Source: Armatimonadota bacterium (GTDB lineage: Bacteria; Armatimonadota; Fimbriimonadia; Fimbriimonadales; ATM1). From it: a stretch of 43,691 nucleotides of DNA. Shown here piece by piece: positions 1 through 43,691 of this stretch. The notes under the pieces are model-generated. The model searched no databases and was not told the origin of the DNA. It saw nothing but the letters and a program-made list of their open reading frames with translations. The position numbers and the translations under genes are program-made. The stretch covers positions 1 through 43,691 of the forward strand of contig QEUM01000017.1 in NCBI GenBank assembly GCA_003577165.1, read 5' to 3'. Each line of letters begins with the position of its first letter. Within the stretch, counting starts at the first letter, position 1.

Positions 1-234
1 CGTGCGTGGCCGGTTGCCGTAGAGCATCAGCACGACCTCCGTGTTCAGGCGACGAACGTAGGTCGGGTCCTCAGGCGGGCCAAAGGAGTACTCTCCTGCG
101 TTGCCGATGATCTTCACGACCGCGAGAAAGTCGCACTGGGCCAAGTAGTAGTTGTAGTTGCCCGCATTCACGCCGTTTGCAAACGCAAAGGCGGCAATGC
201 CCGCGATCGATCGGCATGGGCTAATCGTGCTCAT
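1..234 (-). CDS. Secreted protein of unknown function, N-terminal fragment
   Basis: An open frame of 78 codons starts with ATG at 234 and runs off the left edge, so only the N-terminus is visible. The product begins MSTISPCRSIAGIAAFAFA, which looks like a short Sec signal peptide. It continues into a Tyr/Asn-rich stretch and then a mixed region with FLAVVKIIGNAGEYSFGPPE. A GAGGA Shine-Dalgarno-like sequence lies about 10 nt upstream of the ATG, which supports this start. I do not recognise the family. Because PEP-CTERM proteins occur nearby, it could be another exported surface protein, but its C-terminus is outside the window. Confidence 0.6.
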   Translation of the reverse strand, partial: MSTISPCRSIAGIAAFAFANGVNAGNYNYYLAQCDFLAVVKIIGNAGEYSFGPPEDPTYVRRLNTEVVLMLYGNRPRT

Positions 235-506
235 ACTTGTCGTTCCTCGGCGTTTCGCGGAGAGATAGTGACTACCATGCACCCCTACTCCACACCCTAA
301 CATACGTTTCTCCGGGAGGCGAGTTTTTTCATTTTTGCGATCTCGCCGCAGGTGTCCCAAGCCGGCGCAGGGCTGCGGGACGGTCTCCTTGTGAGCAGAG
401 GGCCTGGTGAAAGGGAACGGCCCGCGTGCGACCTAAGGGCACAGGCAGGGGATTGGACTTCGCCCGTCTGTCCACGCCAGGGCCACGCGAAGGCAGCGCA
501 AACTGT
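235..506. other. Intergenic region without visible gene
   Basis: The stretch between the partial secreted-protein gene and the hairpin below the Spy-like gene. Short open frames exist on both strands, but they lack a ribosome binding site and look like chance frames in GC-rich DNA. I see nothing else in it beyond the probable promoter/leader of the leftmost gene. Confidence 0.4.
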
Positions 507-532
507 GAGGGGCGGCGCGTGCGCCGCCCCTC
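507..532 (-). terminator. Hairpin downstream of Spy-like gene
   Basis: A perfect 12-bp inverted repeat (GAGGGGCGGCGC at 507-518 and its complement at 521-532) with only GT between the arms. It lies 24 nt beyond the stop codon of the minus-strand Spy-like gene. There is no strong T-run after it, so it could be a weak intrinsic terminator or an mRNA 3'-end stabiliser. Confidence 0.55.
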
Positions 533-556
533 GAGCCGTCCGGATCGAAGTCGAAG

Positions 557-1219
557 TTACTTCTTCTTGAAGTCGAACGGCGGCCCGAGCAGTTCTTTCC
601 ATCGCGCGAATTGAGCCGGATCGAGAAGGGAGAGAATCTTCTCGCCCATCTCCCTACGCCGCTCTTCCATGACGCGCATGTCGGGCTTCTGCCCGCTCTC
701 TTTGATCTTGCGCATCTCTTCGGCGTTCGCGCGCATCAGGTTGTGAATCTCCTGCACCTGGGCCTCATTGAGGCCGACTTCCTTCGCGATCTCGGGCCTG
801 CCGAGCGCGATGGGGCCCTGCTGCTGGAGCGCGAGTTGGCGCAAGCGGAACTTCTGTTTGTCGCTGAGAAGCGATTCGACTTTGTCTTGAATCTGCCGAA
901 GGGCCTCGACCGCCTTGCCGTCGCCGCGCTGGTCGCCTTTGGCCGCCCGCAGTTCTTCGAAAAGCGAGTGGAGCGCTTCGCGCTGCTCTTGCGATAGGTT
1001 CAGTTCGTCCTGAACCCTCGGGTTCATCAGCAGTTGGACAGTCCCGAGCTTCGCGCCCACGTCTTGGAGCATCTTCCCTTGCCCCTTCTGCGGGCCGGAG
1101 GCCGCCCCCTTATCCCCTGAGACCTTGCCGCCGGTTCCCGGCGGAACCTGGGACTGGCCGACGGAGCCGATCAGAACCGCGACGAGAAGCGGGATCGTGA
1201 CTTTCATCCATTTCGTCAT
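557..1219 (-). CDS. Spy/CpxP-like (LTXXQ-type) periplasmic protein
   Basis: A 220-residue exported protein. The N-terminus MTKWMKVTIPLLVAVLIG with a following GQSQ is a signal peptide. A Gly/Lys/Gln-rich linker (about 25-50) leads to a mostly alpha-helical, charged body. Repeated helices of the type LNLSQEQREALHSLFEEL (about 73-90) and VGLNEAQVQEIHNLM (about 148-162) match the LTxxQ pattern of Spy/CpxP-family chaperones and metal-stress sensors. It ends in FDFKKK. The start is supported by GAGGTG upstream of the ATG. The PLP enzyme gene lies 64 nt upstream on the same strand, so co-transcription is possible. A strong hairpin follows the stop. Role in periplasmic stress is inferred from the family only. 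Confidence 0.65.
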   Translation of the reverse strand: MTKWMKVTIPLLVAVLIGSVGQSQVPPGTGGKVSGDKGAASGPQKGQGKMLQDVGAKLGTVQLLMNPRVQDELNLSQEQREALHSLFEELRAAKGDQRGDGKAVEALRQIQDKVESLLSDKQKFRLRQLALQQQGPIALGRPEIAKEVGLNEAQVQEIHNLMRANAEEMRKIKESGQKPDMRVMEERRREMGEKILSLLDPAQFARWKELLGPPFDFKKK

Positions 1220-1283
1220 CTTTCATTCACCTCGATTGAACAAGCCTGTCAATGATGCTGTGACGCCGGGACGACCCCGAGGT

Positions 1284-2288
1284 TCACCCAACCGGCGTCG
1301 GCTCTCGCCCGTGGGCGAACAAGGTCGGGAATCCTCCCGTGTGCCAGAACAGCGTTCGGCCTGGGAGTTCGCCGCCCCTCGCCATCGCCATGACCCCCGC
1401 GAAGGCCTTGCCCGTGTACACCGGGTCCAGGAAGATGCCTTCGTTCCGGGCGAGGAAGCGAATGGCCTCATCGGCCTCTGCGGACGCGGCTTGGTACCCG
1501 CCTCCGTGGAACCTCAGATCGAGTTCGAAGTCTTCCGGCCCCATCTTCTCATCGCCTTGCAGAAGGTGGTCGAGGCCCTCGGCGATGCGGGCGAAGTCGT
1601 CCACGAGTTCCGGTTCGTCGTCGGTGCAGACACCGATCGCGCGGCAGTTGAGCCTTGCGCGCCGAAGGCCGTACGCGATCCCCGATTGTGTTCCGCCCGA
1701 TCCGCTCGCAAAGACGACGTTCTCGAAGGCCCCCCCCTGATCCAAGATCTCCTGCACGGCAGCGACGAATCCGAGCGCGCCGACCGGAGAACTCCCGCCG
1801 CTCGGCATTCGGTACACGCGCTTTCCCTCGGACTCCAGTTTGGACGCGATGCTCTCGGCGTGCGCATCGAGAGTTTCCCAATCGCCATCCGGAAAGAGGT
1901 GAATCCTTGCTCCGAGCCAATCATCGAGCAGCGCGTTTCCTGAGGGCGACTGCGGCTCGCCCCAGTCCGCCGGCCTGACGGGTTTTCCCGGAGGATGCGG
2001 CCAGTGCATGGTGGCGGCGTGAAACTCGATTCCGAACATCGCGCACGCGCCGGCGCATTGGCGAACGAAGTTGCTTTGATGCGCGCCGCGCGTCACGACG
2101 GAGTCTGCGCCCGAGTCCCTGATGTCTGCGATGAGGTACTCGAGTTTGCGTCCCTTGTTTCCGCCGCCAGCGAACCCGGTGAGGTCGTCTCGCTTGATCC
2201 AAAGTTCGACGCCCAGTTCGCGCGAGGCGTTTTCAAGCTGATGAAGCGGCGTCGGCGCCTGAATGAGGGAGACCTTGCGATGAAGCAC
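1284..2288 (-). CDS. PLP-dependent enzyme, ACC deaminase / D-cysteine desulfhydrase family
   Basis: A 334-residue fold-type II PLP enzyme. The family includes 1-aminocyclopropane-1-carboxylate deaminase and D-cysteine desulfhydrase. The motif GGGNKGRKLEYL near residues 41-52 contains the Schiff-base lysine (K45). TRGAHQSNFVRQ is the substrate-carboxylate/phosphate region, ASGSGGTQSG is the phosphate-binding loop, and LDPVYTGKA near the C-terminus supplies the conserved active-site tyrosine. Length matches the family. Sequence alone does not separate deaminase from desulfhydrase; the latter is the commoner function outside plant-associated bacteria. The start is GTG at 2288. A CATACT box lies exactly 6 nt upstream and no Shine-Dalgarno is visible, which suggests a leaderless mRNA. 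The coding strand contains a G8 tract (1730-1737). Confidence 0.88.
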   Translation of the reverse strand: MLHRKVSLIQAPTPLHQLENASRELGVELWIKRDDLTGFAGGGNKGRKLEYLIADIRDSGADSVVTRGAHQSNFVRQCAGACAMFGIEFHAATMHWPHPPGKPVRPADWGEPQSPSGNALLDDWLGARIHLFPDGDWETLDAHAESIASKLESEGKRVYRMPSGGSSPVGALGFVAAVQEILDQGGAFENVVFASGSGGTQSGIAYGLRRARLNCRAIGVCTDDEPELVDDFARIAEGLDHLLQGDEKMGPEDFELDLRFHGGGYQAASAEADEAIRFLARNEGIFLDPVYTGKAFAGVMAMARGGELPGRTLFWHTGGFPTLFAHGREPTPVG

Positions 2289-2294
2289 TCTCGT

Positions 2295-2300
2295 AGTATG
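2295..2300 (-). promoter_or_regulatory. -10-like box CATACT before PLP enzyme gene
   Basis: CATACT on the minus strand, followed by 6 nt and the GTG start at 2288. It belongs to a set of boxes in this window placed where transcription would begin at or next to the start codon. Confidence 0.5.
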
Positions 2301-2487
2301 GCTTCAGGCCTGGCAATGCCGGTCCTCGGCCCCTGCAAGAAGAGGCTTCACGGGGACCGTACAGACGACACGATCCGAGGCAGGCCGCGTCGGGTGCTTC
2401 TGCGATCGGGCCGAAACTCTCCGACTCTCACCCACCTCTCTTTCCGATCTCAGGGGCACCCGCGTGTTGTGAGCCGCAGCCATCATG

Positions 2488-2493
2488 TAAACT
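2488..2493 (+). promoter_or_regulatory. -10-like box TAAACT (extended by TG) before PEP-CTERM gene
   Basis: TGTAAACT, then 7 nt, then ATG at 2501. No ribosome binding site is visible. It is consistent with a near-leaderless transcript. It lies in the same divergent spacer (2289-2500) as the CATACT box of the PLP gene. Confidence 0.5.
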
Positions 2494-2500
2494 CTCCTCT

Positions 2501-3175
2501 ATGTTCCTACGGTGCGCTCTCGGGCTCACCTTACTGGGCCCTACACTTGCGTGTTCGCAATCCCTGCACCACTACGTTCGCGTTCTGCATGGCTCGGGAT
2601 GGATCGGTGAGTTTCAGTATGGCTACTACGATTTGGGAACGTACTACGGCTACGCCTACCTGTCAGGATCAATTCTGGACTATCAGGGGACGGTGCTCGG
2701 CCGCGTCGAAACCGAAGTCGTTCCCGAACGCCCAACGCCCGGTCATTTCGTGCTCGACGTCACGTCGACAGCAAGCACTTTTCAAACGCCCCAACCAATG
2801 ATCTCCTATGTCCTGACACAAACCTCTGCCGTTCTCACGCTCGTGCAGCCGATGGTCGTGGACCTCGAGGCGACGTACCAAGGGACTTCAGCAGGAGAGC
2901 GCAGGATGGACGGCGGAGAGCTGTCCCTCCGCAGAGGATCGCAGTTCGAGTTCCGGTTCGAGAACTCCAGCGGCTCATTCCATGGAGTCCTGGAACCCGG
3001 CGACTACGACCTTGAAATTTGGGCGCGCGTGCGAGGGAACCTGCCGCAACAGAGCCTTGCACACGCGACGTATCACGTCGATCTCACCTTTACACCGGTT
3101 CCCGAACCTTCCACGCTGGCAGTTGGCGTCGGCTTGGCAGGACTCGCGTTGCGTCGTTACCGACGACGGTCGTAA
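2501..3175 (+). CDS. PEP-CTERM sorting domain protein
   Basis: A 224-residue exported protein. It has an N-terminal signal peptide (MFLRCALGLTLLGPTLACS). The C-terminus carries VPEPSTLAVGVGLAGLALR followed by RYRRRS: a Pro-Glu-Pro motif, one hydrophobic segment and an Arg tail, the canonical PEP-CTERM anchor recognised by exosortase. The middle (about 20-195) is Tyr-rich at first and then beta-rich, with no domain I recognise. Such proteins are exported and processed by an exosortase, which is not in this window. The gene converges on a second PEP-CTERM gene (minus strand, ending at 4010). The first REP palindrome begins only 4 nt after this stop codon. Confidence 0.85.
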   Translation: MFLRCALGLTLLGPTLACSQSLHHYVRVLHGSGWIGEFQYGYYDLGTYYGYAYLSGSILDYQGTVLGRVETEVVPERPTPGHFVLDVTSTASTFQTPQPMISYVLTQTSAVLTLVQPMVVDLEATYQGTSAGERRMDGGELSLRRGSQFEFRFENSSGSFHGVLEPGDYDLEIWARVRGNLPQQSLAHATYHVDLTFTPVPEPSTLAVGVGLAGLALRRYRRRS

Positions 3176-3179
3176 CGCC

Positions 3180-3365
3180 GGGTGCCACGGGTAAGCGAAG
3201 CGCGCCCGTGCAGTCATTAGAATCAAGAAATCGGGTGCCACGGGTAAGCGAAGCGCGCCCGTGCAGTCATTAGAATCGTCGGGTGCCACGGGCACACGAA
3301 GCGCGCCCGTGCAGTCATTAGAATCACGAAATCGGGTGCCACGGGTAAGCGAAGCGCGCCCGTGC
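3180..3365 (+). repeat. REP palindrome array 1, four copies
   Basis: Four 32-bp copies at 3180-3211, 3233-3264, 3281-3312 and 3334-3365, all in the same orientation. Each has arms CACGGG and CCCGTG around a 13-nt loop; an outer G-C pair can form if one C is bulged. In copies 1, 2 and 4 the loop holds GCGAAGC, a heptamer known to form a very stable DNA mini-hairpin. Copy 3 has CACA in place of TAAG and loses it. Spacers are 21, 16 and 21 nt and all begin AGTCATTAGAATC, so the whole unit (palindrome plus spacer) was amplified. The array lies between the stop of the plus-strand PEP-CTERM gene and the stop of the RAYT gene. It may also act as a transcript end or stabiliser. Confidence 0.93.
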
Positions 3366-3374
3366 CCTAACATC

Positions 3375-3929
3375 CTACAAAGGCACGGGAACTGGATCGC
3401 ACTCGAAAACCACATCGGCCATGCCTGCATAGAACCTCGCGCTCGACCACGGCCAATCCAACATGTCTCCAGCGAGGCCGCGTCGCAGCGGGTTCTCGTG
3501 GATGTAGGCCAGAGAGGCTCGGATCGCCTGAGGGGTGTAGAGGTTCCTGTCGTACCCCCCTCCGGATTGCCAGAACCTGCGATGTGTCCCGTCTCTCTCT
3601 CGAACGAGCAGTTGACGATACAACAGTGGATCGTTCTTCTCGATGCGACGAAGTTCGGAGCGAGCGACGTCGGTCTTAATGGCAGACAGGATGTCGGCGA
3701 TGGCGTATGTTGCCTGGTGCGGATGAATCAGAAGGTGCACGTGTTCCGGCATCAGCACATACGCCCAAACAGAGAAGTCGCACTCTCGTCGGGCATGATC
3801 GAGCACTTCGAGAAATTTGAACCGCGCCGGGTCGCCGTTCAGAAGAGGAAGCCGCCGATAACAGGAGAACGTAAGTTCGTGCGCATGGCCTGGATCGTTG
3901 TAGGCTTTCCGCTTCTTTCTCGGCTGCAT
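3375..3929 (-). CDS. REP-associated tyrosine transposase (RAYT), Y1/HUH family
   Basis: A 184-residue single-domain HUH nuclease. The metal-binding HUH motif is in YVLMPEHVHLLIHP (H63 and H65). The catalytic tyrosine is Y142 in LAYIHENPLRRGL, aligned with the DYIYINP tyrosine of the E. coli RAYT (TnpA-REP). The N-terminus HELTFSCYRRLPLL and the segment RFWQSGGGYDRNL are also typical, and WPWSSARFY follows the tyrosine helix. The family cuts and joins single-stranded REP hairpins. Length is full for the family and both catalytic elements are intact, so it is probably active. The start has AGAGGG about 5 nt upstream of the ATG. REP palindromes lie 9 nt beyond the stop (four copies) and 45 nt upstream of the start (one inverted copy). 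Confidence 0.93.
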   Translation of the reverse strand: MQPRKKRKAYNDPGHAHELTFSCYRRLPLLNGDPARFKFLEVLDHARRECDFSVWAYVLMPEHVHLLIHPHQATYAIADILSAIKTDVARSELRRIEKNDPLLYRQLLVRERDGTHRRFWQSGGGYDRNLYTPQAIRASLAYIHENPLRRGLAGDMLDWPWSSARFYAGMADVVFECDPVPVPL

Positions 3930-3974
3930 CGTCCCTCTGTTCTCGCGTCTGCTGGCTCAACCCTAAGCAGACCG

Positions 3975-4006
3975 GCACGGGCGCGCTTCGCTTACCCGTG
4001 GCACCC
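3975..4006 (-). repeat. Single REP palindrome, inverted relative to array 1
   Basis: One full 32-bp copy on the minus strand, matching the array 1 consensus with GCGAAGC in the loop. It lies between the stop of the minus-strand PEP-CTERM gene (3 nt away) and the RAYT start. Transcription of the RAYT from upstream would place this hairpin in its 5' leader. Confidence 0.93.
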
Positions 4007-4009
4007 GAC

Positions 4010-4771
4010 TCAGCCTCCACTCACGGCACGGCCCCCCCGCCGCCGCAGGGAAACGAGGACAGCAAGACCAGATGTCAGGCCGATCAAGGTCGCGGGTTCC
4101 GGCACGTAACTGATCTGAAGGCCGTTCACCATGCTGCCTCTTCCTGCCGGATCAGCTCGGAAGTCTATGACCAGTTCGCCGTTCGTCACGGTCGCATGAT
4201 GAATGCTGTGTGTGACGAGGTAGGCAAAGTCGTTTCCTGGCATTGGCCCTATGACACGCTGAGGATTCTCTTCCGGGGGGGCACCCTGGACGGAGATAAG
4301 CGTCGGCGCCTGCCATTCCCAGTCCGGGAACACGGAGTACGTGGTGACTGTGTACTGGCCCGCGAGGAGACCGGTAAACGTCAGCAGACCGACCGGGTTT
4401 GTGCCCTCGCCGTCGTTGAGGAGTTTGGCGTAATCGCCCGTGTTGCCCGGGAAGTTCCAAGATCCGCGAGTACGCTGGAGACTGCTCGTGATCAGCAAAA
4501 CGTCAGTCTCACGTCCCAGGATGTCTCGCAGGTTCCATGAGTACGGTGACCAAACGGGGTTCCAGTATCCCGGCTGACCGGCTGCCGCTCCGAACGCCGC
4601 GCTGGGCGCACCGCCGCCCAGTTCAGGAGGGGCGCCCGGAGAGTCGAAGTCGATATTGAAAGACTGGGCGAAGGCGGCCGGCCCGGCCAGGCAGAGGCAC
4701 GTAACGACACATGCCGGCCAGGCAGCCCTCGCCGCTCTCCTGCGGTGTCGAATCCGAGTCATCTCTTTCAT
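4010..4771 (-). CDS. PEP-CTERM sorting domain protein
   Basis: A 253-residue exported protein. The N-terminus has a long Arg-rich n-region (MKEMTRIRHRRRAARAAWP) before a hydrophobic core and an AFAQS cleavage site. The C-terminus reads YVPEPATLIGLTSGLAVL followed by SLRRRGGR, a PEP-CTERM anchor for exosortase processing. The mature part is beta-rich, with Gly/Pro-rich stretches and a segment around FTGLLAGQYTVTTYSVFPD. I do not recognise the domain. The start is ATG at 4771, with a GGAGGAGG stretch about 11 nt upstream; a second in-frame ATG follows three codons later. It converges on the other PEP-CTERM gene across the REP-RAYT cassette. Confidence 0.82.
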   Translation of the reverse strand: MKEMTRIRHRRRAARAAWPACVVTCLCLAGPAAFAQSFNIDFDSPGAPPELGGGAPSAAFGAAAGQPGYWNPVWSPYSWNLRDILGRETDVLLITSSLQRTRGSWNFPGNTGDYAKLLNDGEGTNPVGLLTFTGLLAGQYTVTTYSVFPDWEWQAPTLISVQGAPPEENPQRVIGPMPGNDFAYLVTHSIHHATVTNGELVIDFRADPAGRGSMVNGLQISYVPEPATLIGLTSGLAVLVSLRRRGGRAVSGG

Positions 4772-4985
4772 CCCTTCTGCGCCTCCTCCGCCCCCCGGCT
4801 ACCCTATCCTAGCGGCCCTGCCAGGTGCGGAGTCTCACCCCCTATTGTGAGGCACAATCCGCCGTCCGGCAAGAGATTTTCTCTGCTCCGAGCCGCCGTG
4901 TGCAACGGTCGGACTCCGCGTGCCCTTGAGATCGAATGCTGTGACTCTCTATCCCTCCACGGCTTGCAGTGAAGTGTGTCCGCAC

Positions 4986-5261
4986 GGGTGCCACGGGTAA
5001 GCGAAGCGCGCCCGTGCCATCCCCCCGTGTGCCACGGGTAAGCGAAGCGCGCCCGTGCCACCCCCCGTGTGCCACGGGTAAGCGAAGCGCGCCCGTGCCA
5101 TCCCCCCGTGTGCCACGGGTAAGCGAAGCGCGCCCGTGCCATCCCCCCGGGTGCCACGGGTAAGCGAAGCGCGCCCGTGCCACCCCCCGTGTGCCACGGG
5201 TCAGCGAAGCGCGCCCGTGCCATCCCCCCGTGTGCCACGGGTAAGCGAAGCGCGCCCGTGC
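4986..5261 (+). repeat. REP palindrome array 2, seven copies
   Basis: Seven 32-bp copies start at 4986, 5027, 5067, 5108, 5149, 5189 and 5230, giving a period of 40-41 bp. They share the array 1 consensus except that most begin GTGT instead of GGGT; copy 6 has TCAG for TAAG. The spacers are CATCCCCCC or CACCCCCC, wholly different from the spacers of array 1. All copies point the same way. This looks like recent local tandem amplification of one REP unit. No cas genes are present and the spacers are not diverse, so it is not CRISPR. Confidence 0.93.
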
Positions 5262-5401
5262 CAAGCCTGAACTGCCCGCACCCCCACCGAGGGAACCCGG
5301 TTGACTTCCCCCGCCTCCCTGTCCTAAGGGGTGTGCACCAAATCCTGCCTCCGCCACGTCGTACGGCCGCCCACAAGACTCAACGTGCAGACAGCCGGCT
5401 G

Positions 5402-5455
5402 CACCCCGAACCTGCACGCTTTCCCACACGCGGAGCGTGCACCGTGCACCCGTGC
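5402..5455 (+). repeat. Second hairpin repeat family (REP-B), copy 1
   Basis: A 54-bp unit identical to 5529-5582. It contains GCACGCT (5414-5420), a 13-nt loop and AGCGTGC (5434-5440), followed by GTGCACCGTGCACCCGTGC. The stem-loop geometry (short GC stem, 13-nt loop) resembles the first REP family but the sequence is different. Confidence 0.85.
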
Positions 5456-5528
5456 AACCCCCCTCGAATCCAGAAGCTCCTTAGGTCGCTTAGGTCCCTT
5501 TCGTCCCTGGGGCAACCCGCGTTCGACT

Positions 5529-5582
5529 CACCCCGAACCTGCACGCTTTCCCACACGCGGAGCGTGCACCGTGCACCCGTGC
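5529..5582 (+). repeat. Second hairpin repeat family (REP-B), copy 2
   Basis: Exact copy of 5402-5455, shifted by 127 nt. The match continues with one mismatch for a few bases after 5582. Stem GCACGCT at 5541-5547 and AGCGTGC at 5561-5567. No transposase specific for it is seen nearby. Confidence 0.85.
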
Positions 5583-5623
5583 GACCCCGCGGCGCAAACG
5601 GAGCGGCGACGAACCCAAAGGCC

Positions 5624-6898
5624 TCAGACGGGATGGCCGAGGAGGGCGGCGGCTTCGCTCTCGAGGCGTTCGCGGTGGTCCGGATGCGCGATCTCGATGA
5701 GCGCCCGCGCGCGCTGCCTGAGATTGCGACCGTAGAGGTTCGCCACGCCGTACTCCGTCACGACATAGTGAACGTTCGCGCGCGTGGTGACGACGCCCGC
5801 GCCGTGTTTGAGTTGCGACACGATCCTCGAATCGCCGCGTCCCGTTACGGATGGCAGAGCGATGATCGGCTTCCCCCCCTCCGAAATGGACGCGCCGCGA
5901 ATGAAGTCCATCTGCCCACCGACTCCCGAATACAGTTTCGAGCCGATGGAGTCCGCGCAGACTTGGCCCGTCAAGTCCACCTCGATCGCGCTGTTGATCG
6001 CGGTGACTTTCGGATTTCGACGGATGACGTTGACGTCGTTCACATATTCGACGTCGAGCAGCACCACCTGCGGGTTGTCGTCTATGAAGTCATAGAGGCG
6101 GCGCGTTCCCAAAACGAACCCGGCGGACAGTTTTCCGGGATGGACCTTCTTGAGCCTTCCGTTGATCGCGCCCAACTCGACCAGGTCCACGACTCCGTCG
6201 GAGAACATCTCGGAGTGGATGCCGAGGTCTTTGTGACTTCGCAGTGCGGTGACGACCGCGTTCGGGATCGCGCCGATCCCGAGTTGAATCGTCGCTCCGT
6301 CTTCGATGAGTTCCGCGCAAAACTGCCCAATTCTTGTTTCGACGGGCCCCGGCTCGGCGGCCTTCAACTCAGGCAGTTCTTCGTCCTGTTCGACGACGGC
6401 GTGCAGGTTGTCCACGTGGATGAGGCCGTCGCCATGCGAGCGCGGCATCCTCTGATTGACCTGGGCAATGACGTACTTCGCATGAAGGACAGCGGATCGC
6501 GTCGCCTCGACGGACACGCCGAGGGAGCAGAATCCGTGCCTGTCCGGGGGGGAGACTTGAATGAGCGCGACGTCGAGCGGGAGGACGCCGTTTCGAAACA
6601 GCGCGGGAACTTCGCTCAGGAAGACCGGCACGTAGTCGGCCCGCCCCTCTTGCACCGCCTTGCGAACGTTTCCGCCGACGAAAAGGGCGTTAACTCGAAA
6701 GTGGCCCTCCATCTCAGGCTCCGCGTAGGGGGCCGCGCCTTCGGTGTGGAGGTGAACAACCTCCACGCTGCGCAGTTCCTCTCTTCGCGCCGCGAGGGCG
6801 TGGATCAGGGCTTGCGGGGCGGCGGCCATGCCGTGTATGGCGACGCGGTGGCCGGATTGGACGGCCCTCACCGCCTCCTCTGCAGTCAATGAACGCAC
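5624..6898 (-). CDS. Acetyl-CoA hydrolase/transferase family protein (4-hydroxybutyrate CoA-transferase-like)
   Basis: A 424-residue class I CoA-transferase. The catalytic glutamate is E230 in LGIHSEMFSDGVVDL, which matches the family signature around the Glu that forms the acyl-CoA thioester. Other family motifs are IQLGIGAIPNAV (about 204-215) and SGVGGQMDFIRGA near the C-terminal domain. Length is as expected for AbfT/Cat-type enzymes. It moves CoA between short acids such as acetate, butyrate or 4-hydroxybutyrate, or hydrolyses acetyl-CoA; the substrate cannot be fixed from the sequence. The start is GTG at 6898 with CATAAT 9 nt upstream and no Shine-Dalgarno. It is divergent from the Eis-like gene. 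Two G7 tracts occur in the coding strand. Confidence 0.88.
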   Translation of the reverse strand: MRSLTAEEAVRAVQSGHRVAIHGMAAAPQALIHALAARREELRSVEVVHLHTEGAAPYAEPEMEGHFRVNALFVGGNVRKAVQEGRADYVPVFLSEVPALFRNGVLPLDVALIQVSPPDRHGFCSLGVSVEATRSAVLHAKYVIAQVNQRMPRSHGDGLIHVDNLHAVVEQDEELPELKAAEPGPVETRIGQFCAELIEDGATIQLGIGAIPNAVVTALRSHKDLGIHSEMFSDGVVDLVELGAINGRLKKVHPGKLSAGFVLGTRRLYDFIDDNPQVVLLDVEYVNDVNVIRRNPKVTAINSAIEVDLTGQVCADSIGSKLYSGVGGQMDFIRGASISEGGKPIIALPSVTGRGDSRIVSQLKHGAGVVTTRANVHYVVTEYGVANLYGRNLRQRARALIEIAHPDHRERLESEAAALLGHPV

Positions 6899-6907
6899 TC
6901 GGTTCGC

Positions 6908-6913
6908 ATTATG
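6908..6913 (-). promoter_or_regulatory. -10-like box CATAAT before CoA-transferase gene
   Basis: CATAAT on the minus strand, 9 nt from the GTG at 6898, in the 80-nt divergent spacer with the Eis-like gene. It would give a leader of only about 2-3 nt. Confidence 0.5.
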
Positions 6914-6978
6914 CTGCGCCGCGAAGACCGGAGGCGGGACACCGCCGAGGGGCGGGCTTGCGGGTAGAACGCTCCGAG

Positions 6979-8118
6979 ATGGCCGTCGAGATTCGAGAGT
7001 TCACGGATGCTGACGAAGAGTGGGCGGCCGGAGTGTGGTCCATCGCCTTCCGGGACGGATTGCCGCTGACGAAGGAGGAGGTGGAGCCCGCGTTCGGCGA
7101 GGAGCACTTCGTCGCCGAGCGAGACGGCCGCCCCGTCGGACTCTTCAGCGTCCATTCGATGACAGCGACGCGCGACGGTAACGCGATTCCCTGCGCGGGA
7201 ATCGCGAGCGTCGCGGTGCCGCCGGAGGAAAGGCGATCCGGCGTTGCCGAAGCCATGATGAATTGGTGCGCGAACGAATTGCGGCACCGCGGATTTGCGA
7301 TCGGATCTCTCTACGCTTTCAGCGAAGCGTATTACAGGAAGTTCGGTTGGGAATGCGCAGGGCATCGAGTCTCCATCACCTGTCCGTCGAGCAAACTTCC
7401 GGAAAGCGACGACGTCCTGCCGATCGCACGGCACTCTTACGACGCGTGGCCGCAGGCGAAAACCGTTTACGATGCGTTCGCAAAGCGATACTCGGGAATG
7501 AACTGCCGTAGCGACGAAGGCTGGGACAAGATGCGGGGCAAGTCGCGGGACAGGACGCTGCTCTTCCTCGCAGGCGACCCGCCGGAAGCGTATGCCATGC
7601 TCGTTCTCGCTCCCTGGCGCGAGAAGCAGTTCATCAGCGAATGCGCGTGGACGACCGCTCGCGGACATCGGTCCTTGCTCGCTCTGTTCCGCGCGCTGGG
7701 AGTAAACCGCGATCCCATCGAGTGGTACGAGCCGTCGGACAGCCCGTTTCTTGCTTCCTTTCTCGACTACGGTGTCGAGGTGTCTCTCACTCGACCCGTG
7801 ATGTACCGAGTCTTCGACGTGCCGAAGGCGATTTCGTATCTGCGCCCAACGACGTCGGGCGAGTTCACGATTCGCGTCGCGGATTCATTCGCGGGGGGGA
7901 CGTGGAGGGTGAAATACGACCCGGCCGGAATCGTCGTTACCCAGGCGGATCACGCCGAAATCACGATGAGTCTGGGCCATTTCACGCAGGCGCTTTTAGG
8001 GGAACCGAGTTTGAGCGATCTCGCAAGGCAAGGGCTGGCGGAAGCCGATCCTGTGGCCCTCCAATCCGCGGTTCGACTGTTCACCCCCCACCCGACGTAC
8101 TGCATGGACTTCTTTTGA
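6979..8118 (+). CDS. Eis-like GNAT N-acetyltransferase
   Basis: A 379-residue protein with the Eis architecture. The N-terminal GNAT domain (about 1-130) has acetyl-CoA binding around IASVAVPPEERRSGVAEAMM. AFSEAYYRKFGWECAG resembles the Eis segment that holds the catalytic tyrosine. A second degenerate GNAT-like region (about 150-280) is followed by an SCP2-like C-terminal domain. The chain ends in Phe (YCMDFF), as in mycobacterial Eis, whose terminal carboxylate takes part in catalysis. Eis proteins acetylate amines such as aminoglycosides or polyamines; the substrate here is unknown. An in-frame ATG at 6889 would overlap the divergent gene, so the ATG at 6979, where homology begins, is preferred. 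Confidence 0.82.
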   Translation: MAVEIREFTDADEEWAAGVWSIAFRDGLPLTKEEVEPAFGEEHFVAERDGRPVGLFSVHSMTATRDGNAIPCAGIASVAVPPEERRSGVAEAMMNWCANELRHRGFAIGSLYAFSEAYYRKFGWECAGHRVSITCPSSKLPESDDVLPIARHSYDAWPQAKTVYDAFAKRYSGMNCRSDEGWDKMRGKSRDRTLLFLAGDPPEAYAMLVLAPWREKQFISECAWTTARGHRSLLALFRALGVNRDPIEWYEPSDSPFLASFLDYGVEVSLTRPVMYRVFDVPKAISYLRPTTSGEFTIRVADSFAGGTWRVKYDPAGIVVTQADHAEITMSLGHFTQALLGEPSLSDLARQGLAEADPVALQSAVRLFTPHPTYCMDFF

Positions 8119-8142
8119 TCGTCGCGGGCGCGCCTGTCGCGA

Positions 8143-9186
8143 TTAGGATTTGTTCCTGATGTTGATGATGTCTCCGTCGCGCACTCGATATTCCTTCCCT
8201 TCGAGGCGCATCAACCCCTGGTCGTAACACGCCTTCACCGATCCGAGCCGCTCGAAGTCCTCATATCCGACGACTTCCGCTCGGATGAAGCCCTTCGCGA
8301 TGTCGGTGTGAACCGTGGCCGCGGCTTTGAGGGCCGTGCTGCCGTCTTTCAGCGGCCACGCCTTCGTTTCGTTTTGACCCGCTGTAAAGAAGGTGATGAG
8401 CCCGAGGGCTTGGTATACGGCGCGAATCAACGAACCGGACGCGGCGGTCTCGATGCCGAGATCCTGGAGAAAGGCAGACCTGTCCTCGTCTTCGAGCGCG
8501 GCGAGTTCCTTCTCGAGCGCGCAGCAGACTCGGAACACCGGATCGCCGGATGACGCGACCGAGTCCTCGAACGCGTTGCGTTGGCGCAATTGCGACTCCT
8601 CGCAGTTGACGGCGACGACGAGCGGCTTCGCCGTCAGAAGTTGATAATTCAGAAGCAGGTCGCCCTCCTGCTCTGTGAGTTCGCACCGACGAACTTCGGT
8701 TCCGTTCTCCAGAGATGTCTTGAGTCTTTCGAAGAGGGCTTTCTCGAGGTACTCCTGCGTGCCGGACTTTTTCGCCTCTTGCGACTTCGCGAGGCGCTCG
8801 AGACGATTCTCGACGAGGTGCAGGTCGGCGAACAGGAGTTCGGAGACGAGGGAGTCGTGGTCTCTCTTCGGATCGGGCTGCGAGTGATAGGGAACGGTCT
8901 CCGACTCGAATTCACGAACCACGTGAACGAGGACGTCCACTCTGCGCGCGGACGCGGCGAAGTCGGCGGCTCTGCCGGAGCCCGGCGTGGGCATCACGGC
9001 CGCGTCGTCCACCATCTCAAGGTGCGCCGGCGTTCGCTTCTTCGGCGAGACGGCTTGGCAGATGAGGTCGAGCCTCGGATCCGGAACAGGGACGGAGGCG
9101 ATGGCGCCGGATCGGCTCGGCCCGGCGACCGCCTCGAAGAGGGTGGTCTTCCCGGCGTATGGGAATCCAACTAGCCCCGCTCTCAC
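8143..9186 (-). CDS. ychF: YchF/OLA1-type P-loop ATPase, divergent
   Basis: A 347-residue protein. G1 is LVGFPYAGKTTLFEAV near the N-terminus, instead of the usual GLPNVGKS. The specificity motif is VNCEE (NxxE type), as in YchF proteins that bind ATP rather than GTP. The C-terminal TGS-like domain (FFTAGQNETKAWPL onward, with KGFIRAEVVGYEDF and LRLEGKEYRVRDGDII) is a clear YchF signature. The G3 region reads DDAAVMP, which departs from the usual DIAG. The start GTG at 9186 overlaps the stop of an upstream 45-codon gene (GTGA), with AGAGG upstream; an extended ATG-initiated frame to 9309 is less likely. YchF binds ribosomes and has a role in stress responses. Confidence 0.85.
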   Translation of the reverse strand: MRAGLVGFPYAGKTTLFEAVAGPSRSGAIASVPVPDPRLDLICQAVSPKKRTPAHLEMVDDAAVMPTPGSGRAADFAASARRVDVLVHVVREFESETVPYHSQPDPKRDHDSLVSELLFADLHLVENRLERLAKSQEAKKSGTQEYLEKALFERLKTSLENGTEVRRCELTEQEGDLLLNYQLLTAKPLVVAVNCEESQLRQRNAFEDSVASSGDPVFRVCCALEKELAALEDEDRSAFLQDLGIETAASGSLIRAVYQALGLITFFTAGQNETKAWPLKDGSTALKAAATVHTDIAKGFIRAEVVGYEDFERLGSVKACYDQGLMRLEGKEYRVRDGDIINIRNKS

Positions 9187-9320
9187 CTCGGAGCCTCTTC
9201 CGGGTTTTCGAAGACGATCTTCATCGGCCGATGACCGAGTTGTCCAGGCAGGATGAAGAAGGCGTAGGCGGCCGCAAGGGTGAGCAGGAAGAAGAGCCAG
9301 GCTACCCAACGGCGGTTCAC
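9183..9320 (-). CDS. 45-residue single-span membrane microprotein
   Basis: A short frame starting at GTG 9320. It encodes MNRRWVAWLFFLLTLAAAYA followed by FFILPGQLGHRPMKIVFENP and EEAPR. It has one predicted membrane helix (about 5-24) with an Arg-rich cytoplasmic end and a soluble tail. Its TGA overlaps the ychF GTG in a 4-nt GTGA junction, suggesting translational coupling. TATAAT lies 9 nt upstream of its start. The clean membrane helix, the promoter placement and the coupling make it a likely real gene. The function is unknown. Confidence 0.6.
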   Translation of the reverse strand: MNRRWVAWLFFLLTLAAAYAFFILPGQLGHRPMKIVFENPEEAPR

Positions 9321-9329
9321 GGAGGGCGG

Positions 9330-9335
9330 ATTATA
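9330..9335 (-). promoter_or_regulatory. -10 box TATAAT for microprotein-ychF transcript
   Basis: Consensus TATAAT on the minus strand, 9 nt before the GTG at 9320. The -35 region is not recognisable. Only 12 bp separate it from the lipA -10 box on the other strand. Confidence 0.6.
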
Positions 9336-9347
9336 CGCCCCCTACGC

Positions 9348-9353
9348 TATAAT
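9348..9353 (+). promoter_or_regulatory. -10 box TATAAT for lipA
   Basis: Consensus TATAAT on the plus strand, 11 nt before the lipA ATG at 9365, giving a predicted leader of about 4 nt. No clear -35 hexamer or ribosome binding site is visible. Confidence 0.6.
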
Positions 9354-9364
9354 TCTGGCTCTTC

Positions 9365-10249
9365 ATGATTCAGCGCCTTCCCGAGTGGCTGACCATCCGT
9401 CTTCCCCGTCCGGACACGATCGAAGAGGTCAAGCAGATGATGCGGAAGGCGCGCCTGCACACGGTTTGCGAGAGCGCGCGGTGCCCGAATCTTCCGGAAT
9501 GCTGGTCGAAGAAGACGGCGACCTTTATGATACTGGGAGACACCTGCACTCGCGCGTGCGGCTTCTGCGCGATCAAAGTCGGGCGACCACTGTCGGTAGA
9601 CGGGGAGGAACCGGACAACGTGGCCGAGGTCACTCGCGAACTGGGCCTGAAGCACGTCGTCGTGACGAGCGTGGCGCGGGATGATTTGGCCGACGAGGGG
9701 AGCGGGCAGTTCGCCGACACGATTCGTGCGATTCGCCGCAAGTGTCCGCAGACGATCATCGAGGTTCTGACTCCGGATTTTAAGGGGAAGCGCTGGTGCA
9801 TCAAGAACGTCACGGACGCCAAGCCGGAGATCTTCAACCACAACATCGAGACCGTTGAGCGGCTGCAGACGATCGTGCGGCCGCAGGCAAAGTACGAGCG
9901 AACGCTGCAAGTTTTGAAAACCGTCAAGGAACTGGACTCGTCTATCTACACGAAGTCGGGCCTGATGTTGGGGCTCGGCGAGTCGAAGGAAGAAGTCGTG
10001 AAGACTCTGAAGGACCTTCGCGGAGTCGGCGTGGACGCAGTGACGATCGGCCAATACCTTCGGCCGACGATGCGTCATCTTCCGGTCAACACGTTCATTC
10101 ATCCCAAGCAGTTCGAGGAGTATGAGAAGATCGGGATGGACATGGGGTTCGCGTTCGTCGCGAGCGGTCCGTTCATTCGCAGTTCCTACAACGCCATCGA
10201 GTTCAGCAAGAAAGTGATGGCGGAACGGCTCGCCGCGCAGGGGGTTTAG
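9365..10249 (+). CDS. lipA: Lipoyl synthase
   Basis: A 294-residue radical SAM enzyme that inserts two sulfurs into the octanoyl chain of lipoyl-dependent protein domains. The auxiliary cluster motif is CESARCPNLPEC (C35, C40, C46), and the SAM cluster motif is CTRACGFC (C61, C65, C68). VVTSVARDDLADEGSGQFA, EVLTPDF, NHNIETV and KSGLMLGLGE are standard LipA blocks, and the C-terminal RSSY serine ligand is present. Length is normal. The start follows a TATAAT box by 11 nt. No lipB or lipoyl-domain gene is adjacent. The gene is followed closely by tamB on the same strand. Confidence 0.97.
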   Translation: MIQRLPEWLTIRLPRPDTIEEVKQMMRKARLHTVCESARCPNLPECWSKKTATFMILGDTCTRACGFCAIKVGRPLSVDGEEPDNVAEVTRELGLKHVVVTSVARDDLADEGSGQFADTIRAIRRKCPQTIIEVLTPDFKGKRWCIKNVTDAKPEIFNHNIETVERLQTIVRPQAKYERTLQVLKTVKELDSSIYTKSGLMLGLGESKEEVVKTLKDLRGVGVDAVTIGQYLRPTMRHLPVNTFIHPKQFEEYEKIGMDMGFAFVASGPFIRSSYNAIEFSKKVMAERLAAQGV

Positions 10250-10313
10250 AGCCATTGTCCACCGAAGAGCCCTCATAGCCTTCGTACGGTACGGGCCAAT
10301 CCTCGCGCTCGCG

Positions 10314-13300
10314 ATGTGGGCCGGGAGTTACCTTTACGCGATCGTCGAAGAACTTCAGCAGCCGCGTCAAAACTTGTCGCTGCGCTACGAAACGGAAGAC
10401 GGATACGCCACTCTTCGAATCGAGATGTTCTCTTTCGACTTGTCGAAGGGAGCGTTCGTCGCGGACGGCGTGACGGTTCGGGATTCCGAGGGGCGATCGG
10501 CGGTGCGCGCGGCCCGAGTGGAGTTGACGGCTGCGCTTCCCTGGACTTCCAATCCGAGTCACAGGGCGAAGGTTTTCGGCGGCGAGGTTTCGCTTCGAAG
10601 AATGAAGGATGGGAAGTTCGACCTGAATCGCTTCCTTCCGAAACTGCCGGAGGAGCGCAAGGAGCCTGTCGGCTATGAGGTGGTCGCAAGCAACATCGCG
10701 GTTCATTTCGTAGACGAGTCGGTCGAATCGGACAACGTTTGGGATCTTCATCTCGATCGCGCGACAGTGAGCGGCGCGGCGGAGTCTGCGACGATTCTTG
10801 CGGTGGGTGAGATCGGGGGGGCGGGCGCACTCGAGGCGGATCTGATTCTGCGCGACGGCCAGGTTGTGTCCGCAAATGCCGAAACGACGGGCCTCGAACT
10901 GGGCCGGCTCCGACGATATTTGTGGCGGACTCCTGAGTTGGCGTCCGAGTCGTGGATTCATGATGTCTCGCTCGGAGACGGTCATTACGCCGGATCGGCG
11001 GCGGTCCGTTTGGGGGGGGATCGCGCTCGCTTCGAGGGCAAGGGCCTCTTGAAAGCGACGGACGTCGTGGTTTCAGGAAGGCGGATTCAGAACCTGACCG
11101 TCGAAGGTTCGTTCAATCAGTCGGGCGTTCGAGGCGAATTCGTCGCGGAGGCATCGGGCGCGGATGCGAAAGGCGAGGGCGTGCTGCTGTTCGAACCGTC
11201 GCTCGTGTTTTACGCCGAGGGAACGGGGCGTGCTCAATCGCCCAATGCGCTAAACGCGCTCCTGCCGGACGCGGCCCCGGAGGATCTGCGGTTTCGAGAC
11301 GCAGCGTTCACGGGCAGCGTGGGCTATGACGGTGGCTGGCTCCTGGACGGGTCGGCTCGCGCCGCGGAGGCGAGTTGGACGGAGTACACGCTCACGGACG
11401 TTACGGCCGCGGTCGTCTCGGATCGGAAGAACCTTCGGCTCGCGAATGCGAAAGGGCGCACAGCGTACGGAGATGCGAAGGGCACTTTGAGCCTTGGGCT
11501 CGCCCCCCCCTATGAGATCGCAGCCGACGTGCGCGCGACGGGTGTGGACCTGGAGGACTTGCCGAAACTCCCCCGCGAGTACGTGCAGGGGGGGAGAGTG
11601 GACATCGCCGCTCAAGTGACCGGGACCATCGCCGATCCGGTCGCAGTCATCGACGCGAAGGGCTTCGCGTCGGTGGTCGTAACGACGGAAGAGGTTTCGA
11701 TGGTGGAGCCTGTGGACGTGTCGGCTCGCGGCACGCTGCGGGACGGCATCTTAAAATTGGACGCGCTCGCGCTCGCAAGCCCCACGGGATTCGTTCGCGG
11801 TTCAGGGACGGTGGAGACCGCAACTGGAAAAATGGATTTGCACTTGGTCGCCGATTCGCTGGCTCTCGGGGCAATACCGCTCTCACCTGCGAAGGGGACT
11901 GGTTACGCTCTGGTGGACGTAAATGGAAGCTTTGAGAAGCCGGTCGTGTCCGGAACGTTCGAGGTGTATGCGGGCGCAGTCGGCGAAGTTTCCGTTCCGT
12001 TCGTTTCCGGAAAGTTGGGCTACGCCGACGATGTTTTGGCGGTCCAAGACATCGTGGCTCGGAGCGGCGTATCGCTGGGACGAGGGGATGTGTTCGTAGA
12101 CTTCGCGAAGGGGGGGGCGCTGTCTGGATCCGGCGAGGCGCTGGATGTGGGTTTTGATGCGTACACAGACGGCCGCGTCGTCGGATTGGGCAGCGGGGCG
12201 TGGACTTTAAGCGGAACGCTCGACGATCCCATCGTAGACGGATCGCTGCAGGCTCGCGGAACGCTTCTCGACAAGGTCAGCGCAGACTCCCTGTCGGTAT
12301 CCGGCCGCTGGAGGGGGGGCGCGTTGGACATCAGGGATGCGCAAGCGAGATTCGGGGAAGGGGTGATCACGGCGTCCGGAAGAATCTCGCCGACAGGCGA
12401 CTCGAACGTCAACTTGTCCGCCGAGAATCTGCCCGCTTCGATCGCGCTTCCCTACTTGGGGCCAGAAGCGGTGTTGGACGGCAGCATTTCGGGAACCGCG
12501 CGCGTCGGCCTCGTGGACTTGAAGCCCGACGACGGCGAGGCGGAGTTCGAACTGTCGGAGATCCTCTTGAACGACGAAGTGGTCGGCGCCGGCACTCTGC
12601 GCGCCACGATGAAGGACGGTCTCCTGCAAGGCTCAGCAGAGATCGGAAGCCTGGGAGGCTATTACGTTCTCGAGAACTTGACGTACAACTTCGACGAGCG
12701 ATCGCTTACGGGAACGGTGAGCGCTCTGGGAGCCGACCTAAACACCTTGGCGCGCATCGGCGCGAAGTACCTGGACAAGCGAATCTCAGCCGAGGACCCG
12801 GCTCGAGCCGGAACCCAAGAGTGGACGACACGCTCCGACCTCTTGGACGGGAGTCTGTCTTTTCACGCCGCCATCACCGGGCCGATCGAAGACCCGGAGG
12901 TGACGGCGACCCTGAGCGTGGAAGACGTCGAGTACGACGGCCATCCGGCGGGCGAACTGGCCGTCGCGGGCGGCCGGAAGGCCAAGACCTGGGAGGTCTC
13001 GAGGCTCGACTGGACGGGCCCGCTCGCCCACTTCTCCCTCAGCCCAGGTACGAGGAACTACCTTGAGGAGGGCGGCGCGGTCCACCTCGACGGTGAGTTC
13101 CGCCAGGTGGACCTCTCCTGGTTCCAGTTCCTCGACCCCGTGTTCGCAGGGGTCCAGGGGACCTTCGACGTCCCCTTCGTAGCCGAGGGGCCCGCCGGGT
13201 CGCCACAGATCAGAACGGCCATCAGCGCCTCCGGTTTCCGGTACGGCTCGGTCGTCGCGGACGCGATCAACATCGGCCCGATCAACATCCAGGACGGGAG

Positions 13301-14765
13301 CATCTCGGCCGACTACGGCGTGCTGCTGGTGCGGGGATTCCTCGCTGAACTCTCGAACTTGAACGTTCCGTTCCGCTATCCATTTGAATTCCCTGAAGAT
13401 CAGAACCTGTCGGGCGTGGTGAATGTGCAAGAGCGCGATCTCGACGCGATCGGTGAATTCCTATCGGAGTTGGACGTCGAGCGAACAGAAGGAGTGATCC
13501 GCAACGGTTCGCTCACACTCAATGGAAACATCCGCGAGCCGTATCTGTTGGGAAACATCTCGGCCGAAGCGAAGTCGCTTAAGTTTTCCGGATTCGACAC
13601 GGAGTTCTCAGACGTGTTCGGCGAATTGTCTCTGCGTCGCGACGATGCGAGTGGACGAAGATATCTTCGCTTCGACTTGTCCTCCGGCACGACAGAGAAG
13701 CCTTCACTGCTTGCCTGGGCAGAATACGATTTCGAAAGGGAGTTGCTTTCCGGCAACGCGCGCGCGGATCGCCTCCAAATCCACCACCGAACGGAAGACG
13801 GTTTGTGGGCTTCCGCTAGCGTTTCGACGACAGGCGACGGGATTCGCATTTCGGGCGACCCGACGCAGCCGGAAGTCTCTGGGCACTTAGTTTTGGAGGG
13901 GGGGGGACTCGAGTTGGCAACGTCGCCAGTGGTCGAGCCGAGTCGGAAGCCGTACGCGATCGACCCCAGATTCGACCTGGGACTCACTCTTTCGCCGGCG
14001 GAGATCAGCAACGGGCCGCTTCAGGCCGTGGTGACGGGCAGCGGGCGGCTGGGAGGCACGCTCAACGACCCGCGAGCGACCATGACCTTCGCGGTGCAGG
14101 GCGGAGAGATCGAACTGCCCACCGGCCGGATCCGGCTCGAGGACGGAGGGACGGTTCACCTGCGCTACACCGGGACGGACGCCTTCGCGACGCCGTCCTC
14201 GATGGAAGTGGACCTGCGGGCGAAGACCTCGTTCACGGCCCTGAGGGACTACGGCCTGCAAAGATACGTCGCAGACTTGCACATAACGGGCGATCTTCTC
14301 GCGGAGGACGCGCTTCAGATCGACGCGACGACCGATCCGCCCGACCTAAGCCGCGACGAAATCCTGGCGATCCTAGGCCAAAGGCAACTCTTCGAGGACC
14401 TCAGCGGCGTGGTCACAGGGAACTTCTCGGAGCAGATCGGGGATATTCTCCGGTCGGTTGCGCCGGTTTTTCTCAACCCATTGACTCGCGATATCGAACG
14501 GACTTTAGGCCTGGATTTCATCTCGATCGACTTCACGCGTGCCGGAGCCGGAGTCCTGACCTTGGCAAAGGGACTGGGGAGCGGTTTCTTCCTGGAGTAT
14601 CAGGCTCCACTTCTCGACCGTGACGCCGTGGACTTCGTAGACAAGATTCAGATCAGTTACCGACCCGTGACAAAAAACGAACTACTTCGCAGATTGGGTC
14701 TCGCCCTCTCGTATGACAGAACGGGAGAGTGGCGATTCTCACTGACCTATTCCAGGCGGTTTTGA
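10314..14765 (+). CDS. tamB: TamB-like translocation and assembly module protein
   Basis: A 1483-residue AsmA-like/TamB protein. The long middle consists of repetitive beta-strand segments (for example GTARVGLVDLKP, LDGSLSFHAAITGPIEDPEV), as expected for the hydrophobic groove that spans the periplasm. The C-terminal 300 residues form the TamB domain (DUF490): VDLRAKTSFTALRDYGLQ, DPPDLSRDEILAILGQ, LGLDFISIDF and a terminal YSRRF. The family links inner and outer membranes in phospholipid and barrel protein transport. ATG at 10314 gives only half of the N-terminal anchor. The frame is open back to 10218 and would add RRALIAFVRYGPILALA, but it has no ATG, GTG or TTG; an ATT at 10254 is possible. 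Seven G/C homopolymers of 7-9 nt occur in it. Confidence 0.9.
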   Translation: MWAGSYLYAIVEELQQPRQNLSLRYETEDGYATLRIEMFSFDLSKGAFVADGVTVRDSEGRSAVRAARVELTAALPWTSNPSHRAKVFGGEVSLRRMKDGKFDLNRFLPKLPEERKEPVGYEVVASNIAVHFVDESVESDNVWDLHLDRATVSGAAESATILAVGEIGGAGALEADLILRDGQVVSANAETTGLELGRLRRYLWRTPELASESWIHDVSLGDGHYAGSAAVRLGGDRARFEGKGLLKATDVVVSGRRIQNLTVEGSFNQSGVRGEFVAEASGADAKGEGVLLFEPSLVFYAEGTGRAQSPNALNALLPDAAPEDLRFRDAAFTGSVGYDGGWLLDGSARAAEASWTEYTLTDVTAAVVSDRKNLRLANAKGRTAYGDAKGTLSLGLAPPYEIAADVRATGVDLEDLPKLPREYVQGGRVDIAAQVTGTIADPVAVIDAKGFASVVVTTEEVSMVEPVDVSARGTLRDGILKLDALALASPTGFVRGSGTVETATGKMDLHLVADSLALGAIPLSPAKGTGYALVDVNGSFEKPVVSGTFEVYAGAVGEVSVPFVSGKLGYADDVLAVQDIVARSGVSLGRGDVFVDFAKGGALSGSGEALDVGFDAYTDGRVVGLGSGAWTLSGTLDDPIVDGSLQARGTLLDKVSADSLSVSGRWRGGALDIRDAQARFGEGVITASGRISPTGDSNVNLSAENLPASIALPYLGPEAVLDGSISGTARVGLVDLKPDDGEAEFELSEILLNDEVVGAGTLRATMKDGLLQGSAEIGSLGGYYVLENLTYNFDERSLTGTVSALGADLNTLARIGAKYLDKRISAEDPARAGTQEWTTRSDLLDGSLSFHAAITGPIEDPEVTATLSVEDVEYDGHPAGELAVAGGRKAKTWEVSRLDWTGPLAHFSLSPGTRNYLEEGGAVHLDGEFRQVDLSWFQFLDPVFAGVQGTFDVPFVAEGPAGSPQIRTAISASGFRYGSVVADAINIGPINIQDGSISADYGVLLVRGFLAELSNLNVPFRYPFEFPEDQNLSGVVNVQERDLDAIGEFLSELDVERTEGVIRNGSLTLNGNIREPYLLGNISAEAKSLKFSGFDTEFSDVFGELSLRRDDASGRRYLRFDLSSGTTEKPSLLAWAEYDFERELLSGNARADRLQIHHRTEDGLWASASVSTTGDGIRISGDPTQPEVSGHLVLEGGGLELATSPVVEPSRKPYAIDPRFDLGLTLSPAEISNGPLQAVVTGSGRLGGTLNDPRATMTFAVQGGEIELPTGRIRLEDGGTVHLRYTGTDAFATPSSMEVDLRAKTSFTALRDYGLQRYVADLHITGDLLAEDALQIDATTDPPDLSRDEILAILGQRQLFEDLSGVVTGNFSEQIGDILRSVAPVFLNPLTRDIERTLGLDFISIDFTRAGAGVLTLAKGLGSGFFLEYQAPLLDRDAVDFVDKIQISYRPVTKNELLRRLGLALSYDRTGEWRFSLTYSRRF

Positions 14766-14805
14766 GGAATCGCGAAACTCACGGGCGAGGGCCCTGTCTA
14801 ATGGT

Positions 14806-15366
14806 GTGGCGCTGGAGAGAGCGGGAACGGTGAGCAGACCGAACGAGGAGTTCGAGCGCCTCGTGGGCCTCTACCATTCACGCGTCTTCAGCGTCGCGCT
14901 AAGGTTTTGCGGCGATCACGACGAGGCTGCGGAACTGACGCAAGAGACGTTCGTGCGCGCCTTTCGCGCGTGGGGAAAGTTCAGAAAGGAATCGCAAACC
15001 TATACATGGCTGTACCGGATACTCGTCAACCTGAACAAGGATCGGCTCGCCCGGCAATCACGGAGGCGGGATCGCGAGACCTCGATCGAGGCTCGCGAGG
15101 AGATGGGCTCGCCGGTGCCCGCAGCGGAGCACGAGGCCCCCGACACACAGGCGCAGCGCACGGAATTGAAAGGACTCCTCGAAGAGGCTATCGAAAGTTT
15201 GCCGCCAGGGTATCGGGAATGCGTTGTATTGCGGGACGTGGAAGGGCTAAGCTACGAGGAGATCGCGGGCGTGATGGGCATCACGGTTGAGGCTGTGCGC
15301 AGCCGCCTCGCAAGGGCCCGCCAGCAATTGAGGCAGAAGTTGGCGCCCTATCTCAACGCAAGGTAA
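14806..15366 (+). CDS. ECF-type RNA polymerase sigma factor
   Basis: A 186-residue sigma-70 family protein of the ECF group. Region 2 is LVGLYHSRVFSVALRF followed by HDEAAELTQETFVRAF, with TYTWLYRILVNLNKDRLARQ as region 2.4. A short acidic linker leads to region 4: IESLPPGYRECVVLRDVEGL and then SYEEIAGVMGITVEAVRSRL, a standard helix-turn-helix. GTG at 14806 is annotated; a GTG at 14830 (VSRPNEEF) is an equally good start. It sits between tamB and bamA on the same strand, with 40 nt from the tamB stop and 14 nt to the bamA start, so it is probably co-transcribed with envelope assembly genes. No anti-sigma factor gene is adjacent. Confidence 0.92.
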   Translation: MALERAGTVSRPNEEFERLVGLYHSRVFSVALRFCGDHDEAAELTQETFVRAFRAWGKFRKESQTYTWLYRILVNLNKDRLARQSRRRDRETSIEAREEMGSPVPAAEHEAPDTQAQRTELKGLLEEAIESLPPGYRECVVLRDVEGLSYEEIAGVMGITVEAVRSRLARARQQLRQKLAPYLNAR

Positions 15367-15380
15367 CTACGGAGGGTGAC

Positions 15381-17162
15381 TTGACAAAACGTTTCATAGC
15401 ATTTCTGTTGTGCGCGCTCGCTGCCGTCGTTGCGGCGGCGCAGGGCGAGCCGGTTGCAGAGATCATCGTCAAGGGGAACGAAAACGTTTCGACGGAGGCG
15501 ATCCGCGCCGTGATGGAAACGCGGCAGGGTGATCCCTACCAGCAGTCGCGGCTCGGAACAGATCGACAAAACATCGAGCAGTTGGGGTTCTTCGCCGACG
15601 TCCGAGTGTTCGGGCAGTTCATGGAAGATCGGCGTTGGCGCGTCGTGGTGGAAGTCGTCGAGTGGGGGATCATCAACGAGATTCGAATTTCCGGCAACAC
15701 AGTCGTGACGGCTGATGAAGTCAAGAACAAGATGTCGCTCAAAGTGGGCGAGCCCTTCAACAGCAACTCTCTCGTTCCGGACGCGCGCGCAATCCAAGAG
15801 GTGTATCGCACGAAGGGCTACTTCGCGATCATCACCAAGTTCGAACCGGGGCAAGAGGACAAACACATATTGCTCGTCGAGATCGCCGAGGTGCGAGTCA
15901 ACGAAGTCACCATCACCGGATTAACAAGGACCAAACCCGATGTCGTTCGCAAGTTGATCGACACGAAGAAGGGCGATCTGTTTAACCAACAGGTGTGGAC
16001 CGAGGACCTTCGCCGAGTGTTCAACACGCGCTGGTTCGACGAGATCGATCCCGACAGCAGCCAGCCCGAAGCCGGGCTCGTAGACCTCTCCCTCGACCTC
16101 AAGGAGGGCCGAACGGGCAACTTCAACATCGGCGTGCAGTTGGATCCGCGGGGCCGGCTGGCGGGCCTCATCACCTACAACGACACGAACCTGTTCGGTT
16201 CCGGCCGGTCCGCCGGCATCAACCTGATCCAGTCCACGCAGGGCCTGGGGACTTCCCTTCAGTTGGACTACGGCGATCCTTTCCTCGATGGAAGGCGAAC
16301 GAGCCTCAATGCGAGCGTCTACTCGCGAGAATCGCTCGTGTTCGGCAGAGATCTGCTCGGCGGCGGACAAGAAGAGATTGCAGACACCAATTTCAGCCAA
16401 AGGAAGACAGGAGCCAACGTCACTCTGTCTCGCGTGTACGACCGAAGGACGAGGTTTTTCTACGGGGTGCGCGGCGAGGGAATCGACTCGCGGGATTTTG
16501 AAGTGGATCCCGGCGAGGAATTCATAGTTCAGGACGGCTTCATCGCGACCCTATCGCTGGGCGCCTTGCGGAATCGGCGGGACAACAACCTCGATCCTGC
16601 GAAGGGCGACTACACACGGATCAGCATCGAGCCGAGTTTCGCGCAAATCACCGAAGTCGCTGGACAGACGTCTGGATTCGACATCATCGGTGAAAACTTC
16701 TTTACGAAAGTCTCGCTGGACTATCGCGCTTACTTCAGCCCTCAGCCCGAAAGAACGGCCGAGGAGTTGGATGCGCCGCGAAGAGTGTTCGCAGTGCGTG
16801 CGCTCGGCGGGATCATCGCTGGCGACGTGCCGTTCTTCGAGCAGTTCTTCGTCGGTGGATCGGGGGGGATTCGGGGATACACAGAAGATCGCTTCTGGGG
16901 AAAGAACCAGTTGATGTTCCAGGCGGAATATCGGCATCCGATCCAGAAGACGTTCAGCGTGATCGCGTTCGTGGACTACGGAGGCGCATGGGGCGGTTAT
17001 CCGGGGATCAACGAATTCAGCCAATCGAACGAGTTCAAGCTTCACTTGGGCTACGGCTTCGGAATCATGTTTAGAACGGCCCTCGGACCGTTGCGCCTGG
17101 ACATCGGGTTCGACGAAAAGGGCAAGTCCCGCACCCACTTTCTCCTTGGAGGAAGTTTCTAA
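15381..17162 (+). CDS. bamA: Outer-membrane assembly protein BamA (Omp85), three POTRA domains
   Basis: A 593-residue Omp85 protein. It has a signal peptide (MTKRFIAFLLCALAAVVAAA). Three POTRA domains follow: about 25-94 (EIIVKGNENVSTEAIRAVM), 95-171 (EIRISGNTVVTADEV) and 172-243 (EVTITGLTRTKPDVVRKLI). The C-terminal 16-strand type barrel has the loop 6 motif GGIRGY and ends in FLLGGSF with a terminal Phe. E. coli BamA has five POTRAs and about 810 residues, so this one is short. It folds beta-barrel proteins into the outer membrane. The start is TTG at 15381 with GGAGG 5 nt upstream. The gene lies in the order sigma, bamA, ompH, as part of the envelope cluster. Confidence 0.93.
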   Translation: MTKRFIAFLLCALAAVVAAAQGEPVAEIIVKGNENVSTEAIRAVMETRQGDPYQQSRLGTDRQNIEQLGFFADVRVFGQFMEDRRWRVVVEVVEWGIINEIRISGNTVVTADEVKNKMSLKVGEPFNSNSLVPDARAIQEVYRTKGYFAIITKFEPGQEDKHILLVEIAEVRVNEVTITGLTRTKPDVVRKLIDTKKGDLFNQQVWTEDLRRVFNTRWFDEIDPDSSQPEAGLVDLSLDLKEGRTGNFNIGVQLDPRGRLAGLITYNDTNLFGSGRSAGINLIQSTQGLGTSLQLDYGDPFLDGRRTSLNASVYSRESLVFGRDLLGGGQEEIADTNFSQRKTGANVTLSRVYDRRTRFFYGVRGEGIDSRDFEVDPGEEFIVQDGFIATLSLGALRNRRDNNLDPAKGDYTRISIEPSFAQITEVAGQTSGFDIIGENFFTKVSLDYRAYFSPQPERTAEELDAPRRVFAVRALGGIIAGDVPFFEQFFVGGSGGIRGYTEDRFWGKNQLMFQAEYRHPIQKTFSVIAFVDYGGAWGGYPGINEFSQSNEFKLHLGYGFGIMFRTALGPLRLDIGFDEKGKSRTHFLLGGSF

Positions 17163-17197
17163 GAACCCAACTCACAACAAAACAGGAACAGAAAGAA

Positions 17198-17830
17198 ATG
17201 AAAACTCGAAACACGCTCTTCGTCGCGCTCTTGGCACTCGCCGGACTCTTCACTCTGTCTGCGTTCCAAACCGCCACGCCCAAGTTTGGCGTGGTGGATC
17301 TCGGCGTCATCGCGGAGAAGTCCAAACTCGGCGCCAAGAAGAAGGTGGAGTTCGACACGATGAAGGGCAAGATCAATGAACTGATGAACTTCATCGGGAC
17401 CCACAAGGTCGTCTCTGCGGAAGAGTGCCAGAAACTTCGCGAACTCTGGCTCACCGAAAAACCGACTGACGACCAGAAGAAGCAACTCGACAACATGAAG
17501 ACCTCGGTGGTGCAGCGGAAGGGCGAGTGGGACACGCTCGTTCGCAAAGTCAACCCCGATGCTGCTGAGAAGGACCGGCTGAATACTCTCGCGGAAATGA
17601 CGAACGCCTCGCGCGAGGTCCTCAGGCAGTGGAACTCCGAGTTCGGCGTGCTGATGCAGCAGTTGGCGAACAGTTCGGAGCAGGAAGTCGTGGACAAGGT
17701 TCGAGAAGCGGTCAAGAAGCATGCGAAAGCGCAGGGATACACGATGGTGTTCGAAACCACCGTCGCCGTCTACGGAGCGAACGACGTCACGGAAGATGCG
17801 CTTAAAGTCATGGACCAAGACAACCCTTAG
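17198..17830 (+). CDS. skp: OmpH/Skp-like periplasmic chaperone
   Basis: A 210-residue exported protein directly after bamA, the same order as in E. coli and many diderms. Signal peptide MKTRNTLFVALLALAGLF, then KFGVVDLGVIAEKSKLG, the conserved first strand and helix of OmpH. The central part is helical and charged (the coiled-coil tentacles). The C-terminal QGYTMVFETTVAVYGANDVT is the returning strand with the usual DVT element. It binds unfolded outer-membrane proteins in the periplasm. AGGA lies upstream of the ATG. The downstream lipoprotein gene starts inside its 3' end (17796). Confidence 0.88.
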   Translation: MKTRNTLFVALLALAGLFTLSAFQTATPKFGVVDLGVIAEKSKLGAKKKVEFDTMKGKINELMNFIGTHKVVSAEECQKLRELWLTEKPTDDQKKQLDNMKTSVVQRKGEWDTLVRKVNPDAAEKDRLNTLAEMTNASREVLRQWNSEFGVLMQQLANSSEQEVVDKVREAVKKHAKAQGYTMVFETTVAVYGANDVTEDALKVMDQDNP

Positions 17831-18818
17831 CGCGTTAGCCGCGTTTGCCTCGGTCCTGTGCGCATGTGGCAGGACCGAGCCCGTCGTTTGGGTCGACGTC
17901 CGGCGCGCCGGCGCTCAGCTGTACGCGACCGCCTCCGAGCCAACCGGCTTCGTTTCGCGGGTCTCGGGACTCCCCCCCGCAGCCGGCGCAATCCCTGAAC
18001 GCGAGCCGAGCACCCTCGGCGCCCGTGACGCCGAGAGGCGAAGAACCGAGGCCCTCGAATTGATGGCCCTCGAATCTGCTCGCCTCCGGCAGGCTCTGGA
18101 AGACGCTTACCTGCGTGAACTCACGGAGAAGGTGAAGGTCACAGAACGAGACCTGCTTCTCGAACTTCGCAAGGTGATTCGCGAGCGCGCAGACCAGGTC
18201 GTGGAGACGGTTTGGTCCTGGATTCAAGAGTCAGCATTGGCGCGAGGGCCGATGGCGGCACGATACGCGTTTCTATCCGGTGCGGCTTACAAGCCGAGGC
18301 CCATCGAAAACGTCCCGGCGGACGCCGGCGCAAACTATGAGCAACGACGCCGCAAGGAATTGGCGGACTTAGCGAGGTCCATCGCGCAACACGATCAAGA
18401 GTTCGAATCCAGGCTCCAGGAACTGCTCGACCGCACGAACAGCGAATCCGAGGCCGAACGGACGGCCGTTTTGGCGAGAATCCAGGCGGCCTACGTCGAA
18501 GCGGCACGGACCGCGGAGCGTTTGGCCCTCGCGCGCATCCAGGAGACGGGCCGTGTGGACTTGCCTCCGCTCCTCGACTTGTCGAGCCGAGACGTGCCGC
18601 CTCTGCCTTCGAGCAAAGTGGAGTTCGATGCGGTCGCTTCCGAGGTCTTTTCCGGGGGTCTCACTCCGCTTCCGCGCCGCTATCAAGAGGAAATCCAAAC
18701 TCAACTCGACATCTGGCTGCGAGTTCACGGGTACAAACTGGCCCGTCGGTCCGGCGACGCGCCCGACCTGACGGTGGAGTTCATCAATTGGGTGAGAATG
18801 AGACAAGCTGGACCTTAG
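17796..18818 (+). CDS. Coiled-coil lipoprotein of unknown function, OmpH-like C-terminus
   Basis: A 340-residue predicted lipoprotein that I cannot assign. From ATG 17796 it reads MRLKSWTKTTLSALAAFASV, then LCACGRTEP with a lipobox cysteine at 24. Two long charged helical regions follow (about 75-145 and 190-275). The C-terminus HGYKLARRSGDAPDLTVEFI resembles the closing strand of OmpH proteins (GYxLVxx...DVT). It may therefore be a membrane-anchored Skp-like factor; this is inference. Start: 17796 overlaps the chaperone gene by 35 nt, and earlier in-frame starts give no signal sequence. It overlaps the lpxD start by 31 nt. The position between skp and lpxD, usually free of other genes, suggests a role in outer-membrane assembly. 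Confidence 0.7.
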   Translation: MRLKSWTKTTLSALAAFASVLCACGRTEPVVWVDVRRAGAQLYATASEPTGFVSRVSGLPPAAGAIPEREPSTLGARDAERRRTEALELMALESARLRQALEDAYLRELTEKVKVTERDLLLELRKVIRERADQVVETVWSWIQESALARGPMAARYAFLSGAAYKPRPIENVPADAGANYEQRRRKELADLARSIAQHDQEFESRLQELLDRTNSESEAERTAVLARIQAAYVEAARTAERLALARIQETGRVDLPPLLDLSSRDVPPLPSSKVEFDAVASEVFSGGLTPLPRRYQEEIQTQLDIWLRVHGYKLARRSGDAPDLTVEFINWVRMRQAGP

Positions 18819-19837
18819 CGGAACTTGCAGAAATCGTCGGCGGTGAACTCCACGGACCACCCGACCTGAGGATTACAAGGCCGGTCCCCGCAGGCGACGA
18901 CGACCCCACAGGAATCACCTTCGCAGAGAACTCACGGTATCTTGCCGCCGCCGAGGCCTCCAAGGTCGGGGCGGTCATTGTCGCCGCAGACGAAGACGAC
19001 TGCACCAAGCCACACATCAAGTGTCGCGCTCCGAGAGAGGCGTTCGGGCGGATTCTGGCACTCTCCTGGAGAGACCTTCCGCATGTAGACGGAGTGCATC
19101 CAACCGCCGTCATCTCGCCGGACGCAATCATCGAACCGGGCTGCAGCATCGGGCCGTATTGTGTCGTCGAGGCTCACAGCCGCATCTGCGACGATGCGAA
19201 GTTGTTCGCCTTTTGCTATGTCGGCGAACATTGCCGCGTGGGGCGATCCGCCAAGTTGTATCCCCACACGACCCTCTACCGAGACGTTTGGATCGGCGAA
19301 CGCACGATCGTGCACGCGGGCACCGTGCTCGGCGCGGACGGGTTCGGTTACTTTTGGGATGGAAGAAGGCAGAGGAAAGTGCCTCAGGTGGGGGGGGTCC
19401 GCGTCGGAGACGATTGTGAGATCGGCGCGCTTTCGGCGATCGATCGCGCGACCGCAGGAGAAACGGAGATCGGCGACGGCACGAAGATCGACAACCTCGT
19501 GCAGATCGCGCACAATGTGCACATCGGCAAAGACACGGTCATCGCTTCACAAACCGGAGTGAGCGGCAGCGCAAGAATCGGATCGAGGGTCACGGTCGGC
19601 GGCCAATCGGGATTTGGCGATCACGTCTCCGTGTGCGACGACGTCGTGCTTGGAGGCAAGACGGGCGTTCCTCGGAACATCGAGAAGCCGGGCGAATACT
19701 GGGGCATCGTCGCGCGGGACCTCCGCGACGAGATGAGGATTCAACTCATGCTCGCGAAGTTGCCAGAACTGTTCGACCGTGTGCGCCGATTGGAGGCGGA
19801 GTTCGACGACGAGGCGCGCGAGGAAGATGCGCGTTAG
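18788..19837 (+). CDS. lpxD: UDP-3-O-acylglucosamine N-acyltransferase
   Basis: A 349-residue left-handed beta-helix acyltransferase that adds the second hydroxyacyl chain in lipid A synthesis. An N-terminal uridine-binding domain (about 1-100) is followed by hexapeptide repeats from about residue 104. The signatures are GADGFGYFWDG, EIGALSAIDRAT and LVQIAHNVHIGKDTVIA, in which H242 corresponds to the catalytic histidine. The C-terminal helix (about 315-349) is the ACP-recognition part. The start is TTG at 18788 with GGAG 9 nt upstream. It overlaps the preceding lipoprotein gene by 31 nt and the next gene, lpxC, by 11 nt. A G8 tract is at 19390-19397. Confidence 0.96.
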   Translation: MGENETSWTLAELAEIVGGELHGPPDLRITRPVPAGDDDPTGITFAENSRYLAAAEASKVGAVIVAADEDDCTKPHIKCRAPREAFGRILALSWRDLPHVDGVHPTAVISPDAIIEPGCSIGPYCVVEAHSRICDDAKLFAFCYVGEHCRVGRSAKLYPHTTLYRDVWIGERTIVHAGTVLGADGFGYFWDGRRQRKVPQVGGVRVGDDCEIGALSAIDRATAGETEIGDGTKIDNLVQIAHNVHIGKDTVIASQTGVSGSARIGSRVTVGGQSGFGDHVSVCDDVVLGGKTGVPRNIEKPGEYWGIVARDLRDEMRIQLMLAKLPELFDRVRRLEAEFDDEAREEDAR

Positions 19838-20639
19838 TTTCGAAAGGGTTACTGTCGCACAGACATTCAGTCTCGAAGGCGTAGGAATCCACTCCGGACA
19901 CCCTTCGGATGTCACAGTTGAGCCAGGGACGAACGGGATTCGATTTCGTTCCGGGGGGGACTGGATTGCCGCGACGCCTGAAAACGTCTCACGAACTCCA
20001 CGCAGCACTTGGCTTGGCAACGTGCGCACTGTCGAACATCTGATGAGCGCTCTTGGAGCGTTTGGCGTTACGGACGCCGACGTGACGGTTTCGGCAGAGG
20101 AACTGCCAATCCTGGGAGGGGGGGCGCTCGAGTACAGCCTTTCGCTTCGATCCGCCGGAACTGCGCCCCTCGGAATCTGGAGAACCGCGACGATCTTCGG
20201 AAGGGTGAACCTCACAGAAGAAGGTCAGAGCGTTTCGATTTCCGCGGGTGAGGGACGCTGGAAGTACGTCTTCGACGCAGGCGACCGCTGGCCCGGACGG
20301 CTGGAGTTCGAGACGAGCATCGACTCTATGACATACACCGAGCAAATCGCCCCGGCGAAGACGACGGTATTCGAAGAGGAGATCGAAGCGGTCTTGGCGG
20401 CCGGTCTCGGGCGCGGCGGCAGCGAGGACAACACCCTCGTGCTGGGCTCCGACGGGTATCGTTCCGGCAAGACGTTCGACGACGAACCGGCTCGACATAA
20501 ACTGCTCGACCTTATGGGAGACCTTGCGCTGGCGGGTGTGCCGCTGCGCTTCCTCAACGTCTCGGCGGAAGAGTCTGGCCACACATTGAACGTAAAGGCC
20601 GCTGCCCGTTTGGCGCAGCTGTGCAGATGGGAGGACTAA
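19827..20639 (+). CDS. lpxC: UDP-3-O-acyl-N-acetylglucosamine deacetylase
   Basis: A 270-residue zinc deacetylase, the committed step of lipid A synthesis. Zinc ligands correspond to H71 (RTVEHLMSAL), H224 and D228 (PARHKLLDLMGDLALAG); E70 is the catalytic base and H252 the second acid/base. GRGGSEDNTLVL is the usual GLGGS...N block. It is about 35 residues shorter than E. coli LpxC, mostly at the termini and in insert regions. ATG at 19827 overlaps the lpxD stop; an upstream in-frame ATG (19779) lies inside lpxD and adds residues without homology. It is not fused to FabZ, unlike in Bacteroidota. Confidence 0.95.
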   Translation: MRVSFERVTVAQTFSLEGVGIHSGHPSDVTVEPGTNGIRFRSGGDWIAATPENVSRTPRSTWLGNVRTVEHLMSALGAFGVTDADVTVSAEELPILGGGALEYSLSLRSAGTAPLGIWRTATIFGRVNLTEEGQSVSISAGEGRWKYVFDAGDRWPGRLEFETSIDSMTYTEQIAPAKTTVFEEEIEAVLAAGLGRGGSEDNTLVLGSDGYRSGKTFDDEPARHKLLDLMGDLALAGVPLRFLNVSAEESGHTLNVKAAARLAQLCRWED

Positions 20640-20642
20640 ACG

Positions 20643-21080
20643 TTGGAACTGCGTGAACTTCTATTGGTGCTGCCGCACCGGTATCCGATGTTGCTTGTGG
20701 ACAGAATCGTCGAGTACGAACAGGGCAAGCGCATCCGTGGATACAAAAACGTCACGTACAACGAGCCGTTTTTCGTGGGCCACTACCCAGAGATGCCCAT
20801 CATGCCGGGCGTTTTGATTCTCGAGTCGATGGCGCAGGTCGGGGCGTGCATGGTGCTCGCAGATCCTGCGTACCGCGGGCGGACTCCGCTCGTCGTAGGA
20901 TTCGACAAGGTCAAATTCAGGAGGCCTGTCGTTCCGGGAGATTGCCTGATGACTGACGTCGAAAGCCAGTGGTTTCGAAACGACGTCGGCTCGATCAAGG
21001 CGGTCGCATCCGTAGATGGAAACTTGACTTGCGAAGCGGAGATCGCATTCAAACTGCTGAAGAACGGAGAGACCATTTGA
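20643..21080 (+). CDS. fabZ: (3R)-hydroxyacyl-ACP dehydratase FabZ
   Basis: A 145-residue hot-dog fold dehydratase of fatty acid synthesis. LPHRYPMLLVDRI at the N-terminus, the catalytic block FFVGHYPEMPIMPGVLILE (H47 and E61) and VKFRRPVVPGD are diagnostic. It competes with LpxA/LpxD for hydroxyacyl-ACP, which explains its place within lpx clusters. The start is TTG at 20643 with GGGAGG about 8 nt upstream. It is 3 nt from the lpxC stop and overlaps the lpxA start (TTGA). Confidence 0.96.
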   Translation: MELRELLLVLPHRYPMLLVDRIVEYEQGKRIRGYKNVTYNEPFFVGHYPEMPIMPGVLILESMAQVGACMVLADPAYRGRTPLVVGFDKVKFRRPVVPGDCLMTDVESQWFRNDVGSIKAVASVDGNLTCEAEIAFKLLKNGETI

Positions 21081-21865
21081 CCAACGTCCACCCGACCGCG
21101 ATCGTGGACAAGCGCGCCGACCTCGGCGAAGGCGTGACGGTTGGGCCGTTTGTTGTGATCGAAGCCGACACTCGTATTGGCGCGAATTGCATTATTGAGG
21201 CCCACGCGGTCATCCACTCGAACGTCACGATGGGCGATTCAAACGTCATAGGGCACGGAGCCATCATCGGAGGCGACCCTCAGGATAGGAAGTATAGCGG
21301 CGAGCCGACTTACCTCGAAATCGGCAACCACAACGTGTTTCGCGAATTCGTGACCATTCACAGGGCCACGGGAGAGGGCAAGTCTACGATCGTCGGCGAC
21401 GACTGCTTCCTGATGGCCTTCTGCCATCTGGGACACAACGTGAGGCTCTTCTCCAACATCACCATGGCAAACGGCGTCGGAGTCTCGGGACACGTGACCA
21501 TCGAAGACGGCGCGAATCTCGGAGGAATGGTGGGAGTTCACCAGTTCGTGCGAATCGGAAAGTACTCGATGGTGGGCGGCATGTCCAAAGTGGTGCGTGA
21601 CGTTCCCCCATTCATGCTCACGGAAGGGCAGCCGCTGCGCGTCTATGACATCAACGCCGTGGGACTCCGAAGGCTCGGCGTTGATTCAAGGCGCCGAATG
21701 GCGCTCCACAAGGCCTGCAAACTGCTGTTCCGCTCCGAGATGAGCCTTACGCGTGGCATTGAAGCAGTCCGCAGAGAGGTCGAAATCACGGAAGAGGTTG
21801 AGTACCTCATCAACTTCCTCGAAAACATCGGGGGGGGACGCTACGGTCGCCAGGACCAGAAGTGA
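21077..21865 (+). CDS. lpxA: UDP-N-acetylglucosamine O-acyltransferase
   Basis: A 262-residue beta-helix acyltransferase catalysing the first step of lipid A synthesis. Hexapeptide repeats start at VHPTAIVDKRADLG. The block GDPQDRKYSGEPTYLEIG and FREFVTIHRAT are LpxA signatures, and H120 in CHLGHNVRL corresponds to the catalytic histidine. The C-terminal helical domain begins at about 195 (INAVGLRRLGVD). The start is TTG at 21077, sharing TTGA with the fabZ stop, with GGAGAG upstream; longer in-frame starts lie inside fabZ. A G8 tract occurs near its end. Ends in a GTGA overlap with lpxB. Confidence 0.96.
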   Translation: MTNVHPTAIVDKRADLGEGVTVGPFVVIEADTRIGANCIIEAHAVIHSNVTMGDSNVIGHGAIIGGDPQDRKYSGEPTYLEIGNHNVFREFVTIHRATGEGKSTIVGDDCFLMAFCHLGHNVRLFSNITMANGVGVSGHVTIEDGANLGGMVGVHQFVRIGKYSMVGGMSKVVRDVPPFMLTEGQPLRVYDINAVGLRRLGVDSRRRMALHKACKLLFRSEMSLTRGIEAVRREVEITEEVEYLINFLENIGGGRYGRQDQK

Positions 21866-22974
21866 CTCCTGGTTCGATTCTGATTTCGACAGGCGAAGCG
21901 AGCGGCGATACGGTCGGCGCGGAACTGCTGCTGGAAATGAGGTCCCGCGGCTTTCGCGGAGACGCCTACGCGATAGGCGGCCGCAGACTCTCCGAAGCAG
22001 GCGCGACGATTCTCGAGGACAGTCGCCGATGGGCGGCCATGGGAATCGTGCAGTCGCTGCGCGTCTATCCGCGCGTGCTCGCAGGATTCAAGCGCGTCAA
22101 GAGGAAGGTCCGCGAGGCACCTCCCCGGCTGGTCATCGCGATCGACTTCGGCGCGTTCAACGTTCCTCTCTGCCGTTTCGCAAAACGGCACGGATGCTCG
22201 ACCCTCTACTTCATGCCTCCCGGAAGTTGGCGCCGCGACACGCAGGGCGCAGACCTTTCGGAGATCGCGGATCGAATCGCGACGCCCTTCGAGTGGTCGG
22301 CGGAACTCCTCCGAAAGAGCGGCGCGCAGGCCGAGTGGGTCGGACATCCTTCCGCGCAGCTTGCGGATCGCGCGCCGTACACAGAGCGGGATCGCCTGGC
22401 CGTGCTTCCCGGCAGTCGTTCCCATGAGATCCACGAGAACCTCGCCGGGATCGTTCCCGCCCTGCGCATCCTGGGCGATGCCGTGCCACCTGTGGCGGTC
22501 GTCGTCGCCCCGACAGCGGACGAGACGTCGCTGCGTGAGATTTGGAGGCGTCACGGCGGGCCTGAGGCCGAGTTCGTGCCCGGCCCGTCGTACGAGACCC
22601 TCAAGCGGTCGGTAGCCGCAGTGGTCTGTTCGGGAACTGCGACGCTTGACGCAGCCGTCTGCCACACGCCGATGGTCGTCGTCTACCGCCTCACGCCCCT
22701 CATGGCTCTTGAAGGCCGGCTTCTCGGCCTGCATAAGAAGGTCAAGATGATCGCGATGCCTTCGATTCTCCTCGGACGGCTCGCGTTCCCAGAATTGATC
22801 CACAAGCAGGCTTCACCGGTCGCGATCTCCGAGAGACTTCTCCCGCTTTTAACCAACACGCCGGAGCGAAGAACCCAACTCGGGGCATTCGAGGAACTGA
22901 GTCGCCTGCTCGGGCCGCGAGACGCCATCAGCCGAACCGCGACTCTTGCCCTCGAAACCCTCGGGGTAGGCTAA
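21862..22974 (+). CDS. lpxB: Lipid-A-disaccharide synthase
   Basis: A 370-residue GT19 glycosyltransferase that joins lipid X to UDP-diacylglucosamine. ISTGEASGDTVGAELLLEM is the N-terminal signature. IDFGAFNVPLCRFAK, YFMPPGSWRRD, LAVLPGSRSHEI and CSGTATLDAAVCHTPMVVVY are the other typical blocks (usual forms are YYVSPSVWAW, LLPGSR and SGTATLE). The start is GTG at 21862 within a GTGA overlap with lpxA. The LpxH/LpxI pyrophosphatase that must act between LpxD and LpxB is not in the window. Confidence 0.94.
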   Translation: MTPGSILISTGEASGDTVGAELLLEMRSRGFRGDAYAIGGRRLSEAGATILEDSRRWAAMGIVQSLRVYPRVLAGFKRVKRKVREAPPRLVIAIDFGAFNVPLCRFAKRHGCSTLYFMPPGSWRRDTQGADLSEIADRIATPFEWSAELLRKSGAQAEWVGHPSAQLADRAPYTERDRLAVLPGSRSHEIHENLAGIVPALRILGDAVPPVAVVVAPTADETSLREIWRRHGGPEAEFVPGPSYETLKRSVAAVVCSGTATLDAAVCHTPMVVVYRLTPLMALEGRLLGLHKKVKMIAMPSILLGRLAFPELIHKQASPVAISERLLPLLTNTPERRTQLGAFEELSRLLGPRDAISRTATLALETLGVG

Positions 22975-22982
22975 CCTCGTCC

Positions 22983-24725
22983 ATGCGCCGGTTCGACCCT
23001 CGCTTCCTTGAACAGCTTCGCGGTCAGAAGCGATACCTCGTCGTCGGCCTCATCTGCTCCGTCTTCGTTGCGATCTTCGACCTGGGCCTGATTCCGTTCA
23101 TTAAGTGGACCATCGAAGCAGCGGCAGAACGGAACACGGTTTTTCTGACACAACTTGCGATCGGCGTCACCATCTGGTTTGCTCTCAAGTACTGGTTCAC
23201 ATTCGGCAAGGCGTACTACCTTGAGAAAGCCGCACAAAGAGTCACCGCGGACCTGCGAAAGAAGCTCTTCGCGAAAATGCACGAACTGCCGGTGTCCTAT
23301 TTCAACGAGCGGCAGACGGGTTGGCTGCAGAGCATCGTCACGAACGACGTGACACTCATTCAGTCCGGAGTGAGCCGAATTCGCGACTTCGTCGAGGCGC
23401 CCATCACCGTCGTTGGGGCGTTGGCCGCGCTGTTTTGGCTCAACTGGAAACTCGCGCTCGTCTCGATCGTCGTCGTCCCGCCGATCGCGCTCGCGATCAT
23501 CAACAACTCTCGGCGCGTCCGCCGCGCTCAGGCGCAAGTGCAGGAGACGCTCGGCGACATGTCCGGAATGATGCAGGAGTCGCTCGCGGCGACCCGCGTC
23601 GTCAAAGCGTTCTCGGCAGAGGAGAGAGAAAGCACGCGGTTCTCGAAGCACGTCGACGCGACGCTTCGCAGCAACATGGCAGTCATCCGGCGATTCGCGT
23701 TGCTGAAGCCGCTCGTGGAACTGATCGGATCCGTGGCGATCGCGGCCGCTGTGTGGCTGGGCGGAAATCTCATCGCGCGCGGCGAGATGGGGTTCGAGCA
23801 ACTCTTGGCTTTCATTTACGCCCTGGATCGAATTCGGAACGGAGCGACCGGGCTTGGGAGCCTTAGCGGCACATACAACCAGCTTCTCGCGGCAACCGAT
23901 CGGATTTACCGGGAAGTCCTGGACGTCCAGCCGGAGATTTCGGACGATCGCGACGCTCAAATCTTGGAGAGCCCAAAGGGCTGCATTGAATTCCACAACG
24001 TGTCGTTCACCTATCCGGACGGGACGGCCGCACTCAGGAACATCAATCTGAAGATCGAGCCGGGAACGAGCACCGCCCTCGTCGGAAGAAGCGGCGCGGG
24101 CAAGAGCACGATCGCAGACCTAATCCTGCGCTTTTATGACCCCACGGAAGGCACCATCACATTCGACGGCGTGGACATCCGTAGCCTGCGCCTATCCTGG
24201 TATAGGCGGCAGATCGGCGTCGTCCCACAACAGACGCTACTGTTCGCGGCGACGATTGCCGAGAACATCACTTTCGGCGCACCTGACGCGACACGGGAGG
24301 ATGTCGTGCGGGCGGCACAGTCGGCGCACGCGGACGACTTCATCGCCTCGCTGCAGGAGGGATATGACACTCTGCTCGGTCGGCACGGTTTGCGCCTTTC
24401 TGGCGGCGAAATGCAGCGAATCTCAATCGCTCGCGCACTCATCACGAACCCCACCCTACTGATCCTCGATGAGGCGACGTCCTCGCTCGACGCAATGAGC
24501 GAGAAGATCGTGCAATCCGCGCTCGACGAGATCATGTCTCAGCGCACGACTTTGGTCATTGCGCATCGGCTCACTACGGCAGCGCGCGCCGACAGAATCG
24601 TCGTTCTTTCGCATGGAGAGATCGTCGAACAGGGATCGCACGCGGAGTTGGTCGCGAAGGACGGCGCGTACGCGGGCCTTTACCGCGCCTTCTCGCGAGG
24701 CGTGCTGGAAGAGACTCTGGGTTAG
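22983..24725 (+). CDS. msbA: MsbA-like lipid A ABC exporter (type IV, half transporter)
   Basis: A 580-residue fusion of a six-helix membrane domain (about 15-305) and an ATPase. Walker A is VGRSGAGKST, the Q-loop is IGVVPQQTLLF, the signature is LSGGEMQR, Walker B is LLILDEATSSLD, and the H-loop is AHRLTTAARA. SYFNERQTGWLQSIVTNDV is a coupling region typical of MsbA-type exporters. It starts 8 nt after lpxB, which points to flipping of the lipid A precursor as its role rather than drug efflux; this assignment rests on context. The next gene starts 3 nt after its stop. Confidence 0.87.
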   Translation: MRRFDPRFLEQLRGQKRYLVVGLICSVFVAIFDLGLIPFIKWTIEAAAERNTVFLTQLAIGVTIWFALKYWFTFGKAYYLEKAAQRVTADLRKKLFAKMHELPVSYFNERQTGWLQSIVTNDVTLIQSGVSRIRDFVEAPITVVGALAALFWLNWKLALVSIVVVPPIALAIINNSRRVRRAQAQVQETLGDMSGMMQESLAATRVVKAFSAEERESTRFSKHVDATLRSNMAVIRRFALLKPLVELIGSVAIAAAVWLGGNLIARGEMGFEQLLAFIYALDRIRNGATGLGSLSGTYNQLLAATDRIYREVLDVQPEISDDRDAQILESPKGCIEFHNVSFTYPDGTAALRNINLKIEPGTSTALVGRSGAGKSTIADLILRFYDPTEGTITFDGVDIRSLRLSWYRRQIGVVPQQTLLFAATIAENITFGAPDATREDVVRAAQSAHADDFIASLQEGYDTLLGRHGLRLSGGEMQRISIARALITNPTLLILDEATSSLDAMSEKIVQSALDEIMSQRTTLVIAHRLTTAARADRIVVLSHGEIVEQGSHAELVAKDGAYAGLYRAFSRGVLEETLG

Positions 24726-24728
24726 GCC

Positions 24729-25964
24729 ATGATCGAAGCATCCAACATCACCTGCGCCTACGGGAGCAGAATCGCGGTTCATGACCTCTCGCTGCGAGTT
24801 TCTCCGGGCGAAATGGTTGCGGTCATCGGCCCAAACGGAAGCGGGAAGACGACCCTTCTGCGCGCGCTCTCGCGAACGCTTCGCCCGATCTCCGGCACAG
24901 TTCGACTCTTCGGCGATGACCTGTCCGATCTGTCTCCCATGGAGAGCGCGCAGCGTGTGGCCGTCGTGCCCCAATTCGAGGAGCCGGCGTTTGCGTACAC
25001 CGTGCGTGAAACGATTGAGATGGGGAGACATCCGTGGTGCGGTGGAATATTGGGACCAGAGGACGCGGCACAGGTGGAGCGCGCGCTGGGCGAGTTCGGA
25101 TTGCGCGCTCTCGAGAATCGCGCGTTCACTCAGCTGAGCGGCGGCGAAAGGCAGAGAGTTCTCCTCGCCCGCGCGCTTTGTCAACAGACTCCGGCGATGC
25201 TGTTGGACGAACCGACGGCGCACATGGACGTCGGCTATCAGACGGCCGCCCTTCGAAAGGTCGCATCCCTCGCCCGCGAAGGAAAGTGTGTCGTCGTCGC
25301 GCTGCATGATCTCAACCTGGCCACCGTCTTTGCGACGCGATGCGCTTTACTTTTCGGAGGCAGGCTGGTCGCTGAAGGCCCGGTCGAAGACGTGCTCGCT
25401 TCCGGCAACTTGGATGAAGTATACGGGACGAGGTTTACTCGCATTCGGGAGCCGATGTCGGGTCGGCTGTTCGTTCTGCCGGAAGTCTTTCAATTGGAGC
25501 AGCGAGCCGATCGACCGCGCAGGGTCCACGTGATTGGGGGGGGAGGTAGCGCAGCGCCACTGTTGTCGGAACTGTGGCAGTTGGGCCACCAGGTGACGCT
25601 CGGCGTGGCCTATGAGGGCGACTCGGATTTCACGGCAGCGCAGACCTTTGGCATCGCCGCCGTGTGCGCCCCGTCATTCGCTGCGCTCGAAGGTGAGACG
25701 ATGGAACGAGCCTATCGCCTTGCGCAAGACGCAGATGTGGTCATCGTCTCAGAGTCCCCGTACGGGGCGGCGAACTTGCCGAACCTGGACCTCGCCCAAA
25801 GGCTCCGCGAAGACGGGAAGGCGGTTTACGTCGTGTCCCGATGCCGGGAGCAATGGGACTTCACGGACGGCGCAGCCACGCAGAAGATCAGCGCGCTTCT
25901 CGCTTCCGGCGCAACGGAGATTCCGTTCGGCGAGATCACTCTCGCCCTCGCGAGTGAAGGTTAG
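24729..25964 (+). CDS. FepC/BtuD-type ABC ATPase fused to a Rossmann-like domain
   Basis: A 411-residue protein. Residues 1-255 form an ATPase of the iron-siderophore/cobalamin importer type: Walker A IGPNGSGKTTLLRAL, signature LSGGERQRVLLARAL, Walker B MLLDEPTAHMD, and ALHDLNLATVFA. Residues about 265-411 form a second domain opening with VHVIGGGGSAAPLLSEL, a Gly-rich Rossmann-like start. It also has GVAYEGDSDFTAAQ and ESPYGAANLPNLDLA. Similar C-terminal extensions are known on some metal-chelate ATPases; their role is not established. No permease or binding protein lies beside it, so its transporter must be encoded elsewhere. It ends in a 4-nt overlap with the convergent BON gene. Confidence 0.83.
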   Translation: MIEASNITCAYGSRIAVHDLSLRVSPGEMVAVIGPNGSGKTTLLRALSRTLRPISGTVRLFGDDLSDLSPMESAQRVAVVPQFEEPAFAYTVRETIEMGRHPWCGGILGPEDAAQVERALGEFGLRALENRAFTQLSGGERQRVLLARALCQQTPAMLLDEPTAHMDVGYQTAALRKVASLAREGKCVVVALHDLNLATVFATRCALLFGGRLVAEGPVEDVLASGNLDEVYGTRFTRIREPMSGRLFVLPEVFQLEQRADRPRRVHVIGGGGSAAPLLSELWQLGHQVTLGVAYEGDSDFTAAQTFGIAAVCAPSFAALEGETMERAYRLAQDADVVIVSESPYGAANLPNLDLAQRLREDGKAVYVVSRCREQWDFTDGAATQKISALLASGATEIPFGEITLALASEG

Positions 25965-26380
25965 CCCTTCACCTCGATCTCGTCGGTGATATGCTCCATC
26001 GTGCCGACGACCCCAAAAGCAACTCCGAGCGCCTTCATCTTGTCGATTTGGGTCGGAACCGTTCCCTTCAAGGTCACATGGCCCTTCTCGACAATCACTT
26101 CGATCCTCTCATGCTCGAGGCCGGCCACGAGCCGGAAGCCCGCAAGGATCTTCTCGCGAAGCACCGTGTCACTTAACTTCTCGCCCGCCTTTGCGGCGAG
26201 TTGCTTCGTCTGCTCAGCTGCGGAGTCGAATGCCTTCTTCGCGGAGTCGCCCGCCGTGTCGAGCGCGCGCTTTGCTGAGACTGCGGCATCACCTGCCTTC
26301 TCACGCAGTTCGTCTTCCGACACGCTGCAGGCGGATGTGAGGACGAGAACCGAAGATAAGAGTAGTGTGCTGCGCTTCAT
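25961..26380 (-). CDS. BON-domain lipoprotein
   Basis: A 139-residue protein with a lipoprotein signal (MKRSTLLLSSVLVLTSAC, C18). An Ala/Lys-rich helical region (about 25-75) precedes a single BON domain (about 75-139: IEVIVEKGHVTLKGTVPT and then a second, helical half). BON domains are small phospholipid- or polymer-associated periplasmic modules (OsmY, DolP). The ATG lies 2 nt after the stop of the glycosidase-like gene, and its AGGAG ribosome binding site is inside the last codons of that gene, so it is the last gene of the liv operon-like run. Its role there is unknown. Confidence 0.85.
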   Translation of the reverse strand: MKRSTLLLSSVLVLTSACSVSEDELREKAGDAAVSAKRALDTAGDSAKKAFDSAAEQTKQLAAKAGEKLSDTVLREKILAGFRLVAGLEHERIEVIVEKGHVTLKGTVPTQIDKMKALGVAFGVVGTMEHITDEIEVKG

Positions 26381-26382
26381 TC

Positions 26383-27990
26383 TTACTTTCTCCTATATAG
26401 GAATACGTGCTCTTTGCCCGTATTCGGCATGACGAGGGTGAGTTTGCTGTCCTGCGCCCTGACCTCCTCGCTTTTCGAGACCCCGCCAGTGCTCGGGTCG
26501 AGCCACTCGACGACATACGTCCCCCCGCGTCGGACGGCGACGGTAACGGTCTTCTGCTCCGGCTCGGTGGACTCGTACACGAAAACCAGCCCCGTATTTT
26601 CGTCGGCGATGCCGGTCGCCAGAAAGCCGGATGCGACTGTGGGAGTCTGCAACTCGAACTTACGCTCGTGCCATTTGTATTTCGACGTGACGGCGCCGAC
26701 CGCGAAGGAGCCAGACCAGTCCTTCGTCGGCGAATCCGCGAACAGAACGCCGCCAGCCCCCCCCGAAGCGAGTGAGGCCCAGTTCGCAATGCGAGCATCG
26801 GCAGTGTCCTTGGCCGCGTTGACCATGAGAACGAGAACGGGCTTGCCGCATGAATCTCTTCCCTTCTGAACAGCAGAAACCACCGAGGTGAAGGTCGCCG
26901 ACGGCGAGTCCTTGAATTCCGCGGTTACAAGTCGAAATCCTACGGCATCCAGATTCCAAAAGGTCGTGTCGCCCAGGTGTGCGCCGAATGGAATGCCGTA
27001 AACGTGAAGGTCGCGTATATCCTCCGCCATCTCGTGGCTCCAATAGGCGGGCGCGGACACGTAGGACTCGAAGCCGAACGCGCTCGGCGATCCGTTGATC
27101 CGAGCAACCCAATAGCGGAGTTTCTTCTTGTATTGAATCCTTGCCTTGAGATTCGTCCAAAAATCCTCGCTGGCCGCACATGGCCCTCCCTTAGCGCTCG
27201 AGTAGGGATTTTGGTTCCAAGCTGAATCCAGTTCTTCTGTATTCCCGAGTGTGAAGAGAACGCATATCTTGGACTTTGCGGCTGCATCAAGGATCCGATC
27301 CATTCTCCACGCGTTCTGCAGATTGTATTTACCGAGGCCGAAATAGCCCTCGCCGGAAGTCCACTCGAGCCCTAACCAATCCGGAGAAACGACGAGCCTG
27401 CAGAGGGTCACTCCTTGCTTCGCGAGTTCCTCGATTCGCGCTACGGTGGCGGCGATGCTCTGTTTGGGTGCAAGCGTTACGCCTACGGGCAAAAAGGAAG
27501 TCCCCCCCCTCGTGAAGTACTTGCTGCCCTTGGGGGTGAACGCAAAGCCCGGCCCCGACGCTTTTTCTGCCGCCTTCTTAAACGGTTTCAGACGCGCACG
27601 GCTCTTCGAATCAATGGCTTCGAGGGTGACCTCCGTAGCTCGATCTCGCCACGGCGCGAATCGGATTTTCCAGGTCGGCGGGCCCGACGGCGCCAAGTAT
27701 GTCCCGCCTTGCCCGCTCGTTACGACGAAATCCTGATCGAGGAATCCCGGAAGGTAGGCGTACGATTCGTCGGATGCGATCGCAAGCGCGCGTACTTCGA
27801 TCTGCGTCGGATCGAACGGGTTGGACCAGGTTCCAGTGAGCGGAACCGTGATCTCGACCGGTGCAAATTGAGTCCAGTTGGCGGTATCGAGCGCGGGCGC
27901 CTCGAGTTTGAGCTCTTCGGCGCTCGCAAACTTCCCTTCGACTGGATTGAATTGCTCGGCCAGGCTGGCTGCGAGCAGCAGGGCGATCAC
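26383..27990 (-). CDS. DUF5060-domain glycoside hydrolase-like protein
   Basis: A 535-residue protein. A short signal-like N-terminus ([19 protein letters not shown]) precedes a DUF5060-like beta-sandwich (about 35-125: TQFAPVEITVPLTGTWSNPF). A TIM-barrel-like region (about 155-420) of the GH5-like type contains TRGGTSFLPVGVTL, GKYNLQNAWRMDRIL and ICVLFTLGN. A beta-rich C-terminal domain (about 440-535) follows. Where such hydrolases usually have a WNE acid/base motif, this one has AFGFESYVSAPAYW, so activity is doubtful. The start is GTG at 27990, which shares GTGA with the livG stop, so it is translationally coupled to an amino acid importer. That is unusual for a glycosidase. The coding sequence has C8/G8 tracts at 26757 and 27502. 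Confidence 0.7.
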   Translation of the reverse strand: MIALLLAASLAEQFNPVEGKFASAEELKLEAPALDTANWTQFAPVEITVPLTGTWSNPFDPTQIEVRALAIASDESYAYLPGFLDQDFVVTSGQGGTYLAPSGPPTWKIRFAPWRDRATEVTLEAIDSKSRARLKPFKKAAEKASGPGFAFTPKGSKYFTRGGTSFLPVGVTLAPKQSIAATVARIEELAKQGVTLCRLVVSPDWLGLEWTSGEGYFGLGKYNLQNAWRMDRILDAAAKSKICVLFTLGNTEELDSAWNQNPYSSAKGGPCAASEDFWTNLKARIQYKKKLRYWVARINGSPSAFGFESYVSAPAYWSHEMAEDIRDLHVYGIPFGAHLGDTTFWNLDAVGFRLVTAEFKDSPSATFTSVVSAVQKGRDSCGKPVLVLMVNAAKDTADARIANWASLASGGAGGVLFADSPTKDWSGSFAVGAVTSKYKWHERKFELQTPTVASGFLATGIADENTGLVFVYESTEPEQKTVTVAVRRGGTYVVEWLDPSTGGVSKSEEVRAQDSKLTLVMPNTGKEHVFLYRRK

Positions 27991-28751
27991 ACGGGCTCTC
28001 CGAGATACGCCTCGATGACCTTCGGGTCACACCGAATCTCTTCGGGCGAACCGGCGGCGATCTCTGCGCCGTGATCCAGGACGACGATCTTTTCGCAGAT
28101 TCCCATCACAACTTTCATGTCGTGTTCTATGAGCAAGATGGTTTGACCGAATTCGTCCCTGAGACGGCGGATCTGAGCCATCAACTCCTGCTTCTCCTGG
28201 GGGTTCATTCCCGCAGCGGGCTCGTCGAGTAGAAGCAGTTTGGGCCTTGTCGCAAGGGCGCGCGCGATCTCGACGCGCCGCTGATCGCCGTACGAAAGGT
28301 CGCTGCTACGCCAGTTCGTGAATTCAGTCAAGTTGAAACTCTCGATGAGTTTCATTGCTTCGACGACGAGGTCGTCGGTCTCTTTGATCGATCTGGGAAG
28401 TAAGCAGAGCGCCTCTGTCAGCGTGCACCTGTGCCGGAGGAAACCTCCGATTACGACGTTCTCCAAAACGGAGAGCGCCGAGAAAAGTCGGATGTTCTGG
28501 AATGTCCGCGCGATGCCGAGTGCTGCAATCGCTGAGGGCCTCAGCCCACGGATGGATCGGCCGTCGAACCGCACGTCGCCGCTCGTCGGCTTGTACACGC
28601 CGGTAATGAGGTTGAAGCAGGTCGTCTTGCCAGCGCCGTTCGGGCCGATCAGCCCGAAAAGATCCCCCTCGTGAATCATGAACGACACGTCGTTTACAGC
28701 GACCAACCCGCCGAATCGAATCGTCGCGCGATCCAAGGTTAGAAGACTCAA
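27987..28751 (-). CDS. livG: Branched-chain amino acid ABC transporter ATPase LivG
   Basis: A 254-residue LivG-type ATPase. Walker A is [18 protein letters not shown], followed by [19 protein letters not shown], a LivG hallmark. The signature is [15 protein letters not shown], Walker B is [15 protein letters not shown], and [17 protein letters not shown] contains the H-loop. The start is TTG at 28751 within a TTGA overlap with the livM stop; a longer ATG-initiated frame lies inside livM and adds residues without homology. The partner LivF ATPase is missing from the run. Confidence 0.93.
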
Positions 28752-30367
28752 ACCGCAATCTCCTGCTGCTTGTGCTTCATTCCAAACATCCTTTTCACGA
28801 GATCCCAACTGAACTCGTGGTGGCCGAGGACGCCAATCGGCCGAACGAGCATGACGACGACGAGAAGGAACGCGAAGATCGCCATCCGCAGGTTGTTCGG
28901 CGAGTAGAGAGTGTCCTTGAGGTTCTCCTCGATGAACGGCACAGAGTGAAGAGCCATCGTGACCGGCATCTTAACGACGATCAGCGAGCCGAACAGCGCG
29001 ACGACTGCGCCAAACGCAGGCATCCCGCGCCGTCCGTGCCCGGAGAGGGTCGTAAACGCCGCAAGCGCCAACAGCATCGCGATGACGGAGACCTTGATGA
29101 CGACAGACACGCCCGTGAACCAATGGACATAGCATCCGACGAGGGCGATCAGCGCCCCGGCCCAGCCCAAGCCTGTGAGCATTCGCTCACCGACGGTCGC
29201 TCCCGCCCGCCGCACGAGCGCGACGACTATGAACAGAATGCTGAGAGAGCCGACGGCGAGCATCGCCCAGCCGACGAAGCGAACGTAGCCCGAATCCGCG
29301 TCACCTGAAAGCGCAAGCCCCTTCACGACCGCGCCTGCGAGAGCAACCGCGCCGAGGAGAGAGAGGAAGACATGGCGGCCGTTCTCTCCAAAGCGAGACC
29401 GCCGCAGCGTTTTGACGAGAAGCAGTACGAGCAGCGCCGAGACGATGTATCCGAGAAGGTCGATCGCAGGGATTTGGTCGATCTTGCGAAGGGCTTCTTC
29501 CAGAAGTTTCAGCGCGGCGCCGGCAAGGGCCGCTCCAGTGATGCTGCCCGTCCCTCCGATTACGACCATCGTGAGGATCAGAAAGCTGGTGCTCATGTCG
29601 AACGTGACCGGCGTGATGAACCCCTCGTGGTGCGCGAAGAGCGTGCCGACCATTCCCGCCATCGCCGCTCCCAATACGAACGCGACGACCTTCGTGCGCG
29701 TTGTGTTAACGCCCGTGGCTTCCGCAGCCAACTCGTCCTCACGAACGGCGAGGAACGACAAGCCGTGTGAGGTCTTCAGAAGGTTCCGGCACAAAGCGAC
29801 GATCAGAATGAACAGCACGACGACATGCCAAACGTGCGTCAGTTTGTCAATCTTGTTCAGCCCGAAGGCGCCGCCGAGGTCGAGCCCTCCGAAAGACAGG
29901 TTCTTGCCATCCTGGTTCTGAACGATGATGCGTATGATCTCGCCGAATCCGAGCGTAGCGACGGCCAGATAGTCACCGCGCAGCCGAAGGCTGGGAAGTC
30001 CGACGACGATGCCTGCGATTGCCGCAGCAACGCCGCCAACCACCGTCATGCCCGTGATCCAAAGCAGCGGATCTTGAGAATCGAAGTAGTTCCTGGTTAC
30101 GTAACCCGACACGTAGGCGCCGACAAGGAAGAAGGCGGCGTGACCGACCGAGAACTGGCCCGTAATCCCGTTGATAAGATTCAGCGAGACCGCGAGCGAC
30201 GCGTACAAAAGACTGCGAACGATGAGCGTCGCGTCGTAGTTGTTCAGGCTGGGGACGACTTGCCGCTCGACGACGAAGGCGATGGCGGCGACCAGCAGGA
30301 ACGAAAGCAGTCGGACGAGCACGTACCTGCCGGGGGCGAATGACGGTGTGACGGTCGCTGCAGCCAT
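28748..30367 (-). CDS. livM: Branched-chain amino acid ABC permease LivM with a large membrane insertion
   Basis: A 539-residue permease. Canonical LivM blocks are present: GITGQFSVGHAAFFLVGAYV (about 67-86), LRLRGDYLAVATLGFGEI, VNTTRTKVVAFVLGAAMAG and GGTGSITGAALAGAAL (about 271-286), with the usual C-terminal VRPIGVLG at about 508-515. Between about 322 and 488 there is an extra hydrophobic region with about five membrane helices (for example GWAMLAVGSLSILFIVVALV) not found in ordinary LivM of 320-420 residues. The frame is intact across it. The gene starts 2 nt after livH and ends in the livG start. Confidence 0.9.
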   Translation of the reverse strand: MAAATVTPSFAPGRYVLVRLLSFLLVAAIAFVVERQVVPSLNNYDATLIVRSLLYASLAVSLNLINGITGQFSVGHAAFFLVGAYVSGYVTRNYFDSQDPLLWITGMTVVGGVAAAIAGIVVGLPSLRLRGDYLAVATLGFGEIIRIIVQNQDGKNLSFGGLDLGGAFGLNKIDKLTHVWHVVVLFILIVALCRNLLKTSHGLSFLAVREDELAAEATGVNTTRTKVVAFVLGAAMAGMVGTLFAHHEGFITPVTFDMSTSFLILTMVVIGGTGSITGAALAGAALKLLEEALRKIDQIPAIDLLGYIVSALLVLLLVKTLRRSRFGENGRHVFLSLLGAVALAGAVVKGLALSGDADSGYVRFVGWAMLAVGSLSILFIVVALVRRAGATVGERMLTGLGWAGALIALVGCYVHWFTGVSVVIKVSVIAMLLALAAFTTLSGHGRRGMPAFGAVVALFGSLIVVKMPVTMALHSVPFIEENLKDTLYSPNNLRMAIFAFLLVVVMLVRPIGVLGHHEFSWDLVKRMFGMKHKQQEIAV

Positions 30368-30369
30368 CG

Positions 30370-31296
30370 CTACACCTTGTCCACCGGACTGCCGAACAGG
30401 CCTCCGGGCCTCAACAGAAGGATGATGATCAGGATGACGAACGCTACGGCGTCCTTATAGCCGCCAAGCCCCCCCCAAACGACCAGGTTCTCGGCGATGC
30501 CCATGATGAAACCGCCCACGACCGCTCCGGGAATGTTGCCGATCCCTCCCAGCACTGCGGCGACGAACGCCTTGACGCCCGGCAGCAGGCCGGCGAAAGT
30601 CGTAAGGGGCGTGCCGAGCGCGGTGGCGTTCATCATGCCGCCTGCGCCCGCAAGGGCGGAGCCGATGATGAATGTGATACCGATGATGCGGCTCACGTTG
30701 ACGCCCATCAGGGCCGCAGTGTTGAAGTCATGAGACACGGCGCGCATCGCGCGACCCGTTTGCGTCTGGGTCACGAAGTACCACAGGAGGAACATCAGAA
30801 CGACCGTAACGCCGAAGACGACGAGCCGGCTCTGCGTGACTGCGACGCCGAAAATGTCCATCGTCTGCGAAAAGACGTTGACGTCTTGAGCGATGCTCGG
30901 TGGAGGGGAGGTTTTGAAGACAAGCAGGCCGCCATGTTCCAGGAGCAGCGACACGCCGATTGCCGTTATCAGGACCGAGATTCTCGGGGCGTTGCGCAGA
31001 GGACGGTAGGCCACGCGCTCGATGAGGAGGCCCAATAGGGCGCAGCCGACCATCGAGATGATGAGCATGAGGAACAGCAGCACGTACGGGTTCATCGCCT
31101 CGCGGTTGAACCACTGCATCGCCGTGTAGTACGCGAGGTACATGCCGACCATGTACACATCGCCGTGCGCGAAGTTGATTAACTTGAGGACACCATAGAC
31201 CATGGTGTAGCCGAGGGCGATCAACGCATAGATCGCCCCCAGCTGCAACCCGTTAACAAGCTGCTGGGGCAGCTGTCCCCAATCGAGGGACTCCAT
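30370..31296 (-). CDS. livH: Branched-chain amino acid ABC permease LivH
   Basis: A 308-residue inner-membrane permease with about eight helices. QQLVNGLQLGAIYALIALGY near the N-terminus, INFAHGDVYMVGMYLAY, RPLRNAPRISVLITAIGVS and LPGVKAFVAAVLGGIGNIPG are the standard LivH motifs. It starts directly after the livK stop with no gap. A run of C8 at 30469-30476 encodes the Gly-Gly of VWGGLGGY. Normal length and no visible defects. Confidence 0.95.
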   Translation of the reverse strand: MESLDWGQLPQQLVNGLQLGAIYALIALGYTMVYGVLKLINFAHGDVYMVGMYLAYYTAMQWFNREAMNPYVLLFLMLIISMVGCALLGLLIERVAYRPLRNAPRISVLITAIGVSLLLEHGGLLVFKTSPPPSIAQDVNVFSQTMDIFGVAVTQSRLVVFGVTVVLMFLLWYFVTQTQTGRAMRAVSHDFNTAALMGVNVSRIIGITFIIGSALAGAGGMMNATALGTPLTTFAGLLPGVKAFVAAVLGGIGNIPGAVVGGFIMGIAENLVVWGGLGGYKDAVAFVILIIILLLRPGGLFGSPVDKV

Positions 31297-32493
31297 CTAC
31301 CCTTCGAAGACGAAGAACGGAACCTGTTTGTAAGGTTCGAAGTCGTCCTTCTTCACCTCAAGAACGAGCGCTGGCTTTTGCGCATTGCGATCCGGACCGA
31401 TCGAAAGCGACCCAGAGACCCCCTTCAGGTCCTTCGTCGTAGAGATCGCATCGCGAATGCTCTTCGAATCGATCTTCTCCGCTCGCTTGATCGCGTCCAG
31501 GAGGATCGTGGCAGCGTCGTAGCCGAGCGCGCCCATGGCCGTCGCGGGCTCGTTGCCGTATTCCTTCTTAAACGCTTCGACGAAGTTCCTCACCTCGTCG
31601 CGGTCTTCGGAGTTGTGGTAGTGGTTGCAGAAGAAGCCGCCGATGATTCCGGTGCCACCGGATTGAATCAACTCGCGGCTATCCCAGCCGTCCCCCCCCA
31701 CCATCTTGACGTTGAGTCCGAGGGCTTCCCTCTGCCGAGCGATCGGGCCGACTTCATTGAAGTAACCCGAGCAGAAGAGGCCGTCCGGATTCTTCGCCTT
31801 GATGTTGGTGAGTTGCGCTTGGAAGTCGATATTGCCGCCCTCGTAGAACTCTTCCGCAACGATCGTGCCTCCGAAACTCTCAAACGCCTTCCTGAAGATG
31901 TCGGAAAGGCCGGTCGAGTAGGGCTGCTTCTTGTCCGTCAGCATCGCGACTCGGCGCAGGCCGAGGTCTTCGTAGGCGAACTTCGCCATGGCCGCGCCCT
32001 GAAAGTTGTCTGTGAAGCAGGCTCGGAAGACGTATTCGCCGATTTCGGTGATGTCCACGCGAGTCGCGCCGATCGCGATGATCGGCACGCCTGCTGCTTG
32101 GCAAACCTCGGCTGCGGGCTGCGTGATTCCGCTCGCGACCTCACCAAGAACAGCAAGCACTTGGTCTTCGTTGAGAAGCTTCTCCGTCGCGGTCTTGCCT
32201 TGTTCAGGCCGACTCGCCGTGTCCTCGACGATGAGTTCGACCTTTCGGCCGTTGAGTCCGCCGGCGTCGTTGAATTCCTTGACGGCCAACTGGGCTCCTC
32301 GCATGGAGTCTTCGCCCCACGGCTTGAGTTCGCCATTCAGGCTGGCGATGAGGCCGATCTTGATCGGGTCCTCGGAGCCGCCGTTGGCGGTCTTGCCTCC
32401 GTTGGATCCCCCTGTGGGATTGCAGCCGAGTATCCCGGCCAGGGCGGCTGCGGCTAACAGCGCTCCGCCGCTAAATCGTGTCCTATGGAACAT
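31297..32493 (-). CDS. livK: Branched-chain amino acid ABC transporter substrate-binding lipoprotein
   Basis: A 398-residue type 1 periplasmic binding protein. The lipoprotein signal ends in LAGILGC (C24), then a Gly/Asn/Ser linker. The Leu/Ile/Val-binding fold starts at IKIGLIASLNGELKPWGEDSM. LGEVASGITQPAAEVCQAAG, FRACFTDNFQGAAMAKFAYE and MGALGYDAATILLDAIKRA are typical. The true ligand could be amino acids, amides or urea; the family does not settle this. AGGAGG lies 5 nt upstream of the ATG. It is the first gene of the six-gene minus-strand run and is divergent from the TPR gene. Confidence 0.93.
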   Translation of the reverse strand: MFHRTRFSGGALLAAAALAGILGCNPTGGSNGGKTANGGSEDPIKIGLIASLNGELKPWGEDSMRGAQLAVKEFNDAGGLNGRKVELIVEDTASRPEQGKTATEKLLNEDQVLAVLGEVASGITQPAAEVCQAAGVPIIAIGATRVDITEIGEYVFRACFTDNFQGAAMAKFAYEDLGLRRVAMLTDKKQPYSTGLSDIFRKAFESFGGTIVAEEFYEGGNIDFQAQLTNIKAKNPDGLFCSGYFNEVGPIARQREALGLNVKMVGGDGWDSRELIQSGGTGIIGGFFCNHYHNSEDRDEVRNFVEAFKKEYGNEPATAMGALGYDAATILLDAIKRAEKIDSKSIRDAISTTKDLKGVSGSLSIGPDRNAQKPALVLEVKKDDFEPYKQVPFFVFEG

Positions 32494-32636
32494 GTCAACC
32501 TCCTGTCAGTGCAAACGAATCCGCGTCCCCGCTACGTCCTGAGTATGCTTCGACGCCCGGCTCGGAGACCCGTATTCGGTAAAGTATAGCGGAATCCTGC
32601 CGGGGCCGGGAAGCGCGCTCGGGGAGACTCAATACC

Positions 32637-33107
32637 ATGTCCGAACAGTCTCAGGAAATCATCAGCCAAGCCGTCGAGAGCTACCAGACCGGGCGGCTCG
32701 ACGACGCGATTCAACTCTCGCGCCAGGCGATCGACCTCGACGAGCGCGATGCCGGCGCCTACTCGATGCTCGGCGTGTGCCTGTCACAGGCGGGCCGATT
32801 CGATGAGGCGACCGAAGCCCTCCAGAGAGCGATTCGGTCGGCGCCCTACGTCGCGACGCATTATTACAACCTCGCCCTCCATTACAACCGCATGGGGGAC
32901 AAGCACGACGCCATCACGATGTGCCAGGAGGCGATCCGAACCGACGGCAAACACAGGAGAGCGCACGAACTCTTGCGCCGACTGGAGACCGAAACGAAGG
33001 TCGAGATCGCGCCCTACACCACGTCCCTCGGCGACCAGAGAGGCGCCGCCTATCGCTACGGCGCAGAAGCGGACCAGGCCGGCGGACCGGAGAAAGAGGA
33101 AGCGTAG
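32637..33107 (+). CDS. TPR-repeat protein
   Basis: A 156-residue soluble protein with about three tetratricopeptide repeats (residues 4-105): ISQAVESYQTGRLDDAIQLS, then GAYSMLGVCLSQAGRFDEAT, then THYYNLALHYNRMGDKHDAI. A charged tail follows, containing QRGAAYRYGAEADQAGG. No signal peptide. GGGAGA precedes the ATG by about 9 nt. The next TPR gene starts 9 nt after its stop, so the two are probably co-transcribed. TPRs bind protein partners; the partner is not evident. Confidence 0.85.
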   Translation: MSEQSQEIISQAVESYQTGRLDDAIQLSRQAIDLDERDAGAYSMLGVCLSQAGRFDEATEALQRAIRSAPYVATHYYNLALHYNRMGDKHDAITMCQEAIRTDGKHRRAHELLRRLETETKVEIAPYTTSLGDQRGAAYRYGAEADQAGGPEKEEA

Positions 33108-33116
33108 CGAGGCGCG

Positions 33117-33986
33117 TTGAGCAGCCGGGTCCGCCAAGAACGCCGTAGCGGATTCCTCGAGCAGGCAAGGCAGTGCCTCAAAAGTGCCCGGCCGGCCGAG
33201 GCGGCGGACTTCGCTCGCCAAGCGCTCGAGATGGATTCCTCCGATGCGGCGGCCTGGTCGCTGCTCGGAGCCGCGCTCTCCAACTCCGATCGACCCGATG
33301 AGGCGCTCGAGGCTCTTCGCAGGGCCGCGGCGCTGGAGTCCGGCGATGCGAAGCACCTCTACAACATCGCCGCGCACCACTACCGCTACGGAGAGAAGGA
33401 CGGGGCCCTCAACGTGGCACGGCCGGCCCTCCAGAAATTCCCCACCCATGCGGGCCTCCGGACCCTGGCCCGTCGAATCGAGCAGGAGAGGTGGCAGCCG
33501 CCTGCGATCCCGATGCCGCCGCTGGAGCGGCGCGACGCAGGAGCCACAGCCGGGATGGGCGAGGCGCCGCCTGTTCTCGGCACTCCGCCCTCATCGCGGT
33601 CGTGGCAGTTCGATCGAGGTCCAAAACACCTTCACTCCATCGGTTTCGTCGAGCAGATGGGCCTCTTCTGGGACTTCCTTCTGCTTGCGATCTTCATCGC
33701 ATTCAGCGTCCTCGTGATCCTGGCGACAGGCGAGTTCGTAGGTCAAAGCGCCGGCGACCTCGGCGGCACGGCGATGCTCGCGGCCGGGCTTACGGCCCTG
33801 GTGTTCATCGCAGCCTGGACGATTGACCTCGCCGACCGGCGGCCGAAGCCGATCCACCTCGTTCTCTCGATCCTGTCCATCCTCTTTTCCCTGCCCGTCT
33901 GCATCGTGTGCTACCTTCCCTTTCTGAGCATCGCGTACTTCATCGCCTACTACGGGTTCTCGCGAACGAAGGGAACATCGTTCTAA
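33117..33986 (+). CDS. TPR protein with C-terminal membrane domain
   Basis: A 289-residue protein, TTG start at 33117. The N-terminal half has TPR-like repeats (GFLEQARQCLKSARPAEAAD, then AAWSLLGAALSNSDRPDEAL and KHLYNIAAHHYRYGEKDGAL). A Pro-rich linker (about 125-165) leads to a C-terminal domain with three membrane helices: MGLFWDFLLLAIFIAFSVLV, AMLAAGLTALVFIAAWTIDL and VLSILSILFSLPVCIVCYLP. This resembles Yip1-like membrane domains in layout only. Its repeats are close to those of the preceding gene, which suggests duplication and addition of a membrane anchor. Confidence 0.78.
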   Translation: MSSRVRQERRSGFLEQARQCLKSARPAEAADFARQALEMDSSDAAAWSLLGAALSNSDRPDEALEALRRAAALESGDAKHLYNIAAHHYRYGEKDGALNVARPALQKFPTHAGLRTLARRIEQERWQPPAIPMPPLERRDAGATAGMGEAPPVLGTPPSSRSWQFDRGPKHLHSIGFVEQMGLFWDFLLLAIFIAFSVLVILATGEFVGQSAGDLGGTAMLAAGLTALVFIAAWTIDLADRRPKPIHLVLSILSILFSLPVCIVCYLPFLSIAYFIAYYGFSRTKGTSF

Positions 33987-34046
33987 CCGGCGCGCGGCCT
34001 CGAGCGTCCAAGTCGAGTGGAATTACGTAACAATTAGGGAGAGAAG

Positions 34047-35231
34047 ATGCTGACACCTGCCCTCGCCGCAACCGTGTTCCTGGGAGTCGGTCATCCCGCC
34101 CAGGCCATCGAGGCGCCGTTCCGAATCGGCGACCACGCGATCATCGTGGATGCCGTCGTCAACGGTAAGCCTGCGTCCTTCATGTTCGACTCTGGATACG
34201 CCGGCTTCCTGGTCGTAAGCGACCAGGTAAAGATCGGGCCTCCCGCGGGCGTCCAAGGCCTCCGCGACTTCGTAGGCTCGTTTGATGCCACCACAGTCAG
34301 GGTGGACTCCTTCCAAATCGGCGCACTGAAACGGACGGACTTGAACGAAGAGGCCGTGCAGATGCCTGCCGTCCACTACGCATACACGCTGAGTTACGGC
34401 ACACACTGCGACGGCATCATGGGCTTCCGCGCAGTGAAGGACTACGTGACCGAGATCAACTTCCAGAATCAGAAGTTCGTCTTCCACCCCAATTCATTCG
34501 ACATCACGAAGAAGCAGCCAAACAACACGACGACATTCCTCGTGAAGATGGAGCCACGCGGGATGAACTCAATCCACTTGCCGACCGAGATCAACGGGCA
34601 TCCGGTTCACCTTGCACTGGACACAGGCAACGCGTTTTACGCGACGACTCACAAAGAGGTGCTGCAGCGAATCGGCCTCTGGAACCCCAACGAGAAGCCG
34701 AAGTACATGTCCCAAGCGTTCGTGGCCTCCGGCCCGGTGGACAGTTTTTCGTTCTGGGTCAACAACGCGACGATCTTCACTGTCCCTGTCAAAAGCGCAA
34801 TCTTTGACATCATCGACTTGCCGAGTTCGTCGGCTGACGACGACGGAACAGTTGGCTTCGGCTTCCTCAAACACTTCAACATCATCATTGACTACGAAAG
34901 AAGGTACGTCTGGCTGGAGAACTGGGACGGAAAGGTGTTCGACGAGCCGGACGCGGGCCCCGGCTTCCGCCTCGGGTTCATCGACTCCGAGCGAACGCGA
35001 ATTTTTCACGTCTATCCGTCCGGACCTGCGGACCTCGCAGGCATTAAAGCCGGCGATCGGCTCGTGCAGGTCGAAGGCAAAAGCACCAGCCTACTGAAGC
35101 CGGAAGAGATCGAAAAACTGCTGCGCGGGCCGGAGGGCTCCACATGCAAGATCGTTGTGAGCAGCAATGGTGTGCTCAAACGACTCGAACTCGTTCGCAA
35201 ACTGATGGTGAACGGCACGAGAGCGCCGTAA
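34047..35231 (+). CDS. Retropepsin-like aspartyl protease with PDZ domain
   Basis: A 394-residue exported protein. A signal-like N-terminus ends in AQA (about 20). There are two retropepsin-like half domains in one chain, with catalytic motifs FMFDSGYAG (D48) and HLALDTGNAF (D192). A C-terminal PDZ domain (about 310-385) has YPSGPADLAGIKAGDRLVQV. This two-Asp-plus-PDZ layout is known in many bacteria, where the proteins are probably periplasmic. AGGGAG precedes the ATG. The last codons form the left arm of a strong hairpin shared with the convergent S9 gene. Confidence 0.85.
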   Translation: MLTPALAATVFLGVGHPAQAIEAPFRIGDHAIIVDAVVNGKPASFMFDSGYAGFLVVSDQVKIGPPAGVQGLRDFVGSFDATTVRVDSFQIGALKRTDLNEEAVQMPAVHYAYTLSYGTHCDGIMGFRAVKDYVTEINFQNQKFVFHPNSFDITKKQPNNTTTFLVKMEPRGMNSIHLPTEINGHPVHLALDTGNAFYATTHKEVLQRIGLWNPNEKPKYMSQAFVASGPVDSFSFWVNNATIFTVPVKSAIFDIIDLPSSSADDDGTVGFGFLKHFNIIIDYERRYVWLENWDGKVFDEPDAGPGFRLGFIDSERTRIFHVYPSGPADLAGIKAGDRLVQVEGKSTSLLKPEEIEKLLRGPEGSTCKIVVSSNGVLKRLELVRKLMVNGTRAP

Positions 35232-35244
35232 CGCTCTCGTGCCG
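35213..35244. terminator. Bidirectional hairpin between convergent genes
   Basis: A perfect 13-bp inverted repeat: CGGCACGAGAGCG at 35213-35225 and its complement at 35232-35244, with a 6-nt loop CCGTAA. The TAA in the loop is the stop codon of the protease gene. The S9 peptidase stop is 12 nt beyond. No T-run on either side, so it may be a non-canonical terminator or a 3'-end protector for both transcripts. Confidence 0.65.
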
Positions 35245-35255
35245 CGACTCAGCGG

Positions 35256-37868
35256 CTAATTGCCGCCTGACTTGTCCTTCATCTCCGCGGTGCCGCGATA
35301 GTAATCGCCGAGCAGGTGCTCCGCAAAGTACTCCATCAGCATCTGCGTGAAGTACTCCTGCATGTCGCCGAATCCGTGCGCCTTGCCGGGAAGCAGCATG
35401 AAGTCGAAGCGTTTGTTCGCCTTGATGAGGGCGTTCACGAGTCGAATCGTTCCTGCGGGATGGACGTTGTTGTCCATGTCGCCATGAACGAGCAGCAGTT
35501 TGCCCTTCAGGTTCGGCGCGATCTCAGCGTTCGTCGGTACTTTGATCTCGAACCGCGTCTCCCCCGTTTGCTGTCCCGTGCCGGACTGCTGCTGCGCCCA
35601 TAGGAGTTCGGGATACCAATCGAAGATCAGTTCCGGCTGTTCCCCGCCGGATCCTTGGCCCCTTCCGCTCTGCTGCGTCACCGGCACCTCTCGCAAGCCG
35701 TGGTGCTGTTCGCTCCAGTTCGCGTTGTACACGTTGTTGTCATGATTGCCCGCGCTCGAAACGCCGACCTTGAAGAACTCGTTGAAGGGAGGCAGTAACA
35801 GCGCCGCCGCCGTCATGAACCCTCCGCCCGAGTGTCCGTAGATTCCCACTCGATCAATGTCGATCCACGGATACCGAGCCGCCAGTTGCTCGATTCCGAC
35901 CTTCTTGTCCGCGAGTCCGTAGTCACGGAGGTTGAAATAGCCGTAACTGTGGTAGGCGTTCGATCGCGCGGGATTGCCGCCTCGGTTGCCGATCTGAATC
36001 ACGATGAATCCGAGCTGCGCGAGGCGCTGATTCGACGCAGTCGCGGAAAACGTCGAACTGACGCTTTCGGTCTGAGGCCCCGGATAGACGTTAGCGATGA
36101 TCGGATACCTCTTCGTCGGATCGAAGTTCGCAGGCTTCCAAAGATTGCCGTAGATGTCGGTGACGCCGTCCGCGGCCTTGACGACAAACGTCTCCGGCAT
36201 CCTCCAGCCGAGTTGCTCGAGCCTCGAGAGGTCCATCTGCTCAAGTTGCATGATCACGTTGCCGCGATCGTCGCGAACGAAAACGCGCGGCGCGAGATCA
36301 GGGCGCGAGTGCACGTCCACAAGGAACTTCTTAGAGGGAGTCAGGGTCGAGGTGTGATCCGCATCTCCGGGATCGAGAAGCGCCAACCCCTTTCCGTCAA
36401 GCCCAATTCGATAGAGGTGACGGTAATAGGGATTCTCTCCCATCTCCCTGCCCTGTCCGCGAAAATAGAGCACACCCTTCTCCGCATCGACCTGAACGAT
36501 GTCCGACGCTCGGAACGGGCCCTTCGTGATCGCGTTCTTCAACTTGCCGTCATTCGAATACAGATAGTAGTGACCCCAGCCGGTCCGCTCCGAGAACCAG
36601 ATGAAGTCCTCGCCAGGCTTGACGTACTCCACGCTTTGCGTTTCCAAGAAGGCGTTCTCGACCGACTCGGTGAGCAGAACCTTGATGCTGTCGTTGGTGA
36701 GGTCCATCTCGCAAAACTCGAGATTCCTCTGCAGTCGGTCGCGACGCACGAACCTCAACTTCGCGGAAGTCGTGTCCTGAAAGTGGATGTTCATGAGGCG
36801 CTGGTCTTTGTACTTTTCGACCGGCAACTTCTTCAGCTGCTTCGCCTCGACATCGTACGCGAACAGTTCCGTTTGCGTGACGTCCGGCTCGCCGGGCATC
36901 GCGTACTTGTACGTCATCATCGTCGGCCGTGGCTCGGATAGCGAATTGACCAAGAAGAGCTCCTTCACCTTTCTGGAATCGCCGCGCGTGACGAAGAACC
37001 GCTTTGAGTCTTTCGACCACGTTACGTTTACGCGGACTCGCTTCTCCGGTTCTCGCTGCTGGCCCTGCCGCTGCTGTTGCTGCTCCTGCTGGAACTGCTG
37101 CCGGATGCGTTCGTTCTCTTCATAACTGCCGAAACTGTAATCCTTCTCTCCGTCCTTCGTGAGTTGCACGGGAGGCTGATCCTTCCCATCAACCACTTCG
37201 ACGATGTAGAGGTTGTGTTCGAAGGCGTACACGTAGTACTTCTTGTCCGGCGAGAAGTTCTTGAAGTCGGGCGGCGCGCCCTGGCCGGGCGGGCCTTGGC
37301 GTTGTCCTCCGCCTTGCGCCTCTGCTCCCTCCCCTTGCTGTCTCGCGCCCTGCCTTCCGAGGTTTTTGATCTCCTTCGTCTTCAAGTCGTACTGAATGCG
37401 ATTCCCCTCGATGGTGAAGGTGATCAAATCCACGTTCTTCTCGTCGAACGTCACCGTCGTGATGGGCAGATTCGTCCGGTCGTAAGGCTTTTTGAGCAGT
37501 TCGCTCAATTGGGCTGCCATCTCGTCGGTGTCGAACAGCGGCTGCTTCGACTTGGCCGAAGGATCGACTCGCCAGAACGTGATCCCAGTGCTGTCTCTCC
37601 ACGAGTACCAGAACTGATCCGTCTTCAGAATGAACTCCGGGCTGATGCTCGTGCTGTAGAAGTACGGCCTGAGACTCTCCGGCGTGAACTTCTCAGCGAG
37701 CTTCCAATTCGCCTTGTTCTCATAGCGAGGCGAACCGCTTTCAATCTCAGGGCTCGGGATTCCCAAGCCCGCCATCCCCAACAGAATCAGAGATGGCGCG
37801 ACGGACAGGTAGGCAAAGCGCCCCAGGCTCGGGCGAAAGAGGTTTCTTACAAGTGCATTCGATAACAT
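35256..37868 (-). CDS. DPP-IV-like S9 family peptidase
   Basis: An 870-residue S9B-type peptidase. An N-terminal hydrophobic segment (about 18-36) serves as signal or anchor. A DPP-IV beta-propeller (about 75-560; SERTGWGHYYLYSNDGKLKN is typical) is followed by an alpha/beta hydrolase domain. The triad is S680 in YGHSGGGF, D799 in HGDMDNNVHP and H831 in KAHGFGD. It releases N-terminal dipeptides, often X-Pro, from peptides; substrate choice is not fixed by the sequence. Low-complexity Gln/Gly-rich insertions occur in the propeller (about 173-200 and 258-277) and in the catalytic domain. GGAGGGG lies about 11 nt upstream of the ATG. A second S9 gene begins at 42531. Confidence 0.92.
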   Translation of the reverse strand: MLSNALVRNLFRPSLGRFAYLSVAPSLILLGMAGLGIPSPEIESGSPRYENKANWKLAEKFTPESLRPYFYSTSISPEFILKTDQFWYSWRDSTGITFWRVDPSAKSKQPLFDTDEMAAQLSELLKKPYDRTNLPITTVTFDEKNVDLITFTIEGNRIQYDLKTKEIKNLGRQGARQQGEGAEAQGGGQRQGPPGQGAPPDFKNFSPDKKYYVYAFEHNLYIVEVVDGKDQPPVQLTKDGEKDYSFGSYEENERIRQQFQQEQQQQRQGQQREPEKRVRVNVTWSKDSKRFFVTRGDSRKVKELFLVNSLSEPRPTMMTYKYAMPGEPDVTQTELFAYDVEAKQLKKLPVEKYKDQRLMNIHFQDTTSAKLRFVRRDRLQRNLEFCEMDLTNDSIKVLLTESVENAFLETQSVEYVKPGEDFIWFSERTGWGHYYLYSNDGKLKNAITKGPFRASDIVQVDAEKGVLYFRGQGREMGENPYYRHLYRIGLDGKGLALLDPGDADHTSTLTPSKKFLVDVHSRPDLAPRVFVRDDRGNVIMQLEQMDLSRLEQLGWRMPETFVVKAADGVTDIYGNLWKPANFDPTKRYPIIANVYPGPQTESVSSTFSATASNQRLAQLGFIVIQIGNRGGNPARSNAYHSYGYFNLRDYGLADKKVGIEQLAARYPWIDIDRVGIYGHSGGGFMTAAALLLPPFNEFFKVGVSSAGNHDNNVYNANWSEQHHGLREVPVTQQSGRGQGSGGEQPELIFDWYPELLWAQQQSGTGQQTGETRFEIKVPTNAEIAPNLKGKLLLVHGDMDNNVHPAGTIRLVNALIKANKRFDFMLLPGKAHGFGDMQEYFTQMLMEYFAEHLLGDYYRGTAEMKDKSGGN

Positions 37869-38052
37869 GAGTCGAGGTCCCCTCCAGTCCGGCGTTGCGG
37901 CCGAGATCGGATGTCCGCTCTCGCCTGCCGGTCCGGCTTCTTCCGTCCTACGGTTCGCCGCCCGTCGTTTGCTCCCTGCTCTCTCGGAATCTCACGAAAC
38001 TGCTGAACCAGGCCTCCGTGGCGATACACTGTCTCTCAGGAGGCTCACCACA

Positions 38053-39525
38053 ATGATCGAACGCCGCTACAGGAGTCGGCCCGGGCGACTCGCTGCATTA
38101 GCCCTTCCCCTGGCGTTAGCGTCCTGTTCCGGCGGCAGCCGGGACGACGCGCCCGCCGCAGCCACCTCTCGCTCCGAAGTCCACCTCACCGTCTACAATG
38201 CCGACTTCGCGCTTGTGCGCGAAACGCGCACCATCGAACTCTCTCAAGGTCGAACGACGGTGCAGGTCTCGGACGTCAGCCGACTCCTGGATCCCACATC
38301 GGTGCTCCTGTCGTGGCCGACCGCGACAAACGCGCAAGTCGTCGCGACCGCATACGACCTCGGCGTGGACAGCACCGACGACCTTCTCCAGCGGTACCTC
38401 GGACGCGAGGTCGAGATGATCTGGAGAGCACAGGACGGGAGAGTCGGCCAGACGGTGCGAGGAACGCTTCAAGTCACCGCGGGAGGTGACACGGTTCTCC
38501 AAACGGACGACGGCCTACTCGTGAACGGCGGAGGAGCGATCGTCGCTCCCACGAGCGCGTCCATCGTCACCATCCCGCAACTGGGCGTTGAGATCGAGTC
38601 TCAGCAATCCGGTGAGGCGCCTCTCTCCGTCGCTTACTTGACCCGAGGACTTGCATGGAGCGCCGACTACGTCGCGACGCTCGATCCCTCCACCGACGCC
38701 CTCTCCCTCGAGTGCTGGGCGACCGTCACGAACAACACGGGAGCCAACTTCCCTAAATCGGAAGTCACTCTCGTCGCAGGAACTCCGAATCGCGCCGTGC
38801 GCGGGCGCACCTCGGGCGGATTTCCCCCGGCGGAAGAGATGGACGTGTCGAACCTCGCGAAGCGAGAAGACCAAGGCCTCTACATGAACAAAGTGAAGGA
38901 GCCGATCGCCACCGGTGAATTGTACGCTTACAAAGTCAAGGCGAAGTCGGACATCACTAACGGCAGAATGAATCGCCTGAGGATGATCCACGCCCCGAAC
39001 GTTGTCGCGCGTCGAGACTACAGTATTCGACTTCCCCACATCAGCTACTGGGAATGGATGTCCAATGGCGCGCCGATGAACCAGAACGCGCAGCTCGCGA
39101 TCGCCTTCGCAAACAAAGAGGACGCAGGATTGGGACTTCCCCTGCCCGAAGGCGCGGTGCGAGTGTACGAACCCTCGAAAGACGGCGTAACCTACGTCGG
39201 AGCCGCGGCGATCGGGAACACGCCCGACGGCAATCGCGTCGACCTGACGATCTCGAGCGTGTTCGACCTAACCTGTCAATACCGAGTCGTATCGAAGAAG
39301 CGAATCGACCGGTCCCACGTTCGCATCGAAGTGGAAGTTCTGGTGCGCAATGCCAAGACCAAAGAGATCCCTGTCCGCATGGTCATGGAAATCGGCTCCG
39401 ACACGAAAGTGCTTGCTGAATCTCACAAGGGCGTAAAGTTGGATGCCGTGACGAGACAGTGGTCGGTTCCGGCCGCCGCCGAAAAGGAAACGAAACTCAC
39501 GATGACGCTTGCAGCAAGGGGATGA
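38053..39525 (+). CDS. DUF4139-domain lipoprotein
   Basis: A 490-residue protein. Lipoprotein signal MIERRYRSRPGRLAALALPL, then ALASC (C25). The mature part is beta-rich: VYNADFALVRETRTIELSQG is the usual opening of DUF4139-type proteins, YLTRGLAWSADYVATLD is their central motif, and the C-terminal half has RIDRSHVRIEVEVLVRNAKT. The family function is unknown; members are exported. The ATG at 38053 has AGGAGG about 10 nt upstream and a TACACT box before that, so this gene has a normal leader. The frame is open further upstream but that part lies in the divergent promoter region. It converges on the DUF1080 gene with a 12-nt gap. Confidence 0.82.
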   Translation: MIERRYRSRPGRLAALALPLALASCSGGSRDDAPAAATSRSEVHLTVYNADFALVRETRTIELSQGRTTVQVSDVSRLLDPTSVLLSWPTATNAQVVATAYDLGVDSTDDLLQRYLGREVEMIWRAQDGRVGQTVRGTLQVTAGGDTVLQTDDGLLVNGGGAIVAPTSASIVTIPQLGVEIESQQSGEAPLSVAYLTRGLAWSADYVATLDPSTDALSLECWATVTNNTGANFPKSEVTLVAGTPNRAVRGRTSGGFPPAEEMDVSNLAKREDQGLYMNKVKEPIATGELYAYKVKAKSDITNGRMNRLRMIHAPNVVARRDYSIRLPHISYWEWMSNGAPMNQNAQLAIAFANKEDAGLGLPLPEGAVRVYEPSKDGVTYVGAAAIGNTPDGNRVDLTISSVFDLTCQYRVVSKKRIDRSHVRIEVEVLVRNAKTKEIPVRMVMEIGSDTKVLAESHKGVKLDAVTRQWSVPAAAEKETKLTMTLAARG

Positions 39526-39537
39526 ACCGAACAGCGA

Positions 39538-40206
39538 TTAGTATCGTACGAGAACTAGTTTCCTAAACTCGACTTCGGAACCCTCGGCCTGCAGAGCGAT
39601 CTGGCCGGTGCGCGCGGTCGCCTTGCTTCCCGCGTTGACGAGATCGCCGTTCACCCACACCGTCACCTTGTCATCGAAGCACTCGATCACCATCACATTC
39701 CACTGACCGACGGGCTTTTCCGAATCGTCGGTGAGATTCGCGATGCGACGAGCCTTGTTTCCGTCTACTCCCCAGTTCTCTTTCGGCCCACGACGCTTCT
39801 CCATGTCGGGAACCCAGATGTCCTCACCGATGCACCAGAAGTCCCCGGCATGTCCGCTTTGCATCTGGACTTCGATCGACTTCGGAAACATCCCATACAA
39901 AGCGCGAGGCTGCGAGCAGTGGACGAGCACTCCGCAATTGCCCGGCTGTTTCGAGAACCTGTACTCCACGACGAGCCGGTAGTTTGTGAACGCCCGGTCA
40001 GTGACCAGATGGCCACCCGGCGTGCCGATGCTGACGAGCAGCCCATCACGAACGACGAACGGCTTCGGTCCGCTGGGATTCCGGTCGAGCTCCGGGACGT
40101 CCATGTGCCACCCGGAAAGGTCCCTCCCATTGAACAGGGGAATCACCTCCATCGAGGGGACGGCGGAAGCCGCAGCCAGCAGGGACGCGACGAGAATCGG
40201 GCTCAT
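39538..40206 (-). CDS. DUF1080 (3-keto-disaccharide hydrolase-like) exported protein
   Basis: A 222-residue protein from ATG 40206. A short signal peptide (MSPILVASLLAAASAVPS) is followed by a single DUF1080 beta-jelly-roll domain: VIPLFNGRDLSGWHMD, RLVVEYRFSKQPGNCGVLVH, KSIEVQMQSGHAGDFWCIG, NVMVIECFDDKVTVWVNGDL and GQIALQAEGSEVEFRKLVL. The domain resembles concanavalin-like lectins, and some members hydrolyse 3-keto-disaccharides. ATG 40206 is chosen over an earlier in-frame start at 40374 because the signal peptide begins there and TACACT lies exactly 6 nt upstream. Confidence 0.85.
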   Translation of the reverse strand: MSPILVASLLAAASAVPSMEVIPLFNGRDLSGWHMDVPELDRNPSGPKPFVVRDGLLVSIGTPGGHLVTDRAFTNYRLVVEYRFSKQPGNCGVLVHCSQPRALYGMFPKSIEVQMQSGHAGDFWCIGEDIWVPDMEKRRGPKENWGVDGNKARRIANLTDDSEKPVGQWNVMVIECFDDKVTVWVNGDLVNAGSKATARTGQIALQAEGSEVEFRKLVLVRY

Positions 40207-40212
40207 GAAGAA

Positions 40213-40218
40213 AGTGTA
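40213..40218 (-). promoter_or_regulatory. -10-like box TACACT before DUF1080 gene
   Basis: TACACT on the minus strand, then 6 nt and ATG at 40206. No ribosome binding site. Same layout as the boxes before the PLP, PEP-CTERM and S9 genes. Confidence 0.5.
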
Positions 40219-40306
40219 GCCCGAGCAGGATGGGCTGCCCTCAGATGATCCAATTTCCCTAAGAGAATCTCGGCCAGGCACGTTGACCGCCACCGGAATC
40301 TGGTCC

Positions 40307-40336
40307 CAGAATAGTAGACATATGGCTGCTATTCTG
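40307..40336. promoter_or_regulatory. Inverted repeat spanning the HTH gene start
   Basis: CAGAATAG (40307-40314) and CTATTCTG (40329-40336) form a perfect 8-bp inverted repeat with 14 nt between them. The ATG of the HTH gene (40322) lies in the middle. It may be an operator for the HTH protein itself, or an RNA hairpin exposing the start codon in its loop. Confidence 0.5.
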
Positions 40337-40801
40337 AGTACAAAACGAAGACGCTTCAAGAGCCTGGAAGCCATCGCCGACCGGCTTCTGGTCGGCTCGG
40401 GAAGGGATCGATCCGCGCCAGCCTACAGCGAGGCATGCCTTGCCCGGAAGGCGCGCAGGACCGCGAGCGCACGCAAACGGGCCGGTGACGGGCTCCAGAG
40501 CCCGAGACCGACCGAGGAGTCCCTGGCGATCCTCGTGCGCGCAATATGGCGAGCAGCCGGCCTCGCCGGGCTCACGCGGCATCAGGGCGAGGTGTTCTGC
40601 GCGAGGGCTTCGGGAGAGACCTGGCCCGAGATCGCGCGCCGGCTGGGCCACTCCAAGCAAGCCGCTCATCAGGCGTTCGCACAGGCCGCGAGGAAAATCC
40701 GTCGCGTGCTTCGCGACAGTCCGTTCCGCGGCCTGGAAGCCGTGTATCACGAGGAGGTGTATCGCTTCTCGCCACGGCGCGTCGCGCGACGACGCAGTTG
40801 A
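40322..40801 (+). CDS. Sigma region 4-like helix-turn-helix protein
   Basis: A 159-residue basic protein. The C-terminal half has LTRHQGEVFCARASGETWPE, then IARRLGHSKQAAHQAFAQAA and RKIRRVL: a helix-turn-helix like sigma-70 region 4 or LuxR-type domains. The N-terminal half is Arg/Ala-rich with no domain I recognise, and region 2 of a sigma factor is absent. The ATG at 40322 is preferred because it sits centrally in an 8-bp inverted repeat; an ATG at 40283 is also in frame. Likely a small transcription regulator, perhaps autoregulated. Confidence 0.65.
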   Translation: MAAILSTKRRRFKSLEAIADRLLVGSGRDRSAPAYSEACLARKARRTASARKRAGDGLQSPRPTEESLAILVRAIWRAAGLAGLTRHQGEVFCARASGETWPEIARRLGHSKQAAHQAFAQAARKIRRVLRDSPFRGLEAVYHEEVYRFSPRRVARRRS

Positions 40802-40866
40802 CTCCGCTTCGGCGGCGCGCAAGTCACTCACTTCGCGAATTGCGCCGTCGCACGGATTTCATTGCG

Positions 40867-41997
40867 ATGCGCCGAAGGTCGGTATCCTCGATGAGAATGT
40901 TCCTCACGTTGTTCGGAATGCAGGCGCAGCAGACTCCGATCTCTCTCGACCTTTCTGCGGAAGTCGAGCGGCAGGTCGTCGTGGACAAAGCGCCAGGCCA
41001 ATACCTGGGCCATCCTTCGACGGTTCTCCTCGAAGACGGAAAGACGATCCTGGTCGTGTATCCAGAAGGACACGGGAAAGGGCGCATTCTCTACAAGAAG
41101 AGCGTAGACGGTGGAAGGACTTGGAGTCGCCGGCTCCCCACTCCCAAGAGTTGGGAAACGAGCCTCGAGACGCCAACGATCCATCGCGTCGTAGATCCGA
41201 AGACGGGACGTCGCAGGCTCATCGTGTGGTCCGGGTTGTTCCCCGCTCGATTCAGCATTAGCGAAGACGATGGCGCGACATGGGGAGAACTCAAGCCCGC
41301 TGGAGAATGGGGAGGAATCGTCGTCATGGGATTCGTCGAGCGCTTGCGCAGCGGCGACTACTTGGCGATGTTCCATGACGACGGCCGCTTCTTCTTGTCA
41401 AGGCCGCAGGCGACCGGCGTGTTCACCCTCTATAAGACGTTATCGAAAGATGGCGGACTCACTTGGAGTTTCCCGGAACCCGTGTACGCGTCTTCCGACC
41501 TGCACTTGTGCGAGCCCGGAGCGATTCGATCGCCGGACGGCCGTCGGTTGGCGATCCTGTTGCGTGAGAATTCTCGCAAGCGCAACTCGCACGTCATGTT
41601 CTCAGACGACGAAGGAAAGACGTGGTCACAGCCGCGCGCCCTGCCCCTGGAACTCACGGGCGATCGGCACATCGCGAAGTATGCGAAAGATGGACGCCTT
41701 GTCGTGAGTTTTCGCGACATGCCGCCGGAGGGGGGGGCGTGGAAGGGAGACTGGGTCGCGTGGGTCGGAACCTGGCAGGACCTGGAACAGGGCCGACGAG
41801 GGCAATACCGCGTTCGGCTCAAGGACAACCTGAACTCCTGGGACTGCGGATACTCCGGCGTGGAGACGCTGGCCGACGGAACGCTCGTGCTGACGTCCTA
41901 CGGCCACTGGACCGAAGGCGAGGAGCCATACATCCTCGCTATCCGCCTTCGGCTGGAGGAACTCGACGCCAGGGCGGGCGAATGCCAACGCAGATAG
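40867..41997 (+). CDS. Sialidase-like BNR-repeat protein
   Basis: A 376-residue six-bladed propeller protein of the exo-sialidase superfamily. It has four Asp-box motifs (SVDGGRTW, SEDDGATW, SKDGGLTW, SDDEGKTW). An acidic/Arg core includes EPGAIRSPDGRRLAILLREN, a typical sialidase-family region. The N-terminus MRRRSVSSMRMFLTLFGMQA may be a signal peptide. ATGs at 40867, 40891 and 40897 are all possible; TATCCT at 40883-40888 would suit the 40897 start as a leaderless gene. The substrate may not be sialic acid; many such proteins act on other glycans or are non-catalytic. It converges directly on the GIY-YIG gene, with adjacent stop codons. Confidence 0.82.
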   Translation: MRRRSVSSMRMFLTLFGMQAQQTPISLDLSAEVERQVVVDKAPGQYLGHPSTVLLEDGKTILVVYPEGHGKGRILYKKSVDGGRTWSRRLPTPKSWETSLETPTIHRVVDPKTGRRRLIVWSGLFPARFSISEDDGATWGELKPAGEWGGIVVMGFVERLRSGDYLAMFHDDGRFFLSRPQATGVFTLYKTLSKDGGLTWSFPEPVYASSDLHLCEPGAIRSPDGRRLAILLRENSRKRNSHVMFSDDEGKTWSQPRALPLELTGDRHIAKYAKDGRLVVSFRDMPPEGGAWKGDWVAWVGTWQDLEQGRRGQYRVRLKDNLNSWDCGYSGVETLADGTLVLTSYGHWTEGEEPYILAIRLRLEELDARAGECQRR

Positions 41998-42453
41998 TCA
42001 CGCACGACTCTTCTCCGCACTCTTGCGAAACCAATTGAATTCAGGTGGTCTGCCCCACTGGCTGGCGAAGGCGGAGATTAGTTCCTTCTCCAGCACGGCT
42101 GCCTCATGCTTCGAGGTCACGCACGCGGCAACCCAGAGGTTTTGGATCTTGCCGCAGTGAACTCTCCAGTACCTTCGCCCGGCACTGTGTCCTCTGCGTT
42201 CCTCGGGACCGATGTGACTCGCGGACCTATTGAACTCGTTCCACCGCTTCCTGAATGTTCTCGAAGTCTTGCCGATGTAGATGATCTCCTTCAAAGTAGC
42301 CCTTGCAGTCCCTGTCGGCCGTTTTGAAAAGTGCGCGAGCAAGTACACCCCTGGCTGGTCGACGCAGGGCATTCGCTCCCGCTCCTCCCAACGGACCCAC
42401 GAGGTGAATGCCGCGCCTCGCTTCAGCAATCTGACGTTCGGATTTACTCTCAT
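41998..42453 (-). CDS. GIY-YIG nuclease-domain protein
   Basis: A 151-residue protein from ATG 42453. PGVYLLAHF supplies the GIY element (GVY 35-37) and EIIYIGKTSRTFRKRWNEF the YIG element (59-61) and the conserved Arg. EKELISAF near residue 122 carries the probable metal-binding Glu, and PEFNW the late Asn. GHSAGRRYW fits the family loop. The domain cuts DNA in UvrC, homing and restriction enzymes; stand-alone members have varied roles. A longer in-frame ATG at 42540 would overlap the divergent S9 gene start, so the inner ATG is chosen. Confidence 0.78.
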   Translation of the reverse strand: MRVNPNVRLLKRGAAFTSWVRWEERERMPCVDQPGVYLLAHFSKRPTGTARATLKEIIYIGKTSRTFRKRWNEFNRSASHIGPEERRGHSAGRRYWRVHCGKIQNLWVAACVTSKHEAAVLEKELISAFASQWGRPPEFNWFRKSAEKSRA

Positions 42454-42518
42454 ACAAAAGAACGCATTGTTACTGAGGCGATCCCAGTGACGAATTGGCA
42501 CTGCAATCGCAAACTCGG

Positions 42519-42524
42519 TATTCT
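42519..42524 (+). promoter_or_regulatory. -10-like box TATTCT before S9 peptidase gene
   Basis: TATTCT, then 6 nt and ATG at 42531. No ribosome binding site visible. Fits the leaderless pattern seen at several other genes here. Confidence 0.5.
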
Positions 42525-42530
42525 CGCTCC

Positions 42531-43691
42531 ATGTTGACACTTCGCCCCCGGCCGAACTCGGTCGCAGCCATTCTGCTGCTCGTCATTGCGGGCAGCGCGG
42601 CGCACGCGAACGACGCCTACAGGCCCACGCGGGAGCAGATCGCGGCATCCTACCAGCGCGCCGAGCAGATCGGCATCGCCGCCCGGGCAGCCTACAAGCT
42701 GCAGGTCACGCCGAATTGGATCGGCGGCGAAGGACTGTTCTGGTATGTCAATCGGCTGGCTGAAGATCGCACTGAATACTGGCTGATCGATCCGCAGAAC
42801 GCGACCAAAAAGCCCGCATTCGATTCCAGGAGGCTGGCCGACGGACTGAGCACTGCGACCGGCACAACTGTAGACGCAGCCAAACTCGCCCTCGAGGGTC
42901 TCGTGTTCTCGCAAGACCTGAAGGCAATCGACTTCGAGTTTGCGAACGCCCGATGGACGTGCAATCTCACCACTTACGAACTCACTCGAAATGGAGACGT
43001 GAGCCGACCGGCGCCAGGCACGGGTCGAGGTCAGAGGGGGGGACAGCGCGCGAACGAATCTCCCGACGGCAAGCATGTCGCCGTGATCGCGGAGGGCAGG
43101 CTTCAAATCAAAACGAGAGACGGCGCGACGCACTACGAGTCGCAAACAGACTCGATGCAGTTTGCGATCTGGTCGCCGGATTCGAAGCGGCTTTTCTGTT
43201 TCCGATGCACACCAGGAGATCGCCGCGAAGTTTTTCTGATTCAGTCATCCCCGCCGAACGGCGGACGAGCGACGCTTCAGAGACGCCTTTACGACCTGCC
43301 GGGCGACAAGTTGGACACGTTCGAGGCGTTCGTCATCGACGTCGAGACGAAAGCGGAAGTCAAGAGCGACCTGGAGCCGGTCATTCTCGGCGGGCAGCCG
43401 TTCATCGGCCCGCCCGACCTCGTGTGGAGTCGAGACGGCAAGACGGCCTTCTTCGACTACGTCGTCCGCGGATACCAGCAGGTCAAAGTCGTCGCGATCG
43501 ATCTGGAGAGCGGTAAGTCGCGCGTTGCGATCGACGAACGCTCGGAGACGTTTGTAGACACGACCGCGCAAATCCTCCGATACCTGCCTTCGTCCGGCGA
43601 GATGATTTGGCGATCCGAACGCGACGGGTGGGGGCGTCTCTATCGAATCGACGCTTCGAACGGTGCCGTGAAGAACGCCATCACTCCTATG
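42531..43691 (+). CDS. DPP-IV-like S9 peptidase, N-terminal part (runs off window)
   Basis: A frame of 387 codons is open to the window end with no stop. The signal peptide (MLTLRPRPNSVAAILLLVIA, then GSAAHAND) precedes a beta-propeller like that of DPP-IV: WIGGEGLFWYVNRLAEDRTE, ESPDGKHVAVIAEG, FAIWSPDSKRLFCFR, DLVWSRDGKTAFFDYVVRG and SERDGWGRLYRIDASNG. The catalytic hydrolase domain would lie beyond the right edge. A short Gly/Gln/Arg-rich insertion (about 162-174) parallels the low-complexity insertions in the S9 gene at 35256-37868. A G7 tract occurs within that insertion. Confidence 0.85.
   Translation, partial: MLTLRPRPNSVAAILLLVIAGSAAHANDAYRPTREQIAASYQRAEQIGIAARAAYKLQVTPNWIGGEGLFWYVNRLAEDRTEYWLIDPQNATKKPAFDSRRLADGLSTATGTTVDAAKLALEGLVFSQDLKAIDFEFANARWTCNLTTYELTRNGDVSRPAPGTGRGQRGGQRANESPDGKHVAVIAEGRLQIKTRDGATHYESQTDSMQFAIWSPDSKRLFCFRCTPGDRREVFLIQSSPPNGGRATLQRRLYDLPGDKLDTFEAFVIDVETKAEVKSDLEPVILGGQPFIGPPDLVWSRDGKTAFFDYVVRGYQQVKVVAIDLESGKSRVAIDERSETFVDTTAQILRYLPSSGEMIWRSERDGWGRLYRIDASNGAVKNAITPM

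Follow-up and report, generated by a model that had tools for sequence, protein, structure and literature searches.

REP palindromes belong to the most frequent repeats of bacterial genomes. The way in which they spread, and the choice of the cutting site by the RAYT enzymes, are still open questions in the field. A threonine near the N-terminus and the NP[LV][RK]xG motif have been named as RAYT-only features by Nunvar et al. (PMC2817692). Published REPs carry a GT[AG]G head (PMC2817692, PMC6006769), and the genome-wide RNAMotif search performed in PMC6006769 demanded GTAG or GTGG, so that GTGC families would have escaped it; the word GTGC is absent from that paper. According to biochemical analyses, no alteration of GTAG is accepted by the E. 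coli RAYT, and the S. maltophilia enzyme no longer cleaved when the head was GTAC (PMC8266576). Changing guide bases in vitro redirected one enzyme out of three (GTGG to CC; GTAC to GT or GA), and attempts with the two others were unsuccessful (Corneloup et al., PMC8266576). Head-to-tail REP neighbours have been reported as absent or rare.

The window analysed here is a 43,691-nt stretch of DNA, which represents the entire contig C20 of an Armatimonadota genome (G000; 2.75 Mb, 23 contigs). Armatimonadota have received little study so far. The window contains a cassette which is very probably a REPtron, i.e., a RAYT gene together with its cognate REP palindromes.

Organization of the locus

The interval 3180-4006 is filled by an uninterrupted RAYT gene, with four REP palindromes in direct orientation on one side and an inverted REP on the other (Table 1). 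The original prediction, made from the sequence alone, had described exactly this layout, with H63, H65 and Y142 as the catalytic residues, and all these elements were found in place. The distances to the stop codons of the two convergent neighbours were reproduced as well: the stop codon of gene 1 (3173-3175) lies 4 nt before the first REP base (3180), and that of gene 2 (4010-4012) lies 3 nt past the last one (4006). The PEP-CTERM tails ascribed to both neighbours are in line with their profile scores. Matches to the 31-mer GGTGCCACGGGTAAGCGAAGCGCGCCCGTGC start at 3181, 3234, 3282 (three mismatches) and 3335 on the plus strand, and at 3975 on the minus strand. The inverted REP and REP copy 4 form a perfect inverted repeat (35/35 nt), 607 nt apart. 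The second, seven-copy array, 1 kb from the cassette, was absent from the original prediction.

Table 1. Features of the RAYT-REP locus (window coordinates) and of related elements on other contigs (C) of the same genome, G000.
Feature	Position	Strand	Evidence or remarks
PEP-CTERM protein gene 1, left convergent neighbour	2501..3175	+	Pfam PF07589, 23.0 bits (cut-off 20.7)
REP copy 1, head GTGC	3180..3211	+	Sequence match, genome search
REP copy 2, head GTGC	3233..3264	+	Sequence match, genome search
REP copy 3, head GTGC, 3 mismatches in upper stem	3281..3312	+	Sequence match
REP copy 4, head GTGC, closest to RAYT stop codon	3334..3365	+	Sequence match
RAYT, 184 aa, HUH H63/H65, Tyr142, WQ 120-121, NPLRRG 146-151	3375..3929	-	NF047646, Pfam Y1_Tnp, fold match 4er8
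Inverted REP, upstream of RAYT start, head outward	3975..4006	-	Pairs with REP copy 4 in a perfect inverted repeat
PEP-CTERM protein gene 2, convergent neighbour on the right	4010..4771	-	TIGR02595, 22.7 bits (cut-off 16)
Second array, cassette REP in seven direct copies, period 40-41 bp	4986..5261	+	
Dispersed ~350-bp repeat, adjoining the array of seven REPs, duplicated 53-bp palindromic segment	5263..5590	+	17 genomic matches
~350-bp repeat, other copies	C22:456726-457024, C22:423623-423931, C22:120423-120716, C14:44259-44574		
~350-bp repeat, further copies	C10:738-1047, C16:42020-42192, C18:335690-335875		
Second intact RAYT	C14:51805-52350 (L063:11806-12351)		GTGG-headed long-loop REPs, about 5 copies
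RAYT C-terminal remnant	C3:5445-5534 (L073)		

The RAYT protein

The RAYT reading frame has no internal stop. Its product scores 80.5 bits with the NCBIfam RAYT model NF047646 (cut-off 80) and 30.6 with Pfam Y1_Tnp (PF01797, cut-off 23), and remains far under the cut-off of the IS200 model (22.6 for 55). An alignment of five proteins from three phyla, including Acidobacteria and Bacteroidota relatives, shows no variation at H63, H65 and Y142. The RAYT-only marks were found too, namely T20, within HELT at 17-20, and the NP[LV][RK]xG motif, read here as NPLRRG, beside the tyrosine. The W of the WQ motif is universal in the RAYTs of the class wherever this region is complete. The predicted structure, a model of modest confidence (pLDDT 72, alignment of five rows), has as its best Foldseek match the structure of the E. 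coli RAYT in complex with a REP hairpin (4er8; E 1.3e-8, TM 0.63/0.70), followed by the ISDra2 and IS608 transposases. A plasmid search for RAYT relatives retrieved only two distant Bernardetia transposases. Several RAYT genes of relatives from the class (L083, L091, L096, L082, L081) show one in-frame stop in the matched stretch, which indicates that decayed copies are common.

A genome-specific REP family

Genome-wide, 38 REP copies were detected with at most three mismatches, for none with the reversed control pattern. A looser degenerate pattern gave 39 copies, and a script allowing up to seven mismatches gave 47 within the fetched stretches around repeats. The same REP, sought in 112 other genomes of the class, was found in none of them. 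No copy lies inside a called gene, as judged from gene calls based on a home-made codon score. The repeat family expected from the original prediction is thus real, with many intergenic copies rather than copies at this locus only, but closeness to stop codons does not extend to it, since the distances to gene ends elsewhere range from 0 to several hundred bp. REPs usually exceed 100 copies, and the copy number is thus modest here for a RAYT-REP system.

The stem, CACGGGT..GCG/CGC..GCCCGTG, shows 94.6% paired cells and eight two-sided changes in a 30-copy alignment, including GGG/CCC to GGC/GCC, and its covariation exceeds that of all 500 shuffles and all slid controls. In DNA folding, the strand with the head at its 5' foot reaches -9.3 kcal/mol, versus -6.8 for its complement.

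The genome encodes two intact RAYTs, with one C-terminal remnant on C3. The window RAYT is present once, and the second RAYT, on C14, is 54% identical to it. This C14 RAYT is flanked by GTGG-headed palindromes with another stem (TCGGGTGGCACGGATGAGCG...), present in about five genomic copies. Since the second RAYT has palindromes of its own, the REP family of the window is assigned to the window RAYT. Neither of the outcomes that would have contradicted the original prediction, REP copies at this place only or another RAYT matching the palindromes better, was observed. Three C14 REPs (L063:14567, 16180 and 12535) are hybrids, with a GTGG head on a window-type stem. Each hybrid is embedded in a longer repeat (D1/D2); beyond the 3' side of the C14 RAYT, this repeat is found again and again in the gaps separating small genes.

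The identity of the gene, its intact catalytic residues, the inverted heads-out flanks, the genome-specific family of about 40 REPs and the compensated stem all speak for a REPtron.

The fourth guide base

The head of the window REP is GTGC, in place of the canonical GT[AG]G at the hairpin foot, a deviation on which the original prediction was silent. RAYTs were detected in 30 of the 113 genomes of the class (E <= 1e-15), and in 27 of 31 class RAYT loci examined the REP heads face outward, the 5' REP being forward and the 3' REP inverted. Automatic extraction of the REP ends across the class yielded 30 GTGC and 36 GTGG heads, and the head base agrees, with few exceptions, between the two ends of a locus. 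When the head is mapped as a label on the RAYT tree, eight changes are needed, at least four of which are forced by well-supported branches.

One tentative idea, which we consider possible without favouring it, is that the fourth guide base is an evolutionary switch between GTGG and GTGC, retuned in each RAYT lineage, which would shift the cleavage dinucleotide and separate REP families within a cell. We infer this meaning of the guide base from the redirection results of Corneloup et al., according to which GTGC would predict cleavage at GC or GA. The guide-predicted dinucleotides were searched in the flanks (GA/GC for GTGC, CA/CC for GTGG) and none was significant, the best p value being 0.05 over 48 offsets; the link between head and cleavage is thus a prediction only. 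Both aspects also weigh against the REPtron reading itself: the head is GTGC, although the E. coli and S. maltophilia enzymes do not accept the changes mentioned above, and altering the fourth base would be expected to move cleavage to another dinucleotide, although no shift is detectable in the flanks. The modest copy number weighs in the same direction. The class offers a direct test, with about 30 natural RAYTs whose REPs vary at a single guide base, and with both bases in one genome.

A protein residue setting G or C in the head was also sought. Arg4 was the best candidate (p=0.0009, uncorrected over about 190 columns) and was not accepted. Of note, an Acidobacteria RAYT (Terriglobia, L102:3700-4650) has GTAG-headed flanking hairpins (GTAGCTCACCCC...GGGGTGAG), a canonical head unlike those of this class.

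Head-to-tail arrays and the ~350-bp repeat

Neighbouring REPs less than 120 bp apart in this genome all share the same orientation (28 of 28 pairs, none opposite), with array periods mostly of 39-43 or 53 bp (near 41 or 53). Near RAYTs across the class, direct pairs also outnumber inverted ones (29 versus 15), nine of the 29 coming from this genome. A CRISPR array was considered and rejected, since the spacers are the same short linkers, such as CATCCCCCCG, and are not unique.

Of the 17 genomic matches of the dispersed ~350-bp repeat, eight have a REP, always at the same edge. Within the repeat, a TTGAC...TATA-like stretch precedes the 53-bp palindromic segment GAACCTGCACGCTTTCCCACACGCGGAGCGTGCACCGTGCACCCGTGCAACC, which is often present twice. 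Its appearance suggests a promoter joined to a small-RNA-like unit, or a second non-autonomous element. REPs might have spread mostly passively, riding on this composite repeat and expanding by recombination or slippage, with little current part for the RAYT. The shared edge of these eight REP sites is consistent with such a history, and so are the head-to-tail arrangement and mostly fixed periods, as slippage or unequal crossing-over would give. However, the composite repeat is missing at about half of the REP sites, copies lacking a REP exist (on C4, C6 and C12, and at 134 kb on C14), and the REP family occurs only where the window RAYT is. A mainly passive spread is thus conceivable but rather unlikely.

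The fit between the two stop codons

The original prediction explained the exact fit either by insertion next to stop codons or by selection of the hairpins as shared transcript ends. Neither explanation is sustained, given the variable distances elsewhere, the distribution of REP-bearing gaps (5 convergent, 9 tandem and 2 divergent, for 4, 30 and 16 among the other gaps) and the lack of a T-run terminator: no hairpin followed by a T-run was found, and no Rfam match either.

If the hairpins were kept by selection as shared 3' ends, as RNA stabilisers or terminators of the convergent PEP-CTERM genes, the RAYT would be incidental. REPs do abut both stop codons, and convergent gaps are in excess among the REP-bearing ones (5/16 versus 4/50), but this excess is weak (p=0.03, uncorrected) and relies on home-made gene calls, and most of the 16 REP gaps are not convergent (9 tandem, 2 divergent). 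Five REPs also follow the PEP-CTERM paralogue C16:61893-62558, whereas the seven-REP array does not stand at the end of PEP-CTERM gene 2 but precedes this gene by about 200 bp. The region folds as RNA far below its shuffles (z -6.2), but the repeats account for most of this fold. As the close fit on both sides occurs only once and a T-run is lacking, this function appears improbable.

The history of the insertion was approached by an empty-site search in 10 relatives, using the PALP and acyl-CoA transferase neighbours, in which the junction was not conserved and no empty site was found, and by a search for the PEP-CTERM genes in 60 relatives, in which gene 1 had no homologue. Consequently, no empty-site comparison is possible, and insertion beside a stop codon looks the same as later trimming. 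The homologues of gene 2 stop soon past the basic cluster and gene 2 extends about eight residues more; the arrival of the cassette may have altered the tail of gene 2. Paralogues of gene 2 in the same genome, at C16:61893-62558 (L065) and C10:4-351, adjoin REP arrays (C16:62888-63058 and C10:630-669, respectively). The tight fit most likely reflects a lack of other dispensable DNA at this place, not stop-codon targeting.

Active insertion sequences usually occur as several near-identical copies. That the whole cassette is one transposon, inserted between two genes, is accordingly quite doubtful: the inverted REP ends do bracket the gene, G050 has two equal-score RAYT copies 1.8 kb apart and G025 and G027 contain near-identical RAYTs, but the window RAYT has one copy in its own genome, its closest companion being the divergent C14 enzyme, and REPtrons do not appear to travel as a unit (PMC6006769).

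A possible activity cycle

For the preferred REPtron reading, a working scheme can be proposed by analogy with the E. coli and Stenotrophomonas RAYTs, on which the binding, cutting and rejoining steps are modelled. The RAYT would bind the REP strand with GTGC at the hairpin foot when this strand is exposed in single-stranded form, as may occur behind a replication fork. A short site close to the hairpin would then be cut by Tyr142, and the cut end would be rejoined elsewhere, so that REP units would be copied or moved. Insertions would settle mostly in intergenic gaps, where they are tolerated, and repeated joining or unequal recombination would yield the head-to-tail arrays. REP cleavage by the window RAYT, as well as its mobility, is likewise presumed from other RAYTs.

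Comparison with known systems

The TIRYTs of Acidobacteria are another case, beyond Proteobacteria, of RAYT-like proteins associated with inverted repeats of non-GTAG type; their ends have been termed unrelated to REPs (PMC3733652), whereas the window ends are head-plus-hairpin REPs repeated genome-wide. The IS200/IS605 elements (IS608, ISDra2) share the fold, the catalytic residues, hairpins near the ends and a guide tetranucleotide at the hairpin foot. They differ by their asymmetric ends, which are inverted here, and the single copy of the window RAYT and its low IS200 score further set it apart. BIMEs and REPINs (PMC3733652, PMC3116915) are likewise intergenic REP clusters with short conserved spacers, but they are made of inverted REP pairs, unlike the uniformly direct pairs of the window family.

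At the level of the palindrome, the E. coli REP shares with the window REP an AA stem interruption at head-numbered positions 12-13, after T11, and this A12A13 bulge is needed for activity in E. coli (PMC8266576). The printed core of the Citrobacter koseri REP, TAAGCGAAGCGC (PMC2817692), equals that of the window REP. A horizontal origin from enterobacteria was considered and rejected, the REP having no match in E. coli genomes and the nearest RAYT relatives being found within the same class. Because these relatives lie within the class, the shared TAAGCGAAGCGC core and T11/A12/A13 are read as constraint or convergence.

The closest systems are the RAYT/TnpA-REP REPtrons (Nunvar 2010, PMC2817692; Quentin 2018, PMC6006769; Corneloup 2021, PMC8266576), with the same Y1/HUH enzyme and RAYT-only motifs, inverted heads-out REPs on both sides and an extragenic, genome-specific REP family. 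The differences lie in the head, GT[AG]G in known REPtrons and GTGC here, and in Tyr131, which aligns with R104, the GTAG-contact residue of E. coli, in a column varying across the class. The motif set of the window RAYT (EHVH/WQ/YIHENP) fits no listed RAYT subclass. Neither Armatimonad nor Fimbriimonas appears as a word in PMC6006769, and Armatimonad is also absent from PMC3733652. The cassette is thus a REPtron like those already described, apart from its altered guide base and its head-to-tail arrays, and it comes from a lineage that the papers found do not cover.
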